A stretch of 64,000 bases of DNA, taken from NCBI RefSeq assembly GCF_004403185.1, contig NZ_SOHJ01000011.1, positions 434,001 to 498,000 of the forward strand, written 5' to 3'. A program made the translations under genes and the position numbers. The stretch comes from Cryobacterium suzukii (GTDB taxonomy: Bacteria; Actinomycetota; Actinomycetes; Actinomycetales; Microbacteriaceae). The first letter of the stretch is position 1. Each line of letters begins with the position of its first letter. A model generated the notes under the pieces. The model saw only the letters and a list, made by a program, of their open reading frames with translations, made no database searches and was not told the origin of the DNA. Below, piece after piece: positions 1-64,000 of the stretch.

Positions 1-774
1 CGCGCCGAGCAGTTCGGGAAAGACTGCCGTTTCTTTGCTGGCCGGACTCTTGGGAGTGTTCGATCCCGGAGTCCGCAGGAATCCCTCGCGCAGCAGGTAG
101 CTCACGAGGTAGAAGGCGACGTAGTTGAGCATGATCGTCGTGATCACTTCGTGCGCGCCCGTCCGGGCCTTCAACAGACCGACGATCCCTCCCCACAGTG
201 CTCCGCCGAGAATGCCTGCAACGAGCGCCGCTACCAGGTGGATGCCGTACGGCAGGTCGACCGCGAAGGCCACCCAGCCGCCGATCGCGGCGGCAATGAG
301 CATCTGGCCGCGGCCGCCGATGTTGAACAGGCCGACACGGAAACCGAGGGCAACGCCGAGACCGGCCGCGATCAGCGGGGTTGCGAAGACGAGCGTCTCG
401 GTGAAGGGGGTGATCCCCTCCGCGAAGCTGTCCCGACCGAAGTTGTAGATCGACCCCTGGAACAGAGCAGAGTAGGCCCCGGAGACGGCGCCCCAGACGT
501 TACCGAGCAGGTCGCTTGGTCGGGAGAAGAAGTAGCCGGCCGATTGCTGCACGTCGTCATTGGTGGCGGCGATCATGACGGCGCCAACGAGCAGGGCGAG
601 CACGACGGCGAGAACCGAGATTATGGCACTGCCGCTCGTGATCTCACGGAACACGCCGTGCCAGCGGGATTCCGCATCGGTTTGCGGCCGGTCCCGCCGC
701 GACGCGGGCTTGATGGCCTGACCTGCGGGCGGAGTTGCCGACCCCGGCGGAGTTTGCGGCGGGGTGTCGCTCAT
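1..774 (-). CDS. BMP-family (nucleoside-type) ABC transporter permease, truncated by window edge
   Basis: Inner-membrane permease of an ABC importer of the purine-nucleoside/BMP type. The start codon is the ATG whose complement lies at 772-774; the reading frame runs off the left edge, so only about 258 N-terminal codons are visible. The protein has a short polar, Pro-rich N-terminus, a first membrane helix around residues 48-70 and several later hydrophobic segments including the GxxGRGQMLIAAAIGGW region common in BPD_transp_2 permeases. Its start overlaps the stop of the upstream ATPase gene by four bases (ATGA), which indicates translational coupling. Family is clear; the exact substrate is inferred from the BMP receptors upstream. 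Confidence 0.85.
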   Translation of the reverse strand, partial: MSDTPPQTPPGSATPPAGQAIKPASRRDRPQTDAESRWHGVFREITSGSAIISVLAVVLALLVGAVMIAATNDDVQQSAGYFFSRPSDLLGNVWGAVSGAYSALFQGSIYNFGRDSFAEGITPFTETLVFATPLIAAGLGVALGFRVGLFNIGGRGQMLIAAAIGGWVAFAVDLPYGIHLVAALVAGILGGALWGGIVGLLKARTGAHEVITTIMLNYVAFYLVSYLLREGFLRTPGSNTPKSPASKETAVFPELLGA

Positions 775-2321
775 GCGGCGGCTCCTTCGGTCGGTGCGGG
801 GGGCAGAGGTGCGGAAGAATTCGGTGCCGGCTCTCCGGCCATCATCAGGCCGAGAACGGCACGGGGCGTGTCCCCGGGCACGATGCCGATGATTCGGCCG
901 CGGTACATGACCATGATGCGATCGGCGAGCGCGGCGACCTCGTCGAGTTCGGTCGAGATCACGATGACCGCGGCGCCGGCGTCGCGAGTCGCGACGATAC
1001 GCTCGTGCACGAACTCAATCGAGCCCACGTCGAGTCCACGGGTCGGCTGTGCAGCGATGAACAATCGAAGCTCGCGGCTGAGCTCCCGCGCCAACACGAC
1101 CTTTTGCTGGTTACCACCCGACAGGCGCCCGACAGGCGTGTCAATGCCCTGCGAGCGCACGTCGAATTCTTTGACCTTGGCGGTGGCGAATTCGGCGAGC
1201 AGCGCGAGTTGCAGGTTAAAGCGTTTGACGAACGGCAGCGCGTGGGAGCGGTCGAGCATGAGGTTCTCGGCGATTGTGAACCCGCCCACGAGGCCGTCTT
1301 CGGTGCGGTCTTCGGGCACGAAGCCCACGCCGGCGTCGAGCACCTGGCGCACCGAGTGTCCGCGCAGGGTTTTTCCATCGAGGGTGATCTCACCGACCAC
1401 GCGCGGCTGCAGGCCCATCAGGGCTTCGGTCAGTTCGGTCTGTCCGTTGCCCTGCACTCCCGCGATGGCGAGGATTTCGCCGGCGGCCACGGTGAAGCTC
1501 ACATTGTTCACGAGCACCTGGCCGCGCGGGTCGATCACGGTCAGCCCCGACACGACGAGGGCGGGCTCGCTCGGCGTTGCGGGCGCTTTGTTAACGGTGA
1601 GGTCGACGGCCCGGCCGACCATGAGCGAGGCGAGCTCTTCGTTGGTGGCGGTCGGACTGGCTTCGCCGACGACCTTTCCCAGACGGATGACCGTGATGCG
1701 GTCAGCAACTTCACGCACCTCGCGCAGTTTGTGCGTGATGAAGACGATGGAGGTTCCGGCGGCCTTGAGCTGGCGCATGATGGCCATGAGTTCGTCGGTC
1801 TCCTGCGGCGTGAGCACGGCGGTCGGCTCGTCGAAGACGAGCACCTTCGCGTCTTGGGAGAGCGCCTTGATGATCTCGACCCGCTGCTGCACACCAACGG
1901 GGAGGTCTTCGATCAGGGCATCCGGGTCGACGGCGAACCCGAATCGATCGGAAATTTGCTTGACCCGCACGCGCGCAGCCGCAAGGTCAAGCCGCCCACC
2001 GGCCTTGGTCTCTTCGTGCCCGAGCATCACGTTCTCGGCGACCGTGAACACGGGAATGAGCATGAAATGCTGGTGCACCATTCCGATGCCGGCCTTCATC
2101 GCATCGCCGGGCCCCGCAAAATGCGCGGCTTTATCGTCGAGCAGAATCTCACCCTCCTCGGCCCGGTACAGGCCGTAGAGCACGTTCATCAGGGTGGATT
2201 TGCCGGCACCGTTCTCTCCGAGCAGGGCGTGGATCTCTCCGGCCTCGACCGTTAAATTGATGCTGTCGTTAGCAACGAGGGCGCCGAACCGTTTGGTGAT
2301 GCCGCGAAGTTCAAGCTTCAT
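771..2321 (-). CDS. ABC transporter ATP-binding protein, two fused NBDs (BMP/nucleoside importer)
   Basis: 516-residue cytoplasmic ATPase that energises the adjacent permease. It carries two ABC domains in tandem, as in RbsA/MglA and BmpB-type proteins. Domain 1 has a full Walker A (GENGAGKST, about residues 35-43), a Q-loop region (GMVHQHFML) and Walker B (VLVFDEPTA). Domain 2 has a degenerate Walker A (GVQGNGQTE) and an intact signature (LSGGNQQKVVLARE). This asymmetry is normal for the family, in which one site is the main catalytic one. The C-terminal tail is Pro/Ala-rich. It lies downstream of the two receptor genes and overlaps the permease start by four bases. Confidence 0.93.
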   Translation of the reverse strand: MKLELRGITKRFGALVANDSINLTVEAGEIHALLGENGAGKSTLMNVLYGLYRAEEGEILLDDKAAHFAGPGDAMKAGIGMVHQHFMLIPVFTVAENVMLGHEETKAGGRLDLAAARVRVKQISDRFGFAVDPDALIEDLPVGVQQRVEIIKALSQDAKVLVFDEPTAVLTPQETDELMAIMRQLKAAGTSIVFITHKLREVREVADRITVIRLGKVVGEASPTATNEELASLMVGRAVDLTVNKAPATPSEPALVVSGLTVIDPRGQVLVNNVSFTVAAGEILAIAGVQGNGQTELTEALMGLQPRVVGEITLDGKTLRGHSVRQVLDAGVGFVPEDRTEDGLVGGFTIAENLMLDRSHALPFVKRFNLQLALLAEFATAKVKEFDVRSQGIDTPVGRLSGGNQQKVVLARELSRELRLFIAAQPTRGLDVGSIEFVHERIVATRDAGAAVIVISTELDEVAALADRIMVMYRGRIIGIVPGDTPRAVLGLMMAGEPAPNSSAPLPPAPTEGAAA

Positions 2322-2375
2322 AGTCTTCGATTCTATGCGTGCGATTGCGGCCCACGAACGGGGTCACGGTGAACG

Positions 2376-2413
2376 AAATCGGGGAGGTCAGCCTGCGCTG
2401 ACCTCCCCGATTT
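2376..2413. terminator. 16-bp perfect stem-loop between receptor and ATPase genes
   Basis: Perfect 16-bp inverted repeat (2376-2391 and 2398-2413, six-base loop) ending in A and T tracts. It lies between the stop of the first BMP receptor gene (2479) and the start of the ATPase gene (2321), all on the minus strand. Such hairpins after a receptor gene commonly act as partial terminators or RNA-stabilising structures that let the receptor be made in excess of the membrane components. The T-run on the minus strand is only three bases, so read-through is likely (inference). Confidence 0.75.
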
Positions 2414-2478
2414 TACTGTGAGAAGCGGATGCTGCCCCGAGCCCGCGTGGACCCTGCCGAGGCGACCGATCCGGTCTT

Positions 2479-3585
2479 CTACTGCTGCGGAGTGGCTTCG
2501 GACTCGATGACGAGGGAGCCGTCGATGATCTGCGCCTGCAGTTCTTCGATCTCGGTCATGATCGTCGGGTCGACCTTGGACTCCCACTCGTGCAGCGGAG
2601 CGAGGAGTACACCCTCGTTTTCAAGGGTGCCGACGTACGGCGTAGCGTCGAAGTCACCGGCGGCAGCATCGGTGATGATGAGCTGCGTGGCATCCGTCAT
2701 CTGCTTCATCACCGAGGTGAGGTACAGCGCGGCGAATTCGGGCGTGGTCTCGAACAGGTCGCTGTCGACGCCGATGATGGCGACGTCCTTGCCGGAGTCG
2801 TTGATGGCCTGAGCCGTGCCCTGGAAGAGCGGTCCGGCGACGGGGAGGATGATGTCAGCGCCCAAGCTGATGAAGTTCTCACTCGTGGTCTTGCCCGCAG
2901 CGATGTCGTCGAAGCTTCCGGCGAACGCGCCGGTCTGAGTGGCCTTGTCCCAGCCGAGCAGCGTGACGTCGGTGCCCTTGGCTTCGTTGAAGTAAGCGAT
3001 GCCGTCGGCGAAACCGTCCATGAAGATCGTGACGGAGGGGAACTGCAGTCCGCCGTAGGTAGCGACAATGCCGGTCTTGCTCGTTCCGGCGGCGAGGTAC
3101 CCGGCCAGGAACGCTGCCTGCGCGGTGTCGTAGAGTACCGGCTTGACGTTCTCGAGCTCGAGCGGCGAGAAGTCGTCGTTGCTGAGCGCAGAGTCGATGA
3201 TGGCGAAGTTGGTTTCGGGGTTGTCGATCGCGGCGTCTCGGGTGGCGTTGGCCAGGGCGAAGCCGACGGTCAGAATAAAGCTGCAGTCCTGATCGATCAT
3301 GCTGGTGACGTTGCTGGCGTACTGGTCTTCGGCGGTGGACTCGGCCTGATTGAAGTCGACGCCGAGCTCGTCGGCCGCGGCCTCGATGCCGGCGAAGCTC
3401 GACTGGTTGAAAGACTTGTCGTTGAAGCCACCGAAGTCGGAGACGATGCAGGGTGTGAAGTCGCTGGCGGCGGCGGAGTTGGTGTCGTCGGTCGTGGCGG
3501 GCGCCTGAGCACAGGCGGCGAGCATGGCCACAGTGCCGAACATGGCAAGACCACCAAGTACGGTCTTACGGGTCGAAATTGTCAA
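2479..3585 (-). CDS. BMP-family substrate-binding lipoprotein 1
   Basis: 368-residue receptor of the BMP/PnrA family (basic membrane protein, Pfam Bmp), expected to bind purine nucleosides outside the membrane. A hydrophobic signal segment ends in a lipobox (MLAACA, Cys about residue 25). The mature protein begins with the family's FGGFNDKSFNQSSFAGI motif and carries GFALANATRDAA, the VATYGGLQFPSVTIFMDGF segment and a GVDSD motif. The start is TTG: a GGAGG Shine-Dalgarno sits five bases before it and no better codon is available upstream of the signal peptide. A hairpin separates it from the ATPase gene. A second paralogue lies just upstream. Confidence 0.92.
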   Translation of the reverse strand: MTISTRKTVLGGLAMFGTVAMLAACAQAPATTDDTNSAAASDFTPCIVSDFGGFNDKSFNQSSFAGIEAAADELGVDFNQAESTAEDQYASNVTSMIDQDCSFILTVGFALANATRDAAIDNPETNFAIIDSALSNDDFSPLELENVKPVLYDTAQAAFLAGYLAAGTSKTGIVATYGGLQFPSVTIFMDGFADGIAYFNEAKGTDVTLLGWDKATQTGAFAGSFDDIAAGKTTSENFISLGADIILPVAGPLFQGTAQAINDSGKDVAIIGVDSDLFETTPEFAALYLTSVMKQMTDATQLIITDAAAGDFDATPYVGTLENEGVLLAPLHEWESKVDPTIMTEIEELQAQIIDGSLVIESEATPQQ

Positions 3586-3637
3586 GAGGACCTCCAGGGT
3601 GCTGCCCAGCGAGATCGCACGGGCGTGGTGCGCTCCA

Positions 3638-3654
3638 CGTTACCGAATGTAACG
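3638..3654. promoter_or_regulatory. Operator-like palindrome over the probable promoter of receptor gene 1
   Basis: CGTTAC-CGAAT-GTAACG is a perfect 6-bp inverted repeat with a five-base centre, about 53 bases upstream of the TTG start of the first BMP receptor gene. On the minus strand it contains TACATT, a plausible -10 hexamer, so a bound regulator would block the promoter. No matching regulator gene is adjacent. Function is inferred from position and symmetry only. Confidence 0.4.
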
Positions 3655-3726
3655 CTGCGCGGATGAGCATTGTGGGGGCGCGAGCGAGTCGTTACCAACC
3701 CGCGACATTGTGGGTACAAATCTCCC

Positions 3727-4803
3727 CTATTGGGGCGTACTCGGTCCCGTCACGGTGAGAGTCCCCGCTATGATGGCGGCCCGAATCTGCTCCAGTTCGT
3801 CAGCCAGGTCGGCCGAGACCCGAGCGGACTGATCGTGGAAATCGGCGATTTCAACGCCACCGTTGGCGAGTGTGCCCACGTACGGTGTGTTGTCAAATGT
3901 GCCATCAAGGTCGTCGCTGATGATTTCAACGACCGCGTCCTGGGTGTTCTTTAGCACGCTCGTCAGCAGCACCGTCCGATATTGGTCGGGGAGGGTGTCG
4001 TAGCCGTCACTGTCGACCCAGATGATGGCGACGCCGTCATTTTCGATGGCGGCGGCAGCTGCGCCCTCGCCGACCTGGCCAGCAACGGGCATGATGACGT
4101 CGGCGCCCTGATCGATGAGACCCTGGGCATAAGACTTGCCCTTGTTAATGTCGTCGAAATCGCCGGTGAAGGACCCGTCCTGTGCGGTTTTGTCCCAGCC
4201 GAGCACAGTGACGGCCGCACCGTGGGCGGTGTTGTAGGCGGCGACGCCGTCGACGTAGCCGTCCATGAACAGCGTCACGGGCGGCTGGTTTCCGCCGCCG
4301 AAGGTCCCGACGATGCCGGTTTGGCTCACGCCGGCCGCGAGGTATCCGGCGAGGTATGCTGCCTGGGCCGTGTCGAACACGATCGGCTTCACGTTGTCGG
4401 CGTCGACCTGCTCGTCGACGATCGCAAAGTGCACGTTGGGGTTGGCCGTGGCCTGTTCGAGTGTGGCGTCGGCAAGCTCGAACCCGACCGTGAGAATCAA
4501 CTCACACCCGGTCGCGACCGCCTGGGTCACGTTGGGGGCGAGGTCGGCCTCTGCCGTTGAGACGATCGCGTCCACGTCTATGCCGAACTCGACTGCCGCA
4601 GCCTGGAGGCCCTCCCAGCTTGACTGGTTAAAGGAGCGGTCCTCCAGCCCCCCGGAGTTGGTGACCATGCGCGCGCAGTAGTCCGGTTCCGGGCTCTGCG
4701 CGGTCCGCTCCGGTGCCGGCGCACAGCCAACGAGCACGGCGACGGATGCCGCCACCACAGACAGCAGTGCAGCGTTGCGTGTACGTGTGGTGCGGCGGGT
4801 CAT
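3727..4803 (-). CDS. BMP-family substrate-binding lipoprotein 2
   Basis: 358-residue paralogue of the neighbouring receptor. It has a Sec/lipoprotein signal (hydrophobic stretch then VLVGCAPAP, Cys about residue 27), the GGLEDRSFNQSSWEGLQ motif, GFELADATLEQA, GTFGGGNQPPVTLFMDGYVDG and WVDSDG. The start ATG is preceded by GGAG four bases away. It is separated from receptor 1 by 141 bases that contain a promoter-like palindrome, so the two receptors may be independently expressed while sharing one transporter. Ligand preference cannot be read from sequence. Confidence 0.9.
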   Translation of the reverse strand: MTRRTTRTRNAALLSVVAASVAVLVGCAPAPERTAQSPEPDYCARMVTNSGGLEDRSFNQSSWEGLQAAAVEFGIDVDAIVSTAEADLAPNVTQAVATGCELILTVGFELADATLEQATANPNVHFAIVDEQVDADNVKPIVFDTAQAAYLAGYLAAGVSQTGIVGTFGGGNQPPVTLFMDGYVDGVAAYNTAHGAAVTVLGWDKTAQDGSFTGDFDDINKGKSYAQGLIDQGADVIMPVAGQVGEGAAAAAIENDGVAIIWVDSDGYDTLPDQYRTVLLTSVLKNTQDAVVEIISDDLDGTFDNTPYVGTLANGGVEIADFHDQSARVSADLADELEQIRAAIIAGTLTVTGPSTPQ

Positions 4804-4843
4804 GGCGCTCCTTTGCAGCAGTGCTTACGATACCGGTACGGGC

Positions 4844-5965
4844 CTAGAGCACGTCGCTCGACCCCGAAAGCTTCAGCGCGTCGACGACCGCCTTGACCTT
4901 CTGGGCGTTCGCGCTCGTGGTGACCAGCAACGCGTCGGGCGTGTCGATCACGACAATGTCTTCGACGCCGATCAGCGCGATCATGCGGCCGGTGTGGCTG
5001 ACCACGATGCCGCTCGACGAATCGGCGAGCACCCGTGCTCCCTCGCCGAGGATGGCAAGGTTGGCTTTGCGTCCGCCCGAGTGAAGCTTGGCGATCGAGG
5101 CGAAGTCCCCCACGTCGTCCCAGTCGAATTGGCCGGGAATCACGACGAGCTTGCCGGCGGCGGCGGCCGGTTCGGCTACCGAGTAGTCGATGGCGATTTT
5201 CTTCAGGCGCGGCCAGACTTGATCGACGACGGCGCCACGGGCCGGGGTATCCCAGGCGGCGGCCAGTTCGAGGAGCCCGGCGTGCAGCTCGGGCTCGGCC
5301 GCCGCAATCTCGGCCAACAGGCGGTCGGCACGGGCAATGAAAATGCCGGCATTCCACAAGTAACGGCCATCGGCGAGGTAGCGCTCAGCAACATCGGGGC
5401 TGGGCTTTTCGACGAAGGAGTCAACGGCCAGGGCGCTCGGTGCCCCATCGATGGCCAGAGAAGCGGCGCTCTTGATGTAGCCGAAGCCGATCGCGGGCTC
5501 GGTCGGCTGTATGCCGATCGTGACGATGTAGCCGGCATCCGCTGCGACAACCGCCTCCATCACCGCCGAGCGAAACAGCGCGTCGCCCTTGATGACATGG
5601 TCGGCGGGGAACGACCCGATGATCACGCCGGGTTCACGCAGTTCCAAAATCGCCGCGGCGAGGCCGATCGCGGCGGTCGAGTCGCGTGGTTCACTCTCGA
5701 GCACGACGTTCGGGTCGGTCAGTTCGGGCAACTGCTGTTCAACGGCCGCACGGTGCGCCCGCCCGGTGACGACCATGATGCGCTGTTCGTTCGAGAGCGG
5801 AACGAGGCGATCCCAGGTGTCGCGCAGCAGGGTGTGTCCGGACCCGGTGAGGTCGTGCAGAAATTTGGGGGCGTCCGCCCGCGACAACGGCCACAGCCTC
5901 GAGCCGATGCCGCCGGCGGGAATGACGCTGTACAGGCGGTCGATGGGATCAGTGGACGTAATCAT
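4844..5965 (-). CDS. manC: Mannose-1-phosphate guanylyltransferase
   Basis: 373-residue nucleotidyltransferase that makes GDP-mannose from mannose 1-phosphate and GTP, supplying mannosyltransferases in cell-envelope synthesis. The N-terminal signature GGIGSRLWPLSRADAPKFL (about residues 18-36) is the nucleotide-binding motif of the family; FPADHVI and VEKPSPDVA are further conserved motifs, and the C-terminal half carries the short left-handed helix repeats seen in ManC-type enzymes. There is no fused phosphomannose isomerase domain. It is divergent from a GT4 glycosyltransferase, a likely user of GDP-mannose or related donors. The start has no Shine-Dalgarno but a TAGTCT hexamer six bases upstream, pointing to a leaderless mRNA. 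Confidence 0.9.
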   Translation of the reverse strand: MITSTDPIDRLYSVIPAGGIGSRLWPLSRADAPKFLHDLTGSGHTLLRDTWDRLVPLSNEQRIMVVTGRAHRAAVEQQLPELTDPNVVLESEPRDSTAAIGLAAAILELREPGVIIGSFPADHVIKGDALFRSAVMEAVVAADAGYIVTIGIQPTEPAIGFGYIKSAASLAIDGAPSALAVDSFVEKPSPDVAERYLADGRYLWNAGIFIARADRLLAEIAAAEPELHAGLLELAAAWDTPARGAVVDQVWPRLKKIAIDYSVAEPAAAAGKLVVIPGQFDWDDVGDFASIAKLHSGGRKANLAILGEGARVLADSSSGIVVSHTGRMIALIGVEDIVVIDTPDALLVTTSANAQKVKAVVDALKLSGSSDVL

Positions 5966-5971
5966 TGCCTC

Positions 5972-5977
5972 AGACTA
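5972..5977 (-). promoter_or_regulatory. -10 hexamer TAGTCT, leaderless start of manC
   Basis: On the minus strand TAGTCT is followed by exactly six bases and then the manC ATG, the geometry of a -10 element whose transcript begins at the start codon. The same spacing recurs at about a dozen genes in this window. Confidence 0.6.
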
Positions 5978-6049
5978 TCCGGCGCCCGCACTACGACGGC
6001 CCGCGACCATTGTTCATGCGCCCGTTACTCGGCGGCAATGCTCGTTACC

Positions 6050-6055
6050 TACTCT
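6050..6055 (+). promoter_or_regulatory. -10 hexamer TACTCT, leaderless start of the glycosyltransferase
   Basis: TACTCT, six bases (CAAACC), then ATG at 6062. There is no Shine-Dalgarno, so this supports the 6062 start over the upstream ATG at 6038. Confidence 0.55.
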
Positions 6056-6061
6056 CAAACC

Positions 6062-7234
6062 ATGCGGATCGCAGTAATCAGCGAAAGTTTTCTCCCCACC
6101 GTGAGCGGTGTGACGACGAGCGTCTGCAGGGTGCTCGAGCACCTGGCCGCCGCCGGTCACGAGGCCATGGTCGTCGCCCCCCACGGCGCCCCCGCCGAGT
6201 ACGCCGGTTTTCCGGTGCACACCGTCTCCGCGGTCAATTACCGCGATTTTCCGGTCGGCATGCCGAGCCCGCAGGTGCAGAAACTGCTCGCCGATTTTCG
6301 CCCCGATGTGCTGCACGCAGCCTCGCCGTTTCTGCTCGGCGCCCAGGGCATCAGCGCCGCCAACCGGCTCGACATTCCTTCGGTCGCGATCTTTCAAACG
6401 GATGTCGCCGGCTACGCACACCGAAACCACCTCGGCCCCGCCACGGCCCTGGCCTGGCGGTTTGTGAAGTGGGTGCACGAGGGCGCCACCCGCACTCTCG
6501 TTCCGTCGTCGTCGTCAATGGCTGCCCTGCTGCGCCTCGGCGTTCCGCGCCTGGCGATGTGGACTCGCGGAGTCGACCTTGCCGCGTTCCACCCGAATCT
6601 GAAGAGTGACCCGGCGGTGTGGGCCCTCCGGGAACGGATCGCACCGACGCCCTCCGACGGAGCAGCGCCCGACGTGATTGTCGGGTACGTCGGCCGCATG
6701 GCCCCGGAGAAGCAGGTGGAGCGACTGCGGGCGCTGCGCGGGGTGCCGGGCATCCGTTTGGCTCTCGTCGGAGACGGGCCGAGCGTCCCTTCCATTCGGC
6801 GCGCTCTTTCGGGTATGCCGGTCACCTGGCTGGGACGCTTGTCGGGCCGCGAACTTGCCGTTGCCTATGCGAGCTTTGACGTGTTCGTGCACGCGGGCAC
6901 CGAGGAAACCTTTGGACAGACGCTTCAGGAAGCGCACTCCGCCGGCCTGCCCGTAGTCGCCCCGCGCGCTGGCGGACCGATCGACCTCGTGACGCACGGC
7001 GTAAACGGCTACCTGTTTCGGCCGGACGACGACGGCGACCTGCGGCACTGGGTGTGCCAACTCGTGCGCGACCCGATGCTGCGGGCACGTATGGGCGAAG
7101 CCGGGCGTCGCGCAGTGCTCGGGCGCTCCTGGCCGACGGTCTGCGCCGAGCTGGTCGAGTACTACGAGCAGGCCGTCGACGAGCGACTGGCCGTACGCGC
7201 CGACACACACGTGCCACCTTCGATGCAGCGTTAG
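6062..7234 (+). CDS. GT4-family glycosyltransferase (mannosyltransferase-like)
   Basis: 390-residue GT-B fold glycosyltransferase of family GT4, resembling actinobacterial mannosyltransferases such as MgtA/PimB-type enzymes. The N-terminus MRIAVISESFLPTVSGV is the typical first Rossmann strand with the acceptor-binding loop; the C-terminal domain has VGYVGRMAPEKQVERL and the E-x7-E donor motif within GTEETFGQTLQEA, followed by PVVAPRAGGP. It acts at the cytoplasmic face of the membrane on lipid or polysaccharide acceptors. The open frame extends far upstream, but the conserved N-terminus and the leaderless promoter geometry fix the start at 6062. Donor and acceptor are not determinable here; divergence from manC hints at GDP-mannose. 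Confidence 0.85.
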   Translation: MRIAVISESFLPTVSGVTTSVCRVLEHLAAAGHEAMVVAPHGAPAEYAGFPVHTVSAVNYRDFPVGMPSPQVQKLLADFRPDVLHAASPFLLGAQGISAANRLDIPSVAIFQTDVAGYAHRNHLGPATALAWRFVKWVHEGATRTLVPSSSSMAALLRLGVPRLAMWTRGVDLAAFHPNLKSDPAVWALRERIAPTPSDGAAPDVIVGYVGRMAPEKQVERLRALRGVPGIRLALVGDGPSVPSIRRALSGMPVTWLGRLSGRELAVAYASFDVFVHAGTEETFGQTLQEAHSAGLPVVAPRAGGPIDLVTHGVNGYLFRPDDDGDLRHWVCQLVRDPMLRARMGEAGRRAVLGRSWPTVCAELVEYYEQAVDERLAVRADTHVPPSMQR

Positions 7235-7266
7235 GTCACCCTAACCGGCACGAGCGGGCGGACCGC

Positions 7267-7294
7267 TTGTAGACTAAGGACATGTGCTTATAGC
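7267..7294 (+). promoter_or_regulatory. Sigma-70-type promoter for sdhCDAB
   Basis: TTGTAG (7267-7272) and TATAGC (7289-7294) are separated by 16 bases, a good housekeeping-type promoter about 50 bases upstream of sdhC. Confidence 0.6.
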
Positions 7295-7344
7295 GCATTC
7301 TCGGTCTCACTAAAGAGCCATTATTCAGCCAGGGAGGGTTGTTC

Positions 7345-7758
7345 ATGCCACAGACGGCAGGAACCCTAGATTCTCAGCAGAAGACGACGTCACGTCGCCC
7401 CGCCGGCACCCTGTATCGGGGTAACACGGGCATGTGGTCGTGGGTGTTGCACCGCATCACCGGCGTCGCGATTTTCTTCTTTCTGCTCGTTCATATTCTC
7501 GATACGGCGCTCGTGCGAGTCAGCCCCGAAGCGTACAACGCGGTCATCTCGCAGTACCAGACGCCGATCATGGGTCTCGGTGAGGTCGCACTCGTCGGCG
7601 CCATCGTATTCCACGCGTTCAACGGACTGCGCATCATTCTGATCGACTTCTGGAACGCCAAGTACCAGCGCGTGCTGTTCTACGTCGTCATCGGCCTCTG
7701 GGTCGTCACCATGCTGGGCTTCGTGCCGCGCCACCTCATCAACGTGTTTAGCCACTAG
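7345..7758 (+). CDS. sdhC: Succinate dehydrogenase cytochrome b-type membrane subunit
   Basis: 137-residue membrane anchor of respiratory complex II. It has an N-terminal polar leader, the RGNTGMWSWVLHRITGVAIFFFLLVHI segment typical of SdhC (helix I with the quinone-site Ser/Arg region and a His that can ligate haem), and two more hydrophobic helices. ATG at 7345 is chosen because AGGGAGGG lies six bases upstream; a TTG two codons earlier would sit on top of that site. First gene of sdhCDAB. Confidence 0.93.
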   Translation: MPQTAGTLDSQQKTTSRRPAGTLYRGNTGMWSWVLHRITGVAIFFFLLVHILDTALVRVSPEAYNAVISQYQTPIMGLGEVALVGAIVFHAFNGLRIILIDFWNAKYQRVLFYVVIGLWVVTMLGFVPRHLINVFSH

Positions 7759-7769
7759 GGGGCGACAAT

Positions 7770-8222
7770 ATGACTTCAACAATCGAAGCTCCCCGCAGCC
7801 CGTATAGCCGCAGCACGAAAAAGAGCGGTGTCAACTGGGAAAAGTGGGGCTGGATCTACATGCGTGTCTCCGGCGTCGTGCTGGTCGTGCTCATCTTCGG
7901 CCACCTGTTCGTCAACCTGTGGGTCGGTGAGGGCGTCAGCGCCCTGAACTTCGCGTTCGTCGCCGGCAAGCTGACCGACCCGTTCTGGATGGTCTGGGAC
8001 ATCCTCATGCTCTGGCTCGCCCTGATTCACGGCGGCAACGGCATGCGCACCCTGGTCAATGACTACGCCACCTCGCGGATCAGCCGCGGCATCCTGAAGA
8101 TCGCGATTTTGGTCAGCGTTGTCGCGCTGATCGTGCTCGGCACCCTCGTGGTATTCACCTTCGATCCCTGCCCTGCCGGTGCGCCCGCCGACCTCGTGGC
8201 CTCATTCTGTAAGTCCCTCTAG
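7770..8222 (+). CDS. sdhD: Succinate dehydrogenase hydrophobic membrane anchor subunit
   Basis: 150-residue second membrane subunit of complex II. Three hydrophobic segments are visible (around residues 27-52, 70-92 and 108-133), with a His pair region (FGHLFVN and [10 protein letters not shown]) suited to haem b or quinone binding. It follows sdhC after eleven bases and precedes sdhA by 17, consistent with one operon. The order C-D-A-B is the usual actinobacterial one. Confidence 0.92.
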
Positions 8223-8239
8223 GAGCTGCACACACAAAT

Positions 8240-10048
8240 ATGACTTCTTCCACAACGCAATCGGAGTCCACCGTCGTAGACGGCGTGCACTACCACCAGC
8301 ACGACATCGTCATTGTGGGAGCGGGTGGGGCTGGCATGCGTGCCGCCATCGAAGCCGGCCCCCACGCCAGCACCGCGGTCATCTCCAAGCTCTACCCGAC
8401 GCGTTCGCACACCGGTGCGGCGCAGGGCGGCATGGCTGCGGCCCTGGCCAACGTCGAGGAAGACAACTGGGAGTGGCACACCTTCGACACGATCAAGGGT
8501 GGCGACTACCTGGTTGACCAGGACGCCGCCGAGATTCTGGCCAAGGAAGCCATCGATGCCGTCATCGACCTCGAGAACATGGGCCTGCCGTTCAACCGCA
8601 CCCCAGAGGGCAAGATCGACCAGCGTCGTTTCGGCGGCCACACCCGCGACCATGGCAAGAGCCCGGTTCGCCGCTCCTGCTATGCCGCCGACCGCACCGG
8701 CCACATGATTCTGCAGACGCTCTACCAGAACTGTGTCAAGCGCGGCATCAACTTCTTCAACGAGTACTACGTCCTCGACCTCGTCATGACCAACGTCGAC
8801 GGCGTCGACCAGCCGTCGGCTGTGGTCGCCCTCGACCTGTCGAGCGGCGAGCTGCACGTGTTCCAGGGCAAGGCGTTCATCTTCGCCACCGGCGGTTTCG
8901 GCAAGATCTACAAGACCACCTCGAACGCGCACACCCTCACCGGTGACGGCGTCGGTATCGTCTGGCGCAAGGGCCTTCCGCTCGAGGACATGGAGTTCTT
9001 CCAGTTCCACCCGACCGGGCTGGCCGGGCTGGGCATCCTCTTGACCGAAGGAGCCCGCGGTGAGGGCGCCATTTTGAGGAACGCCTCCGGTGAGCGCTTC
9101 ATGGAACGGTACGCGCCGACCATTAAAGACCTCGCCCCGCGTGACATCGTCTCGCGCTGCATGCTCAAGGAGGTCGCGGAGGGCCGCGGCGCCGGGCCGG
9201 AGAAGGACTACCTCTACCTCGACTGCACGCACCTTGGCAAGGAACTACTCGAAACCAAGCTGCCCGACATCACCGAATTCGCCCGCACCTACCTCGGCGT
9301 TGACCCGGTCACCGAACCGGTGCCGGTCATGCCGACCGCGCACTACGCGATGGGCGGCATCCCCACCAACGTGAAGGCCGAAGTCTGGCGCAACAACGAG
9401 CAGATCGTTCCCGGCCTGTACGCCGCCGGCGAATGCGCCTGCGTCTCGGTGCACGGCTCCAACCGTCTCGGCACCAACTCGCTGCTCGACATCAACGTGT
9501 TCGGCAAGCGCGCCGGCAACAACGCGGTCGAATACGTCAAGACGGCGTCGTTCACACCCCTGCCGGAAGACCCGGCCAAGGAGGTGCGCGAACTGCTGGA
9601 AGGCATCCGCTCGTCAACCGGAACCGAACGCATCGCCGTGCTCCGCAAGATTCTGCAGGAAGAAATGGACAAGAAGGCGCAGGTGTTCCGCACCGACGAG
9701 TCCCTCGCCGAAGTCACCGAGACCATCCACGTGCTGCGTGAGCGTTACAAGAACATCGGCGTGCAAGACAAGGGTCGTCGCTTCAACACCGACCTGCTCG
9801 AGGCCGTTGAATTGGGCTTCCTGCTCGACCTCGCCGAGGTCGTCGTCTATTCCGCCCGCAACCGCAAGGAAAGCCGGGGCGGGCACCAGCGTGAGGATTA
9901 CCTCGTGCGCGATGACGAGAACTATCTCAAGCACACCATGGCGTACCTCAAGGGTGACGCGATGAGCGCGGATGCCGCCGACCACATCAAGCTCGACTGG
10001 AAACCGGTTGTCATCACCCGCTACCAGCCGATGGAGAGGAAGTACTAG
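8240..10048 (+). CDS. sdhA: Succinate dehydrogenase flavoprotein subunit
   Basis: 602-residue catalytic subunit oxidising succinate to fumarate in the TCA cycle. The FAD-binding motif [16 protein letters not shown] lies at about residues 29-44, followed by [14 protein letters not shown], whose first His is the flavin-attachment position. Active-site motifs HPTGL, the R-bearing LAPRDIVSR and GLYAAGECA are present, and the C-terminal helical domain is complete. Length and motifs match full-length SdhA. Its stop overlaps the GTG start of sdhB by one base. Confidence 0.97.
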
Positions 10049-10809
10049 TGAGTAACGCCACGATTGATCAGAAGCCCGTCGTTCCCGAGGAGATCAAGTC
10101 CTTCACGGTCACGCTCATTATTCGTCGCTTCAACCCGGAGGTCGACGACGAGCCGCACTGGCAGGACTTCGACGTGCAGCTCTACCCGACCGACCGGGTG
10201 CTCGACGCGCTGCACAAGATCAAGTGGGAACAAGACGGATCGCTGACCTTCCGTCGCTCCTGCGCGCACGGCGTCTGCGGCTCGGATGCGATGCGCATCA
10301 ATGGCCGCAACCGCCTGGCCTGCAAGACGCTCATGAAGGACCTCGACGTCACGAAGCCCATCTACGTGGAGGCCATCAAGGGCTTGCCGCTGGAGAAGGA
10401 CCTCATCGTTGACATGGAGCCGTTCTTCGCCTCGTTCAAGGAGGTGCAGCCGTTCCTCATGAACAGCGTCACCCCGGTGAAGGGCAAGGAACGCATTCAG
10501 ACGGTCGCCCAGCGCGCTCGCTTCGACGACACCACCAAGTGCATCCTGTGCGCCGCGTGCACGTCGAGCTGCCCGGTGTTCTGGACCGACGGCCAATACT
10601 TCGGCCCGGCCGCGATCGTCAATGCGCACCGCTTCATCTTCGACTCCCGCGATGAGAATGCGGCCGTGCGCCTCGACATTCTCAACGACAAGGAGGGCGT
10701 GTGGCGTTGCCGCACGACCTTCAACTGCACGGAAGCCTGCCCTCGCGGCATCCAGGTGACCCAGGCCATCGCCGAGGTCAAGCAGGCCATTATGCGTGGC
10801 AAGGCGTAA
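10048..10809 (+). CDS. sdhB: Succinate dehydrogenase iron-sulfur subunit
   Basis: 253-residue electron-transfer subunit. The N-terminal ferredoxin-like domain has the 2Fe-2S ligands in CAHGVCGSDAMRINGRNRLAC spread over about residues 72-91, and the C-terminal domain has CILCAACTSSCPV and CTEACPRGI for the 4Fe-4S and 3Fe-4S clusters. It starts with GTG overlapping the sdhA stop (TAGTG); GGAGAGGAAG just upstream serves as ribosome-binding site. Last gene of the operon, followed by a strong hairpin. Confidence 0.97.
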   Translation: MSNATIDQKPVVPEEIKSFTVTLIIRRFNPEVDDEPHWQDFDVQLYPTDRVLDALHKIKWEQDGSLTFRRSCAHGVCGSDAMRINGRNRLACKTLMKDLDVTKPIYVEAIKGLPLEKDLIVDMEPFFASFKEVQPFLMNSVTPVKGKERIQTVAQRARFDDTTKCILCAACTSSCPVFWTDGQYFGPAAIVNAHRFIFDSRDENAAVRLDILNDKEGVWRCRTTFNCTEACPRGIQVTQAIAEVKQAIMRGKA

Positions 10810-10826
10810 CAGCTCGATCTGCTGTG

Positions 10827-10859
10827 AAGACACCCCCGTCGATTCGACGGGGGTGTCTT
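10827..10859 (+). terminator. Rho-independent terminator after sdhB
   Basis: Fourteen-bp perfect stem (10827-10840 and 10846-10859) with a five-base loop and a GC-rich core, 17 bases after the sdhB stop. It separates the sdh operon from the downstream promoter. Confidence 0.85.
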
Positions 10860-10871
10860 AGGTTGGTCGAA

Positions 10872-10877
10872 TAAGCT
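10872..10877 (+). promoter_or_regulatory. -10 hexamer TAAGCT, leaderless start of the YihY-family gene
   Basis: TAAGCT is followed by six bases (GACACC) and the GTG start codon at 10884; no Shine-Dalgarno is present. Confidence 0.55.
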
Positions 10878-10883
10878 GACACC

Positions 10884-11957
10884 GTGAAAGAGCTGGTAGA
10901 GCGCGTTCTGGCCTGGCGTCCCGTTCGGGTGCTGACCCATTTCAACACCGTGGGTGGTGGCATCCTGGCCGCCGAAATGTCCTACCAGGCGATCTTCGCC
11001 ATTTTCGCGGCCGTCTGGGTGGGCTTCTCAATTGCCGGTTTGTTCCTGACCGCGAACCAGGGATTGCTGAATGCCCTGTACGCGATCATCAACCAGTCGG
11101 TTCCCGGCCTTATCGGTACCAAAGGCATCATCGACCCTGAGCTGCTCGCTACCGCTGGCATTCTCACCTGGACCGGCGCCATCGCACTGGTCGGACTGCT
11201 CGTGACCGCTCTGGGCTGGCTGTCCGCGACGGCGCAGGCCGTGCGCACCGTGTTCGACATGCCCCAGCAGACCACGTTTTTCCTCTGGGTCAAGTTGCGC
11301 GAACTCGGCCTCGGGCTGGTGTTTGGCCTCGCCCTCGTTCTGTCGGCGTTGGTCTCACTCGCGAGCACCGCGCTGCTCGGCGTGCTGTTCGGAATCTTTC
11401 AGATACCCCAGGACTCGTTCTTCTATGAAGCTTCGGCCAGGGTGATCGGCCTGATCGTCGTGCTTGTCATCGACACCCTCACGCTGGCCGGTCTATTCCG
11501 GGTGCTGTCCCGGGTGCGCATTCCCTTGCGGCGGCTGGTCGCTGGCGCTCTGCTCGGCGGAATCGCACTCGGCGCGCTCAAGTTCCTTGGCGGCGCCCTA
11601 CTCGGCGGGGCCAGCCGCAACCCGTTGCTCGCGACCTTCGCTGTGATCATCGGGCTGCTGATCTGGTTCAATCTCGTGAGCACGGTGACGTTGATCGCCG
11701 CGTCCTGGATTGCGGTCGGCATGAACGACGCGGGAATTCCGCCCCACACGCTCAGTGCCGATGAAGCCGCCGAAAATCAGGAGCAGCGCATGCATGATGC
11801 TCTGCGGTTGACCGCGCAGGCCGAACTCGCCGCCGCCAGGGTCGACCTCGATGCATCGCCCTGGTATGCCCGCTGGAGCGCACGTCGACGGCTCCGCGCG
11901 GCCGAGAGCATCGTTGACGGGTATGCCAGGGCGGATGCGGTCGACGCCCGTAAGTAG
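10884..11957 (+). CDS. YihY/BrkB-family membrane protein
   Basis: 357-residue integral membrane protein of the YihY/virulence factor BrkB family (often misnamed ribonuclease BN). It shows the family N-terminus (FNTVGGGILAAEMSYQAIFAIFAAVWVGF) and about six hydrophobic helices, ending near residue 285 in a cytoplasmic, Ala/Arg-rich tail. Family function is not firmly established. GTG start with leaderless promoter geometry; xthA begins ten bases after its stop, though with its own -10 element. Confidence 0.88.
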   Translation: MKELVERVLAWRPVRVLTHFNTVGGGILAAEMSYQAIFAIFAAVWVGFSIAGLFLTANQGLLNALYAIINQSVPGLIGTKGIIDPELLATAGILTWTGAIALVGLLVTALGWLSATAQAVRTVFDMPQQTTFFLWVKLRELGLGLVFGLALVLSALVSLASTALLGVLFGIFQIPQDSFFYEASARVIGLIVVLVIDTLTLAGLFRVLSRVRIPLRRLVAGALLGGIALGALKFLGGALLGGASRNPLLATFAVIIGLLIWFNLVSTVTLIAASWIAVGMNDAGIPPHTLSADEAAENQEQRMHDALRLTAQAELAAARVDLDASPWYARWSARRRLRAAESIVDGYARADAVDARK

Positions 11958-11960
11958 ACT
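11955..11960 (+). promoter_or_regulatory. -10 hexamer TAGACT, leaderless start of xthA
   Basis: TAGACT overlaps the stop codon of the upstream gene; six bases (TGACCC) then ATG. Suggests that the xthA operon has its own promoter. Confidence 0.55.
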
Positions 11961-11966
11961 TGACCC

Positions 11967-12821
11967 ATGCCTCAAGCCAAACCGCTCCGCATTGCCAGCA
12001 TCAACACAAACGGGGTACGAGCCGCGTACCGCAAGGGAATGGGCGACTGGCTGCAGACCCGTGATGTGGACATTCTCGCCATTCAAGAGGTGCGCGCCTC
12101 GACCGAGGACCTCGAGGGTCTGTTGGGGCCGGACTGGAACATTCTGCACGACGCCGCGACCGCCAAGGGCCGGGCCGGTGTCGCCCTCGCCAGCCGGGCG
12201 GGCGCATCCATTCACCGGGTTGCCTTCGGCGCCGAAGAATTCGACAGCGCCGGTCGCTGGCTCGAAGCCGACTACGAGGTCGACGGCCAGCTCATTACCG
12301 TCGTGAGCACCTACGTGCACTCCGGCGAGACCGACACCCCGAAGCAGATTGAGAAGTACAAATTTCTCGACGCCATGATCGCCCGGCTGCCCGAACTGAC
12401 CGAGCACAGCCCGCTCGCTCTCGTGCTCGGCGACCTCAACGTGGGCCATCGCACGCTCGACATCAAGAACTGGCGCGGTAACAAGAAGCACGCGGGTTTT
12501 CTGCCAGAGGAGCGGGAGTATTTCGATCGCATCCTCGGGGCGGAAGGCGACGAGCGCTACAACGCGGGTGCCGGCCTGGGGTGGGTCGATGTCGGGCGCA
12601 AGTGGGCCGGCGAGGTCGAAGGGCCGTACACGTGGTGGTCCCAGCGCGGGCAGGCATTCGATACCAATACCGGGTGGCGCCTGGATTACCATCTGGCCAG
12701 CCCAGAGCTGGCGGCATCCGTTTTGAATTATGCGGTCGACCGGGCCGCGGCGTACGACCAGCGCTGGAGCGACCACTCCCCCGTCGTTGTCGACTATGAC
12801 CTTTCTGGAGCCAAATCATGA
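11967..12821 (+). CDS. xthA: Exodeoxyribonuclease III (AP endonuclease)
   Basis: 284-residue Mg-dependent nuclease of the exonuclease-endonuclease-phosphatase fold, acting in base-excision repair at abasic sites. Motifs: NTNGVRA near the N-terminus, ILAIQEVRA with the metal-binding Glu, [11 protein letters not shown] with the catalytic Asp/Asn, [11 protein letters not shown] and the terminal DHSPVVVDY with the catalytic His. Its stop overlaps the start of trpS by four bases (ATGA). Confidence 0.95.
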
Positions 12822-13822
12822 CCAAACCCCGCTTGTATTCGGGCATGCAGCCCTCCGCCGAGTCCCTGCAGATCGGCAACTATATTGGCGCGCTCCTGAA
12901 CTGGAAGTCGCTGCAGCAGACGCACGACGCGTTCTTCTCCATCGTCGACCTGCACGCCATCACCGTCGCCCAGGAGCCTGCCAAGCTCCGCGAGAACACG
13001 CGGGGCACGGCGGCGCAGTACATTGCGGCTGGCATCGACCCGTCGGCGTCGACGCTGTACGTGCAGTCGCACGTTGCCGCGCACGCGCAGCTGGCCTGGG
13101 TGCTCAACACCATCACCGGGTTCGGTGAGGCGAGTCGCATGACGCAGTTCAAGGACAAGTCCGTGCGGCACGGCGCCGACGCGACATCCGTTGGCCTGTT
13201 CGCCTACCCGACTCTGATGGCGGCGGATATTCTGCTGTATCAAACCACGGTGGTGCCGGTCGGGGAAGATCAGCGTCAGCACGTGGAGCTCACCCGCGAC
13301 CTCGCTCTGCGCTTCAACTCACGGTTCGGCGACACCTTCACGATTCCCGAAGTGGCGATCGTGAAGGAGACCGCGAAGATCTACGACCTGCAGAATCCCA
13401 CGTCGAAAATGAGCAAGTCGGCCGAGTCGCAGGCCGGTATCATCTGGCTGCTCGATGAGCCCGGCGTCACCAAGAAGAAGATCATGCGGGCCGTGACGGA
13501 TGCCGACGGCGGCGTGGTCTTCGACCGCGAGAACAAGCCGGGTGTGGCCAACCTGCTCACGATCTACTCCGTGCTTGCGTCGCAATCGATCGAGTCGCTG
13601 GAAAACGAGTATGCCGGACGGGGTTACGGAGACCTGAAAAAGGGGCTCGTCGAGGTGGTTCTCGGTACCTTCGATCCGATCCGCGAACGCGTGGCCGAGC
13701 TGCTGGGCGACCCGGCCGAGCTCGACCGGGTGCTCGCTTCGAACGCGGCCCGAGCTTCTGACATCGCGAATGAGACCCTGGCCACCGTCTACGACCGCGT
13801 CGGCTTTCTGCCCCCTCGCTGA
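12818..13822 (+). CDS. trpS: Tryptophanyl-tRNA synthetase
   Basis: 334-residue class I aminoacyl-tRNA synthetase charging tRNA-Trp. The HIGH-equivalent is in [12 protein letters not shown] (about residues 15-26) and the KMSKS loop is intact in [11 protein letters not shown]. Length matches the bacterial TrpRS family. Translation is probably coupled to xthA (four-base overlap) and to the downstream GNAT gene (TGATG). Confidence 0.97.
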
Positions 13823-14427
13823 TGCAGCCGTTCGCGCTCTCATCACCGCTGGTACTGCTTGATACGCCCGTCGTCGCAGACACCGACCGGGTCTTCGAGT
13901 ACTGCCAGGACCCGCTCTTTGAGCGCTACCTGACCGTTCCGTGGCCTTACCGCTTCGAGCACGCCGAAGGATTCCTCGCTGAGTACGTCCCCGCCGGATG
14001 GATGTCGGATCGGGAATATACCTGGGCGTTGCGGGACCCTGGCGGACCAGAACTGCTGGGCATCATTGGGCTGCGCCTGACGGGCGAATCCGTCGCGGCG
14101 GACGCATCCGTTCACCGGGTGGGGTCGATCGGATTCTGGCTGGGTGCCCCGCACCGTGGCCGCGGGCTCATTCCCGAAGCGCAACGACTCGTCGCTGATT
14201 GGGCGTTCGCGGAGGGGATTATCGATGTTCTGCACTGGGAATGCCTGCTCGGAAACGTCGCGTCAGCCCGAGCGGCCTGGAAGTCGGGGTTTCGCTATAC
14301 CGGCGTCGGGCCATCCGTCGCCGCCTATCGGGACGGAAGCTACCCCGACTCCTGGCAGGGCCACCTCGCCGCCGGAGATGACCGCAGCCCGCAGCCCGGC
14401 TGGCCAGCCGCGGCCCTCGCCCGATGA
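13822..14427 (+). CDS. GNAT-family N-acetyltransferase (RimJ/RimL-like)
   Basis: 201-residue acetyltransferase-3 type protein. The acetyl-CoA pyrophosphate loop is visible as GAPHRGRGLIPEAQRL after the SIGFWLG strand, and the protein has the FERYLTVPWPY segment common to RimJ/RimL-like proteins that modify N-termini or small molecules. Start overlaps the trpS stop by one base. The last four bases overlap the HAD gene. Substrate unknown. Confidence 0.88.
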   Translation: MQPFALSSPLVLLDTPVVADTDRVFEYCQDPLFERYLTVPWPYRFEHAEGFLAEYVPAGWMSDREYTWALRDPGGPELLGIIGLRLTGESVAADASVHRVGSIGFWLGAPHRGRGLIPEAQRLVADWAFAEGIIDVLHWECLLGNVASARAAWKSGFRYTGVGPSVAAYRDGSYPDSWQGHLAAGDDRSPQPGWPAAALAR

Positions 14428-15173
14428 CCACGCCCCGGGTCGTGCTGTTCGACCTCGACGACACCCTGTTCGCTCACCGGGCCGCGGTCGCGGCGGGTAT
14501 CCTGCTGCACCTCGACCGGGTTGGCGGCGCCTTCGCGGCCGGTGACCGAACGGCAGCGACCGTGCTGTGGGACGCGCTCGAGGAGGAGCACTATCACTCC
14601 TACCTCGCCGGCGCTCTCACCTTTGCCGGCCAGCGCCGCACCCGCGCCCGGAATTTCGCCGCCTCGTTCGACATCGCGCTGACCGACACCGAGGCGGATG
14701 AGTGGTTTGACGAGTATTTCCAGAGCTACCGGGCCAGCTGGCGGCTGCACGACGACGCGCTCCCCTGCTTCGATGAGCTCGCCGAGATGATTCCCGGAGT
14801 GCGTTTTGGCCTCATCACGAACGGCGACCCGGTTTTTCAGGGCGAGAAAATTCGTCGGGTCGGCCTGGCCGACCGGTTCGAGCATGTCGTCGCCTCGGGT
14901 GCGCTCGGCTTTGCCAAGCCCGACGCGCGCATCTTCGAACACGCCTGCGCATTGTTTGGCGTGCTCGTCGAGGAGACGGTTTACGTGGGCGATCGGCTGC
15001 GCACGGATGCCATGGGCGCGGCCGCCGCGGGGCTGACGGGGGTCTGGCTCGACCGCGCCGGCGCATCCGCTGTCAACGTCGCCGACACAGACAATGCCGC
15101 CCGCCTTGGAGTTCTCCGCATCGATACTCTCGCCAGTCTGCCGGGCCTGTTTGCTGCCCTTCCCGGGGCATAA
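14424..15173 (+). CDS. HAD-family hydrolase
   Basis: 249-residue haloacid dehalogenase-like phosphatase (subfamily IA). Motif I FDLDDTLF (about residues 8-15) has both catalytic aspartates, motif II is LITNG, motif III/IV FAKPDARIFEHA and VGDRLRTDAMGAAAAG. Probably a small-molecule phosphatase with unknown substrate. It is the last gene of the xthA run. Its final Ala codon and TAA stop (GCA-TAA) are the first bases of a 92-bp repeated element, so the element defines the gene's 3' end. Confidence 0.88.
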   Translation: MTTPRVVLFDLDDTLFAHRAAVAAGILLHLDRVGGAFAAGDRTAATVLWDALEEEHYHSYLAGALTFAGQRRTRARNFAASFDIALTDTEADEWFDEYFQSYRASWRLHDDALPCFDELAEMIPGVRFGLITNGDPVFQGEKIRRVGLADRFEHVVASGALGFAKPDARIFEHACALFGVLVEETVYVGDRLRTDAMGAAAAGLTGVWLDRAGASAVNVADTDNAARLGVLRIDTLASLPGLFAALPGA

Positions 15174-15259
15174 CTCCTGCAAATTGCAGTCGGTGCCCGG
15201 CGCCGGCCCGGAATTGCGGGCTTCTGTGCCGGCTCGCGCGAAATCTGCAGGAGTTATGC
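15168..15259. repeat. 92-bp palindromic element, copy 1
   Basis: Exactly 92 bases with near-identical inverted ends: GCATAACTCCTGCA on the left and its complement on the right (TGCAGGAGTTATGC). Next to the left end is CTGCAAATTGCAG, itself a small palindrome. The centre is GC-rich and diverged but alignable with copies 2 and 3 (shared CCGGAA...CGGG...TC.G core). It lies between two convergent genes and supplies the GCA-TAA end of both. Confidence 0.9.
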
Positions 15260-16195
15260 GCCTCGGATGCCCATTGCCGGGGCGACGCTGTCGACTCGGG
15301 AGCTGCCATACCGGCAAATGTCGACGAGCTTCTGAATTGCTCGAAGCACTCCCTCCGGATCGAACATGATGTCCTGATAGAGCACGCGGAGTGTCACATA
15401 GCCGAGGGCTGCCAGCAAGCGATCTCGGGTGCGATCGCGAGTGTGTTCGTCCCAGGTCTTGTGGTGACTCTGGCTGTCCGCCTCAACGACTACACAGCCC
15501 TCGACCAGTACGTCGACCCGGCCAACCTGATCGATGTACACCTGGATGTCGCAGCGGTACCCGGCGGAGCGGAACAGGTCGCGCAGGACGGACTCTTGGC
15601 CGGCATCCACTCGTGCATCGATGCGGGAACGCAGACTGCCATGCTTGTCGGGGACATGGGCAAAGATCTCATCGAGGTCGGCTGCCCGAATCTTGTGCTC
15701 GTGCAGGGCTGTGTCGAGCGCCGCCAGGGCGAAGCGAGGTTCCTGACACTGGATAATCTGGGCGAGGGCGTCGCGGGCCCCTACGCGGTATTCGGTGCCA
15801 TCAGTGCTGTCGATGAGCGGCCACCAGTGCAGCTCGACGCCGTCCCGCGGGGCGGCAGCCAGAGGAACGTGCCGGCTTTGGGGACTGCGCAGACGGGATG
15901 CCTCCCGCGGAATATGCACGTGGGTAAATTGCGAATCGAACGCAAAAAAGCCGATCTCTCGGGCCGCCGAAACGCACGCTTCGCGCCCGCCGACGCGAAC
16001 CGCCTCCAGGGTGTGGCGGTCAGTTCCCGGTAGAGCGTAATGATCGCGGCGCACTCGGATGAGGGTGTTGCTGCGCACTGCAGCCGTGATGTGTTTGGGT
16101 CGCATGCCGCTGTTCAATAAGTCCTGTCGGCTGACGATACGGCACTGGCCAGCGTGGGAGGTCAAAAATGGGTTCATGCAGACGATCGTCGTCAT
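15254..16195 (-). CDS. AbiEi-type winged-helix plus DUF559 endonuclease-like protein
   Basis: About 313 residues. The N-terminal part (about residues 18-58: RIVSRQDLLNSG...RVRRDHYALPG) matches the AbiEi_4 winged-helix domain of type IV antitoxin-like proteins. The C-terminal part is a DUF559/Vsr-like PD-(D/E)xK fold: ESVLRDLFRSAGY, then VDVLVEGCVVVEADSQSHH carrying the D...E-x-D metal site (about residues 226-245), then ALGYVTLRVLYQDI. Suggests a DNA-nicking or cleaving enzyme, activity unproven. Start is uncertain: ATG 16195 has GGAGA directly before it; ATG 16177 and a longer frame to 16276 are alternatives. It is bracketed by 92-bp elements, and its last codon and stop (GCA-TAA) come from copy 1. 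Confidence 0.8.
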   Translation of the reverse strand: MTTIVCMNPFLTSHAGQCRIVSRQDLLNSGMRPKHITAAVRSNTLIRVRRDHYALPGTDRHTLEAVRVGGREACVSAAREIGFFAFDSQFTHVHIPREASRLRSPQSRHVPLAAAPRDGVELHWWPLIDSTDGTEYRVGARDALAQIIQCQEPRFALAALDTALHEHKIRAADLDEIFAHVPDKHGSLRSRIDARVDAGQESVLRDLFRSAGYRCDIQVYIDQVGRVDVLVEGCVVVEADSQSHHKTWDEHTRDRTRDRLLAALGYVTLRVLYQDIMFDPEGVLRAIQKLVDICRYGSSRVDSVAPAMGIRGA

Positions 16196-16289
16196 TCTCC
16201 GGTCACTACGACCGCCCCGCAAGCAATCTGGGGAGAGCACTTTCAGTCGCCTGTGGATAACTCTTTCGTGCCGCACCCCGCGCGCCGGC

Positions 16290-16381
16290 GCATAACTCCT
16301 GCAATCTCTGCCCGCGTCCGCAATCTAGCCCGGAAGCACGCGGGTCGGCCGGACCAGGACCCCAATTTGCAGGAGTTACGC
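16290..16381. repeat. 92-bp palindromic element, copy 2
   Basis: Same 92-base length as copies 1 and 3. Left end GCATAACTCCTGCAA, right end TTGCAGGAGTTACGC with one base changed. It lies about 95 bases upstream of the DUF559-type gene's start. The central CCCGGAAGC...GGGTCGG segment aligns with copy 1. Confidence 0.88.
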
Positions 16382-16460
16382 GTTCGGGCCATCCCCGAGT
16401 GACGACGGTCATCCAGAAGGGCTGTCGAGCCGGATTGACGGATCGCCGAGCGGCACCGGG

Positions 16461-16552
16461 GCATAACTCCTGCAAATTGCAGCCGTTGCATTCGAGAACC
16501 GCGAAAAAACGGGCCTCCGAAAATTCCCTGCGGCAAATTGCAGGAGTTATGC
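16461..16552. repeat. 92-bp palindromic element, copy 3
   Basis: Same length, with the best-matched ends: GCATAACTCCTGCAAATTGC on the left and GCAAATTGCAGGAGTTATGC on the right are perfect inverted repeats of 20 bases. The centre differs from the other copies but keeps the CGGG..TC.G core. It is 79 bases from copy 2 and 34 bases beyond the glpK stop. Confidence 0.9.
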
Positions 16553-16554
16553 GC

Positions 16555-16583
16555 GTTGGTGGTGGTGGTGATGGTGGTGGTGA
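16555..16583. repeat. GGT-rich short tandem tract after glpK
   Basis: A run of GGT triplets with one GAT interruption lies between the glpK stop and copy 3 of the 92-bp element. It is non-coding with respect to the recognised genes. Could be slippage-prone; no function seen. Confidence 0.7.
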
Positions 16584-16586
16584 GGA

Positions 16587-18101
16587 CTACTGCACGTCTT
16601 CGTCTACCCAGTCGAGGGTCTTCGTGACGGCCTTCTTCCAATTGCGCAGGAGACGAGCGGCTTCCTCTGGGTCCATGGCGGGCTCCCAGCGGGAGTCCTC
16701 CTGCCAGTTGGAACGGAGGTCGTCGAGGCCGCTCCAGAAACCCACGGCGAGGCCGGCCGCGTAGGCGGCGCCCAAGGCTGTGGTCTCCGCGACAACCGGC
16801 CGAACGACCGGCACGCCGATGATATCGGCCTGGAACTGCATGAGCAGGTCGTTGGCCGTGGCACCACCATCGACCTTGAGCTCGGTCAGCGGCACCCCGG
16901 AGTCCGCGTTGACCGCGTCGAGCACCTCGCGGGTCTGATAAGCGATGGCCTCCAGCGCTGCCCGGGCGATGTGACCCTTGTTCACATAGCGGGTGAGACC
17001 GACGAGGGCTCCGCGCGCGTCCGACCGCCAATACGGCGCGAACAGGCCGGAGAAGGCGGGCACGAAGTAGGCACCACCATTGTCGGTGACCGTCTTGGCG
17101 AGGTCTTCGATCTCGGAGGCATTCTTGATGATGCCGAGCTGGTCCCGCATCCACTGCACGAGCGAGCCGGTGACAGCGATCGACCCCTCGAGGGCGTAGT
17201 GCACCGGGGCGTCGCCGAGCTTGTAGCCCACGGTGGTGAGCAGGCCGTTCTTCGAGTGGATGATGTCGAGACCGGTGTTGAAGATCAGAAAGTTTCCGGT
17301 GCCGTAGGTGTTTTTCGCCTCGCCCTGATCGAACGCAGCCTGGCCGAAGGTCGCGGCCTGCTGGTCACCGAGGATTCCGGCTATCGGCACCTCGCGCAGC
17401 AGGCTGTGCCCGCTAGCGATGCCGTACACCTCGGATGACGACTTGATCTCCGGCAGCATCGACTTCGGCACGTCGAAGATACTCAGGATCTCATCGTCCC
17501 ACTGCAAGGTTTCCAAGTCCATGAACATGGTTCGGCTGGCGTTGGTGACGTCGGTCGCGTGCACGCCGCCCTCGGTGCCGCCGGTCAGGTTCCACAGCAC
17601 CCAGGAGTCGGTCGTGCCGAACAGGAGGTCGCCGGCATCCGCTTTCGCGCGTGCCCCTTCAACGTTTTCCAAGATCCAGACGATCTTGGTTCCGGAGAAG
17701 TAGGTGGCCAGCGGCAAGCCGACCTTCGCCTTGAACCGATCGATGCCACCATCCGCTGCCAAGCGGTCGACGATCGGCTGCGTGCGGGTGTCCTGCCAGA
17801 CGATGGCGTTATAGACGGGCACGCCGGTGGTCTTGTCCCAGACGACAGCGGTTTCGCGCTGGTTGGTGATGCCGACGGCTTCGATGTCGTGGCGGGTGAT
17901 GTTCGCCTTCGACAGCGCCTGGCCGATGGCCTCACGGGTGTTGTCCCAAATTTCCTTCGGGTCATGCTCGACCCAGCCGGCCTGCGGCAGAATCTGTTCG
18001 TGCTCAAGCTGACCGGTCGAAATAATCGACCCAGCCTTGTCGAAGACGATCGCGCGGGAGCTCGTGGTTCCCTGGTCGATGGCGAGAACGTACTTGGCCA
18101 T
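16587..18101 (-). CDS. glpK: Glycerol kinase
   Basis: 504-residue FGGY-family kinase forming sn-glycerol 3-phosphate from glycerol and ATP, trapping glycerol in the cytoplasm. Motifs: [15 protein letters not shown] at the N-terminus, GVTNQRET-like [33 protein letters not shown] and the C-terminal [18 protein letters not shown]. The frame stays open far upstream, but [11 protein letters not shown] is the true N-terminus and GGAG lies seven bases before this ATG. It follows glpF by 67 bases. The downstream side carries the GGT tract and a 92-bp element. Confidence 0.97.
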
Positions 18102-18168
18102 GTGTAACTCCTTTGTTGTTCCAGGTGAGAAATACGATGTTGAAACGATAAAGACTATGTCGGCAGGC

Positions 18169-18927
18169 TTAGCCCAGGACGGGCAGCAGCACACCCGATG
18201 ACGCGCCGGCGAGCACACCGCCGATGATAGGACCGAGAACCGGAACCCAAGAGTAGGACCAGTCGCTGCCGCCCTTGCCCTTGATCGGCAGCAGGAAGTG
18301 CGCGATGCGGGGACCGAGGTCACGCGCGGGGTTGATGGCGTACCCGGTGGGCCCACCGAGCGAGGCACCGATGGCGATCACCAACAGCGCCACCGGCAGC
18401 GCGCCAAGTGCGGCCAACCCGCCAGCATCGCCATTGCGGCCGAATCCGATGACCACGAAGACGAGCACAAAGGTGCCGATGATCTCGGTGACGAGGTTCC
18501 ACCCGTAAGAGCGGATGGCCGGCCCGGTCGAGAAGACGCCGAGCTTGTTGGCGGCATCCGGCTCCTGATCGAAGTGCTGCTTGTAGGCGAGCCAGACAAC
18601 AACGGCACCGAGAATACCGCCGATCATCTGCGCCCCGATGTAGGTCAATGTCGATACAACGTTGACGGGCACGCCTGAGACGAAGGTGTCTTCCCCGCTC
18701 GCGATGAGACCGAGAGTGACGGCCGGGTTCAGGTGGGCACCGGAGTTGTAGGCGGCGATGACGCCGGCGTAGACCGCGAGGCCCCAACCGATCGTGACCA
18801 TGAGAAAACCACCGCCAAAGCCCTTGTTCTTGGCGAGTGCGACGTTGGCCACCACACCGCAGCCGAGTAATACGAGGATGGCCGTTCCCACGACCTCTGA
18901 CATAAAGACGACACCGAGATTGTCCAC
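18169..18927 (-). CDS. glpF: Glycerol uptake facilitator (aquaglyceroporin)
   Basis: 252-residue MIP-family channel for glycerol entry. Both pore motifs are present: HLNPAVTLG in the first half and [10 protein letters not shown] in the second. The Asp after the second NPAR is the mark of glycerol-permeable members. Six membrane helices are evident. First gene of glpF-glpK, probably co-transcribed. A 16-bp operator-like palindrome lies about 115 bases upstream. Confidence 0.95.
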
Positions 18928-19041
18928 ATTGACCTTTCAGATGGGGTGCTGTTCACCGCACGCAACCGTGTTGTCGAGTGCGGCTGTCGTGCGTGTTGTC
19001 TAAAACGTATCGGCGCACGGGCCAGAGTGAGCAGGTTTCTC

Positions 19042-19057
19042 CTGCACGTTCGTGCAG
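19042..19057. promoter_or_regulatory. Operator-like palindrome upstream of glpF
   Basis: CTGCACG-TT-CGTGCAG is a perfect 7-bp inverted repeat with two central bases. It matches in 13 of 16 positions the degenerate palindrome TTGMACRTAYGTKCAA drawn from the site between glpD and the SorC-type gene. Probable binding site of that regulator, controlling glpFK (inference). Confidence 0.55.
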
Positions 19058-19088
19058 ATTGTCAGTACTCGTCAGCCCCGAGAGGGGG

Positions 19089-20828
19089 TTAGTCGACCAG
19101 AACGGCTTCGGCGACCGGGGCGAGGTCGACCCCGTGCACGTCGATCAAGGTACCGCGAGCCAGCTCGATCTCTTCAGCGCAGCGTGCGGCATCCCAGCCG
19201 AGAACGGGGGCGACGACGAGCGCCAACTCCTCGATCAGAGGAGTGGTCACGCTGCCAACGAAGGCCAGGCTGGTGCGGCGCAGCAGTACGTCGATCAGCC
19301 GCACGACGCCCTCGAACCCGGCTAAAAACTCGATTTCGCGCCGCGTATAGGCGGCGTTGTGCACGAGGGGGGCATCCGCTGGACCGACCGGATCGATGAG
19401 AAAGTCAATAACCTCGCTCGCCCTGGTGCCGTAGCGAGCGAGCAGGGCCGCGGCGCGATCGGTGCCCACCTCGTCGCCGTGGGAAGTGACCCAAACCAGG
19501 TGGGCAGCCTCCGAGGCCGGCCAGTCGCGGCCGCCACCGATAGCGAGGCCCTCGGTAGAGACAGTGCGCGGCAGGCCGAGCAGTTTCAGGATGTCGGTGC
19601 TCAAGTTCTCGGCGAGGGCGCGGAAGGTGGTCCACTTGCCGCCGACCAGGCTGAGCAGGGTGCCGTCAGCGGCGTCGGTGCGGGGCAACGGCCGGGACTC
19701 AATGCGGTAGTCGCGGGAGACGAAACCCGGTGTTTCATCGTCGTGTCGCGGTAACGGACGCACACCGGCGAAGCGAAACACGATGTGCGAACGATCGACC
19801 TGCACCGTTGGGAAAACGTGCGCGACCAGATCGAAGAAATAATCGATCTCGTCTTCGGTGCAGCGAATGGGCTGGGTCATGTCGTGCTCGAGGTCGGTGG
19901 TACCGACCAGAACGCGACCCTTGAGCGGGTAGATCAACACGATGCGGCCGTCTTCGTGCTCGAAGAAGATCTCCCGGCCTCCGGTCGCTGCCAGGAGTGC
20001 CGGGTTGTCGAGCACGACGTGGGAACCCTTGGTGCCGCCCATGAAAGTGCTCGGCTGGCCGAGAGCGTCATTGGTCAGGTCGGTCCACGGCCCGCTCGTG
20101 TTGACGACGATATCCGCTTGAAAAGTGAATTCTTCACCGGTGATGCTGTTGCGAAGGAGCACGCCGCTTTCGTTCATGCCGGCTGCCTCGACATAGTTGG
20201 CGGCACGAGCGTGCGGACCGGCGTCGAGGCCGTCGCGCAGCACGTCGAGGGCGAGGCGTTCGGGGTCATGCATGGCGGCGTCGTAGTAGGTGGCCGTGTA
20301 CTTGAGGCCAGGGTTCAGCAGCGGCAGGGCGGCGAGTGCCTTGGTGCGGCCCGTGAATTCGTGGCGGGGTACCGTTCCACCGTCACGGGAGAAGGCGTCG
20401 TAGATCATCATGCCGATTTTGATAAGCATTGCGCCGCGCTCGACGTGCTTGGCGCCCTGCTTGTGGGTGAGAAAACGCAGCGGCGCGGCCATCGCGCCCG
20501 AGAAGGTCGAGAAGATGGGAATGGTCGTCTGCAACGGCTTGACGTAGTGCGGCGCGATCTTGAGCAGGCCGTTGCGTTCCTCGACCGACTCCTTGACCAG
20601 GCGGAACTCTCCATTTTCGAGGTAGCGCACGCCGCCGTGGATCATGTGCGAGCTGGCCGACGAGGCGCCGGAGACGTAATCGTTCTTGTCAACGATGACC
20701 ACGTCGACGCCTTGCAGGGCCAGATCGCGAAAGGTGGCAATGCCGTTGATACCGGCGCCGATGATGAGCACCTGAGCGCTCGGGCGCTTGGAGATTGCAG
20801 TCGAAGTCTGTGAGTTCAAGAACGACAT
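19089..20828 (-). CDS. glpD: Aerobic glycerol-3-phosphate dehydrogenase
   Basis: 579-residue FAD enzyme that oxidises glycerol 3-phosphate to dihydroxyacetone phosphate and passes electrons to quinone at the membrane. The dinucleotide fold VLIIGAGINGIATFRDLALQG lies at about residues 19-39; GGVRYLENGEFRLVKE, VNTSGPWTDL and the VRPLPRHDD segment are conserved. The C-terminal helical domain (DAAP_C type) is complete. Start chosen at ATG 20828 with GAGGTG six bases upstream; a longer frame has no support. It ends 161 bases before glpF in the same direction. Confidence 0.95.
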   Translation of the reverse strand: MSFLNSQTSTAISKRPSAQVLIIGAGINGIATFRDLALQGVDVVIVDKNDYVSGASSASSHMIHGGVRYLENGEFRLVKESVEERNGLLKIAPHYVKPLQTTIPIFSTFSGAMAAPLRFLTHKQGAKHVERGAMLIKIGMMIYDAFSRDGGTVPRHEFTGRTKALAALPLLNPGLKYTATYYDAAMHDPERLALDVLRDGLDAGPHARAANYVEAAGMNESGVLLRNSITGEEFTFQADIVVNTSGPWTDLTNDALGQPSTFMGGTKGSHVVLDNPALLAATGGREIFFEHEDGRIVLIYPLKGRVLVGTTDLEHDMTQPIRCTEDEIDYFFDLVAHVFPTVQVDRSHIVFRFAGVRPLPRHDDETPGFVSRDYRIESRPLPRTDAADGTLLSLVGGKWTTFRALAENLSTDILKLLGLPRTVSTEGLAIGGGRDWPASEAAHLVWVTSHGDEVGTDRAAALLARYGTRASEVIDFLIDPVGPADAPLVHNAAYTRREIEFLAGFEGVVRLIDVLLRRTSLAFVGSVTTPLIEELALVVAPVLGWDAARCAEEIELARGTLIDVHGVDLAPVAEAVLVD

Positions 20829-20926
20829 TGTTGTCACCTCTGTCTCGGGGATTGCCCGAAAATTTGCGTAGGGCAAGCCATATGAATAGATTCAGTCTGA
20901 CAGTCCGACACAATTTCTCAATCGGA

Positions 20927-20942
20927 TTGAACATACGTGCAA
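20927..20942. promoter_or_regulatory. Operator-like palindrome between glpD and the SorC-family regulator
   Basis: TTGAACATACGTGCAA is an imperfect palindrome (12 of 16 positions symmetric). It overlaps the ribosome-binding region of the SorC-family gene and lies about 100 bases upstream of glpD, so it could serve both divergent genes. It resembles the palindrome upstream of glpF. Confidence 0.5.
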
Positions 20943-20950
20943 GGAGCCCC

Positions 20951-21925
20951 GTGACCTTCGATACCGATCCCGCACAGTCCGATCGCAGCCGTGACGCCCT
21001 GACCGCCGCGCACCTGTATTACATGCAGGACCTCACGATGGATGCCATCGCTCAGGAGCTGCACACCTCCCGTTCCTCGGTCTCCCGCCTGCTCAGCCAC
21101 GCGCGCGAGACCGGCCTGGTGGATATTCAGATTAAGTCTCCACTGGATGCTCCGAGTCACCTCGAGCAGCAGATCGAGGCTCGATTTCAGATCACCGCTC
21201 ACGTCGTTCCGGTGCCGGACAGCGCGAATGACGTCGATCGGCTCGAGCGTGTCGCCCTCTCGGTTGCACGGATTCTCGGCCAATACTTCGACTCAAACAT
21301 GACTATGGGTATCGCCTGGGGTTCCACCATGAACGCGATCAGCCGGCACATCACTCCTAAACAGACCCACAACTCTCAAATCGTGCAGCTGAACGGTGCC
21401 GGAAACATGCGCACGACCGGCCTGGGCTATGCGAGCGAAATTCTCGGCCGTTTCGGCACGGCGTTCGGCGCGCACGTGCAGCAGTTTCCGGTGCCCGCCT
21501 TCTTCGACGACCCGGCTACCAAGCAGGCATTGTGGCGGGAGCGCAGCGTCAGCCGCCTGCTCGAGATGCAGGCCATCATGGACATCGCCTTATTCGGTCT
21601 CGGTTCCCCCTTCTCCGGCGTGGTCAGCCGCGTCTACGCGGGCGGCTATCTCGAACAGGCCGAATTCGATGCGCTCGGCGCAGCCGGCGTGGTCGGCGAC
21701 GTGGCGACGGTCTTCTACCGCGCTGACGGCTCGGCCGACGGTATCGCCCTGAACGAACGGTCCACCGGCCCGGACTTCACCGTGCTGCGGCGCACGCCGC
21801 GCCGCATCTGCGTCGTGGCTGGCCGCTCCAAGCTCGCTAGCCTGCGCGGTGCCCTCGCCGCATCGCTCATCACCGACCTATTCGTCGATGAGAGCACTGC
21901 CCGCGCGCTGGTCGAGGCCCCCTGA
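20951..21925 (+). CDS. SorC/DeoR-type sugar-binding transcriptional regulator (probable glycerol regulator)
   Basis: 324-residue regulator. The N-terminal helix-turn-helix (QDLTMDAIAQELHTSRSSVSRLLSHARETGL, about residues 25-55) is followed by a SorC-type effector domain with GIAWGSTMNAI, VQLNGAG and FGLGSPFSGV motifs; these proteins respond to phosphorylated sugars. GTG 20951 with AAGGAG four bases upstream is preferred over the longer frame, and gives the usual family length. Divergent from glpD and adjacent to glpFK, so a role in glycerol 3-phosphate or triose-phosphate control is likely (inference). Confidence 0.85.
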   Translation: MTFDTDPAQSDRSRDALTAAHLYYMQDLTMDAIAQELHTSRSSVSRLLSHARETGLVDIQIKSPLDAPSHLEQQIEARFQITAHVVPVPDSANDVDRLERVALSVARILGQYFDSNMTMGIAWGSTMNAISRHITPKQTHNSQIVQLNGAGNMRTTGLGYASEILGRFGTAFGAHVQQFPVPAFFDDPATKQALWRERSVSRLLEMQAIMDIALFGLGSPFSGVVSRVYAGGYLEQAEFDALGAAGVVGDVATVFYRADGSADGIALNERSTGPDFTVLRRTPRRICVVAGRSKLASLRGALAASLITDLFVDESTARALVEAP

Positions 21926-21983
21926 CATCGTTACCCCCACAGAGGATGTCCCCAGGAATACCACAACGTGCAGCCTGTTGCAC

Positions 21984-21989
21984 TATAAC
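21984..21989 (+). promoter_or_regulatory. -10 element (TATAAC) for the riboflavin operon
   Basis: TATAAC lies about 25 bases before the first pairing strand of the FMN riboswitch, where the transcript should begin. A recognisable -35 is less clear. Confidence 0.45.
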
Positions 21990-22011
21990 TAGAAGTAGAA
22001 CTTGCAGTACA

Positions 22012-22150
22012 CGTGCTCCGGGGTCGGTGTAATTCCGAACCGGCGGTTAAAGTCCGCGACCCGTTAGTCCCTTGAGATTGTTCGAGGGACCAGCGGTTGA
22101 GCTGGTGAAACTCCAGCACCGACGGTCAAAGTCCGGACGGGAGGCGCACG
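22012..22150 (+). ncRNA. FMN riboswitch (RFN element)
   Basis: All conserved RFN blocks are in order: GGGGTCGGTG and AATTCCGAACCGGCGGTTAA, AGTCCGCGACCC, a variable hairpin (arms GTCCCT and AGGGAC), then GAGCTGGTGAAACTCCAGC, CCGACGGTCAAAGTCCGGA and GGGAGG. The outer stem pairs CGTGC near 22012 with GCACG near 22150. It lies about 90 bases upstream of ribD and should shut off the riboflavin operon when FMN binds. The short spacing to the ribD start suggests control of translation initiation, though termination cannot be excluded. Confidence 0.93.
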
Positions 22151-22239
22151 AGTTGGTTGGCTCCTATGGTCGACCGACGGGTTTGTGCATGCTGCACACC
22201 CCATACCCCCGGAGCTCGTCCGACACGGATGAGGGCGGG

Positions 22240-23283
22240 ATGACAAACAACGCGGCAGTCGGCCTGGACAGCCCGGTCCTGGCCAGCGCAATGCGCCGAG
22301 CCCTCGAACTTGCCGCCCGCGGTCCGGACACCGGCGTGAACCCACGGGTCGGCTGCGTCATTCTGAACGCCAACGGCGAGACCCTCGCCGAAGGCTGGCA
22401 TCGCGGCGCCGGCAGCCGGCACGCCGAGGTCGACGCGCTATCCCAGCTCGCCCCCGGGCTGTCCCGAGGCAGCACCGTCGTCGTCACACTCGAACCGTGC
22501 AACCATGTCGGCCGCACCGGTCCGTGCGCGGTGGCCCTGATCGACGCCGGCGTCGCCCGCGTCATCTACTCCGTGACCGACCCCGGCGAGCACTCCTGCG
22601 GCGGTGCCAAGCGGCTGCACACGGCCGGCATCGCGGTGGAGGGTGGCCTGCTCGCCGACGACGGCGAGACCCTTCTCGGCGACTGGCTTGTCGCCGCCCG
22701 CCTCGGCCGCCCCTTCATCACGCTCAAGTGGGCATCCAGCCTCGACGGTCGCGCGGCCGCTTTCGATGGCTCCAGCCGCTGGATCACGGGCGCGACGGCC
22801 CGCCTCGACGTGCACCGGCGTCGCGCCGCCAGCGATTCAATCCTGGTCGGCACCGGCACCGTGCTCGCCGACGACCCGGCACTGACCGCCCGCGACTTCG
22901 CTGGCGATCTCCTCGCCGGGCAGCCCATTCCCGTGGTCGTCGGCCGACGAACGTTGCCGGCATCCGCTGCGGTATTCGCACACCCGCACCCGCCACTATT
23001 TTTCGACGGCCTCGACCTGCCTGGCCTGCTGGCCGACCTGCACAAGCGGGCCGTGCGCACCGTGTTCATCGAGGGCGGGCCCACCGTGGCAAGTGCCTTC
23101 GTCGCCGCTGGGCTGGTCGACGAGTACCTGATCTACCTGGCGCCGACGCTGATCGGTGGCCCCCGACTGGCCCTTGGCGATATCGGCGTAGAAACCATCG
23201 GCGAGCAGCGTCGCCTCTCCATCCACTCCCTCCACCGCCTCGGCGACGATATTCTCATCGTTGCGCGGCCGCAAACCACCTAA
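22240..23283 (+). CDS. ribD: Bifunctional pyrimidine deaminase/reductase of riboflavin synthesis
   Basis: 347-residue two-domain enzyme performing steps two and three of riboflavin synthesis. The N-terminal deaminase has zinc motifs HAEVDAL and PCNHVGRTGPC; the C-terminal NADPH reductase has ASSLDGRAA, SILVGTGTVLADDP and IEGGPTVASAF. The frame is open into the riboswitch, but ATG 22240 with GAGGGCGGG just upstream gives the normal family length. First gene of ribD-ribE-ribBA-ribH, downstream of the FMN riboswitch. Confidence 0.95.
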   Translation: MTNNAAVGLDSPVLASAMRRALELAARGPDTGVNPRVGCVILNANGETLAEGWHRGAGSRHAEVDALSQLAPGLSRGSTVVVTLEPCNHVGRTGPCAVALIDAGVARVIYSVTDPGEHSCGGAKRLHTAGIAVEGGLLADDGETLLGDWLVAARLGRPFITLKWASSLDGRAAAFDGSSRWITGATARLDVHRRRAASDSILVGTGTVLADDPALTARDFAGDLLAGQPIPVVVGRRTLPASAAVFAHPHPPLFFDGLDLPGLLADLHKRAVRTVFIEGGPTVASAFVAAGLVDEYLIYLAPTLIGGPRLALGDIGVETIGEQRRLSIHSLHRLGDDILIVARPQTT

Positions 23284-23290
23284 GGAACCC

Positions 23291-23950
23291 ATGTTCACCG
23301 GAATCATTGAGGAGCTCGGCCAGATCGAGCGCATCGAGACCACAGCGGATGCTGCCCGCTTCACCATCCGCGGCCCGCTCGTGGTCGAGGGCGCCGGCCA
23401 CGGCGACTCGATCGCCGTCTCGGGGGTCTGCCTCACCGTGGTGGAGCGCACCGCCGAAACTTTCACGGCCGACGTGATGGCGCAGACCCTGCACATGTCG
23501 ACGCTGTCCGACGCCCGCGTCGGCTCCCCGGTCAACCTCGAACGCGCAGCGCTCGTCGGCGGGCGCCTCGGCGGTCACATCGTGCAGGGCCACATCGACG
23601 GCACAAGCACCGTGCTCGCCATCACACCGGGAGACGCCTGGCGGGTGCTGCGATTCAGCCTTTCCCCCCACCTTGCCCAGCTCGTGGTCGACAAGGGCTC
23701 GATCGCAATCGACGGCGTCTCGCTTACGGTGAGCAACATCAGCCCTGCCACCGAGGCGACTCAGTGGTTCGAGGTGTCACTCATACCAGAAACCCTCTCC
23801 GCCACAACCCTCGGCGAGCGCCGGGTCGGCGACCTCGTCAACATCGAGACCGACATTCTGGCCCGCCACGTTGAACGAATGCTGGCCCTCGGCGCCGCCG
23901 CAAAAACCCCAGAATCCCAGCACGCAACCGCACCAAGGAGCGCATCATGA
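23291..23950 (+). CDS. ribE: Riboflavin synthase alpha chain
   Basis: 219-residue enzyme that dismutates two 6,7-dimethyl-8-ribityllumazine molecules to riboflavin. It starts with the diagnostic MFTGIIEELG and has two homologous lumazine-binding barrels, each with a GDSIAVSGVCLTV- or KGSIAIDGVSLTV-type motif, and GHIVQGHIDGT in between. AAGGA sits four bases before the ATG. Its stop region overlaps the ribBA start by four bases. Symbol follows the Gram-positive/actinobacterial usage (also called ribC). Confidence 0.95.
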   Translation: MFTGIIEELGQIERIETTADAARFTIRGPLVVEGAGHGDSIAVSGVCLTVVERTAETFTADVMAQTLHMSTLSDARVGSPVNLERAALVGGRLGGHIVQGHIDGTSTVLAITPGDAWRVLRFSLSPHLAQLVVDKGSIAIDGVSLTVSNISPATEATQWFEVSLIPETLSATTLGERRVGDLVNIETDILARHVERMLALGAAAKTPESQHATAPRSAS

Positions 23951-25206
23951 GTCTCGCCGATATTCCCTCCGCACTGGACGCCCTGCGCCTCGGCCGACCG
24001 GTCATCGTCGCCGACGACGAGGGCCGCGAAAATGAGGGTGACGTCATCATCTCGGCCCAGCTCGCCACCCAGGAATGGATCGCCTGGACCGTGCGCTACT
24101 CGTCCGGGTTCATCTGCGCGCCGATGACCAACGAGCTCGCCGACCAGCTCGATTTGCCGGTGATGGTCGTGAACAACGAAGATCCGCTCGGCACCAACTA
24201 CACGGTGAGCGTCGACGCCGCCGACCGGCTGTCGACCGGGATCAGCGCCGCCGACCGCGCCCACACCCTGCGGGTGCTCGCCGACCCCGCGTCGGCACCG
24301 GCGAGCCTGCACCGCCCCGGCCACATCCTGCCGCTGCGTGCCAGAGATGGCGGCGTGCGCGAACGGGGCGGCCATACCGAAGCCGGTGTCGACCTGATGA
24401 AACTGGCCGGTCTGGTTCCAGTCGCGGCGATTGCCGAGATCGTCGCCGAAGACGGTGAGATGATGCGCCTCCCCGGCTTGCTCGAACTCGGGGAGCGAGA
24501 GGGTCTGCTCGTCATCACGATCAAAGACCTGATCAGCTACCTCAATGAGTTTCATCCCGACGAGGCCCTGCCGACACTCGCCCCGCTCATCGAGGCACCG
24601 CGGGTCGACTTCGAAGTGGAGACGACGGTACCCACGCGGCACGGTGCTTTCCGGGTACGCGCATACCGGGACCGCTCGACCGGTGCCGACCACGTTGCTC
24701 TCGTTGCGGGCACCCCGGTCGACGGCGCCATCGTGCGCGTGCACTCCGAGTGTCTCACCGGCGAAGCGTTCGGCTCGCTCAAGTGTGAGTGCGGACCGCA
24801 GCTGAACGCTTCGCTCGACATCATCCAGGCGGAAGGCGGCGTGGTCGTCTACCTGCGCGGCCAGGAGGGGCGCGGCATCGGCCTCATCAACAAGCTGCGG
24901 GCCTATGCGCTGCAGGAAGACGGCCTCGACACCCTTGACGCCAACCTGGCGCTGGGTCTACCCGGTGACAGCCGCGACTATGGCGCGGCCACGAGCATCC
25001 TGCACGATCTGGGATTGCGCGAGGTACGACTGCTGACCAACAATCCCGAAAAAGTGCGCCAGCTCGAGCTACACGGCATCACCGTGACCGAGCGTGTACC
25101 GCTTGTCGTCGGCATCGGGGAGTTCAACGAGGAGTACGTTGCTACCAAACGGGACCGGATGGGGCACCATATCTCCAACATCGAAATCATGAATGGAATC
25201 GCCTAA
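23947..25206 (+). CDS. ribBA: Bifunctional DHBP synthase / GTP cyclohydrolase II
   Basis: 419-residue fusion supplying both precursors of riboflavin. The N-terminal 3,4-dihydroxy-2-butanone 4-phosphate synthase has [11 protein letters not shown] and SSGFICAPM with the catalytic Glu/Cys region and RPGHILPL-type motif; the C-terminal GTP cyclohydrolase II has [20 protein letters not shown] with the zinc Cys ligands and [17 protein letters not shown]. Both active sites look intact. It overlaps ribE by four bases and ribH by one base (TAATG). Confidence 0.96.
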
Positions 25207-25682
25207 TGGCTGGAACCGGACCCACAATCACCGTTGACGGACGCGGCCTGCGCGTCGTCATCGTAGCCGGACAGTGGCACGACGTGATCACCGACGGCCT
25301 CATCGCCGGTGCCACCCGGGTACTCGAAGCGAGCAACGCCGAGTTCTCGCTCGTGCGGGTACCGGGCAGCTTCGAGCTGCCCGTCACCTGCAAGGTCGCT
25401 CTGGACAGCGGGGCCGATGCTGTCGTCGCCCTCGGTGTGATCATTCGCGGCGGCACCCCCCACTTCGACTTCGTGTCGAATGCGGCAACGGATGGCCTCA
25501 CCCGCGTCGCGCTCGACACCGGCAAGCCGGTTGGCTTTGGCGTGCTGACGCTGGACGATGAGCAACAGGGTCTCGACCGGGCCGGACTACCCGGTTCGAA
25601 GGAAGACAAGGGCGCGGAGGCGGCATCCGCTGCTCTGGCCACCGCGCTGGTGCTTCGGGAGCTACGCGGGCACATCGGGTAA
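25206..25682 (+). CDS. ribH: 6,7-dimethyl-8-ribityllumazine synthase
   Basis: 158-residue lumazine synthase, condensing the ribityl-pyrimidine with DHBP; assembles into pentamers or icosahedra. Motifs: [32 protein letters not shown] with the catalytic His, and [17 protein letters not shown]. Start codon shares one base with the ribBA stop. Last recognised gene of the riboflavin operon. Confidence 0.96.
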
Positions 25683-25703
25683 TTAGAGGTGCGTTTGAGT
25701 GCC

Positions 25704-25709
25704 TAGGCT
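25704..25709 (+). promoter_or_regulatory. -10 hexamer TAGGCT, leaderless start of the small membrane protein gene
   Basis: TAGGCT, six bases (GAACGC), then ATG at 25716; indicates separate transcription from ribH. Confidence 0.55.
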
Positions 25710-25715
25710 GAACGC

Positions 25716-26072
25716 ATGGACCTTCTACGCAACATTCTGCTCATTCTGCACTTCGTCGGTTTGGCCTCGCTGCTTGGTGGCTTCCTCGTGCAGATCAAGC
25801 CGATCATTGCCGGCAAGGGCACGATTGTCGCCGCGATGTTCCACGGTGCGCTGACCCAGTTGGTCACCGGTGTGCTGCTCGTCGGCATCATCGAAATGGG
25901 CTCGCTCGGCCATATCGACAACATCAAGATCGGCCTCAAGCTGCTCGTGCTGATCGTGATCACCGTGCTCGTGATCGTGAACCGCAAGAAGCCGAGCGTG
26001 TCCTCGCTCGTGCTGTGGGCCATCGGCGCCCTGACCTTCGCCAACATCGTGATCGCGGTGCTCTGGAAGTAA
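25716..26072 (+). CDS. Small four-helix membrane protein, unknown function
   Basis: 118 residues, nearly all hydrophobic, with four predicted membrane segments (about residues 4-27, 36-62, 70-88 and 95-116) joined by short polar loops. No catalytic motif is apparent. A leaderless promoter element is directly upstream, so it is probably not part of the rib operon despite lying 33 bases beyond ribH. I do not recognise a named family; similar small proteins are common in Micrococcales as far as I recall. Confidence 0.75.
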   Translation: MDLLRNILLILHFVGLASLLGGFLVQIKPIIAGKGTIVAAMFHGALTQLVTGVLLVGIIEMGSLGHIDNIKIGLKLLVLIVITVLVIVNRKKPSVSSLVLWAIGALTFANIVIAVLWK

Positions 26073-26226
26073 CGGGTCGCGAAGGCGATAGCCCCGGGGG
26101 TAAGCTGTTTTGTGACCTCTACACGCGGCCACACCACTATTCGTGCGTAAACGCTTCCGCGGGAAGTCAGATCGACTTGCGGGTTTCGTCGGCGCTCAGC
26201 CATCCCGACCGGAGCGTTTCACCTTC

Positions 26227-27579
26227 ATGTCTACAAGCACAGCGTCAGTTTCGACGCCGACCACACCTTTGAATCCGAAGGGCCGCGTCATTATGGCGAG
26301 CCTCATCGGCACGACCATCGAGTTCTACGACTTTTACGTCTACGCGACGGCCGCCGTGCTGGTCTTTCCGCACCTGTTCTTTCCCACCGGTAACGAGACC
26401 ACAGCACTCCTCGCTTCCTTCGCCGTCTTCGGCGCCGCCATGGTCGCCCGCCCGATCGGCGCACTGTTCTTCGGCCACTTCGGTGACCGCAAGGGACGCA
26501 AGGCCACCCTGGTGGGCGCGCTGCTCACGATGGGCATCGCGACGTTCCTGATCGGCCTGCTGCCGACCTACGACATGATCGGCTGGTGGGCACCGTTCAT
26601 GCTCGTCATCCTGCGTCTCGCCCAGGGCTTCGCCCTCGGCGGCGAGTGGAGTGGCGCTGCCCTCGTCGCGACCGAGAACGCACCCGTAGGCAAGCGCGCC
26701 TGGTACGGAACCTTCCCGCAGGTCGGCGCCCCGCTCGGCTTCATCATCGCCAACGGCTTGTTCCTCGGCCTGGCGCTCGCCCTGCCGTCGACCGACCCGA
26801 CCCGTCCGTCAGAGGCGTTCCTCGAGTGGGCGTGGCGCATTCCGTTCCTGTTCTCGGCTGTGATGGTCATCGTCGGTCTTTGGGTGCGTTTGCGCCTGGT
26901 CGAAAGCGAGGTCTTCACCAAGGTCGTCAAGGCCGACCGGGTCGAGAAGCTGCCGCTCGCGGCGGTGTTCAAATCCAACTGGCGTGAACTCATCCTCGGT
27001 ACGTTCATCATGCTCGCGACCTACGTATTGTTCTACCTGATGACCACGTTCACGCTCGGCTACGGCCGGGCCGCGACGGATGCCCCGGTTCCGGGACTCG
27101 GCTTCAGCTACAACAACTTCATCCTCATGATGATTCTCGGCGTCGTGTTCTTCGGAATTTTTACCCTCGCCTCCGGCCCCTGGGCGGACAGGCATGGCCG
27201 CCGCAAGACACTCATCATCGTGACCATCGCCATCATCGTGTTCGGTTTGCTGTTCGTGCCGTTGCTCGGCGCCGGCTTCCCCGGCGTGATGCTGTTTCTC
27301 ATCGTCGGTTTCTCGCTGATGGGGATGACCTTCGGTCCGATGGGCGCGCTGCTGCCCGAGTTGTTCCCGACGAGCGTGCGCTACACCGGCTCAGCCTTCG
27401 CCTACAACATGAGTTCGATTCTCGGCGCGGCCGTCGCCCCGTTCATCGCCATCTGGCTATGGACGCTTGGCGAAGGCAGCCCGTTCTGGGTCGGTATCTA
27501 CCTTTCGATCATGGCCGTCATTACCCTGATCGCGCTGGTCCTCAGCCGCGAAACGAAGGACCTCGACCTGCACCGGTAG
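26227..27579 (+). CDS. MHS-family MFS transporter
   Basis: 450-residue, 12-helix major facilitator of the metabolite:H+ symporter type (relatives of ShiA, KgtP and ProP). The MHS signature GTTIEFYDFYVYATAAVLVFP is in helix 1, GHFGDRKGRKATL in loop 2-3, GGEWSGAALVATENAP in helix 4-5, and ADRHGRRKTLI in loop 8-9. Substrate probably a carboxylate or quaternary amine, not determinable. ATG 26227 is chosen to place the short polar N-terminus before helix 1; an upstream GTG frame exists but has no ribosome-binding site. Confidence 0.88.
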   Translation: MSTSTASVSTPTTPLNPKGRVIMASLIGTTIEFYDFYVYATAAVLVFPHLFFPTGNETTALLASFAVFGAAMVARPIGALFFGHFGDRKGRKATLVGALLTMGIATFLIGLLPTYDMIGWWAPFMLVILRLAQGFALGGEWSGAALVATENAPVGKRAWYGTFPQVGAPLGFIIANGLFLGLALALPSTDPTRPSEAFLEWAWRIPFLFSAVMVIVGLWVRLRLVESEVFTKVVKADRVEKLPLAAVFKSNWRELILGTFIMLATYVLFYLMTTFTLGYGRAATDAPVPGLGFSYNNFILMMILGVVFFGIFTLASGPWADRHGRRKTLIIVTIAIIVFGLLFVPLLGAGFPGVMLFLIVGFSLMGMTFGPMGALLPELFPTSVRYTGSAFAYNMSSILGAAVAPFIAIWLWTLGEGSPFWVGIYLSIMAVITLIALVLSRETKDLDLHR

Positions 27580-27595
27580 GTTGTCGCCGCACAGC

Positions 27596-27633
27596 AAACG
27601 CACCCCTCTCGCGATCGCGAGGGGGGTGCGTTT
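27596..27633. terminator. Bidirectional terminator between MFS gene and ABC permease gene
   Basis: Eighteen-pair stem (27596-27613 and 27616-27633, one G-U pair) followed by TTTCTTTT on the plus strand. It ends the MFS transcript and is also positioned just beyond the convergent ABC-2 permease stop at 27638. Confidence 0.85.
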
Positions 27634-27637
27634 CTTT

Positions 27638-28477
27638 TCAGTTCAAGAACAGGGCCTTGAGGCGGCGAGTGGTGAAGACCAGGCCGATCACGATCATCAC
27701 GACGTAGTAGAGCACGTGCCAGAGCAGGCCCGGGTCTATCTGCCCGGTGGTCAAGGCACGAACCAGCTCGACGCCATGCCAGAGCGGAAGTGCCTGAATC
27801 ACGTACTGGATGCCCTGCGGATAGACGCTGAGCGGATAGAACGTGGCCGAGAACAGAAACATCGGCAGCATTACAAAGTTGATCCAGTCCATCTGCTGGA
27901 AGGTCTTCATGTAGCTCGTGACCGCCATGCCCACGCTCGCGAAACCAAACGCGATGAGGAGCACCGCCGGCAACGCGACCAGCGCCCACCAGGACAGATT
28001 GAGCCCAAGCGCCTGCATGACGAGCAGGAATCCGGTCGCGTAGAGCAGCCCGCGCAGCAGGGCGAGCGAGATCTCGCCCAGCGCCACGTCGAGCGGGCCG
28101 AGCGACGTGGACAGCATGCCCTCGTAGAGCTTGGCGAACTGCATCTTGAAGAACACGTTCCAGGTCGAGTCGTAGATGGCACCGTTCATCGCGGCGACGG
28201 CGAGCAGGGCCGGAGCAATGAACGCCGCGTAGGAGACCTGAGCGCCGTCAGCGGTCTGCACCTGGCCGATCAGGGCTCCGAGACCGAGGCCCATCGACAA
28301 AAGGTAGAAGATGGGCTCGACGAATCCGCTAAGCACCACGAGCGAGTTGGTGCTGCGCGTGGCCCGCCAGCCGCGCGCCATCACACTGCGCGCGTTGCCG
28401 GCATACAGACTGCCAAATGGTCGGGTCGAGCCAGCGGATGCCGCGATCGTCGACGGGGAGAGCTGCGGCCCGGTCAT
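27638..28477 (-). CDS. ABC-2 type permease, second membrane subunit
   Basis: 279-residue ABC-2 family permease (NodJ/DrrB-like) with six hydrophobic segments and the typical MFLFSATFYPLSVYP segment before the last helices. The start ATG overlaps the stop of the preceding permease by four bases. Third gene of an ATPase-permease-permease exporter operon. A much longer frame exists upstream but would run through the preceding gene. Exported compound unknown. Confidence 0.88.
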   Translation of the reverse strand: MTGPQLSPSTIAASAGSTRPFGSLYAGNARSVMARGWRATRSTNSLVVLSGFVEPIFYLLSMGLGLGALIGQVQTADGAQVSYAAFIAPALLAVAAMNGAIYDSTWNVFFKMQFAKLYEGMLSTSLGPLDVALGEISLALLRGLLYATGFLLVMQALGLNLSWWALVALPAVLLIAFGFASVGMAVTSYMKTFQQMDWINFVMLPMFLFSATFYPLSVYPQGIQYVIQALPLWHGVELVRALTTGQIDPGLLWHVLYYVVMIVIGLVFTTRRLKALFLN

Positions 28478-29333
28478 TTGTTCAACCGGCGCACGGTGAG
28501 ACGGCGCGCCCAGATCCAGCCGATAGCCAGCAGGGCGGCGAGGTAAAGCACGTGCACGACGCTCAGCCAGATCGGCTCCGGCAGGCCATAGGCAAAGACG
28601 CGCGAGAGCTCCGTGCCGTGCCAGAGCGGCGAGATCCAGCCGATCCATTGCAGGTACGGTGGCAGCACGTCGAGCGGGAAGAACGTGCCAGAGAACAGGG
28701 TCATCGGTAAAATCACGAAGCGTTGCACCATGGCGAGCTGCCCGGTGTCGTCCTTGAGGGTGGCCGTGTAGCCCATGACGAGCGCGCCGAACGCGAGTCC
28801 GGTGAGCAGCGCCACCAGCACGGCCACGAACCCGAGCGCACCGGGCACTGCCCCGAAGACCAGCATGAAGACGTAGAAAATCGCGCAGGTGAGCAGCATG
28901 CGCGCGGCGACCGAGATGACGATGCCGTTGATGATCTGGCCGGGTTGGATGGAGCTCGCGTTCATACCGAAAAAGGTCGGGTTCCACTTGAAACCGAGCA
29001 TGATCGGGTAGGTGAACTCCTCAGCGGCGACCGCGATCGCGCTACTCGCGAGCAGCGCTGGGGCCAGAAAAGCGAGGTAGCTCACGCCGGTGACCGCGTT
29101 GTCGCCGAGATTGCCGTTCACGAGGCTGGCCAAGCCGACGCCCATCGCGTAGAGGTAGACGAGCGGGCTGCCGACCGCGGTGAAGAGCACGGTCTGGGCA
29201 TACGACCGCATCACCCGGAACCGGTGCTCGGCCACATACCAGGAGCCGTAGCGGCGGGTGCGCGCCGCGGCCGCAACGGCCGCCGCGAGCGTCTGTGAGC
29301 GGATGCTGTCGCTCACGCCGTGCTGAAAGTCGC

Positions 29334-29337
<4 letters not shown>
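28474..29337 (-). CDS. ABC-2 type permease, first membrane subunit
   Basis: 287-residue ABC-2 permease paralogous to the next gene: ILPMTLFSGTFFPLDVLP here corresponds to MLPMFLFSATFYPLSVYP there, and both end in an Arg-rich tail. Six hydrophobic segments. The two permeases probably form a heterodimer with the ATPase encoded just upstream, as in DrrAB/NodIJ-type exporters. It overlaps the ATPase gene by four bases and the second permease gene by four bases. Confidence 0.88.
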
Positions 29338-30275
<938 letters not shown>

Positions 30276-30281
30276 AGTTCT

Positions 30282-30287
30282 AACCTA
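30282..30287 (-). promoter_or_regulatory. -10 hexamer TAGGTT, leaderless start of the ABC-2 operon
   Basis: Minus-strand TAGGTT, six bases (AGAACT), then the GTG start at 30275. Confidence 0.5.
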
Positions 30288-30330
30288 GACCGCCACCGCT
30301 CCAGTGGGGATGGTTCGCATCTGCGGCGGT

Positions 30331-30336
30331 TAAGAT
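30331..30336 (+). promoter_or_regulatory. -10 hexamer TAAGAT, leaderless start of the fused ABC exporter
   Basis: TAAGAT, six bases (TTATGA), then GTG at 30343; no Shine-Dalgarno. Confidence 0.55.
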
Positions 30337-30342
30337 TTATGA

Positions 30343-32295
30343 GTGACTACCGCTACCCGTGCGCCCGAAACCTCCGCTGCCCCCGCCTCCCCCACCGCAG
30401 TCAAGCCGCCCCGCGGCCGACGCGGCCGCCCCGCTCCCACCGGGCCGAGGGCGACGTTCAGCCAGTTGCTGCCCTACCTGTTCGAGCACAAAAAGGTCCT
30501 CAGCGTCGTCATCGTGCTGAGCGTGCTCGGGGCTGCCGCGAGCCTGGCCCAGCCTCTGCTGGTGAGCCGAGTCATCACGATTGTGCAGGCTGGAGATCCG
30601 CTCGGATCCCTCGTCGGACTGCTGATCGCCCTCGTGGTACTTTCGGGCCTGATCAGCGGCTACCAGCACTACCTGTTGCAGCGCACCGGCGAGGGGGTCG
30701 TCCTCTCGAGCCGCCGCAAACTGGTCGGGCGCCTGCTGCGCCTGCCGATCAGCGAGTTCGACGCCCGTCGCACCGGAGACCTCGTCTCTCGCGTCGGCAG
30801 CGACACCACCCTGCTGCGCGCGGTGCTCACCCAGGGCCTGGTCGAAGCCATCGGCGGATCGCTCACCTTCATCGGTGCGCTCGTGGCAATGCTCATCATC
30901 GACCCGGTGTTGCTGGGACTGACCGTGCTCGTCATCGCGGTATCGGTGGTCACCGTCACCCTGCTGTCGCGTCGCATCCGCACCGCGAGCACGGCCGCCC
31001 AGGTCAAGGTCGGCGACCTCGCCGCCAGCGTCGAACGAGCGATCAGCGCCATCCGCACCGTACGTGCCGCCAATGCAACCGAACGTGAAGTCGCTGTGAT
31101 CGACGAGGACGCCCGCGGTGCCTGGCGCATGGGGATCAAGGTCGCCAAGATCAGCGCCCTCGTCGTGCCGATCGCCGGCATCGCCATGCAGGTGTCGTTC
31201 CTCGTCGTACTCGGCGTCGGCGGTTTTCGCGTCGCGAGCGACGCCATCACCATTGCCGATCTGGTCGCGTTCATTCTCTTTCTCTTCATGATGATCATGC
31301 CGCTCGGCCAGTTCTTCGGCGCGATCACCTCGGTCAACTCCGCGCTCGGCGCGCTCGGCCGCATCCAGGAAATCATCGATCTGCCCGCGGAAGACCAGTT
31401 CGACCGAGACATCGCGCCGCTCGCCATGACCGTTGGTGCCGCGAACGAAAAGGTTCGACCAGAGGCCGCCGCTATCAGCTTCGAGAATGTGCACTTCGGC
31501 TATGCTGCGGCGCCGGTCGAGGTTGACGCCGAAGCAGATCCTGACAGCCCTTCGACAACGGATGCTGCCGGCTCGGTCGCTTCCGCTTCCGCCGCCGCAG
31601 GTGCCGCGGAAGCCCGTCCGGTGCTTCAGGGAGTCTCCTTCAGCGCCCCGCGCGGGCTGCGCACGGCACTCGTCGGACCCAGCGGTGCCGGTAAAAGCAC
31701 GATCCTCGCTTTGATCGAGCGGTTCTACGACGTCTCCGATGGCACGGTGCGGCTCGGCGGGCTGGACATCCGTTCGCTGGATCGCACCGCGCTCCGCTCC
31801 CAGATCGGTTACGTCGAACAGGATGCCCCCGTGCTCGCCGGATCGCTGCGCGATAACCTGACACTGGCCACCCCCGATGCCACCGACGAGGACTGCATTA
31901 AGGTGCTCCACGCGGTCAACCTGGGCGAGGTACTCGAACGCGACCCGGCCGGACTGGGAGCCGCCGTTGGTGAATCGGGCGTGAAACTCTCCGGTGGCGA
32001 ACGCCAGCGGCTTGCGATCGCCCGGGCGCTGCTCGCGGCTCCGCCGATTCTGCTACTCGACGAATCCACGTCGAGCCTCGACGGCAAGAACGAGCAGATG
32101 ATGCGGGAGGCCATTGACGCCGTCGCGGCCGATCGCACGCTCATCGTGATCGCGCACCGCCTGTCGACCGTGGTCGACAGCGACCAGATCGTGGTGCTCG
32201 ACCACGGCGAGGTGGTCGGCGTCGGCACCCACTCCGAACTCGTCGTCTCGACCCCCCTCTATCGGGATCTCGCCAAGCACCAGCTGCTCGTCTAG
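30343..32295 (+). CDS. ABC transporter, fused membrane and ATPase domains (multidrug exporter type)
   Basis: 650-residue half-transporter expected to dimerise. Residues about 45-340 form six membrane helices of the ABC type-1 exporter fold; the C-terminal NBD has Walker A GPSGAGKST, Q-loop IGYVEQDAPVLAG, signature LSGGERQRLAIARALL, Walker B ILLLDESTSSLD and H-loop IAHRLSTV. The strand before Walker A is interrupted: after FENVHFGYAAAP comes a stretch of about 40 acidic then Ala/Ser-rich residues before VLQGVSF, unusual for this conserved core. The N-terminus is Pro/Arg-rich. Substrate unknown. Confidence 0.92.
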   Translation: MTTATRAPETSAAPASPTAVKPPRGRRGRPAPTGPRATFSQLLPYLFEHKKVLSVVIVLSVLGAAASLAQPLLVSRVITIVQAGDPLGSLVGLLIALVVLSGLISGYQHYLLQRTGEGVVLSSRRKLVGRLLRLPISEFDARRTGDLVSRVGSDTTLLRAVLTQGLVEAIGGSLTFIGALVAMLIIDPVLLGLTVLVIAVSVVTVTLLSRRIRTASTAAQVKVGDLAASVERAISAIRTVRAANATEREVAVIDEDARGAWRMGIKVAKISALVVPIAGIAMQVSFLVVLGVGGFRVASDAITIADLVAFILFLFMMIMPLGQFFGAITSVNSALGALGRIQEIIDLPAEDQFDRDIAPLAMTVGAANEKVRPEAAAISFENVHFGYAAAPVEVDAEADPDSPSTTDAAGSVASASAAAGAAEARPVLQGVSFSAPRGLRTALVGPSGAGKSTILALIERFYDVSDGTVRLGGLDIRSLDRTALRSQIGYVEQDAPVLAGSLRDNLTLATPDATDEDCIKVLHAVNLGEVLERDPAGLGAAVGESGVKLSGGERQRLAIARALLAAPPILLLDESTSSLDGKNEQMMREAIDAVAADRTLIVIAHRLSTVVDSDQIVVLDHGEVVGVGTHSELVVSTPLYRDLAKHQLLV

Positions 32296-32309
32296 CCCGC
32301 CATGCCGGT

Positions 32310-32390
32310 ACGTATTGCCGGTAGAAATGCAACACGCCGGGCAAACTCTGTTGAGGTGACGGCGTGTCACGAAATCTACCGGCGTTACGT
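32310..32390. repeat. 81-bp imperfect inverted repeat between convergent genes
   Basis: Ends are ACGTA and TACGT; inside them GCCGGTAGA pairs with TCTACCGGC and ACACGCC with GGCGTGT, leaving an unpaired centre of about 20 bases. It resembles the 92-bp elements in design (long inverted ends, diverged centre, convergent-gene position) but not in sequence. It could be a terminator for the ABC exporter gene or a single copy of another palindromic repeat family. Confidence 0.6.
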
Positions 32391-32425
32391 TCACCGATAG
32401 CGCAGAGTCAGCAGCTGAAACGGGA

Positions 32426-32466
32426 CGCAAATGGCCCCGTCACGGGACGTGACGGGGCCATTTGCG
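32426..32466 (-). terminator. Hairpin downstream of pckG
   Basis: Perfect 19-bp stem (32426-32444 and 32448-32466) with a three-base loop, eleven bases beyond the pckG stop. No strong T-run follows on the minus strand, but the stem is very stable. Confidence 0.75.
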
Positions 32467-32476
32467 CTGTACGAAA

Positions 32477-34327
32477 CTAGTCTTTCAGATGGTAGCGCAC
32501 GCTCGCGAGCTCGGCACGCAGCGCCGGCGGCACCCTGTCGCCGAACTTGTCGAAGTATTCCTCGGTGAGGTCGCACTCGGCCAGCCAGCTGGTCTGGTCG
32601 ATCGCGAACAACTGGTCAACGGCTTCCTTTGACAGGTCAAGACCGTCCAGGTTCAGGCCGTCCTCGGCCGGGAGAAGCCCGATCGGGGTGTCGATGGCGT
32701 CGGCCGTGCCCTGAATGCGGCGAATCATCCATTCGAGAACCCGCGAGTTCTCGCCGAATCCGGGCCAGATGAATCCGCCGTCCGGGCCCTTACGGAACCA
32801 GTTGACCTGGAAGATCGCCGGGGCGTTGGTGCCGAGTTCCTTGCCGACCTTGAGCCAGTGACCCCAGTAGTCAGCCATGTTGTAGCCACAGAACGGGAGC
32901 ATCGCAAACGGGTCGCGACGCAGCTCGCCGACGATGCCGTCAGCGGCCGCGGTCTTCTCCGAAGAGATCGTGGCGCCCATGAACACGCCGTGCTTCCAGC
33001 TGCGAGCCTGCGCCACCAGCGGAACGTTGGTCGCCCGACGGCCGCCGAAGACGATGGCATCGATCGGCACGCCGCCGGCAGCTTCCCAGTCGTCGGCGAT
33101 CGACGGGCACTGAGCGGCCGCAACGGTGAAGCGCGAGTTCGGGTGCGCGGCGGTACGACCGGAGTCGGGCGTCCAGTCCTTGCCCTGCCAGTCGATCAGG
33201 TGGTCTGGAGCTTTTTCGGTAAGACCTTCCCACCAAACGTCTCCGTCATCGCGCAGGGCAACGTTAGTGAAGATGGTGTTGCCCCACATGGTGGAGACGG
33301 CGGTCGGGTTGGTGGTTTCACCGGTTCCGGGGGCGACTCCGAAGAAGCCGGCTTCCGGGTTGATCGCCCAGAGACGACCGTCTTCGCCCTGACGCAGCCA
33401 GGCGATGTCGTCGCCGATGGTCTCGACCCTCCATCCGGGGATGGTCGGGCGCAGCATCGACAGGTTCGTCTTGCCGCAGGCCGACGGGAAGGCTGCGGCG
33501 ACGTGGAACACACCGCCGTCGGGCGAGATGAGCTTGATCAGCAGCATGTGCTCGGCCAGCCAGCCCTCGTCCCGGCCCATCACCGACGCGATGCGCAGGG
33601 CGAAGGACTTCTTGGAGAGCAGTGCGTTTCCACCGTAGCCGGACCCGTAAGACCAGACCTCGCGGGTGTCGGGGAACTGCACGATGTACTTGTCGTCATT
33701 GCAGGGCCACTCCACCTCGGGGCGAGTGATGCCCGACTGGTCGACGAGCGGGTAGCCGACGCTGTGCACGGTGTGCACCCACGGTTCGCCGGCTTCGATC
33801 ATGGTCAGCACGGTCTCGCCCATGCGGGTCATGATGCCCATGTTGAGCACGACGTAGGGAGAGTCCGTGATCTCGACGCCGAGCTGCGAGATCGGGCCGC
33901 CGAGCGGACCCATCGAGAACGGCACGATGTACATGGTGCGACCGCGCATGGAGCCGGCGAAGACACCGCGCAATTCGGCGCGCATGGCCGACGGTTCGGC
34001 CCAGTTGTTGGTGGGGCCGGCATCCGCTTCGTCGTTGGAGCAGATGAAGGTGCGATTCTCGACGCGGGCGACGTCCTTCGGATTGGTGCGAGCAAGAAAG
34101 CTGTTGGGGCGCCATTCCGGGTTCAGCCGGATGAGCTGACCGGAGGCGACGAGAAGTTTGGAAAGCTCGTTGGCCTCACGCTTGGAGCCGTCGCACCAGA
34201 CGATCGCGTCGGGTTCGGTCAGGCGCGCGATCTCATCGACCCAGGCCTGCAGGTTGGGGTCGGTGCTACCCGTGCGGGTCGGGTAGGCGTCCCCGGTGTT
34301 CTGGCGGGAAGAGTTGGTGAGAGTCAT
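32477..34327 (-). CDS. pckG: Phosphoenolpyruvate carboxykinase (GTP)
   Basis: 616-residue GTP-dependent PEPCK converting oxaloacetate to PEP, the entry to gluconeogenesis. Active-site motifs: [27 protein letters not shown] (P-loop with the hyper-reactive Cys), GDDIAWLR, and the nucleotide-binding NWFRKGPDG region. Length matches the GTP class. AAAGG lies seven bases before the ATG. It is divergent from a RamB-type regulator and has a RamB-like site about 31 bases upstream of the start codon, suggesting acetate- or gluconeogenesis-linked control. Confidence 0.97.
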
Positions 34328-34357
34328 CGTCTGGCCTTTCTGTTCTGCTCGGGTAGG

Positions 34358-34366
34358 TGCAAAGTT
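34358..34366 (-). promoter_or_regulatory. RamB-type binding site upstream of pckG
   Basis: TGCAAAGTT on the plus strand reads AACTTTGCA on the minus strand, the core of the RamB motif RRAACTTTGCAAA known from Corynebacterium. Placed just upstream of pckG and with ramB divergent, it is a likely direct target site (inference). Confidence 0.55.
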
Positions 34367-34474
34367 GTGGAACGCCGGGCTGCGTTGCTTACGTGGCGTT
34401 GCGTACGGCCATAATTTCGGCTACAAACCAAGGATGGCCCCCTTTCCAGAAGAGAAACCGCGATATTGCTAGTT

Positions 34475-34490
34475 AAGAATCACTGTTCTT
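34475..34490. promoter_or_regulatory. Small palindrome in the ramB promoter
   Basis: AAGAA-TCACTG-TTCTT lies just before a TATCGT hexamer that is six bases from TAAGGA-ATG spacing of ramB (hexamer 34495-34500, ATG 34507). Could be an autoregulatory site or chance symmetry. Confidence 0.3.
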
Positions 34491-34506
34491 TAGATATCGT
34501 TAAGGA

Positions 34507-35949
34507 ATGTCGCCTCAAGCTTCCGATCTGATCACCCTCGGCCATCGCATCCGCCATTTTCGTGGCGAACGCGGACTGACGCTCGACCAACTCGGTGAGC
34601 GCGTCAGCCTCGCTGGAAGCCAGCTGTCGTTGATCGAGAACGGCCGCCGCGAACCGAAACTCTCCACCCTGCAGGACCTCGCGACGGCCCTTTCGGTCAA
34701 CCTGGCCGAGCTGCTCCGCCAGGAAGCGCCGAATAACCGGGCGGCGCTTGAGATCGAACTGGATCGGGCGCAGAAGAATCCGCTCTACGGCGCGCTCGGA
34801 CTGCCGGTCGTAAAGGTGACCAAGGGGATGCCGCTGCCGGCCATTGAGTCGCTCCTCGGCTTGCACCGCGAGCTGTCCCGCCGGGCCAGTGAAGCCATCG
34901 CGACCCCGGAGGAGGCGCGCCGCGCCAATACCGAATTGCGCGAACGGATGCGTGAACAGGGCAACTACATGCCCGAGATCGAGGAGCTCGTGGAAGAGCG
35001 GGTGCGCGCCAGTGGGCATATCTCGGGCGCCCTCACCCACCGCGAGGTCAGCGTTATGGCCGATCAGCTCGGCTTCAGCCTGATCTATGTGAATGATCTG
35101 CCGGCCTCCACCCGGTCGGTCACCGACCTGGCCAACGGGCGCATCTACCTGCCGCCGGCCTCGATTCCCGGCGGCCACGGCCTGCGTTCGATGGCGTTGC
35201 AGGCGATGGGCCACCGGCTGCTCGGGCACGAGCGACCTGGCAGCTACGCCGAATTCCTCTGGCAGCGACTCGAGATCAACTACTTCGCAGCGGCCTGTTT
35301 GATGCCGCGCGAGGCATCCGTTGCCTTTCTTTCACATGCCAAGCAGGAGCGGGAGTTGGCCGTGGAAGACTTTCGTGATGCCTTCGGCGTTACCCACGAG
35401 GCGGCGGCATTGCGGTTGACCAACCTCGCCACCTCACACCTCGACATGACCCTGCACTTTCTGCGGGTCAACGGCGACGGCGCCCTGCAGAAGGGGTACG
35501 AAAACGACGATCTGCCGTTTCCGGTGGACGTCACCGGGTCGATCGAGGGACAGTACGTCTGCAAGCAGTGGAGCGCCCGCAGCGCCTTCACCCACACCAA
35601 CCGCACCACGGAGTACTACCAGTACACCGACACCCCGGCCGGCACCTACTGGTCGGCGACCCAGACCGGATCAACGGATGCCGGTGAGTTCTCGATCAGC
35701 GTCGGCGTTCCGTTTGCGCAGGCGAAGTGGTTTCGCGGGCGGGAAACCACCCAGCGCACGGTGTCGCGCTGCCCGGACGAGTCGTGCTGTCGGCGACCCA
35801 ACTCGGATGCTGCCGCCCGCTGGGCGGGCCGGGCCTGGCCGAGCGCACGGCTGCACGCGCACGTACTGTCGCCGCTGCCGTCCGGAACCTTTCCGGGCGT
35901 TGACGACTCCGAGGTGTACGCGTTCCTGGAGGCGCACGCGGCGGAGTAG
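34507..35949 (+). CDS. ramB: RamB-type XRE-family regulator of acetate/propionate metabolism
   Basis: 480-residue regulator. Residues about 8-62 are an XRE helix-turn-helix (GHRIRHFRGERGLTLDQLGERVSLAGSQLSLIENG in outline). The middle contains an ImmA/IrrE-like region (ALQAMGHRLLGHERPG...FAAACLMPR) in which the classical HExxH is replaced by HRLLGH. The C-terminal third is the DUF2083 domain of short-chain acyl-type regulators and has a Cys-rich CPDESCCRR segment that may bind metal. In Corynebacterium RamB represses glyoxylate-cycle and acetate genes. Its divergence from pckG fits carbon-source control. Confidence 0.88.
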   Translation: MSPQASDLITLGHRIRHFRGERGLTLDQLGERVSLAGSQLSLIENGRREPKLSTLQDLATALSVNLAELLRQEAPNNRAALEIELDRAQKNPLYGALGLPVVKVTKGMPLPAIESLLGLHRELSRRASEAIATPEEARRANTELRERMREQGNYMPEIEELVEERVRASGHISGALTHREVSVMADQLGFSLIYVNDLPASTRSVTDLANGRIYLPPASIPGGHGLRSMALQAMGHRLLGHERPGSYAEFLWQRLEINYFAAACLMPREASVAFLSHAKQERELAVEDFRDAFGVTHEAAALRLTNLATSHLDMTLHFLRVNGDGALQKGYENDDLPFPVDVTGSIEGQYVCKQWSARSAFTHTNRTTEYYQYTDTPAGTYWSATQTGSTDAGEFSISVGVPFAQAKWFRGRETTQRTVSRCPDESCCRRPNSDAAARWAGRAWPSARLHAHVLSPLPSGTFPGVDDSEVYAFLEAHAAE

Positions 35950-36067
35950 CAGCAGCCCTCTGCGCCGCTGCCGGGCTGAACAGGCGGCAGCCGACCGACG
36001 CCCATTGCGCCACAGGGCGAAGATGAACGGCGGAACAACGACGATCCCGCTAGTACGAGAGATGTGA

Positions 36068-36865
36068 CTACTTCGGCTGCATTCGAATGGCCCCGTCAAG
36101 ACGGATAGTTTCTCCGTTGAGCATAGGATTTTCGATGACATGCCGCACCAGGAATGCAAATTCGTCGGGGTCTCCAAGCCGGGACGGATGCGGCACCTGA
36201 GCGCCCAATGAATCTCGCACCGACTGCGGCAGCCCCTTCAGCATGGGAGTGTCGAAAATGCCGGGCGCGATCGCGACGACGCGAATCAGGCTCTGCGCGA
36301 ATTCGCGGGCGAGCGGAAGGGTCATCGCGGCAACGCCACCCTTGGAGGCGGCGTAGGCCGCCTGACCGATCTGTCCGTCGAACGCGGCGACCGAGGCGGT
36401 GTTCACGATGACACCACGTTCGGCGCCGCCTTGGCGGTCCGGGTCGCCCACGGGCTCGGTGCGCTGCATCGCCGCAGCGGCCAGCCGCACTACGTTGAAC
36501 GTGCCCACCAGGTTGATGCGAATAGCACGCTCAAAATCTTCGAGCGGCAGCGGCCCGTCGCGGCCGACCGTGCGAGCGCCGGGCGCGATGCCGGCGCAGT
36601 TAACCACGATGCGCAGCGGCCCCTGTGCCACCGCGGCGTCGACGGCGGTCTGCACATCGCCGGCGCTCGTGACGTCACCGGCCACGAACCGGGCCCGGTC
36701 GCCAAGCGACGCAGCGATCTCCTCGCCGGGAGCGCCGGGCAGATCCAGCAAGACCACGGATACCCCGGCTTCGTGCAGGGTGCGAACGCAGGCCAGACCG
36801 AGGCCGGAGGCGCCTCCGGTGATGAGGGCAGAGCATCCGGCACTGAGCAAATTGACGGCGTGCAT
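36068..36865 (-). CDS. SDR-family dehydrogenase (3-hydroxyacyl-CoA dehydrogenase type 2-like)
   Basis: 265-residue short-chain dehydrogenase. The cofactor motif [18 protein letters not shown] is at about residues 12-29 with Asp after the second strand (LLDLPG), implying NAD rather than NADP; the catalytic Tyr-x3-Lys is in [13 protein letters not shown]. Overall it resembles HSD17B10-type 3-hydroxy-2-methylbutyryl/3-hydroxyacyl-CoA dehydrogenases. Its ATG shares one base with the stop of the thiolase gene (TGATG), which fits successive steps of a beta-oxidation-like route. The frame continues upstream but into the thiolase gene. Confidence 0.88.
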
Positions 36866-38049
36866 CAGAGCCTCTCGATCAGGGTGGCATTGGCCATGCC
36901 GCCGCCCTCGCACATGGCCTGCAGGCCCCACCGGCCACCGGTCATTTCCAGGTGGTTGAGCAGGGTACCGAGCAGGCGCGTGCCAGAGGAACCGAGGGCG
37001 TGGCCGAGGGCGATAGCGCCACCACGCGGGTTGAGGCAGTCGGGGTCTGCGCCCGTCTCGCGTAGCCACGCCAGCGGCACGCTCGCGAAGGCCTCGTTGA
37101 TCTCGTAGGCGTCGATGTCGTCGATACTCAGGCCAGCCCGCGAGAGGATGCGCTGGGTCGCCGGAATCACGCCGGTCAGCATGAGCAGTGGGTCGCTGCC
37201 CACCACGGTGAAACTGTGAAATCGGGCGCGCGGGTTCAATCCGAGCTGCGCGGCCCGTTTAGCGCTCATGATCAGGGTCGCCGAGGCGCCGTCGGTCAGC
37301 GGCGAGGAGTTGCCGGCCGTGACATGCCAGCCGAGCTTGGGAAATCGGGCGGCGAGAGCGTCGGTGCGAAAGGCGGGGCGCAGACCCGCCAGCGAGGCGT
37401 GCGACGTGCCCGCGCGGATGGTCTCGTCCTCGCTGACCACGCTGCCGTCCGGCCGGGTGACGGTCACGATTTCGCCAGCGAAATCTCCCCGCTCGGCCGC
37501 CGCAGCTGCGAGCCGGTGGGAGCGGGCCGCGTAGCTGTCGAGGGCGTCGCGGCCAAGGTTCCATTTCTGGTTGATGAGCTCGGCGGAGACGCCCTGATTG
37601 ACGAGGCCATCGGGGTAGCGCTCGTGCATAAGCGTGCCGTATGGGTCTTGGGAGCCGACCGATGACCCGAGGGGAACGCGGCTCATCGACTCGACGCCGC
37701 ACGCGATGACGATGTCAGCGCTGCCGCTCATGACGGCCTGGGCGGCGAAGGCGGTAGCTTGCTGGCTGGATCCGCACTGCCGGTCGATCGTGGTGCCGGG
37801 AACGGTGTCGGGGAACCCGGCGCTCAGCAGAGCAGTGCGGGTGACGTTGTTGCTCTGCTCGCCGACCTGGCTGACGCAGCCGCCGATCACGTCGTCAACG
37901 AGCGCCGGGTCGAGGTTGTTTCGGCCGACCAGTTCGCGCAGCACAGTGGCCAGGAGGTCGGCCGGATGAATGCCATCGAGAGCTCCCCCGGGTTTGCCCC
38001 GGCCCGACGGAGTACGCAAAACATCTACGATGACAGCTTCATTGCTCAT
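36865..38049 (-). CDS. Acetyl-CoA C-acyltransferase (thiolase)
   Basis: About 394 residues, thiolase family. The acyl-accepting Cys is in [11 protein letters not shown] (about residue 88), the His/Asn motif region is [27 protein letters not shown] stands for the usual GHPxGxSG loop, and the C-terminal CEGGGMANA holds the second catalytic Cys. Probably degradative thiolase of a short or branched acyl-CoA. ATG 38049 is preferred over a GTG two codons upstream because TAGGCT lies exactly six bases before it. Confidence 0.9.
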
Positions 38050-38055
38050 GACCAC

Positions 38056-38061
38056 AGCCTA
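38056..38061 (-). promoter_or_regulatory. -10 hexamer TAGGCT, leaderless start of the thiolase gene
   Basis: Minus-strand TAGGCT, six bases (GTGGTC), ATG at 38049. Confidence 0.55.
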
Positions 38062-38100
38062 GGCCCGCCGGAGCGACCGCAGCGGGCAAGCTGTGTTCGG

Positions 38101-38907
38101 TTACCCGGAGAGCGCCCACATGGCGACTGCACTCGCCGCGGCGACGTTGAGCGAGTCGATGCCGTGCTTCATTGGAATCTGCACGACGCTGTCCGACGAT
38201 GAAAGCGCCTCGGGCGTGAGCCCCTCGCCTTCGGCGCCGAGCAGCAGCGCCAGGCGCTCGTGCCCGGTGCCGTCGAAGTCGCGCAAGCTGACGGCGTCCT
38301 GGGTCAGCGCGAGAGCGGCGACGTGAAAACCGTGCCGCGTGAGCAGGGCACGAGTCTCCGCCCACTCACCGACGCGGGTCCACGGTACCTGCAGCACTGT
38401 GCCCATAGACACGCGGATGGCCCGGCGGTAGAACGGGTCTGAGCAACGGGGCGTGACCAGAATGGCATCCGCTCCGATGGCGCCGGCCGAGCGAAAGATA
38501 GCGCCGACGTTGGTGGGGTCGGACACGTTTTCGAGAATGACGATGCGGCGCGCACCAGCCAGCAATGTGTCGGCAGAGGGCAGTTCGGGCCGGTGCATCG
38601 AGGCGATCAGCCCGCGGTGCAAGATATACCCGGTGAGTTCGGCGAGCATTTCCCCGGGGCCCACGAACACAGGAACCTCGGCCGCGAAGTCGCCGAGCAC
38701 CGCGAGAGCCTCGTCGGCCGTGTTGCCGAGCGCGAGCACCGACCGCGGAACATGTCCCGCGCGCAGTGCCCGTTCGAGCACGAGCGCCGATTCGGCGATG
38801 TAGAGTCCGTGCTCGGTGCCGCGGGCCTTCTTGAGGGCCACGTCGGTGAGGTGGGCGTAGTCGACCAGTCGCGGGTCGCTCAGGTCGTCGATCGCGATCA
38901 AGGGCAT
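38101..38907 (-). CDS. TrmH/SpoU-family RNA 2'-O-methyltransferase
   Basis: 268-residue SPOUT methyltransferase. The three SpoU motifs are visible: NVSDPTNVGAIFRSAGAIG with the catalytic Arg, LLLGAEGEGL, and IPMKHGIDSLNVAAASAVAMW forming the knot that binds S-adenosylmethionine. The N-terminal about 95 residues resemble the substrate-binding domain of rRNA-type members. Likely modifies rRNA or tRNA ribose; the exact site cannot be assigned. ATG 38907 with TAGACT six bases upstream indicates a leaderless mRNA. Confidence 0.9.
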   Translation of the reverse strand: MPLIAIDDLSDPRLVDYAHLTDVALKKARGTEHGLYIAESALVLERALRAGHVPRSVLALGNTADEALAVLGDFAAEVPVFVGPGEMLAELTGYILHRGLIASMHRPELPSADTLLAGARRIVILENVSDPTNVGAIFRSAGAIGADAILVTPRCSDPFYRRAIRVSMGTVLQVPWTRVGEWAETRALLTRHGFHVAALALTQDAVSLRDFDGTGHERLALLLGAEGEGLTPEALSSSDSVVQIPMKHGIDSLNVAAASAVAMWALSG

Positions 38908-38913
38908 CCGCAA

Positions 38914-38919
38914 AGTCTA
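38914..38919 (-). promoter_or_regulatory. -10 hexamer TAGACT, leaderless start of the TrmH-like gene
   Basis: Minus-strand TAGACT, six bases (TTGCGG), ATG at 38907. Confidence 0.55.
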
Positions 38920-38972
38920 ACCAGCGGCCCGGCCGGGCACCGTGCGCCCGGCCGGAATACGGCTTCTGTCCG

Positions 38973-40454
38973 TTACGGGGTCGGCGTGAGCGTGTATTTC
39001 GTCGACAGGTACTCCTGGATACCCTCGAGTCCGCCCTCGCGGCCGAGTCCGGACTGCTTGACACCGCCGAACGGTGCGGCGGCGTTGGAGACGACGCCGG
39101 TGTTCAGGCCCATCATGCCGGTCTGCAGCTTGTCGATCATGCGCTGTCCCCGGGCCAGGTCGGTCGTGAACACGTAGCTGATCAGGCCGAACTCTGTGTC
39201 GTTGGCGAGGCGCACGGCATCCGCTTCGTCGGTGAACGTGCTGATCGCGAGCACCGGGCCGAAGATTTCGTCGCGCAGAATATCGCTGCCCGGCTTGACA
39301 TCGGTGAGCACGGTGGGCGCGTAGAAGGTGCCCTCACGCTCGATCGCCGCGCCGCCGGTGAGCAGGGTCGCGCCGCGGGTGAGGGCGTCCTGCACGAGGG
39401 AATCGGCCTTGGCGACGGCTTTGCCATCGATCAGCGGGCCGATGGTAATGCCGGTTTCTGTACCACGCCCGATCTGGAACGCCTCGACCTTGTCGGTGAT
39501 ACGCCGGGCGAATTCGACGGCGACGGACTCGTGCACGATGAAGCGGTTGGCCGCGGTGCAGGCCTGGCCAATGTTACGGAACTTGGCGATGAGGGCGCCG
39601 TCGACGGCTTTGTCGAGGTCGGCGTCAGCGAAGACGACGAACGGGGCGTTGCCGCCGAGTTCCATCGAGGTGCGCAGCACGTTCTCGGCGGAAAGCTTGA
39701 TGAGCGACTTACCGACCGCGGTCGACCCGGTAAAGCTGAGCTTGCGGAGGCGTGGGTCGGCGATGATCGGCTCAGTGACCGCGCCCGACTGCGACGTCGT
39801 GATGACGTTGACAACGCCGGCGGGCAGGCCGGCCTCCTCGAGCAGGGCCACGAAGTGCAGGGTCGTCAGCGGTGTGAGTGCGGCGGGCTTGACGACGACG
39901 GTGCAGCCGGCGGCGAGTGCCGGGGCGATCTTGCGGGTCGCCATGGCCAGCGGAAAGTTCCACGGGGTGATTAAGAGGCAGGGGCCGACCGGGTGCTGGG
40001 TGACGATCATGCGACCGGTTCCCTCTGGATTGGCGCCATAGCGGCCGCTGATGCGCACGGCTTCCTCGCTGAACCAGCGCAAAAACTCGCCGCCGTAGGC
40101 AACCTCGCCGAGTGCCTCTGGCAGGGGCTTGCCCATTTCGATGGTCATGAGCAGCGCGAACTCCTGCTTGCGTTCCTGCAGCAGGTCAAAGGCTCGGCGC
40201 AGGATTTCGCCGCGCGCGCGGGCCGGAGTCGCTGCCCAATCGGCCTGCGCGGCGTCGGCGGCGTCGAGGGCTGCGGCGCCGTCGGCTACGCTCGCGTCGG
40301 CGATGGTCTTGATGACTCGGCCGGTAGCCGGGTCGGTGACATCAAGGGTGCGCCCGCCTGTGGCGGCGACCCACTTGCCGTTGATATAGAGCTGGCTGGG
40401 CACGCGCGCGAGCAGCTCGGATTCGTTCGTTGGCGCTTCGGTAACAACCGTCAT
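38973..40454 (-). CDS. gabD: Succinate-semialdehyde dehydrogenase (NADP-type)
   Basis: 493-residue aldehyde dehydrogenase oxidising succinic semialdehyde to succinate. Motifs: LLITPWNFPLAMATRKIAPAL, FTGSTAVGKSLI, the general-base Glu in MELGGNAPFVVF and the nucleophilic Cys in NIGQACTAANRF, all as in GabD. GGGAG five bases upstream supports ATG 40454. It is divergent from the homoprotocatechuate cluster, whose aldolase HpaI releases succinic semialdehyde, so it most likely completes that pathway to the TCA cycle. Confidence 0.92.
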   Translation of the reverse strand: MTVVTEAPTNESELLARVPSQLYINGKWVAATGGRTLDVTDPATGRVIKTIADASVADGAAALDAADAAQADWAATPARARGEILRRAFDLLQERKQEFALLMTIEMGKPLPEALGEVAYGGEFLRWFSEEAVRISGRYGANPEGTGRMIVTQHPVGPCLLITPWNFPLAMATRKIAPALAAGCTVVVKPAALTPLTTLHFVALLEEAGLPAGVVNVITTSQSGAVTEPIIADPRLRKLSFTGSTAVGKSLIKLSAENVLRTSMELGGNAPFVVFADADLDKAVDGALIAKFRNIGQACTAANRFIVHESVAVEFARRITDKVEAFQIGRGTETGITIGPLIDGKAVAKADSLVQDALTRGATLLTGGAAIEREGTFYAPTVLTDVKPGSDILRDEIFGPVLAISTFTDEADAVRLANDTEFGLISYVFTTDLARGQRMIDKLQTGMMGLNTGVVSNAAAPFGGVKQSGLGREGGLEGIQEYLSTKYTLTPTP

Positions 40455-40579
40455 TGCATCTCCCATGCTCGTATCTGCCCGTCGATCTGACGGTATTAGC
40501 CTAGCTGCGCCCACCGACGGGGTCGCGGGCCGCTCGGTTTCATGATCGAGCCGCTGATCAACGGGGTTGCGTCTTTGGC

Positions 40580-40594
40580 ATGATCGTATATCAT
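40580..40594. promoter_or_regulatory. GntR-type operator-like palindrome upstream of the hpa operon
   Basis: ATGAT-CGTAT-ATCAT, perfect 5-bp arms around an AT-rich centre, about 37 bases before the hpaG start and 125 bases before gabD. It resembles sites of FCD-type GntR regulators. Likely bound by the GntR protein encoded second in the operon. Confidence 0.5.
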
Positions 40595-40630
40595 TTCAAA
40601 TACACACGCAGCGCTGCGAGAGGACATCAC

Positions 40631-42097
40631 ATGCAGAACCCCGCACCATTCACCGGTACCCCCGGAAAGGTGATCGCCCTGCACCTCAACTACCCCTCCC
40701 GCATTGCTCAGCGCGGCCGCGTGCCGGAACAGCCCTCCTACTTTCTGAAGCCCGGCACCTCGGTGAGCGCGTCGGGCACCCCCATCGAACGCCCGGCCGG
40801 CACCGAACTGCTCGCCTTCGAAGGTGAGATCGCCCTGATCATCGGCCACAGCATCCGTCGAGTGAACCCGGAACAGGGCTGGGCGGCCGTCTCTGGCGTC
40901 ACCGCCGCCAACGACTTCGGCGTCTACGATCTGCGCTACGCCGACAAGGGGTCGAATCTGAAGTCCAAGGGCGGCGACGGCTTCACCCCGCTCGGCCCGA
41001 ACGTGCTCAACGCCAGAGGCGTTGAACCCGATGCCCTGCGGGTGCGCACCTGGGTCAATGGCAAGTTGGTGCAGGAAGACACCACCGCGCAGCTGGTCTT
41101 CCCGTTCGGCCGTCTGGTTGCCGATCTCTCCCAGTTGATGACGCTCGAACCGGGCGACGTGATTCTCACCGGAACCCCGGCCGGCTCCTCCGTGGTGCAG
41201 CCCGGTGATGTGGTCGAGGTCGAAGTCGATGCCCCGACCGCGCCGGGCGCGCCGAGCAGCGGGCGGCTGGTCACACCGGTCGTCGCTGGCGCGGTCGCGA
41301 TGGCCGAATACGGCGCCGGCCCGAAGATCGACGATCTGCAGCGGGCTGAGGCGTGGGGGTCAGCCGAAGCGGCCGGATTACCGGCATCGACCGGCCCCGC
41401 CACCATTTTGACCGACGAGCTCAAAGCGAAGATTAACTCGGTTGGCACCGCCACGCTCAGTTCCCAACTGCGCAAACGCGGCCTGAACAACGTCTCGATC
41501 GACGGGCTTCAGTCCACTCGTCCCACCAAACGTCTGGTGGGGCTCGCCCGAACCCTGCGATTCATTCCCAACCGGGAAGACCTCTTCATCTCCCACGGCG
41601 GCGGCTACAACGCGCAGAAGCGCGCCTTTGACTCGCTGCGCCCCGATGATGTACTCGTGATCGAGGCCCGCGGCGAGACCGGTACCGGCACGGTCGGGGA
41701 CATCCTCGCCCTCCGCGCCCAGGTGAACGGCGCGGCCGGTCTGGTGACGGATGGTGGGGTGCGCGACGTGACCGCCGTGGCCGCCCTCGAGATCCCCACC
41801 TACTTCGCCAACGCACATCCGGCCGTTCTCGGCCGCAGGCACGTGCCGTGGGACACGGACCTCACCATTTCCTGCGGCGGTGCGGCCGTGCAGCCCGGCG
41901 ATGTGATCGTGGGAGACGCCGACGGCGTGCTTGTGATTCCGCCGCGCTTAATCGAGGAGGTCGTGACCGACGCGATCGAGCAGGAGCGTGAGGAGACCTT
42001 TATCGCCGAGATGGTTGCCGCGGGCGAGGGCGTCGACGGGCTGTACCCGCTGAACGCCACGTGGAAAGGACGGTACCAGGAATGGCTATCCCAGTGA
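40631..42097 (+). CDS. hpaG: HpaG-like FAH-fold isomerase/decarboxylase fused to an RraA-like domain
   Basis: 488-residue two-domain protein. Residues about 10-220 are a fumarylacetoacetate-hydrolase fold (GEIALIIGHSIRRV, AANDFGVYDLR, KGGDGFTPLGP, VILTGTPAGSS) as in HpaG, which decarboxylates and isomerises 5-oxopent-3-ene-1,2,5-tricarboxylate. Residues about 265-475 are RraA-like (EARGETGTGTVGDILALRA, GLVTDGGVRDV, DVIVGDADGVLVIPP), a fold with oxaloacetate-decarboxylase and HMG-aldolase members. Enterobacterial HpaG is instead two FAH domains. First gene of the hpa operon; a GAGAGG site lies upstream. The last 16 bases overlap the gntR gene. Confidence 0.85.
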   Translation: MQNPAPFTGTPGKVIALHLNYPSRIAQRGRVPEQPSYFLKPGTSVSASGTPIERPAGTELLAFEGEIALIIGHSIRRVNPEQGWAAVSGVTAANDFGVYDLRYADKGSNLKSKGGDGFTPLGPNVLNARGVEPDALRVRTWVNGKLVQEDTTAQLVFPFGRLVADLSQLMTLEPGDVILTGTPAGSSVVQPGDVVEVEVDAPTAPGAPSSGRLVTPVVAGAVAMAEYGAGPKIDDLQRAEAWGSAEAAGLPASTGPATILTDELKAKINSVGTATLSSQLRKRGLNNVSIDGLQSTRPTKRLVGLARTLRFIPNREDLFISHGGGYNAQKRAFDSLRPDDVLVIEARGETGTGTVGDILALRAQVNGAAGLVTDGGVRDVTAVAALEIPTYFANAHPAVLGRRHVPWDTDLTISCGGAAVQPGDVIVGDADGVLVIPPRLIEEVVTDAIEQEREETFIAEMVAAGEGVDGLYPLNATWKGRYQEWLSQ

Positions 42098-42798
42098 CGG
42101 TCCCGCCCATCGGCCTGAGCAAGTCCCAACTCGCCTATCAATGGATCAAGGCGCGCATCTCAGACGGAACGTTCACGCCGGGCTACCGTTTAGTCCTGGG
42201 CGCGATCGGTAAGGACCTGGGCGTGAGCGTCGTACCGGTGCGCGAGGCGATCCGCCGCCTCGAAGCGGAGGGGCTGGTCACCTTCGAGCGCAACGTCGGA
42301 GCGCAGGTCGCCATGCTCGAAGAGACCGAATATCTCTATACGATGCAAACGCTGAGTGTCGTGGAGGGCGTCGCGACCGCACTGTCGGCGCCGTTCATCA
42401 CCACCGCCGACATTGAACGCGCCCGCACGGTCAACCAGGCCATGGTCGCCTCCCTCGAAGACCTCAACCCGCACCGGTTCACCGAACTCAACCTCGAATT
42501 TCACTCGATCCTGTTCGAGAACTGCCCAAACCCGCACATCCTCGACCTGGTGCACCGCGGCTGGAACCGCATGAAGGTGCTGCGCGACTCGACCTTCAGT
42601 TTCGTGCCCGGCCGCGCCCGCGACTCAGTAGCCGAGCACGACAACCTGCTGCAGCTGATCGAGTCGGGCGCCGACGCGCTCACGCTCGAGCTGGCGGCGC
42701 GCGCCCACCGCACCGGCACACTGGATGCCTTCCTCGCTTACCAGAAATCGCATCACCCCCACCCAGCATCCGACCCGTCCCCGAGAAAGAGAGCCTGA
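42082..42798 (+). CDS. GntR-family (FCD) transcriptional regulator
   Basis: About 238 residues. The N-terminal winged helix (GLSKSQLAYQWIKARISDGTFTPG then VVPVREAIRRLEAEGLV) is typical GntR; the C-terminal all-helical FCD domain follows, with HRFTELNLEFHSILFENC holding metal-ligand-like His residues. It sits inside the hpa operon and probably represses it, with an aromatic intermediate as inducer. ATG 42082 lies inside hpaG; GTG 42094, overlapping the hpaG stop, is an in-frame alternative. Confidence 0.88.
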   Translation: MAIPVTVPPIGLSKSQLAYQWIKARISDGTFTPGYRLVLGAIGKDLGVSVVPVREAIRRLEAEGLVTFERNVGAQVAMLEETEYLYTMQTLSVVEGVATALSAPFITTADIERARTVNQAMVASLEDLNPHRFTELNLEFHSILFENCPNPHILDLVHRGWNRMKVLRDSTFSFVPGRARDSVAEHDNLLQLIESGADALTLELAARAHRTGTLDAFLAYQKSHHPHPASDPSPRKRA

Positions 42799-42801
42799 CC
42801 G

Positions 42802-44316
42802 ATGACACAGACGTCTGTCCAGACCACACACTACGTACCGGCCGACCTGCCCACCAGCATCCGTCATTTCATCGGTGGAGAATTCGTCGACAGCGTCGGC
42901 GGCGAGACGTTCGACGTGCTCGACCCGGTCTCGAACCAGACCTACGCCACCGCGGCCGCCGGCCAGCAGGCCGACATTGATCTGGCCGTGGCTGCCGCGA
43001 AGGAAGCCTTCTCCAGTGGACCGTGGCCGCGCCTGCTGCCCCGCGCCCGGGCCAGGGTGCTGCACCGCATCGCCGACGCCGTCGAGGCGCAGGATGCCCG
43101 GCTCGCCGAGCTGGAAACCTTCGATACCGGGCTGCCGATCACCCAGGCCCTCGGCCAGGCGCAACGCGCGGCCGAGAACTTTCGCTTCTTCGCCGACCTG
43201 ATCGTGGCGCAGGCCGACGACACCTACAAGGTTCCGGGCAAGCAGATCAACTACGTCAACCGCAAGCCGGTCGGTGTGGCCGGGCTGATCACGCCGTGGA
43301 ACACCCCCTTCATGCTCGAAAGCTGGAAGCTGGCCCCCGCGCTCGCTTCCGGCTGCACCGTCGTGCTGAAACCGGCCGAATTCACGCCGCTGTCGGCGAG
43401 TCTCTGGTCCGAGATCTTTCGCACTGCCGGGGTGCCCGACGGTGTGTTCAACCTGGTCAACGGCATCGGCGAGGAGGCCGGCGATGCGCTGGTCAAGCAT
43501 CCCGATGTGCCGCTCATCTCCTTCACCGGCGAGACCACGACCGGCCAGACCATCTACCGAAACTGCGCCGCGAACCTGAAGGGCATGTCGATGGAGCTCG
43601 GCGGCAAGTCGCCCGCCGTGGTCTTTGCCGATGCCGACCTTGACGCCGCCATCGACTCGACCCTGTTCGGCGTGTTCTCGCTCAACGGCGAGCGCTGCAC
43701 CGCGTCGAGCCGCATCCTGGTGGAACGCTCCATTTATGACGATTTCTGCGCCCGCTATGCGGCCCGCGCTGCGAGCATCGTGGTCGGCGACCCTCATGAC
43801 CCGAAGACCGAGGTCGGCGCACTCGTTCACCCGGAGCACTACGCCAAGGTCATGAGCTACGTCGAAATCGGCAAGACCGAGGGTCGCCTGCTCGCCGGCG
43901 GCGGCCGCCCCGATGGACTGCCAGAGGGCAACTATGTCTCCCCAACGGTCTTCGCCGACGTCGCGCCGACCGCCCGCATCTTTCAGGAGGAGATCTTCGG
44001 CCCGGTCGTAGCCATCACCCCCTTTGACACGGATGCCGAAGCGCTCGCGTTAGCCAACGGGGTCAAGTACGGGCTGGCGGCCTACATCTGGACCACCGAC
44101 CTCACCCGCGCGCACAACTTCGCGCAGTCGGTCGATGCTGGAATGGTCTGGTTGAACTCGCACAACGTGCGGGACCTGCGCACCCCGTTCGGCGGCGTCA
44201 AGGCTTCAGGCCTCGGCCACGAGGGCGGCTACCGCTCGATCGACTTCTACACCGACTCGCAGGCCGTGCACATCACGCTCGCGCCCGTGCACACGCCCCG
44301 CTTCGGCGGCAAGTAG
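42802..44316 (+). CDS. hpaE: 5-carboxymethyl-2-hydroxymuconate-semialdehyde dehydrogenase
   Basis: 504-residue aldehyde dehydrogenase that oxidises the HpaD ring-cleavage product to 5-carboxymethyl-2-hydroxymuconate. Motifs: GLITPWNTPFMLESWKLAPAL, the Glu in MSMELGGKSPAVVF and the Cys in LNGERCTASSRI. Length and motifs match HpaE. It starts three bases after the gntR stop, so the two are co-transcribed. Assignment relies on the dioxygenase immediately downstream as well as on sequence. Confidence 0.9.
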   Translation: MTQTSVQTTHYVPADLPTSIRHFIGGEFVDSVGGETFDVLDPVSNQTYATAAAGQQADIDLAVAAAKEAFSSGPWPRLLPRARARVLHRIADAVEAQDARLAELETFDTGLPITQALGQAQRAAENFRFFADLIVAQADDTYKVPGKQINYVNRKPVGVAGLITPWNTPFMLESWKLAPALASGCTVVLKPAEFTPLSASLWSEIFRTAGVPDGVFNLVNGIGEEAGDALVKHPDVPLISFTGETTTGQTIYRNCAANLKGMSMELGGKSPAVVFADADLDAAIDSTLFGVFSLNGERCTASSRILVERSIYDDFCARYAARAASIVVGDPHDPKTEVGALVHPEHYAKVMSYVEIGKTEGRLLAGGGRPDGLPEGNYVSPTVFADVAPTARIFQEEIFGPVVAITPFDTDAEALALANGVKYGLAAYIWTTDLTRAHNFAQSVDAGMVWLNSHNVRDLRTPFGGVKASGLGHEGGYRSIDFYTDSQAVHITLAPVHTPRFGGK

Positions 44317-44378
44317 CGCGCCCAGCATCCGCTTCACACCAGCAGTATCCCCGCATCACCTTCAACGAGGAGAACCCC

Positions 44379-45455
44379 ATGACACTTAACCCGATCCCCA
44401 CCCCCACTGCTACCCCGCCCGACATCCTCCGCTGCGCCTACATGGACATCGTCGTGACCGACCTGGCCCGCTCACGCGAGTTCTACGTCGACATTCTCGG
44501 CCTCGTCGTTACAGAGGAGAGCGACACCGAGATCTACCTGCGCAGCTTCGAAGAGTTCATCCACCACAACCTCGTACTGCGCCAGGGGCCGATCGCCGCC
44601 GTCGCCGCGATGGCCTTCCGGGTGCGCAGCCCCGAAGACGTCGACCTCGCCGAGGCCTACTACCAGGAGCTCGGCTGCCGCACCGAACGCCGCACCGACG
44701 GCTTCGTCACGGGCATCGGCGACAGCGTACGTGTCGAAGACCCGCTCGGCTTTCCCTATGAGTTCTTTTACTCGACCACCCACGTTGAGCGCCTCGCCTG
44801 GCGCTACGACCTACAGGGTCCGGGCGCGCTCGTGCGCCTCGACCACTTCAACCAGGTCACGCCCGATGTCGGTCGTGGCCGCAAATACCTCGAAGACCTG
44901 GGCTTTCGTGTCACCGAAGACATTCAGGACTCCGACGGCGTCACCTACGCGGCCTGGATGCGCCGCAAGGACACCGTGCACGACACCGCCCTCACCGGCG
45001 GCAACGGGCCGCGCATGCACCACATCGCCTTCTCAACCCACGAGAAGCACAACATCATCTACATCTGCGACAAGCTCGGCGCGCTGCGCAAGAGCGACCT
45101 GATCGAGCGCGGACCCGGTCGCCACGGCGTCTCCAACGCGTTCTACCTCTACCTGCGCGACCCCGACGGCCACCGCGTCGAGATTTACACGCAGGACTAC
45201 TACACCGGCGACCCCGACAACCCCGTCGTCACCTGGGATGTGCACGACAACCAGCGCCGCGACTGGTGGGGCAACCCCGTCGTACCCAGCTGGTACACGG
45301 ATGCCTCGCTCGTGCTCGACCTCGACGGTAACCCCCAGCCGGTCACCCTGCGCACCGAGTCCAGCGAAATGGCCGTGACCGTCGGCGCCGATGGCTTCTC
45401 GTACACTCGCAAAGACGACGAGCTGGCCGGCTTCAAACTCGGCACCACCCTCTAG
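44379..45455 (+). CDS. hpaD: 3,4-dihydroxyphenylacetate (homoprotocatechuate) 2,3-dioxygenase
   Basis: 358-residue extradiol dioxygenase of the vicinal-oxygen-chelate type, cleaving homoprotocatechuate at the 2,3 bond. It resembles the Brevibacterium/Arthrobacter Fe(II)/Mn(II) enzymes in length. Two repeated modules are visible; the metal ligands are expected in VRLDHFNQV (His), RMHHIAFSTHEK (His) and HRVEIYTQDYY (Glu), and all are present. A GAGGAG site lies seven bases before the ATG. Key enzyme of the cluster. Confidence 0.93.
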   Translation: MTLNPIPTPTATPPDILRCAYMDIVVTDLARSREFYVDILGLVVTEESDTEIYLRSFEEFIHHNLVLRQGPIAAVAAMAFRVRSPEDVDLAEAYYQELGCRTERRTDGFVTGIGDSVRVEDPLGFPYEFFYSTTHVERLAWRYDLQGPGALVRLDHFNQVTPDVGRGRKYLEDLGFRVTEDIQDSDGVTYAAWMRRKDTVHDTALTGGNGPRMHHIAFSTHEKHNIIYICDKLGALRKSDLIERGPGRHGVSNAFYLYLRDPDGHRVEIYTQDYYTGDPDNPVVTWDVHDNQRRDWWGNPVVPSWYTDASLVLDLDGNPQPVTLRTESSEMAVTVGADGFSYTRKDDELAGFKLGTTL

Positions 45456-45467
45456 GAAGAAGCGCGC

Positions 45468-46253
45468 ATGCTTGACCAGTCAGCCATCGCAGAAATCGCA
45501 GACGAACTCGTCGCGGCCGGCCTAAACCGGTCTACCGTTCCCCTCCTGACCGCCCGCTACCCCGGCATGACCGTCGACGACGCCTACGCCGTGCAGAGCC
45601 TGTGGAAGGAGCGCGGCATCGCCGCCGGCCGCCGACTCGTCGGCCGAAAGATCGGCCTGACGTCCAAGGTCATGCAGGTTGCGACCGGCATCACCGAACC
45701 CGACTACGGTGTGATTTTCGCTGACGAGGTCTACGAGAATGGCGCAAGCATCCGTTTCGACAGCTTCTCGAACGTGCGAATTGAGGTCGAGCTCGCGTTC
45801 GTGCTCGGCAAGCCTCTGTCCGGGCCGAACTGCACCCTCTTCGACGTGCTCGATGCCACGGACTACGTGGTTCCGGCGTTGGAAATACTCAGTTCGCGCA
45901 TTGAAATGGCCGGCCGCACGATCGTCGATACCATCTCCGACAACGCGGCGATGGGCGGGATGGTGATCGGCGGCACGCCCGTGAAGGTCGGCGATATCGA
46001 CCTGCGCTGGGTGTCGGCGCTGCTCTATCGCAACCAGACCATAGAAGAATCCGGCGTGGCCGCGGCCGTGCTGAACCACCCCGCTGCCGGCGTCTACTGG
46101 CTGGCGAACAAGCTCGCTCAGCACGGAACCAGCCTTGAGGCCGGGGAGATCATTTTGGCCGGCTCGTTCACCCGCCCGATGTGGGTGGAACAGGGCGACA
46201 CCGTGCACGCCGACTACGGACCATTGGGAGCCATCACATGCCGATTCGAGTAG
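45468..46253 (+). CDS. hpaH: 2-oxo-hept-4-ene-1,7-dioate hydratase
   Basis: 261-residue FAH-superfamily hydratase adding water to 2-oxohept-4-ene-1,7-dioate. Motifs: RKIGLTSKVMQ, DYGVIFADEVYENG, RIEVELAFVLGKPL and DNAAMGGMVIGG are those of HpaH/MhpD-type enzymes with the Mg-binding acidic residues. Twelve bases separate it from hpaD; its end overlaps hpaI by 16 bases. Confidence 0.92.
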   Translation: MLDQSAIAEIADELVAAGLNRSTVPLLTARYPGMTVDDAYAVQSLWKERGIAAGRRLVGRKIGLTSKVMQVATGITEPDYGVIFADEVYENGASIRFDSFSNVRIEVELAFVLGKPLSGPNCTLFDVLDATDYVVPALEILSSRIEMAGRTIVDTISDNAAMGGMVIGGTPVKVGDIDLRWVSALLYRNQTIEESGVAAAVLNHPAAGVYWLANKLAQHGTSLEAGEIILAGSFTRPMWVEQGDTVHADYGPLGAITCRFE

Positions 46254-47059
46254 CAGCGGACCCGACCTTTCGAGACGTTCTCGGGAGCACTGAACGGGCG
46301 CAGATTGGCATGTGGGTGTGCTCCGGCAGCGCACTGGTGGCCGAAATCTGCGCCGGCAGCGGCCTCGACTGGCTTTTGATCGATACCGAACACAGCCCCA
46401 ACGGCCTCGAATCGACGCTCAGCCAGCTGCAGGCCGTACACGGCTACCCGATCGTGCCGCTCGTGCGGGTGCCTACCGGCGAGCGCGTCATCGTCAAGCA
46501 GCTATTGGACCTCGGCGCTCAGAACCTGTTGATCCCGATGATCGACACCGCCGCGCAGGCCCGCGAGATGGTGTCCGCCGTGCGCTACCCGCCGCACGGG
46601 GTCCGCGGGGTCGGCAGCGCCCTCGCCCGGGCCTCCCGGTGGAACCGCATCGACGACTACCTGGCTTTCGCCAACGAGACGATCTCACTGTTCGTGCAGA
46701 TCGAGACGACGGATGCCGTGGCCAACGTCGCCCAGATCGCCGCCGTCGACGGCGTCGACGGCCTGTTCATTGGTCCGTCGGATCTCGCTGCGTCGATGGG
46801 CCTGCTCGGTCAGCAGGACCATCCCGACGTCGTCGCCTCCGTCGAGCGCTGCATTCGCACCGTCACGGCGCTCGGCAAACCCGTCGGAGTGAATGCTTTC
46901 GCGCCCGCGACCGCCGAGCGCTACCTCGCGGCGGGCGCCCGCTTCGTGCTCGTCGGTGCCGACGTGGCTATCCTCGCCCGGGCTTCGGAGAAGCTCGCCG
47001 CCTCCTTCATCAGGCCAACGGGTCTGGCCGGGCCCGAGGTTCCGCGGCCGAGTTACTGA
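46238..47059 (+). CDS. hpaI: 4-hydroxy-2-oxoheptanedioate aldolase
   Basis: 273-residue class II aldolase of the HpcH/HpaI family, splitting 4-hydroxy-2-oxoheptanedioate into pyruvate and succinic semialdehyde. Motifs: WLLIDTEHSPNG, VPLVRVPTGE, MIDTAAQAREMVSAVRYPPHGVRG, and LFVQIETTDAV with the metal-binding Glu followed by GLFIGPSDLAASMG. ATG 46238 is supported by GGGAG seven bases upstream. The open frame continues upstream inside hpaH. Confidence 0.93.
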   Translation: MPIRVAADPTFRDVLGSTERAQIGMWVCSGSALVAEICAGSGLDWLLIDTEHSPNGLESTLSQLQAVHGYPIVPLVRVPTGERVIVKQLLDLGAQNLLIPMIDTAAQAREMVSAVRYPPHGVRGVGSALARASRWNRIDDYLAFANETISLFVQIETTDAVANVAQIAAVDGVDGLFIGPSDLAASMGLLGQQDHPDVVASVERCIRTVTALGKPVGVNAFAPATAERYLAAGARFVLVGADVAILARASEKLAASFIRPTGLAGPEVPRPSY

Positions 47060-47101
47060 AGCGACAGCGTTACTGAGCGACAGCGCGCCCGAGCCGAATG
47101 C

Positions 47102-47107
47102 GAGAAT
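47102..47107 (+). promoter_or_regulatory. -10-like hexamer GAGAAT before the IclR-type gene
   Basis: GAGAAT, six bases (AGGAGG), GTG at 47114. The AGGAGG abuts the start codon, too close for normal initiation, so a leaderless mRNA is possible. Confidence 0.4.
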
Positions 47108-47113
47108 AGGAGG

Positions 47114-47854
47114 GTGTCGATCCCAGAATTCGCCGAGACCTCCGGCAGCCCCCAGCCGGCGCCCGCCGCGCACTCGCAAACCCTGTCTCGCGGCATCCGG
47201 GTGTTGGAGATTCTCGCTGACACCGACAAGCCGATGAGCATCGTCGAACTCGCAGCAGCCCTCGACGTACACCGTTCGATCGCTTATCGCATCCTCCGTA
47301 CTCTTGAAGATCACGGCCTCGTCGTGCGGGACCCGGCTGGACTGGTGCGGCTCGGCGCGCGCCTGGCCGCCCTGGCTCGCGGGGTGTCCCGCGACCTGCA
47401 GGCCACGGCCCTGCCGGTGCTCACCCGCATCGCCAACGAGCTGGGCATGACCGCGTTCATCGCCGTGCTCGACCAGAGCGAAATCGTCACGCTCGTGAGC
47501 ATCGAGCCGCGGCAGGCCCACGCGACTGTCGCGCAGCAGCCGGGCACGCGGCATCCGCTGAACAGAGGCGCGCCTGGAATCGCCATTCAGTCCGGGCTGG
47601 GCGCCGCGCAGTGGGCCGCGCTCGGCCACGCGGAAACCCGGCGCAGCGAGGCCCGCGAGGTCGCCGACCTCGGCTATGCCTCCAGCCACGACGAGGTCAT
47701 TCCCGGCCTGTCGTCGATCGCCGTGCCCCTCGTTGTGCCCGGAGAATCACCCGCCTCTCTCGCCGTCGTGTACATCTCGAGTCTGCATTCCCCCACCGAC
47801 ATCGGCGCTGCACTCACTGCGGCCGCGCGCACGATCGTCGCCGGGCTTCGCTGA
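47114..47854 (+). CDS. IclR-family transcriptional regulator
   Basis: 246-residue IclR protein: N-terminal winged helix (LSRGIRVLEILADTDKPMSIVELAAALDVHRSIAYRILRTL in outline, about residues 20-60) and a GAF-like effector domain with HPLNRGAPGIAIQ and GLSSIAVPLV motifs. IclR regulators often control aromatic catabolism, so it may act on the hpa genes together with GntR. Its stop is directly next to the stop of the convergent membrane-protein gene with no bases between. Confidence 0.9.
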   Translation: MSIPEFAETSGSPQPAPAAHSQTLSRGIRVLEILADTDKPMSIVELAAALDVHRSIAYRILRTLEDHGLVVRDPAGLVRLGARLAALARGVSRDLQATALPVLTRIANELGMTAFIAVLDQSEIVTLVSIEPRQAHATVAQQPGTRHPLNRGAPGIAIQSGLGAAQWAALGHAETRRSEAREVADLGYASSHDEVIPGLSSIAVPLVVPGESPASLAVVYISSLHSPTDIGAALTAAARTIVAGLR

Positions 47855-49132
47855 TTATTTGGCCACGCACAGGCTCTGCATGCCTACTCGCACGGTCGAC
47901 CCAACGTGGCGAGCGCGCAGTTGCGATACGACGCTGGGCTCGTCGGCATAGGCGTAGAACTCGGTGTTCTCGGGGGCGCTGGGGTGGCCATCGGTGGTCC
48001 ATCCCGTCGTGATTCGAAGATACGCGGCGGCCGCGGCGTCGAAATTGACATCCCAGTCGTCGGTGTCCGCGCCGGAGAAGGTGAGCTCCATGCCGTAGCC
48101 GATTCCCGTACCCAGGCAGTCGAATGCATAGGGCGCGGCCGCCACGACCAGGTCGAGGGCCGCGCCGGGAATTGCCCCCTGCCGCTCCGGCTCCGCGAAG
48201 GCCGGCCCGAATCGTGCGGTCGTCTGGGTGACGAACGCCGCGAACTGTTGCTCGAGTTCGGCGGCCGACAGCGCCGTCGACGGCTCGGTCGGCCGCGCGA
48301 TGGGCGGCGCCGCCGGCGGCAGCACGAGTTCCACTTCGCCCGATGACGGTGGCACGGTCATCGGGGCGCTGTCGGTCGCCGACGGTGCGATCCGTTCACC
48401 GACCGAGACAACCTTGGCGATCGTACCCACACCTAGCGCAAGCGTGAGCCCGAGCAGCACGACCGCGGCGACCAGGCCAGCGACCGCAACGGATGCCGCA
48501 TCCGCTCCCCCGGACCGCTCGCGGGCCCGCAGCACCCAGCCGCCAATACCCGCCGCGAGGGCCAGCAGCGAAATAGCGGCGGCGACAAGAAGCTGACCGA
48601 CATAGATAGGAATCTGAGTGTACGGGTCCGCCGCGCCAGACCCGCCTTGGCCGACGCCGAGCCCCAGATACAGCATCCACGCCGGCGACAGAACGGAAGC
48701 TACCGCGAGCAACCCGCACAGTCGCCGCAATCGACGAACCCGAAGCGAAGGCAGCCTCCCGGCCAGGTAGGCGAAGTTCACACCGGATGCTGCCGGTGCG
48801 AGCCTGGGCACCGACCAGACACCCGCGATCACACCGACCACCATGCTCGCAATGCCGAGCACGAGCACGATGGACAGGCCGGTGGTCACGCCCTCAGCGG
48901 TCGCACTCACCCACGCATCCGGCCCGGCAGAGCAGAGCATGCGGGGTGGAAAAAAATCGTAGCGTACGCGGTCGCCCGAGCTTTGTACCCGGGCGCAGGT
49001 CTCCTCCGGGTCCCAGGCGCCAAGTACGAAGGTGGCCGTGACGATCGGCCAGAGCAGGGTCACGATCAAGCCGGCGATCAGTACACCGAATGCGCTGCGG
49101 GCTCGGAGCACTGCGGATTTCTGAGAAGTCAT
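47855..49132 (-). CDS. Polytopic membrane protein with extracellular C-terminal domain, unknown
   Basis: About 425 residues. Five hydrophobic segments in the N-terminal 260 residues (near 12-38, 75-100, 130-152, 172-198 and 210-235) are followed by a Pro/Ala-rich linker and a soluble C-terminal domain of about 140 residues with two Cys (FDCLGTGIGYG and QSLCVAK) that could form a disulfide. No known catalytic motif. ATG 49132 has GGAGGGG directly upstream; a longer frame to 49174 is possible. I do not recognise the family. Confidence 0.7.
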   Translation of the reverse strand: MTSQKSAVLRARSAFGVLIAGLIVTLLWPIVTATFVLGAWDPEETCARVQSSGDRVRYDFFPPRMLCSAGPDAWVSATAEGVTTGLSIVLVLGIASMVVGVIAGVWSVPRLAPAASGVNFAYLAGRLPSLRVRRLRRLCGLLAVASVLSPAWMLYLGLGVGQGGSGAADPYTQIPIYVGQLLVAAAISLLALAAGIGGWVLRARERSGGADAASVAVAGLVAAVVLLGLTLALGVGTIAKVVSVGERIAPSATDSAPMTVPPSSGEVELVLPPAAPPIARPTEPSTALSAAELEQQFAAFVTQTTARFGPAFAEPERQGAIPGAALDLVVAAAPYAFDCLGTGIGYGMELTFSGADTDDWDVNFDAAAAAYLRITTGWTTDGHPSAPENTEFYAYADEPSVVSQLRARHVGSTVRVGMQSLCVAK

Positions 49133-49366
49133 CCCCTCCACGCTAGCGGTGCGCGCCCCGAAGCCGCTCGTCACCGCCCCCGTGCAGGGTGCAAAATCGC
49201 ACTCTCACTGCCGTGAACATAACCATCCCGCACAATACTGACCAATAGGTAGGTAATCCTTGATTTTCCTGCCATACTGCCCCAGTGCCGCTTTTTCTCC
49301 GCACGATCCACACACTTTGCAGCAGCACCCGACCCAGCACCGCAGTGAGATACGAGGGAGTATTCC

Positions 49367-50713
49367 ATGGCTTTTACGACCGAGCGCACGCACGCACGCA
49401 GCGCTAAACGGAACGAAGAACGGCGAGTCCTCGCCGGCACGATGGTGGGCACCACCATCGAGTGGTACGACTTCTTCATCTACGCCCAGGCCGCCGGTCT
49501 CGTGCTGGCCGGTCTGTTCTTCGCACCGCTCGCCGGCGAGAACGCAACGCTAGCTCAGCTGATCGCCTGGGCCTCGCTCGGCATCAGTTTTCTGTTCCGC
49601 CCGCTCGGCGCTATCGTCGCCGGGCACCTCGGTGACCGCATCGGTCGCAAGGCCATGCTGGTCTTCACCCTCGTCATGATGGGCGCGGCCACCGCACTCA
49701 TCGGCCTGCTGCCGACCTTCGACCAGATCGGCGTCTGGGCACCGATCCTGCTGATCGTGCTTCGCATCCTGCAGGGATTCTCGGCCGGCGGCGAATGGGG
49801 TGGCGCGGCGCTCATGAGCGTCGAGCACGCACCCATCAACAAGCGCGGATTCTTCGGTGCCTACCCGCAGATCGGCGTTCCGGTGGGGCTCATTCTCGCC
49901 ACCGGTGTGATGATCGCCGTGACCACCTCGATGAGCGAAGAAGCGTTCCTCAGCTGGGGTTGGCGTATTCCGTTCCTCGTCTCCGTGCTGCTCATCGTCG
50001 TCGGCTGGGTCATCCGCCGCGCGGTCGCCGAAAGCCCGGTCTTCAAAGAGATGCAGACCCGCAAGAAGGAATCCGCTGCACCGCTCAAGCAGCTCTTCCA
50101 AAACCACTCGCGTCAGGTCATCCTCACCGCACTGATCTTCATCGCCAACAACGCGGCAGGTTACATGCTCATCGCTTTCTTCAACTCGTACGCCACCAAG
50201 CCCGCCGAAGCTGGCGGACTCGGCATGGAGCGCACCCCGGTGCTCATCGCCAGCACCGTCGCCGCCGTGTTCTGGCTCGCGTCGACCATGCTCGGCGGCA
50301 TCCTCTCCGACAAAATCGGTCGCGTGCGCACGTTCCAGTTCGGCTACGCGTTCCTCTTCATCTGGGCGATCCCGATGTTCCTGCTCATCGATACCGGCGA
50401 CATCGTCTGGTTCGCGCTCTCGCTCATCATTTTGGCTAGCGGACTCGGCTTCTCCTACGGCCCACAGGCCGCACTCTACGCCGAAATGTTCCCCGCCCAG
50501 GTGCGCTACTCCGGCGTTTCGATCGGCTATGCCCTCGGCGCGATTCTCGGTGGAGCTTTCGCCCCACTGATCGCGCAGCTGCTGCTCGACGAGACCGGTC
50601 AGTCCTTCTCGATCGGCATCTACCTCATGGTCCTCGCTACGATCTCCTTCGTCGCGGTGACCCTCGTGAAGGAAACCCGCGGAGTTCCGCTGGGCATAAG
50701 CACGCACGAGTAA
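49367..50713 (+). CDS. MHS-family MFS transporter
   Basis: 448-residue transporter, second member of the MHS type in the window. Signature GTTIEWYDFFIYAQAAGLVLA in helix 1, GHLGDRIGRKAMLV in loop 2-3, GGEWGGAALMSVEHAP, and SDKIGRVRTFQFG in loop 8-9. GAGGGAG lies seven bases before the ATG. It is about 2.3 kb from the hpa genes and could import an aromatic or other organic acid, but this is not shown by sequence. Confidence 0.9.
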   Translation: MAFTTERTHARSAKRNEERRVLAGTMVGTTIEWYDFFIYAQAAGLVLAGLFFAPLAGENATLAQLIAWASLGISFLFRPLGAIVAGHLGDRIGRKAMLVFTLVMMGAATALIGLLPTFDQIGVWAPILLIVLRILQGFSAGGEWGGAALMSVEHAPINKRGFFGAYPQIGVPVGLILATGVMIAVTTSMSEEAFLSWGWRIPFLVSVLLIVVGWVIRRAVAESPVFKEMQTRKKESAAPLKQLFQNHSRQVILTALIFIANNAAGYMLIAFFNSYATKPAEAGGLGMERTPVLIASTVAAVFWLASTMLGGILSDKIGRVRTFQFGYAFLFIWAIPMFLLIDTGDIVWFALSLIILASGLGFSYGPQAALYAEMFPAQVRYSGVSIGYALGAILGGAFAPLIAQLLLDETGQSFSIGIYLMVLATISFVAVTLVKETRGVPLGISTHE

Positions 50714-50727
50714 CTCTCGTAAATCCG

Positions 50728-50765
50728 AACCGTGCCGCCCGGAGTGAAACCCGGGCGGCACGGTT
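50728..50765 (+). terminator. Terminator after the MHS transporter gene
   Basis: Fifteen-bp perfect stem (50728-50742 and 50751-50765), eight-base loop, followed by ATTTCGT; 14 bases after the stop codon. Confidence 0.85.
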
Positions 50766-50955
50766 ATTTCGTGCTCCCGTGTGCACGGGGTCCGACCCGG
50801 AACGCGGGCCCTGACCCTCCTGTGTAAGAGGTGCACGGTCACGCTGGCATCGACGAGGCGTTGAGCATGATCGATTCGGCCATTCCGCCGCCAACGCTGA
50901 TCACGTCGGATTGCTGGGCATCTCCTCGGTCAGGTTCTTCGTAAATGAAACGAGA
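50766..50955. other. Non-coding stretch between two terminators
   Basis: No convincing gene. On the minus strand a short frame ending near 50840 encodes DVISVGGGMAES, which recalls a dinucleotide-binding glycine motif, but it breaks off after about 14 more residues. At most a gene relic; otherwise nothing recognisable. Confidence 0.4.
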
Positions 50956-50997
50956 AACGCCGCACCCGCCGCTGCGAATGAGCGGGAGGTGCGGCGT
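50956..50997 (-). terminator. Hairpin downstream of the aldehyde dehydrogenase gene
   Basis: AACGCCGCAC at 50956-50965 pairs with GTGCGGCGTT at 50988-50997, with further GC pairing inside. It lies 13 bases beyond the aldehyde dehydrogenase stop on the minus strand. Confidence 0.65.
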
Positions 50998-51010
50998 TAC
51001 AGTGCCGGGT

Positions 51011-52453
51011 CTAACCGTTGATGACCTGCGGCACACCGAGCGCCTTGAGACCCTCAACGCCAAACTCGAGCCCGTAGCCGGACTGCTTGGACCCGCCGAA
51101 AGGAATCATCGGGTGCACTGCGCCGTGCGCGTTGATCCAGACCGTGCCGGTATCCAGGCGCGCGGCCACCGCGCGGGCGGCAACCAGGTCGCTCGACCAA
51201 ACCGAACCGCCGAGACCGACGTCAACACTGTTCGCACGTGCAATGACCTCGTCGAGGTCGGTATAGCGGATGATTGGAAGCGCCGGCCCGAACTGCTCCT
51301 CGCGTACAAGTGGGTTGTCGTCGTCGATGTCCGCGATGAGGGTGGTCGGGTAGAAGAAGCCGGGGGCGTCCAGGTCGGGGTTGCCGCCGATGAGCACGCG
51401 GGCTCCGGAATCCTTGGCGGCCTGCACGAGACCGGCGACAATATCAAACTGTGCCTTGTTCTGCAGCGGCCCGAGCACGTTGTTCTCGTCGAGTCCGACG
51501 CCCATCGGCATCTTCGCGGCGACCGCGGTCAGCGCGTCGCAGACCGCGTCGTAGATGTCGTCGTGCACGTACAGGCGCTTGAGCGCGGCACAGGTCTGGC
51601 CGGTGTTGATGAACGCACCCCAGAACAGTCCCTCGGCGATGGCTTGCGGGTCGGCATCGCGCAGCACGATGCCGGCGTCGTTGCCGCCGAGTTCGAGGGT
51701 GAGGCGCTTGACCGTGTCGGCCGAGCTCTTGATGATGGCTTTGCCGGTCGCTGTCGAGCCGGTGAACATGACCTTGCCGATGCTCGGGTGCACGGCGAGG
51801 CCGGCGCCGATCGCGCGGCCGCCGGAGACGACGGTGACAAGCCCCTCTGGCAGCACCTGGTTGAGCACGGCGACGAGGGCGAGCACGCTGAGCGGCGTGT
51901 ACTCGGACGGCTTGACGACGACGGCGTTGCCCATGCGCAGGGCGGGAGCAATCTGCCAGATCGAGATCATCATCGGCCAATTCCACGGGCCGATCGCGCC
52001 GACGACGCCGATCGGGCGGTAGGTGATCGCGGCGTGGGTGGTGCCGTCGTCTATGAGCACCTCGGAGTCCAGCACAGTCGCCGCCGCGGTGCGCAGCCAT
52101 GCGGATGCTCCGCCCACCTCAAAGCGCGCGTTGGGTCCGTTGAGTGGTTTTCCCTGTTCGCGGGAGAGAAGCTGGGCGAGAGCTTCAGCTGCGGCGTCGA
52201 TCGCGTCGGCGGCACGTACCATGACGGCGCTGCGGGCTTCGTGACCGAGGGCAGCCCAAGCCGGCTGGGCCAGCGTTGCCGCGGCGATGGCAGCTTCTAG
52301 GTCGTCGGCGTTGTGCACCGGGGCGAGGCCAACGACCGCGCCCGTCGCGGGGTCCAGAATCTCGCGTGTCTCGCCCGTTGCGGGGGTGATGGCCGCGAGC
52401 AGCCCCTCAAAGGTGTCGAGCGTCGGAGTTGCCAGGGTGTCGTTCGTTGTCAT
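51011..52453 (-). CDS. NAD(P)-dependent aldehyde dehydrogenase family protein
   Basis: 480-residue aldehyde dehydrogenase. Motifs: GAIGPWNWPMMISIWQIAPAL, FTGSTATGKAIIKSS, Glu in LTLELGGNDAGIV, nucleophilic Cys in INTGQTCAALKRLYV, and the C-terminal PFGGSKQSGYG. Substrate unclear; related sequences are often annotated as general or betaine-type aldehyde dehydrogenases. AGGA four bases before ATG 52453 sets the start. It stands alone between hairpins. Confidence 0.88.
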   Translation of the reverse strand: MTTNDTLATPTLDTFEGLLAAITPATGETREILDPATGAVVGLAPVHNADDLEAAIAAATLAQPAWAALGHEARSAVMVRAADAIDAAAEALAQLLSREQGKPLNGPNARFEVGGASAWLRTAAATVLDSEVLIDDGTTHAAITYRPIGVVGAIGPWNWPMMISIWQIAPALRMGNAVVVKPSEYTPLSVLALVAVLNQVLPEGLVTVVSGGRAIGAGLAVHPSIGKVMFTGSTATGKAIIKSSADTVKRLTLELGGNDAGIVLRDADPQAIAEGLFWGAFINTGQTCAALKRLYVHDDIYDAVCDALTAVAAKMPMGVGLDENNVLGPLQNKAQFDIVAGLVQAAKDSGARVLIGGNPDLDAPGFFYPTTLIADIDDDNPLVREEQFGPALPIIRYTDLDEVIARANSVDVGLGGSVWSSDLVAARAVAARLDTGTVWINAHGAVHPMIPFGGSKQSGYGLEFGVEGLKALGVPQVING

Positions 52454-52583
52454 GAGTCCTCCACGTTGAGTGCGGCGACTGGAATCCCGCCGTGGCTCCA
52501 CCGTAGGCGCGAGCATGCGCAACCACTTGCACGAGAGCGCTGCCCACCCACCATCCCGCGCACATCATGCCCGGGCCCGGGGC

Positions 52584-53315
52584 TCAGTTCAAGAACTCCA
52601 GAGCAGCGTGCTTGAACTCGCGGGCGGTCAGCGCGCTGAGGTGGGTGTGGCCGGGCAGTTCGACATACCCGGCACCGCGGTCGGCCGCGAGGGCGGCTAC
52701 CCCGGCCGGAATCTGGTCGGCGCCACCCGCCACGAACAATTGTGGGATGCCCGCCGGCACGTCCAGGGTGCATCCGGCCATCCCCTGCACGCACGCCAAC
52801 AGCGCCTCCCGGTCGGCTCCGGCGATGATCGCCGGCCCGAGTACCGCGGCAATGGTCGGGTCGGAAGGAACGTCGCCAGACCGCAGGAACCGGTTGACCT
52901 CGCCCTGATCCCAGGTATCGAATAGTTCGTGCGGCCCGGCCCCGCCGAGCACGAGGCTGCGCACGCGTTCGGGCGCAAGCCTGGCCAAGGCGGCCACGAC
53001 CCGCGACCCCAGGGAATAGCCGATTACGTCGACCTGCTCGAGCTCGAGGGTGTCGAGCACGGCCACGAGGTCGGCGGCCAGCTGCCTCGGTAGATAGTCG
53101 GCAAAGCGGTGCGGTCTGTCGCTGCGCCCGTGCCCGCGCAGGTCGGGCGCGATCGCGCCCCGCCCGACTTCCCCGAGCGCCCGCACCCACCCCGAGCCAG
53201 TCCAGGTGACCGCCGCGGTCGACGCGAAACCGTGCACGAGCAGAACCGGCCGCTCCCCCGGCGCGGCGTCGAAGGCGATACGCACACCGTCGAGCCGTCT
53301 CGCGAACTCTGTCAC
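52584..53315 (-). CDS. Alpha/beta-fold hydrolase
   Basis: 243-residue hydrolase of the 3-oxoadipate enol-lactonase/esterase kind. Oxyanion-hole motif LLVHGFAST, nucleophile elbow GYSLGS, acid in VAGGADQIP and catalytic His in LPGHTHLSAL are all in place. Substrate unknown. Its ATG overlaps the stop of the nicotinamidase gene by four bases, so the two are co-translated. Confidence 0.88.
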   Translation of the reverse strand: MTEFARRLDGVRIAFDAAPGERPVLLVHGFASTAAVTWTGSGWVRALGEVGRGAIAPDLRGHGRSDRPHRFADYLPRQLAADLVAVLDTLELEQVDVIGYSLGSRVVAALARLAPERVRSLVLGGAGPHELFDTWDQGEVNRFLRSGDVPSDPTIAAVLGPAIIAGADREALLACVQGMAGCTLDVPAGIPQLFVAGGADQIPAGVAALAADRGAGYVELPGHTHLSALTAREFKHAALEFLN

Positions 53316-53902
53316 TCGACGGCGTCACTCGCGGCGAACACCGCGCCGGCATGCGCCAGCTCGGCGAGGGCCGTCGCGGTCGATTCGGCGGCGACCCCGG
53401 CCACCAGGTCGGTCAGCACGCGCACGTGCTGGCCGTGTTCGAGCGCGTCGAGGGCAGAGGCCCGCACGCAGTAGTCAGTGGCGAGGCCGACGACGTCGAC
53501 CTCCGTCACCCCCCGCTCACTCAGCAACGCCCCCACGGTCTGTCCGGCCTCGGTGGTGCCCTCGAAGATGGAATACGCTGGCTTGCCCTGGCCCTTGCGA
53601 ATGTGAAAGGTCACGGCATCCGTGGTTAGTGCTTTGTGGTATTCGGCGCCCGCGGTGCCGGCAACGCAGTGCACCGGCCAGGTCGTGACGTAATCGGGGG
53701 CGGTATCGCGGGCGAAGTGACCACCGTTGTCGTTGCCGATATCGTGCCAGTCGCGCGAGGCGAAGACATATTTATAGGCAAGCGGATGCTCTGCCAGCAG
53801 AGCGCTCACGCCCGCCGCGACCGCGTTGCCCCCGTCAACGCCGAGCGCGCCACCCTCGGTGAAGTCATTCTGAACGTCGATGATGAACAGTGCACGGGTC
53901 AC
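53312..53902 (-). CDS. pncA: Nicotinamidase
   Basis: 196-residue isochorismatase-fold amidase that converts nicotinamide to nicotinate for NAD salvage. Catalytic Asp in IIDVQNDFTEGGALGV, metal-binding Asp/His around SRDWHDIGNDNGGHF, Lys in HIRKGQ and nucleophilic Cys in GLATDYCVRASALDA. GTG start with GGAG five bases upstream. Followed by the overlapping hydrolase gene. Confidence 0.93.
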   Translation of the reverse strand: MTRALFIIDVQNDFTEGGALGVDGGNAVAAGVSALLAEHPLAYKYVFASRDWHDIGNDNGGHFARDTAPDYVTTWPVHCVAGTAGAEYHKALTTDAVTFHIRKGQGKPAYSIFEGTTEAGQTVGALLSERGVTEVDVVGLATDYCVRASALDALEHGQHVRVLTDLVAGVAAESTATALAELAHAGAVFAASDAVE

Positions 53903-53920
53903 GATGTCTCCTTCGAATGG

Positions 53921-55414
53921 TCAGTTATTGGACAGATTGTCGCCGCAGTGAAAGAACCCGGTGGCCAGTGTGTCGATGGCGATTTTAGCGCTCGAGCTCA
54001 CGTTGCCGATGGCCACGTTACTGATGGCATAGATGGCGAAGGTGAGTGGGGTACCATCGGCGGCGCGAATGACCCCGGCGAGCGTGTAGCCGGTGTCGAT
54101 CCAACCGGTCTTGGCGAACACTGCGCCGTCGGCGGCGGCATTCGCACCGGCGAAACGGTCGTTGTACGAGAGGGACCCGCCAGGTCCGCCGGCGATCGGC
54201 AGCCCGTCGAAGAGCACGCCGAGGTTGCCCTCGCGGGCGTTGACCTTAATAAACAGGGCCGTCAGGTAGGCGGGCGAGACAGCATTGTGGGGGCTGAGGC
54301 CCGAGCCGTCCTTGATGATCATTCCGGTCGTGTCGATGCCGTAGGCGGCGAGGCCACCGACGATGCCCTGCTGCAGTGCGGAGAAGGAGTTGCCGGCACC
54401 GTGTTCGATGGCAACGAGGCGGGCGAGCATCTCTGCGATGGTGTTGTCACTCACAATTAGGGACTGCTGAATGAGCGTTGACACCGGCGCGGACTGCACG
54501 GCACCAAGTTGGGCGGTACCGGCCGGGGCGGTGGCCGAACTGATACTGAGGCCCCCGCCGAGCGCGTCGGCAAAGGCCTGACCGGCCCGGGCAATCGGGT
54601 CTTCGCTGCGCGCCGACGTGCTGCGAGTCGGGTCGTTGCGGTCACCGTCGACCATCAGCGCGGTGATCTCGGGCATGGAGCCGAGGCCGAGCTCGGTGCG
54701 GGCCCAGCCCTCGTCCCAGTCGGGGCCGGAAAAGTACGAGGCGTCGAGCACGAGCGAGGTGATCGGCGGATTACTCGGGTCGGCGGCCCAAGCGACCATG
54801 GTCTGGGTGGCGAGGTCGTCGAGGTGGGCGGCGCCGGTGTAGAACGGCTCCTGACCCGTGGGCAGCCGCGACAGGGTGAGGTCTCCCCCGCCGACAAGCA
54901 CGACCTGACCGGGTTCGGCGCCCTTTACGACACGGGTCGTGGCCCGGTAGTCACTGCCGAGCACGTTGAGGGCGGCGGCCGAGGTGAGCACCTTCATGAC
55001 GCTCGCCGTACGTGAGGCGGTCGATCCACCCCGGTCGAACAACACCTCGCCGGTGCTGGCATTGACGACGTGCGCCTGAAAATCGGCGAGGCGGGTGTCG
55101 GCGGCGAGCCCGGCGACCGAGCAGGTACGCAGCCGGCTGGCCGTGGTCCCTTCGGCGGGCACCGGCCGAGCCGGGTCGATGGTGGGAGTGGGGCTCGGCG
55201 CGGCCGCGGGTGACGCCACAACGGATGCCGCAGCCGGCTCGGCCGCGCCGGTCTGGGTTCCGGCGAAGACGGCTCCACTGCCCAGCAGTACGAAGACGAG
55301 AGCACCGGCGGCGATCAGCCAGGCCCGGCGGTACCGGGCGAAGACTGCGCCGATTCCGCTGCGCGGGGCAGGGTCGGCCGCGGGGGCTACGGGTGTCTGC
55401 ACGCTTTCATCCAC
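53921..55414 (-). CDS. dacB: D-alanyl-D-alanine carboxypeptidase/endopeptidase (PBP4, peptidase S13)
   Basis: 497-residue penicillin-binding protein trimming peptidoglycan peptides outside the membrane. A short cytoplasmic N-terminus and one membrane helix (about residues 33-55) are followed by a Pro/Ala-rich linker and the S13 domain: SxxK in TASVMKVLTS, SxN in LIVSDNTIAEM and KTG in FAKTGWID. GTG 55414 is supported by TACCAT six bases upstream (leaderless); GTG 55402 is an alternative with GGAGGT upstream. Confidence 0.92.
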   Translation of the reverse strand: MDESVQTPVAPAADPAPRSGIGAVFARYRRAWLIAAGALVFVLLGSGAVFAGTQTGAAEPAAASVVASPAAAPSPTPTIDPARPVPAEGTTASRLRTCSVAGLAADTRLADFQAHVVNASTGEVLFDRGGSTASRTASVMKVLTSAAALNVLGSDYRATTRVVKGAEPGQVVLVGGGDLTLSRLPTGQEPFYTGAAHLDDLATQTMVAWAADPSNPPITSLVLDASYFSGPDWDEGWARTELGLGSMPEITALMVDGDRNDPTRSTSARSEDPIARAGQAFADALGGGLSISSATAPAGTAQLGAVQSAPVSTLIQQSLIVSDNTIAEMLARLVAIEHGAGNSFSALQQGIVGGLAAYGIDTTGMIIKDGSGLSPHNAVSPAYLTALFIKVNAREGNLGVLFDGLPIAGGPGGSLSYNDRFAGANAAADGAVFAKTGWIDTGYTLAGVIRAADGTPLTFAIYAISNVAIGNVSSSAKIAIDTLATGFFHCGDNLSNN

Positions 55415-55420
55415 CTCCGT

Positions 55421-55426
55421 ATGGTA
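55421..55426 (-). promoter_or_regulatory. -10 hexamer TACCAT, leaderless start of dacB
   Basis: Minus-strand TACCAT, six bases (ACGGAG), GTG at 55414. Confidence 0.5.
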
Positions 55427-55447
55427 TCCGACGCGCCGTCGGGCCAG

Positions 55448-56434
55448 CTATTCACCCGGGTAGCGCAGGCCGATCCTGGCCCGAACCGCGTCAAGAGTGT
55501 GCATGATGGCGACCGATTCTTCGGCCGGCATGATGTCGCTCGAGACCTTGCCGGCACGAATCAGGGCCTCGGCTTCGAGCGCTTCGAAGTGCATTCCGCG
55601 GCCGGGGAACTCGGTCGACACATACGTTTCGAGCACGGTGCCCACGTTGTCCAGTACCCGAAAACCGGTTGGCGCGTACCAGACGGCGTCGATGTCAATG
55701 CGCCCCTCGGCGCCGACGATCGACGCCGAGGTGGGGCCGAGGGTATCGCTCGCCGAGAAGGTCGTGGCGATTTGCCCACCCGTATAGCGAAAAATCGTCG
55801 CTACCTGGGCATCCGCTCCGGTGGTCTTGAACGAGGCACTGGCCAGGATCGTTTCGGGCACCCCGAAGACAGCGTGCGCGAAATTCACCGGATAGACCCC
55901 CAAGTCGAGCAGGGCACCGCCGCCCAGGGCCAGGGAATTGATCCTGTGTTCCGGGTCGTCGGGAAGGTCCTGGGTATGGTCGGCGAGCAGGCTGCGCACG
56001 TCGCCGAGCGTGCCGGCCGCCAGAATCTCGCGGATACGAACCATATGCGGCAGAAACCGGGTCCACATGGCTTCGAGCACGAGCAGATTCTTGCTCGCGG
56101 CCAGGTCGACGATCTGTCGGGCTTCTCTGGCGTTGAGCGCGATCGGCTTCTCGATCAGCACGTGTTTACCCGCATTCAACGCGAGGGCAGCGTGCTCGGC
56201 ATGAAACGGATGCGGTGTCGACACGTAGATGACGTCGACCTCGGGATCGTTGACCAGCGCTTCGTAGCTGGGATGTGCCGTGGGAATGCCGAATTCGGCG
56301 GCGAAGGCATCCCCTGACGCCTGACTGCGCGACCCGACGGCCTGCACCGTGTGGCCGTTCTGTACGAGGTCGCTCGTGAACAGGTGGGCAATGCCGCCGG
56401 TGGCCAGGATTCCCCAGCGAATCGAATCTGTCAT
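55448..56434 (-). CDS. Gfo/Idh/MocA-family oxidoreductase
   Basis: 328-residue NAD(P)-dependent oxidoreductase. N-terminal Rossmann fold begins GILATGGIAHLFTSDLV, and the cofactor-linked EKPIALNAREA motif is at about residues 94-104; GGGALLDLGVYPVNFA is the usual start of the C-terminal domain. Resembles trans-dihydrobenzenediol dehydrogenase-like sugar/diol oxidoreductases. It overlaps the stop of the upstream MFS gene by four bases. Substrate unknown. Confidence 0.9.
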   Translation of the reverse strand: MTDSIRWGILATGGIAHLFTSDLVQNGHTVQAVGSRSQASGDAFAAEFGIPTAHPSYEALVNDPEVDVIYVSTPHPFHAEHAALALNAGKHVLIEKPIALNAREARQIVDLAASKNLLVLEAMWTRFLPHMVRIREILAAGTLGDVRSLLADHTQDLPDDPEHRINSLALGGGALLDLGVYPVNFAHAVFGVPETILASASFKTTGADAQVATIFRYTGGQIATTFSASDTLGPTSASIVGAEGRIDIDAVWYAPTGFRVLDNVGTVLETYVSTEFPGRGMHFEALEAEALIRAGKVSSDIMPAEESVAIMHTLDAVRARIGLRYPGE

Positions 56435-57813
56435 GCCTGGAGCTTATCGGCCGGTACCGACACGGGGTTCTGGATGCCGATACCCGAGATGATTCCGCCT
56501 CCGACCAGCAGAATTCCGGTGACGATTGCGGCGCGGTGGAACCCGTCGACGTCGAGCACCGGGCCCACGATAATGCTTGCCGCGGCGATGGCCACCAGCC
56601 CGGCGACCCGGGAGATCGCGTTATTGACCGCGGAGGCGATGCCGGCCCGGCCGGGTTCTATGGCGCCCAGAATGGCGGAGGTCAGCGGCGCGACCGTGAT
56701 CGTCAGGCCCAGACCAAAGATGATGACTCCGGGCAGAACCTGGCTGGAATAGGCAACGCTCGAGTCGATGCGCAGCATGACGAAAAACCCGATACCGGCG
56801 ATGATCGGCCCAGCGCACATGAACAGGCGCGGGCCAAATCGGCCAGCCAGACGGCCGATGACGGCGGACAGGGCGATGCTCAAAATACTTACTGGCAGCA
56901 GGGCCAACCCAGCGAGCGTCGCGCTGTATCCGCCGACCTGTTGCAAGAAGACAGCGAGCAGGAACGTGCCGAGCGACAAGGCGGCGTAGATCAGAGTCGT
57001 CGCGACGTTTCCCACCCAAAAGTTGCGCACCCGAAACAGGCTGAGCGGCATCATCGGCGCTTTCACGCGGTTTTCATGCCAGATAAACGCCGCAAAACTC
57101 AGCAAACCGACGATGAGCGGCACCAGAATGATCGGACTGCCCCAGCCGAAGTTGGCCTGTTCGATCAACGCGAAGACGGGCAGCGCCACGCCGAGCACTC
57201 CGAGGACCGCTCCGATGACGTCGACGCGGGGCGCGGCATCCTCTGACCGGTCGCCCGGCAACCGCGCCAACAGGACCAGGGTGAGCGCGATCGGCACGAT
57301 GTTGATGGCGAACACCAGTCGCCACGACACCAGGTCGACCAGCAGACCACCGATGAGCGGGCCGGCGATGAAGGCGGTGCTGGTCCAGGCGGTCCAGGTT
57401 CCGATCGCGCGGGCCTGGCCGGCACCCGAAAACGTGCTGAAGATGAGGGCGAGCGAGCTCGGCACCAGCAGCGCACCGGCAACGCCCTGTAGGGCACGTG
57501 CGCCGATCAGAAAGGGAGCGCTCGGAGCCACCGCACAGAGAACGGATGCCGCGGCGAAGCCCACCAGACCCCAATACAACACCCGCTTGCGCCCGAACGC
57601 GTCGGAGAGCGAACCGGCCAGCAGAATAATGCCGCCGAGGGTGATCAGGTAGGCGTCGACGACCCACTGCTGGGTCGAGATACCACCACCAAGTTCGCGG
57701 GTGATCGCGGGGAGGGCCACATTGATGACGGTGCCGTCCAGGAAGGCAATGAACGAGGCCAGCACCGCGACCACGAGAACGAGTCGTTGGGTATCGGTCG
57801 GTGAACGAGTCAT
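56431..57813 (-). CDS. DHA2-family (EmrB/QacA-type) MFS efflux transporter
   Basis: About 460 residues with 14 predicted helices. DHA2 features: FIAFLDGTVINVALPAI in helix 1, QWVVDAYLIT in helix 2, SDAFGRKRVLY in loop 2-3, and the antiporter motif C-like GPLIGGLLVDLVSWRLVFAINI in helix 5. Likely proton-driven export of toxic or lipophilic compounds. ATG 57813 is preferred because a TTAACT hexamer lies exactly six bases upstream; a GTG six codons earlier has no support. Confidence 0.9.
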   Translation of the reverse strand: MTRSPTDTQRLVLVVAVLASFIAFLDGTVINVALPAITRELGGGISTQQWVVDAYLITLGGIILLAGSLSDAFGRKRVLYWGLVGFAAASVLCAVAPSAPFLIGARALQGVAGALLVPSSLALIFSTFSGAGQARAIGTWTAWTSTAFIAGPLIGGLLVDLVSWRLVFAINIVPIALTLVLLARLPGDRSEDAAPRVDVIGAVLGVLGVALPVFALIEQANFGWGSPIILVPLIVGLLSFAAFIWHENRVKAPMMPLSLFRVRNFWVGNVATTLIYAALSLGTFLLAVFLQQVGGYSATLAGLALLPVSILSIALSAVIGRLAGRFGPRLFMCAGPIIAGIGFFVMLRIDSSVAYSSQVLPGVIIFGLGLTITVAPLTSAILGAIEPGRAGIASAVNNAISRVAGLVAIAAASIIVGPVLDVDGFHRAAIVTGILLVGGGIISGIGIQNPVSVPADKLQA

Positions 57814-57819
57814 GATTCG

Positions 57820-57825
57820 AGTTAA
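57820..57825 (-). promoter_or_regulatory. -10-like hexamer TTAACT, leaderless start of the DHA2 transporter
   Basis: Minus-strand TTAACT, six bases (CGAATC), ATG at 57813. Confidence 0.4.
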
Positions 57826-57859
57826 CCCCACGTGCCGCCGCGGCGTGCAATTAATAGGT

Positions 57860-57865
57860 CAGACT
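57860..57865 (+). promoter_or_regulatory. -10-like hexamer CAGACT, leaderless start of the small unknown gene
   Basis: CAGACT, six bases (AGACCA), ATG at 57872. Confidence 0.4.
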
Positions 57866-57871
57866 AGACCA

Positions 57872-58141
57872 ATGATCACCCTGCAGCAGGATGCCGATGG
57901 CTTCATCCGCATGAACCGCCACTTTCCCGACAACTCACTCATCAGCATTAGCTTCACCGGAGGGGCCTCGGAAGAGTTCAGCGGAACCCGGCTGAACGCC
58001 ATCTTTGACGACGCCCTGGCCGAGTTTCGCGGACAGAACCGCCTCGAGGGAGCAAAAGGTTTCTCCCGGGCGCCGGCGAAAACCGTTCAGCCCACGAAGA
58101 ACATCACCGTCGTCAAGGTGCACCCCGGAATGGCCGTCTAA
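57872..58141 (+). CDS. Small protein of unknown function (89 residues)
   Basis: An 89-residue protein with no signal peptide or membrane segment; mixed charged and hydrophobic, with ISISFTGGASEEFSGTRLNAIF in its middle and a basic tail. Start ATG 57872 fits leaderless geometry, and codon use is GC-rich as in its neighbours. Its TAA stop overlaps the arsA stop by three bases on the opposite strand (shared CTAA). I do not recognise the family. Confidence 0.65.
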   Translation: MITLQQDADGFIRMNRHFPDNSLISISFTGGASEEFSGTRLNAIFDDALAEFRGQNRLEGAKGFSRAPAKTVQPTKNITVVKVHPGMAV

Positions 58142-59889
58142 CCGCGACCGGGCGCCGTTAGCGCGGCGAGCCTGTCAACACCGATCGGTTCATCGGCCAG
58201 CAACGGCACGATCGCGACCCGATCGGCATGGTCGAACACCCTGTCGATCTGGATGGCTTCGTTCGCAGCGCGCGCCTGCAAAAACGGCGTCTCGGGGCGC
58301 GCTGCGGCAATGGAATTGTTGACCACCCAGCCCCACGGCTGGATTCCGGCTCGCTGGAGATCCTGCTGAAGTTCCTCGGCCTCGAGCACCGGCGTCGTCT
58401 CGGCCAGTGTGACGAGCAGCACCTTGGTCAGCGCCGGATCCTGCAGCCGCATCAGCGGGGTCACGAAAGACATACTCTCGCCCATCTGACGCGCAATTTC
58501 ACGATGGTACGACCCGGTGGCATCGAGCAACAGCAGGGTGTGGCCGGTCGGAGCGGTGTCGACGACAACGAATTCGCGACGCGATTCGTGCACGGCCTGT
58601 GAAAATTGCCGGAACACGGCGACCTCATCGGTGCACGGCGAGAGCAGGTCTTCGGCCAGGGCGGCCCGGCCGTCGGCGTCGAGATTCTTCCCCTTGGTAG
58701 CCATAACGTGATTCCGATACTCTCGAATCGCCTCGTCCGGGTCAATACGCGAGACACGCAGCCCCGGCAGGCTTCCGTGCAGGGTATCGACCAAGTGGGC
58801 TGCCGGGTCCGTCGTGGTCAGGTGCACAGCGTGGCCGCGCTGGGCCAGGGCAACGGCGATTGCTGCAGCGATCGTGGTTTTGCCGACGCCACCTTTTCCC
58901 ATGCACAAAATCAGGCCGTGCCCGGTCGGTTCCAGTTCGTCGACGAACTGGCTGAGCGGGGCATCGGCCACTTCGACCGGAGTCTGCGGCGGCACTGCAA
59001 CATCGTTGCCGGCCTGAAACAGGGTGCGCAGCGCGCTAATGCCCATCATGTTGCCGGTCTTGAGCTCGAGCAGGTCGCGCGGCAACATACCGATGGCCGG
59101 CGGAAAATCGTTCAGCGCGGCCGACTCGCGTTTGCGTACCGCTGCGGCTATCGGCTCAGTTCCCGCGCCGGCTGGCAGCATCCCATTGATAACGACATAG
59201 CCGCCGAGAATTCCGATCTGCGCCAGCTCACCGTGGGTGCGATCGATCTCGCTCAAAGCGGATGCCTGCGCGCGCGCCACGAGCACCAGCCGCGTGCGCG
59301 CGGGGTCGGCCAGGGCAGCGACCGCGGCCGCGTACACCGTCTTGTGCTTCTCCAGCCCGGATAGCGGGCCGAGGCACGACGGATCGCCCTTGCCCGCGTC
59401 GAGGAATTCCGTCCAGGAGCCGGGCAGCTGCAGCAGACGAATGGTGTGGCCGGTCGGCGCGGTGTCGAACACGATGTGGTCGTAGGTCGCCAGCAGGCTG
59501 TCATCGGTCAAGAGGTTCGTGAACTCGTCGAACGAGGCGACCTCGGTAGTGCACGAACCGGACAGGCCCTCAGCGATGCTCGCGAGCTCACGCTCCGGCA
59601 GGAGCCCCCGCACCGGGGCGATGATGCGTTCGCGATAGGCATCCGCGGCCTGCTCCGGGTCGATTTCAAGGGCATTGAGACCGGCAATCGCGTCAATCGG
59701 AGTGACTGTGTTGCCGATCGTGAGACCGAAAACCTGTCCGATGTTGGAGGCCGGGTCGGTACTCACCAGCAACACACGGCGGCCCCGGGTGGCAAGTTCA
59801 ATGGCGGAAGCGCAGGCAACGGATGTCTTGCCGACGCCACCCTTGCCGGTGAAAAACAGAAATCGAGGCGGGTCTTTGAGAAACTTCAT
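58138..59889 (-). CDS. arsA: Arsenite-stimulated ATPase, two-domain
   Basis: 583-residue pseudo-dimeric ATPase that powers arsenite/antimonite efflux through a membrane pump. Two P-loops: FTGKGGVGKTSVACA near residue 15 and CMGKGGVGKTTIAAA near residue 330, each followed by a DTAPTGHT signal. The three metal-binding cysteines of ArsA are in SGSCTTEVASFDEF, GDPSCLGPL and LSPCTDEVAVF, so As(III) sensing looks intact. It follows arsD by four bases. No ArsB or Acr3 pump gene lies in the window. Confidence 0.95.
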   Translation of the reverse strand: MKFLKDPPRFLFFTGKGGVGKTSVACASAIELATRGRRVLLVSTDPASNIGQVFGLTIGNTVTPIDAIAGLNALEIDPEQAADAYRERIIAPVRGLLPERELASIAEGLSGSCTTEVASFDEFTNLLTDDSLLATYDHIVFDTAPTGHTIRLLQLPGSWTEFLDAGKGDPSCLGPLSGLEKHKTVYAAAVAALADPARTRLVLVARAQASALSEIDRTHGELAQIGILGGYVVINGMLPAGAGTEPIAAAVRKRESAALNDFPPAIGMLPRDLLELKTGNMMGISALRTLFQAGNDVAVPPQTPVEVADAPLSQFVDELEPTGHGLILCMGKGGVGKTTIAAAIAVALAQRGHAVHLTTTDPAAHLVDTLHGSLPGLRVSRIDPDEAIREYRNHVMATKGKNLDADGRAALAEDLLSPCTDEVAVFRQFSQAVHESRREFVVVDTAPTGHTLLLLDATGSYHREIARQMGESMSFVTPLMRLQDPALTKVLLVTLAETTPVLEAEELQQDLQRAGIQPWGWVVNNSIAAARPETPFLQARAANEAIQIDRVFDHADRVAIVPLLADEPIGVDRLAALTAPGRG

Positions 59890-59893
59890 ACTG

Positions 59894-60286
59894 CTAGCAG
59901 CAGCCGGTGGCGCCGCAGCATCCGCTTTCCGATTTCTCGGTCAGGCCGAGCTGGGGTCGCTCGGCTGGCTCGCTCGTGACGGGAGCGAGGCCGGCGAAGG
60001 CGAGCAGCTGGGATTTCGAGGGGTAGGTGCCGGTCGCGACGGTGACGCCGTCGACGACGGTGAGCGGCAGTCCGGTCGAACCGACGACGTGCATGAAGGC
60101 GCGCACGGTCTCATCCGTGGTGAAGGCGAGCGGGTCGGTGGCCAGGTTATGGCGCCGGATGTCAGCGCCAAGGTCCTGCAGACTGCGCACGGTCGCCGTC
60201 ACCTCGACCAGGGACTGGTCGACGTCGACGCCGCAGACTCCGGTGTCGCAGCACAGTGCCGGTTCGTAGATTCGGATGGCAGCCAT
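59894..60286 (-). CDS. arsD: Arsenite metallochaperone
   Basis: About 130 residues; delivers As(III) to ArsA. The key cysteines are in EPALCCDTGVCGVD near the N-terminus, and the C-terminus ends with a double Cys-pair motif (CCGATGCC). ATG 60286 has GGGAG six bases upstream and is preferred to a TTG five codons earlier. Co-transcribed with arsA. Confidence 0.93.
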   Translation of the reverse strand: MAAIRIYEPALCCDTGVCGVDVDQSLVEVTATVRSLQDLGADIRRHNLATDPLAFTTDETVRAFMHVVGSTGLPLTVVDGVTVATGTYPSKSQLLAFAGLAPVTSEPAERPQLGLTEKSESGCCGATGCC

Positions 60287-60323
60287 GTCGATCTCCCTCA
60301 AAAGTTCAGTCGTCGCTCGCTAT

Positions 60324-60339
60324 ATCGATAAGTATCAAT
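60324..60339. promoter_or_regulatory. ArsR-like operator between arsD and arsM
   Basis: ATCGATA-AG-TATCAAT is a 7-bp inverted repeat with one mismatch, in an AT-rich stretch of the 96-base divergent intergenic region. It resembles ArsR/SmtB-family operators. One site could control both arsDA and arsM. No arsR gene lies in the window. Confidence 0.6.
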
Positions 60340-60382
60340 GTAGCAGTAGGCTGGTGCCGCACCTACCGGAAAGGATCAATTC

Positions 60383-61135
60383 ATGACCGAGAAATCTGAG
60401 ATCACGGAGCTTGTTCGCGAGCGATACGCGACGGCCGCACTGCAATTGAGCGACGCCCCAAGTGCATCGTGCTGCGTGCCGACCGATTTGGGCAACGGCG
60501 ACGTGTTCGGCTCAGCGCTCTATACCGGCGACAAAAATTTAGAGATTCCCGAGGAAGCATTTCTGGCCAGTCTGGGCTGTGGCAATCCGACGGCCGTCGC
60601 CGACCTGCACCCGGGTGAAACGGTGCTCGACCTCGGCTCCGGCGGCGGCATCGACGTGCTGCTCTCCGCCCGCCGCGTGGGCCCGACCGGCTTTGCCTAC
60701 GGGCTCGACATGACCGATGAGATGCTCGCACTCGCCCGGGCCAATGCGGCCAAGGCCGACGCCACCAACGTCGAGTTCATCAAAGGGCAGATGGAGGCCA
60801 TCCCCCTGGCCGACGACAGCATCGACGTCATCATCTCCAACTGCGTGATCAACCTGTCCGCTGACAAGAATGCGGTCATCTCCGAGATGTTCCGGGTCTT
60901 GAAGCCTGGCGGGCGCCTCGGAATCTCCGACGTGGTGGCCGAAAACCACCTGAGCGCGGAGGAACGCATCGAGCGCGGCAGTTACACCGGTTGTATCGCC
61001 GGGGCTCTTTCGAACCAGGAGTACCTCGACGCGCTCGCCGCAGCAGGATTTGTCGACTCGACCGTGGAATATACCCACGAAGTCGCCCCTGAAATGCACG
61101 GGAGCATCGTCAAAGCGGTCAAACCCAGCGTCTAG
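60383..61135 (+). CDS. arsM: Arsenite S-adenosylmethionine methyltransferase
   Basis: 250-residue SAM methyltransferase that methylates arsenite to less retained or volatile forms. SAM motif [14 protein letters not shown] (about residues 77-90), then the three conserved thiolate positions: Cys in [11 protein letters not shown], Cys in [13 protein letters not shown], and Cys in [10 protein letters not shown]. An additional CC pair lies near residue 30. AAAGGA upstream of the ATG. Divergent from arsDA and likely co-regulated. Confidence 0.94.
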
Positions 61136-61181
61136 TCTTTTCGTGAAGCGACCGGTCACACTCGCACCCCGCAAACAGCAG

Positions 61182-61199
61182 TCCTGAAGGCACTCAGGA
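61182..61199 (+). terminator. Short hairpin after arsM
   Basis: TCCTGA and TCAGGA form a 6-bp stem with a six-base loop about 47 bases beyond arsM. No T-run, so a weak candidate terminator. Confidence 0.4.
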
Positions 61200-61280
61200 T
61201 TCGCCGCCGGCCGTGCGGTATTCTGCGAGGGAAGACATTTGACAGCTCGGTCTTGGGCTGCGGGCAGAGAAGTAGGTGAA

Positions 61281-61739
61281 ATGACGCTGGATCGTGCGGT
61301 GCGACGACTGGTTGCACCCGTCTCTGTGTCGCCTTTCGTCTCCTTACTCGCTCTGGCCGCACTGCTTTTCGCAGTTTTTGCCATCCATTCTGAGACCACC
61401 GGGCATGCCATGCACACGCTTGTCCCTGCTGCATCGCCCGTTACTGCTTCAGCGATTATTGCTGAGCACCACACTCCGGTGACGGGTATGGCTGCGGTCA
61501 TGGCTGCTCCCGTCATCGCGGCAATCTCGTCCGGAAGCCTCGACGGCATGCTTGATTGCGCTCTGCTGGCGATGACGTGCGTTCTGCTACTCACTCTCGT
61601 CGTTATGGTATTGCTGACTCGACTCCCGACCCGGTATCGGCGTCTGCTCGATACGGGCATGATTCCGAAATCATGGCGCGCCGCCGCCCAACCGAGTCAG
61701 CGGCCCAGCCTCACTCTGCTGTCCATCTGTCGCGTTTAG
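61281..61739 (+). CDS. Small membrane protein with His/Met-rich external loop (DUF6153-like)
   Basis: 152 residues with two hydrophobic segments (about residues 16-35 and 94-118). The loop between them holds HSETTGHAMH and AEHHTPVTGMAAVM, rich in His and Met, suited to binding copper or silver. This resembles small proteins (DUF6153) found in actinobacterial copper loci; the family call is tentative. ATG 61281 is supported by AGGTGA upstream; a TTG frame from 61239 is less likely. Next genes encode a DUF305 lipoprotein and a secreted peptidase. Confidence 0.65.
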   Translation: MTLDRAVRRLVAPVSVSPFVSLLALAALLFAVFAIHSETTGHAMHTLVPAASPVTASAIIAEHHTPVTGMAAVMAAPVIAAISSGSLDGMLDCALLAMTCVLLLTLVVMVLLTRLPTRYRRLLDTGMIPKSWRAAAQPSQRPSLTLLSICRV

Positions 61740-61750
61740 ACCGAGATACA

Positions 61751-61778
61751 GTTCCGAGCCAGCATCTGGCGTCGGAAC
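61751..61778 (+). terminator. Hairpin between the small membrane protein and DUF305 genes
   Basis: GTTCCGA...GCCAG pairs with CTGGC...TCGGAAC with a single-base bulge and a four-base loop, followed by TTTG. Possible terminator or attenuator. Confidence 0.55.
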
Positions 61779-61833
61779 TTTGCCGTGCCCGCGGCCACCC
61801 GGTTTTTACTGCCAAATGACGAATGGATGAACG

Positions 61834-62418
61834 ATGCTTAAACCACGAACTTTCTTGTATGTTGCTGTGACCTTGGCGGCAGCTCTCACCCTCACCTCAT
61901 GCGCTGGCGGCAGCCCGGCCGCCGATTCAGCGAGCCCCTCTGCCAGCCACAGCACAGTGGCGTTCAATTCCGCCGACGTGACCTTTGCACAGATGATGAT
62001 CCCCCATCATGAACAGGCCGTTCAAATGAGCGATGATCTTCTCGCGAAGGACGGCCTCGATCAAAGCGTGATCGACCTCGCGACCGAGATCAAGGCTGCC
62101 CAGGAACCGGAGATCACCCAGTTGAAAGATTGGTTGACGGCGTGGGGCGAAGATGACAACAGCATGTCAGGCATGGGCGGCAGCTCTGACGGGATGATGT
62201 CCGAAGACGACATGATGACGCTGCAGGACGCCGACGGAGCGGAGGCCAGCACCTTGTTCCTCGAACAGATGACTGCGCACCACAAGGGCGCCGTCGCGAT
62301 GGCGCAGCTCGAAATTGATGAGGGGGAGAATGCGGATGCGCAGGCGATGGCCGCCAACATCGTCAAGACGCAGACGGCTGAAATCGCCGTCATGGCCGAG
62401 CTTCTCGCCTCACTCTAG
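61834..62418 (+). CDS. DUF305-family lipoprotein
   Basis: 194 residues. Signal peptide with lipobox TLTSCAGG (Cys about residue 23), then a four-helix DUF305 domain with two His motifs, IPHHEQAVQMSDDLL and TAHHKGAVAMAQLEI. Between them is a Met-rich stretch (DNSMSGMGGSSDGMMSEDD in outline, about residues 109-128). DUF305 proteins are often encoded beside copper or silver resistance genes; the His and Met residues suggest metal binding at the cell surface. Function is inferred. Confidence 0.88.
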   Translation: MLKPRTFLYVAVTLAAALTLTSCAGGSPAADSASPSASHSTVAFNSADVTFAQMMIPHHEQAVQMSDDLLAKDGLDQSVIDLATEIKAAQEPEITQLKDWLTAWGEDDNSMSGMGGSSDGMMSEDDMMTLQDADGAEASTLFLEQMTAHHKGAVAMAQLEIDEGENADAQAMAANIVKTQTAEIAVMAELLASL

Positions 62419-62431
62419 AGCGGCACATTCG

Positions 62432-62460
62432 GGGCGGGTTCTTTTCTCCAGAGCCCGCCC
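62432..62460 (+). terminator. Terminator after the DUF305 gene
   Basis: Eleven-pair stem (62432-62442 and 62450-62460, one G-U pair) with a seven-base, T-rich loop, 14 bases beyond the stop codon. Confidence 0.75.
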
Positions 62461-62558
62461 TTGGACACCACCGTTCGTTTTCTGATTCACCTGCAAGGAC
62501 ATATTTATGTATCGCCGACAATTTTTTCACCTGATGACTACTCCCGGGGCAGTGCTCC

Positions 62559-63410
62559 GTGGATAGCACCGGTCACGTCGCCACGGCCCCGCACATCTCC
62601 GGTGCAATTCCGCAAATGTCACGCCGCGATGTGCGCGCAATGGAGAATCTGGTTCGTGCGGGCCGATCCGGCTCACCGAGAACGGCGCCACCGGTCAAAG
62701 TCCCCCTCCGGCCCATCCCCCTGCGCCAGCGTGCTGCGGCAGCCAGCGCCATGGCGATGATCGCGCTCCTCGCGATTGGCACGTCCCTACCCGCACTCGC
62801 TGTCAACCCAGAACCACCGCAGGCCTCTGCTGCGAGCGCCGAGAAGACGGCCGATCTACAAAGCGTCACAGCCGCGGGTACAACATCCGTCCCCATTGAA
62901 CGCGATGGATACACCATCACGGAAGCGCCTGAACCCGCCTCGTATACCGAAGTTGCCACCAACGGGGAATACGCCAGCCTGAGTCCGGGCCAGCTCAGCG
63001 ATCAAGGTTGGGCTCTACCAGTTCTGGGCAGAATATCGAGCCCGTTTGGTTCTCGCCCGAACAAGCCAGTTGATGGTGTCGGCGACTTTCACAACGGCAC
63101 CGACATTGCCGCTCCCTGCGGCCAGCCCGTCTTCGCTGCGACCGGAGGAAAAGTTGTCACCTCGGGCGCCCAGGGCTCCTATGGCAACTGGGTTCTCATC
63201 GACCACGGTGACGGCATCGAAACGGGCTATGCCCACAACAGTCAGCTCCTCGTTGACTCCGGTCAGCTCGTTGTAGCCGGTGAAATTATCGCCCTGGTGG
63301 GGTCAACGGGTGCGTCGAGCGGCTGCCACGTGCACTTCGAAACGCGCGTCGACGGCGAAGGCACCAACGCCGAATCATTCATGAGCTCCAGAGGAGTCAC
63401 TCTTGGTTAA
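62559..63410 (+). CDS. M23-family (LytM) metallopeptidase, secreted or membrane-anchored
   Basis: 283 residues. A polar N-terminus of about 55 residues precedes one hydrophobic segment (AMAMIALLAIGTSLPALA, about residues 66-83). The C-terminal peptidase domain has the zinc ligands in DFHNGTDIA (His and Asp) and CHVHFETR (His-x-His), and YAHNSQLLV with the further catalytic His. It should cut peptidoglycan peptide bridges or act on another envelope target. GTG 62559 has no clear ribosome-binding site, and a downstream start is possible. The stop overlaps the next gene's TTG region. Confidence 0.85.
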   Translation: MDSTGHVATAPHISGAIPQMSRRDVRAMENLVRAGRSGSPRTAPPVKVPLRPIPLRQRAAAASAMAMIALLAIGTSLPALAVNPEPPQASAASAEKTADLQSVTAAGTTSVPIERDGYTITEAPEPASYTEVATNGEYASLSPGQLSDQGWALPVLGRISSPFGSRPNKPVDGVGDFHNGTDIAAPCGQPVFAATGGKVVTSGAQGSYGNWVLIDHGDGIETGYAHNSQLLVDSGQLVVAGEIIALVGSTGASSGCHVHFETRVDGEGTNAESFMSSRGVTLG

Positions 63411-64000
63411 ATGCAAGCGATCAACACGCCGAGTGATTGCCTTGTCCGTACCGCTCGTTGGCCTCATGGTTCTGACGGGGTGTTCTGCCAACGATTTGGA
63501 CTCGACGGCGGTATCACCCAGCACTGCCCCGATGGCAACCGCTTTCGAACACGTGCATGGCCTCGGCGCCGACCCTCTCACTGGAGACACCTACGCTGCC
63601 ACGCACCAGGGGGTGTGGCTCATCCCGACCGGAGTGCTGCCCGACACCTATCTGGCCGGAGCGCCACGAGCCGACACGACCCAACCCGTGCAGCTCGGCG
63701 GCCTGGCGCAGGACACGATGGGCTTTACCGTGGCCGCGCCCGGCCAGTTGATGGCATCGGGTCACCCCGATCCAGCCGAACCCAGCGATCTGGCGCTCCC
63801 TAATTTGGGACTTATCTCCAGCACAGACGGTGCGTCGTCGTGGTCACCGTTGTCGCTGGCCGGCAAGACCGATTTTCACGATCTGGATGCTGTCCCCCTC
63901 GACGACGGCACCCTCCGCGTCTACGGGTACGACGCGGGCGCCGGGGGCATTTCCGTCAGTGACGACTCCGGCCTCACCTGGTCAGCGGGAGCGCAGCTCG
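63403..64000 (+). CDS. BNR/F510_1955-type lipoprotein, cut by window end
   Basis: Starts at TTG 63403, eight bases before the end of the M23 gene, with GAGGAG six bases upstream. The first residues form a lipoprotein signal with basic N-terminus, hydrophobic core and lipobox VLTGCS (Cys about residue 27). The mature part begins with a conserved EHVHGLGADPLTGDTYAATHQG stretch, given here in outline, and holds an Asp-box DDSGLTW, features of F510_1955-type beta-propeller proteins named as glycosylhydrolases; enzymatic function is not established. About 199 codons are visible. Confidence 0.8.
   Translation, partial: MVKCKRSTRRVIALSVPLVGLMVLTGCSANDLDSTAVSPSTAPMATAFEHVHGLGADPLTGDTYAATHQGVWLIPTGVLPDTYLAGAPRADTTQPVQLGGLAQDTMGFTVAAPGQLMASGHPDPAEPSDLALPNLGLISSTDGASSWSPLSLAGKTDFHDLDAVPLDDGTLRVYGYDAGAGGISVSDDSGLTWSAGAQL

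Follow-up and report, generated by a model that had tools for sequence, protein, structure and literature searches.

A FAH-RraA fusion protein in the homoprotocatechuate cluster of Cryobacterium suzukii as a probable replacement of HpaF and HpaG

The window analysed here, a stretch of 64,000 nucleotides from Cryobacterium suzukii, harbours a homoprotocatechuate (hpa) cluster with a gene encoding a FAH domain fused to an RraA-like domain. This fusion probably acts as a bifunctional replacement of HpaF and HpaG, converting 5-carboxymethyl-2-hydroxymuconate (CHM) to 2-oxohept-3-ene-1,7-dioate (OHED), because hpaF was not found, the fusion is linked to hpaD, and Erwiniaceae clusters with a related HpaD use HpaG and HpaF. 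The explanation as a whole, in which such a replacement works with the FAH half as tautomerase and the RraA half as decarboxylase, is one in which we infer every reaction, and we believe it slightly more than we doubt it. The fusion marks a real, widespread and chemically sensible variant of the pathway; what a first-pass annotation of this DNA had proposed for it is plausible in outline.

Fusion gene and hpa cluster

The longest open reading frame at the fusion locus (40580-42097) is an uninterrupted frame of 505 aa. A start at 40631 would agree with the closest of the homologues compared (L010, 92%), which likewise begins with M-Q-x-P at this point. The description of the gene as a FAH and RraA-like fusion held, since one frame of 488 aa contains both Pfam domains and is spanned from residue 8 to 485 by a single NCBIfam model, NF009399/PRK12764, at 845 bits (cut-off 444). 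The fusion matches this equivalog, named 'fumarylacetoacetate hydrolase family protein', over the full length with both domains, and the FAH-RraA architecture is already catalogued there as one family and is not new. The family name carries no reaction; what the present analysis adds is an hpa context that stays constant and a lack of hpaF. The motif GLVTDGGVRD, reported earlier for the RraA-like half, is present and contains R378 and D379.

The FAH half had been called HpaG-type, which stands for fold and context and not for formal membership, as it scores under the cut-offs of the HpaG models TIGR02303 (142.2 bits, cut-off 276.4), TIGR02305 (112.9, cut-off 228.65) and NF011750 (121, cut-off 811). 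In the predicted structure of the fusion (mean pLDDT 82.2, pTM 0.50, residues 100-116 below 50), the placement of the domains relative to each other is not trustworthy because of the pTM. Foldseek with this model led from the FAH half to HpcE, and from the RraA half to RraAS2.

Table 1. Coordinates of the fusion gene, its domains and the neighbouring genes in the window
Feature	Position	Strand	Remarks
Succinate-semialdehyde dehydrogenase-like	38973..40514	-	TIGR01780 555 bits, under cut-off 646; diverges upstream of fusion
FAH-RraA fusion protein	40631..42097	+	488 aa, NF009399/PRK12764
FAH domain, residues 13-200	40667..41230	+	Pfam FAA_hydrolase 2.7e-50
Variable linker, about residues 205-258	41243..41404	+	
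RraA-like half, Pfam core residues 273-435	41405..42088	+	Pfam RraA-like 4.3e-31
GntR-type regulator	42061..42798	+	ORF overlaps fusion gene end
HpaE, CHMS dehydrogenase	42802..44316	+	TIGR02299 over cut-off
HpaD, homoprotocatechuate 2,3-dioxygenase	44379..45455	+	TIGR02295 over cut-off
HpaH hydratase	45468..46253	+	TIGR02312 over cut-off
HpaI-type aldolase	46238..47059	+	TIGR02311 327.5 bits, under cut-off 368.8
IclR-type regulator	47114..47854	+	Best model PcaR/PcaU/PobR, under cut-off

Downstream of the fusion, on its strand, genes for GntR, HpaE, HpaD, HpaH, HpaI and IclR follow in this order. The earlier assignment of these genes to an hpa cluster was borne out, with HpaE, HpaD and HpaH over the NCBIfam cut-offs and HpaI under its own. 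The best PDB match of HpaD was 3ecj (phmmer, 660 bits over 348 residues), and the protein is a close relative of solved homoprotocatechuate 2,3-dioxygenases, presumably those of the Brevibacterium/Arthrobacter type. Because of this close relationship, homoprotocatechuate is a well-founded prediction for the ring substrate of the cluster. A few genes beyond the cluster (51011-52522, - strand), the window also encodes an aldehyde dehydrogenase that is 73% identical to a pTC2 protein annotated as maoB/feaB (phenylacetaldehyde dehydrogenase).

Search for hpaF and a two-FAH HpaG

The stretch from HpaE to HpaH requires the isomerisation of CHM, a decarboxylation and a second isomerisation (PMC12718150). 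HpaF, the CHM delta-isomerase (PF02962), belongs to a different family from the fusion, and its step is otherwise missing from the cluster. In profile searches, PF02962 was found in none of 199 genomes of the same family, and neither in the C. suzukii genome itself nor in the fusion protein; the model matched four of four hpaF-bearing plasmid records and none of 14 standard control genomes. A tblastn search with four HpaF sequences as queries (E-values up to 1e-5) detected no HpaF in the stretches of at most 10 kb on either side of 80 fusion loci, the best 80 of at least 529 relatives. PF02962 matched eight of 396 phylum genomes, all of a single genus, with 24-44 bits (seven over the cut-off), and none of these eight carries the fusion over its cut-off. 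The tautomerase families covered in the C. suzukii genome were PF02962 and PF01361 (4-oxalocrotonate-type tautomerase); the latter was also without a match there, and was found in six of 14 control genomes.

A two-FAH HpaG was not seen in the C. suzukii genome, since the frames that hold the remaining four PF01557 matches measure 253-295 aa and are too short for such a protein. Within the cluster, HpaH (42 bits) is the only PF01557 match other than the fusion, and the genome encodes three FAH proteins besides these two. The first-pass annotation had noted no recognisable hpaF in the window; the same is found for the whole genome with a model that recognises hpaF plasmids, and a search of the genome for hpaF together with a full HpaG found neither. 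CHM isomerises spontaneously at a low rate (PMC12718150), so a missing hpaF need not mean that another enzyme has replaced it.

Comparison with other hpa clusters

Two plasmids of Erwiniaceae (Pantoea and Erwinia) encode an HpaD 78-80% identical to that of the window, in an operon that also includes genes for HpaE, HpaF and a two-FAH HpaG. The gene order on these plasmids is HpaG, HpaE, HpaD, HpaF, (SSADH in Pantoea), HpaH and HpaI, and both FAH domains of the Pantoea HpaG score over the HpaG domain cut-offs. Because the dioxygenases are this similar, the same ring-cleavage product is taken to be the one that these three enzymes handle elsewhere. The window-like HpaD of both plasmids (L116, L117) lies in hpa operons that otherwise look enterobacterial, with HpaE at only 47-48%, which suggests that hpaD alone may have been transferred.

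Similar to HpaG of Pantoea and Erwinia, the fusion is located at the start of the hpa operon. Compared with HpaG/HpcE (NF011750, TIGR02303, TIGR02305; PDB 1gtt, 1i7o), its FAH half shares 37% identity with 1i7o when the folds are aligned and carries the metal triad of the C-terminal domain. Unlike the two-FAH HpaG, the fusion holds one FAH stretch only, and an RraA-like domain is found instead of the second FAH domain. Pannonibacter possesses HpaF, HpaE, HpaD, one FAH, HpaH and HpaI in this order, and the stretch covered in Deinococcus contains HpaE, HpaB, HpaD, one FAH and HpaF. In the actinobacterial clusters, the fusion is present in place of HpaG and HpaF. This comparison lends good support to the suggestion that more than one step is covered by the fusion.

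Distribution and linkage to hpaD

The same fusion is present in other actinobacterial hpa clusters. It was detected over the NF009399 cut-off in 71 of 199 genomes of the same family (72 copies; the genomes are phylogenetically non-independent) and is therefore not an assembly accident; among the sampled phylum genomes it was detected over the cut-off in eight of 396. HpaD over its cut-off occurs in 77 of the 199 family genomes, including all 71 with the fusion, and in each of these 71 both genes lie on the same contig, 2.6-5.9 kb apart from start to start. HpaD is found within 8 kb of 71 of the 72 fusion copies, the exception being the second copy in genome G064. The two copies of this genome (G064:C51:368416 and 383513) are 15 kb apart, and only one lies within 8 kb of an over-cut-off HpaD.

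Six genomes possess HpaD without the fusion. Fusion halves are located at contig ends in G153, the contig of G113 ends near the regulator, and G011, G018, G093 and G143 carry an RraA gene without fused FAH.

The individually named fusion loci are the best 80 of at least 529 relatives, viewed over at most 10 kb per side and in some cases cut by contig ends. The closest of these 80 belong to Cryobacterium (92-93%). GntR is present at 79, HpaE at 78 and HpaD at 75 of the 80, and the end of the pathway is represented by HpaH and HpaI at 41, by a DapA-type aldolase at 34, by both at none and by neither at five. The last pathway steps are swappable while the fusion stays constant. Examples of a DapA-type gene replacing HpaH and HpaI are L044:12126-13079, L111:11424-12371 and L063:11984-13087. 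The L044 protein is over the cut-off of TIGR00674 and, against the exception model TIGR02313 'HpaI-NOT-DapA' with its cut-off of 396.7, reached 325.9; the DapA-type protein of the fusion clusters is perhaps a hydratase-aldolase. Plasmid pTC2 of A. aurescens TC1 carries the fusion as well. Arthrobacter Rue61a, whose closest sequenced relative is A. aurescens TC1, grows on homoprotocatechuate and 4-hydroxyphenylacetate (PMC3534580).

Active-site residues

Residues were compared in 38 fusions, that of the window and 37 from the best 80 of at least 529 relatives. In the FAH half, E64, E66 and D95 (the E-x-E ... D metal triad) and K113 are invariant (38/38). The same holds for D357, R378 and D379 in the RraA half (38/38), and position 455 is E in 37 fusions and D in one. 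D357-X20-R378-D379 and E455 align with D102, R123, D124 and E199 of the HMG/CHA aldolase of P. putida (3noj), which has the metal and catalytic motif D-X20-R-D. This enzyme, also an oxaloacetate decarboxylase, has its metal and catalytic positions in common with the RraA half, in which they are conserved; the RraA half is only weakly similar to it overall, is fused and belongs to another pathway. In the aldolase, stabilisation of the enolate requires R123, and D124 and E199 serve as metal ligands (PMC5065237). Judged by their residues, both active sites of the fusion look complete, and the catalytic Arg/Asp constellation of the P. putida enzyme, the loss of which had been considered, is kept in the RraA half.

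R24 and Q27 are invariant in the FAH half as well. His and Glu, presumably a catalytic pair, occupy these positions in the Deinococcus FAH and in the C-terminal domain of Pantoea HpaG. A reading of R24/Q27 as the loss of this pair was dropped, as the Pannonibacter hpa FAH and stand-alone sister FAHs also lack that His.

Proposed role and division of labour

In the proposed mechanism, CHM from HpaE would enter the fusion, and the FAH half, with its metal-bound 2-oxo-acid site, would catalyse the enol-to-keto tautomerisation of CHM to OPET. OPET would then be decarboxylated through a dienolate by the RraA half, which would bind a divalent metal of its own and use Arg378 as electron sink, a mechanism modelled on RraA-fold enzymes acting on oxaloacetate. 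The FAH half would also tautomerise 2-hydroxyhepta-2,4-diene-1,7-dioate to OHED, which would be passed to HpaH and HpaI, or to the DapA-type aldolase in other species. We propose this split between tautomerase and decarboxylase tentatively, with doubt slightly outweighing belief.

In favour of this split, ten tested FAHD enzymes are fast oxaloacetate tautomerases that decarboxylate on average about 2x10^4 times slower, although earlier oxaloacetate decarboxylase reports for FAHD1 and YisK are noted in the same source (PMC10825186). HMG/CHA-type RraA-fold enzymes are named oxaloacetate decarboxylases in NCBIfam. It is plausible that the RraA half replaced the second FAH domain as decarboxylase, because the FAH half keeps the metal triad and the missing FAH domain would be the metal-free one. 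The FAH half may also decarboxylate by itself, since FAH-type proteins in other hpa clusters are assigned as OPET decarboxylase and it has the same metal triad. In Acinetobacter, two FAH proteins form a complex whose decarboxylation activity exceeds that of the isolated metal-domain homologue 60-fold and that of the second FAH protein by itself 12-fold (PMC12718150). As the latter alone is only 12-fold less active, the division of labour in that complex is unclear, and the same paper describes as ambiguous which role each of the two domains of HpaG plays. A second FAH partner of the Acinetobacter kind was not found here for the fusion.

The literature searched yielded no biochemistry of the fusion and no RraA-fold enzyme acting on OPET. 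Nor did this search, outside of which most subscription journals and supplements lie, yield a description of the fusion as hpa pathway variant, and the available parts of homoprotocatechuate genome papers make no mention of a fusion enzyme.

A wider scenario appears possible to us, though more doubtful: the RraA half decarboxylates OPET as a vinylogous beta-keto acid and, with a tautomerising FAH half, runs the three formal steps, so that HpaF and the second HpaG domain are dispensable in actinobacteria, and the RraA half later escaped the fusion more than once. If the proposed role of the fusion is right, actinobacteria such as Cryobacterium, Leifsonia, Arthrobacter and Amycolatopsis follow the textbook route of homoprotocatechuate degradation except for its central part, and genome annotation could close apparent hpaF/hpaG gaps. 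A defined reaction in catabolism would then be known for the RraA fold, which is most familiar from RNase regulators. With two active sites in one chain and three known intermediates, the fusion is a clean test system.

The strongest alternative, although a rather unlikely one, assigns the halves the other way round, with the FAH half as OPET decarboxylase (perhaps HHDD isomerase) and the RraA half as a metal-dependent CHM tautomerase replacing HpaF. One-FAH clusters elsewhere carry hpaF, and the actinobacterial ones carry RraA and no hpaF; since Deinococcus and Pannonibacter pair one FAH with HpaF, RraA would have come into the place of HpaF by plain substitution. With the C-terminal (decarboxylase) HpaG model the FAH half reaches 142 bits, against 113 with the N-terminal one, and it retains the metal triad, whose two Glu are missing from the N-terminal domain in Pantoea HpaG. 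Moreover, proton exchange at the methyl group of pyruvate is catalysed by the RraA-fold HMG/CHA aldolase (604 per second in the presence of phosphate, 2 in its absence; PMC5065237), so this enzyme can enolise 2-oxo acids. Against the reversed assignment, no RraA-fold tautomerase was met in the literature searched, and the metal-domain homologue from Acinetobacter has weak activity when its partner is missing (PMC12718150). The sequence cannot decide between the two assignments, and we lean towards the FAH half as tautomerase.

An HMG/CHA-like pyruvate aldolase, performing the last C-C cleavage of the homoprotocatechuate or a parallel pathway, would agree with the catalytic constellation of the RraA half. 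This role is improbable, as the RraA half scores under the cut-offs of the CHA aldolase models (NF006731 84.9 bits, cut-off 179; TIGR02798 73.6, cut-off 304.5), and 75 of the 80 fusion loci (best 80 of at least 529 relatives) have their own aldolase within 10 kb, HpaI at 41 and DapA-type at 34. The constancy of the fusion while the aldolase changes also speaks against it.

Equally improbable is a side job of the fusion, for example the repair of enol-oxaloacetate or another 2-oxo acid, with CHM turned into OHED spontaneously or by an unlinked FAH protein. The three FAH proteins of the genome besides HpaH and the slow unaided isomerisation of CHM would allow for this, but the linkage to hpaD in 71 of 71 family fusion genomes argues for a role in the pathway.

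The nearest solved RraA fold to the RraA half, by sequence and by structure (TM-score 0.90-0.92 by target length), is the stand-alone RraAS2 of Streptomyces coelicolor (5x15), described in its entry title as an unusual member of the RNase ES inhibitor RraA family. That the RraA half is, like RraAS2, a non-catalytic regulator or oligomerisation module is nevertheless the least probable reading, given the identity of D357, R378 and D379 in 38 of 38 fusions, scores far under the cut-offs of the RNase E regulator models (NF006875 47.6 bits, cut-off 136; TIGR01935 47, cut-off 123.8; TIGR02998 24.1, cut-off 241.25), and relatives of the RraA half kept as separate genes adjoining ring-cleavage genes.

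Separate RraA and FAH genes

A second ring-cleavage cluster was found in the genomes G011, G143, G093, G089 and G102 (L124-L130, L132), with a lone RraA gene, an HpaD-type dioxygenase (38-40% identical), and HpaH and HpaI (63-80% identical). HpaE was not among the best matches at this cluster. Within about 16 kb, four of the five genomes also possess a flavin monooxygenase, another FAH, a DUF3500 gene and a RidA-type protein; these were not seen in G089. The RidA-type protein is 56-61% identical to a PF01042 protein of G018. The cluster of G018 consists of HpaD, HpaE, GntR, RraA, RidA-type, HpaI and HpaH. It was initially taken to be without any FAH, which was dropped, as a different FAH gene lies about 10 kb further on the same contig. 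G018 shows that the two halves can be separate.

In an RraA tree of 50 hand-picked rows, with an arbitrary root and with L034 and the G018 row on long branches, the six lone RraA genes of these genomes (G011, G143, G093, G089, G102, G018) fall inside the fusion-containing clade (support 99/98). They occupy two places, one with L034 (100/90) and the other with L019, L027 and L119 (99/97). The RraA half thus probably became a separate gene more than once, at least twice by the tree, with refusion of RraA as a conceivable alternative to release from the fusion. All six keep D, R and D, with D at position 455. The lone RraA rows L025, L026, L158 and L159 are outside the fusion-containing clade; L158 has D, R and D with E, and the other three have H at position 357.

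Stand-alone relatives of the FAH half (43-46%; L032, detected via the HpaG query, 41%) were found at L024, L030, L031, L032 and L035 near an HpaE-like aldehyde dehydrogenase. Near these five genes, neither RraA nor HpaF gave a match. Their surroundings include P450-, ferredoxin- and reductase-like frames, named by eye, and in L031 a LigB-type dioxygenase lies between the FAH gene and the HpaE-like dehydrogenase. A plasmid of Rhodococcus erythropolis BG43 encodes a FAH protein of 403 aa (L123:8001-9212) between a VOC protein and a flavin hydroxylase. The C-terminal part of this protein has a faint RraA likeness (24.0 bits, cut-off 24.5), and it is perhaps a degenerate or remote fusion.
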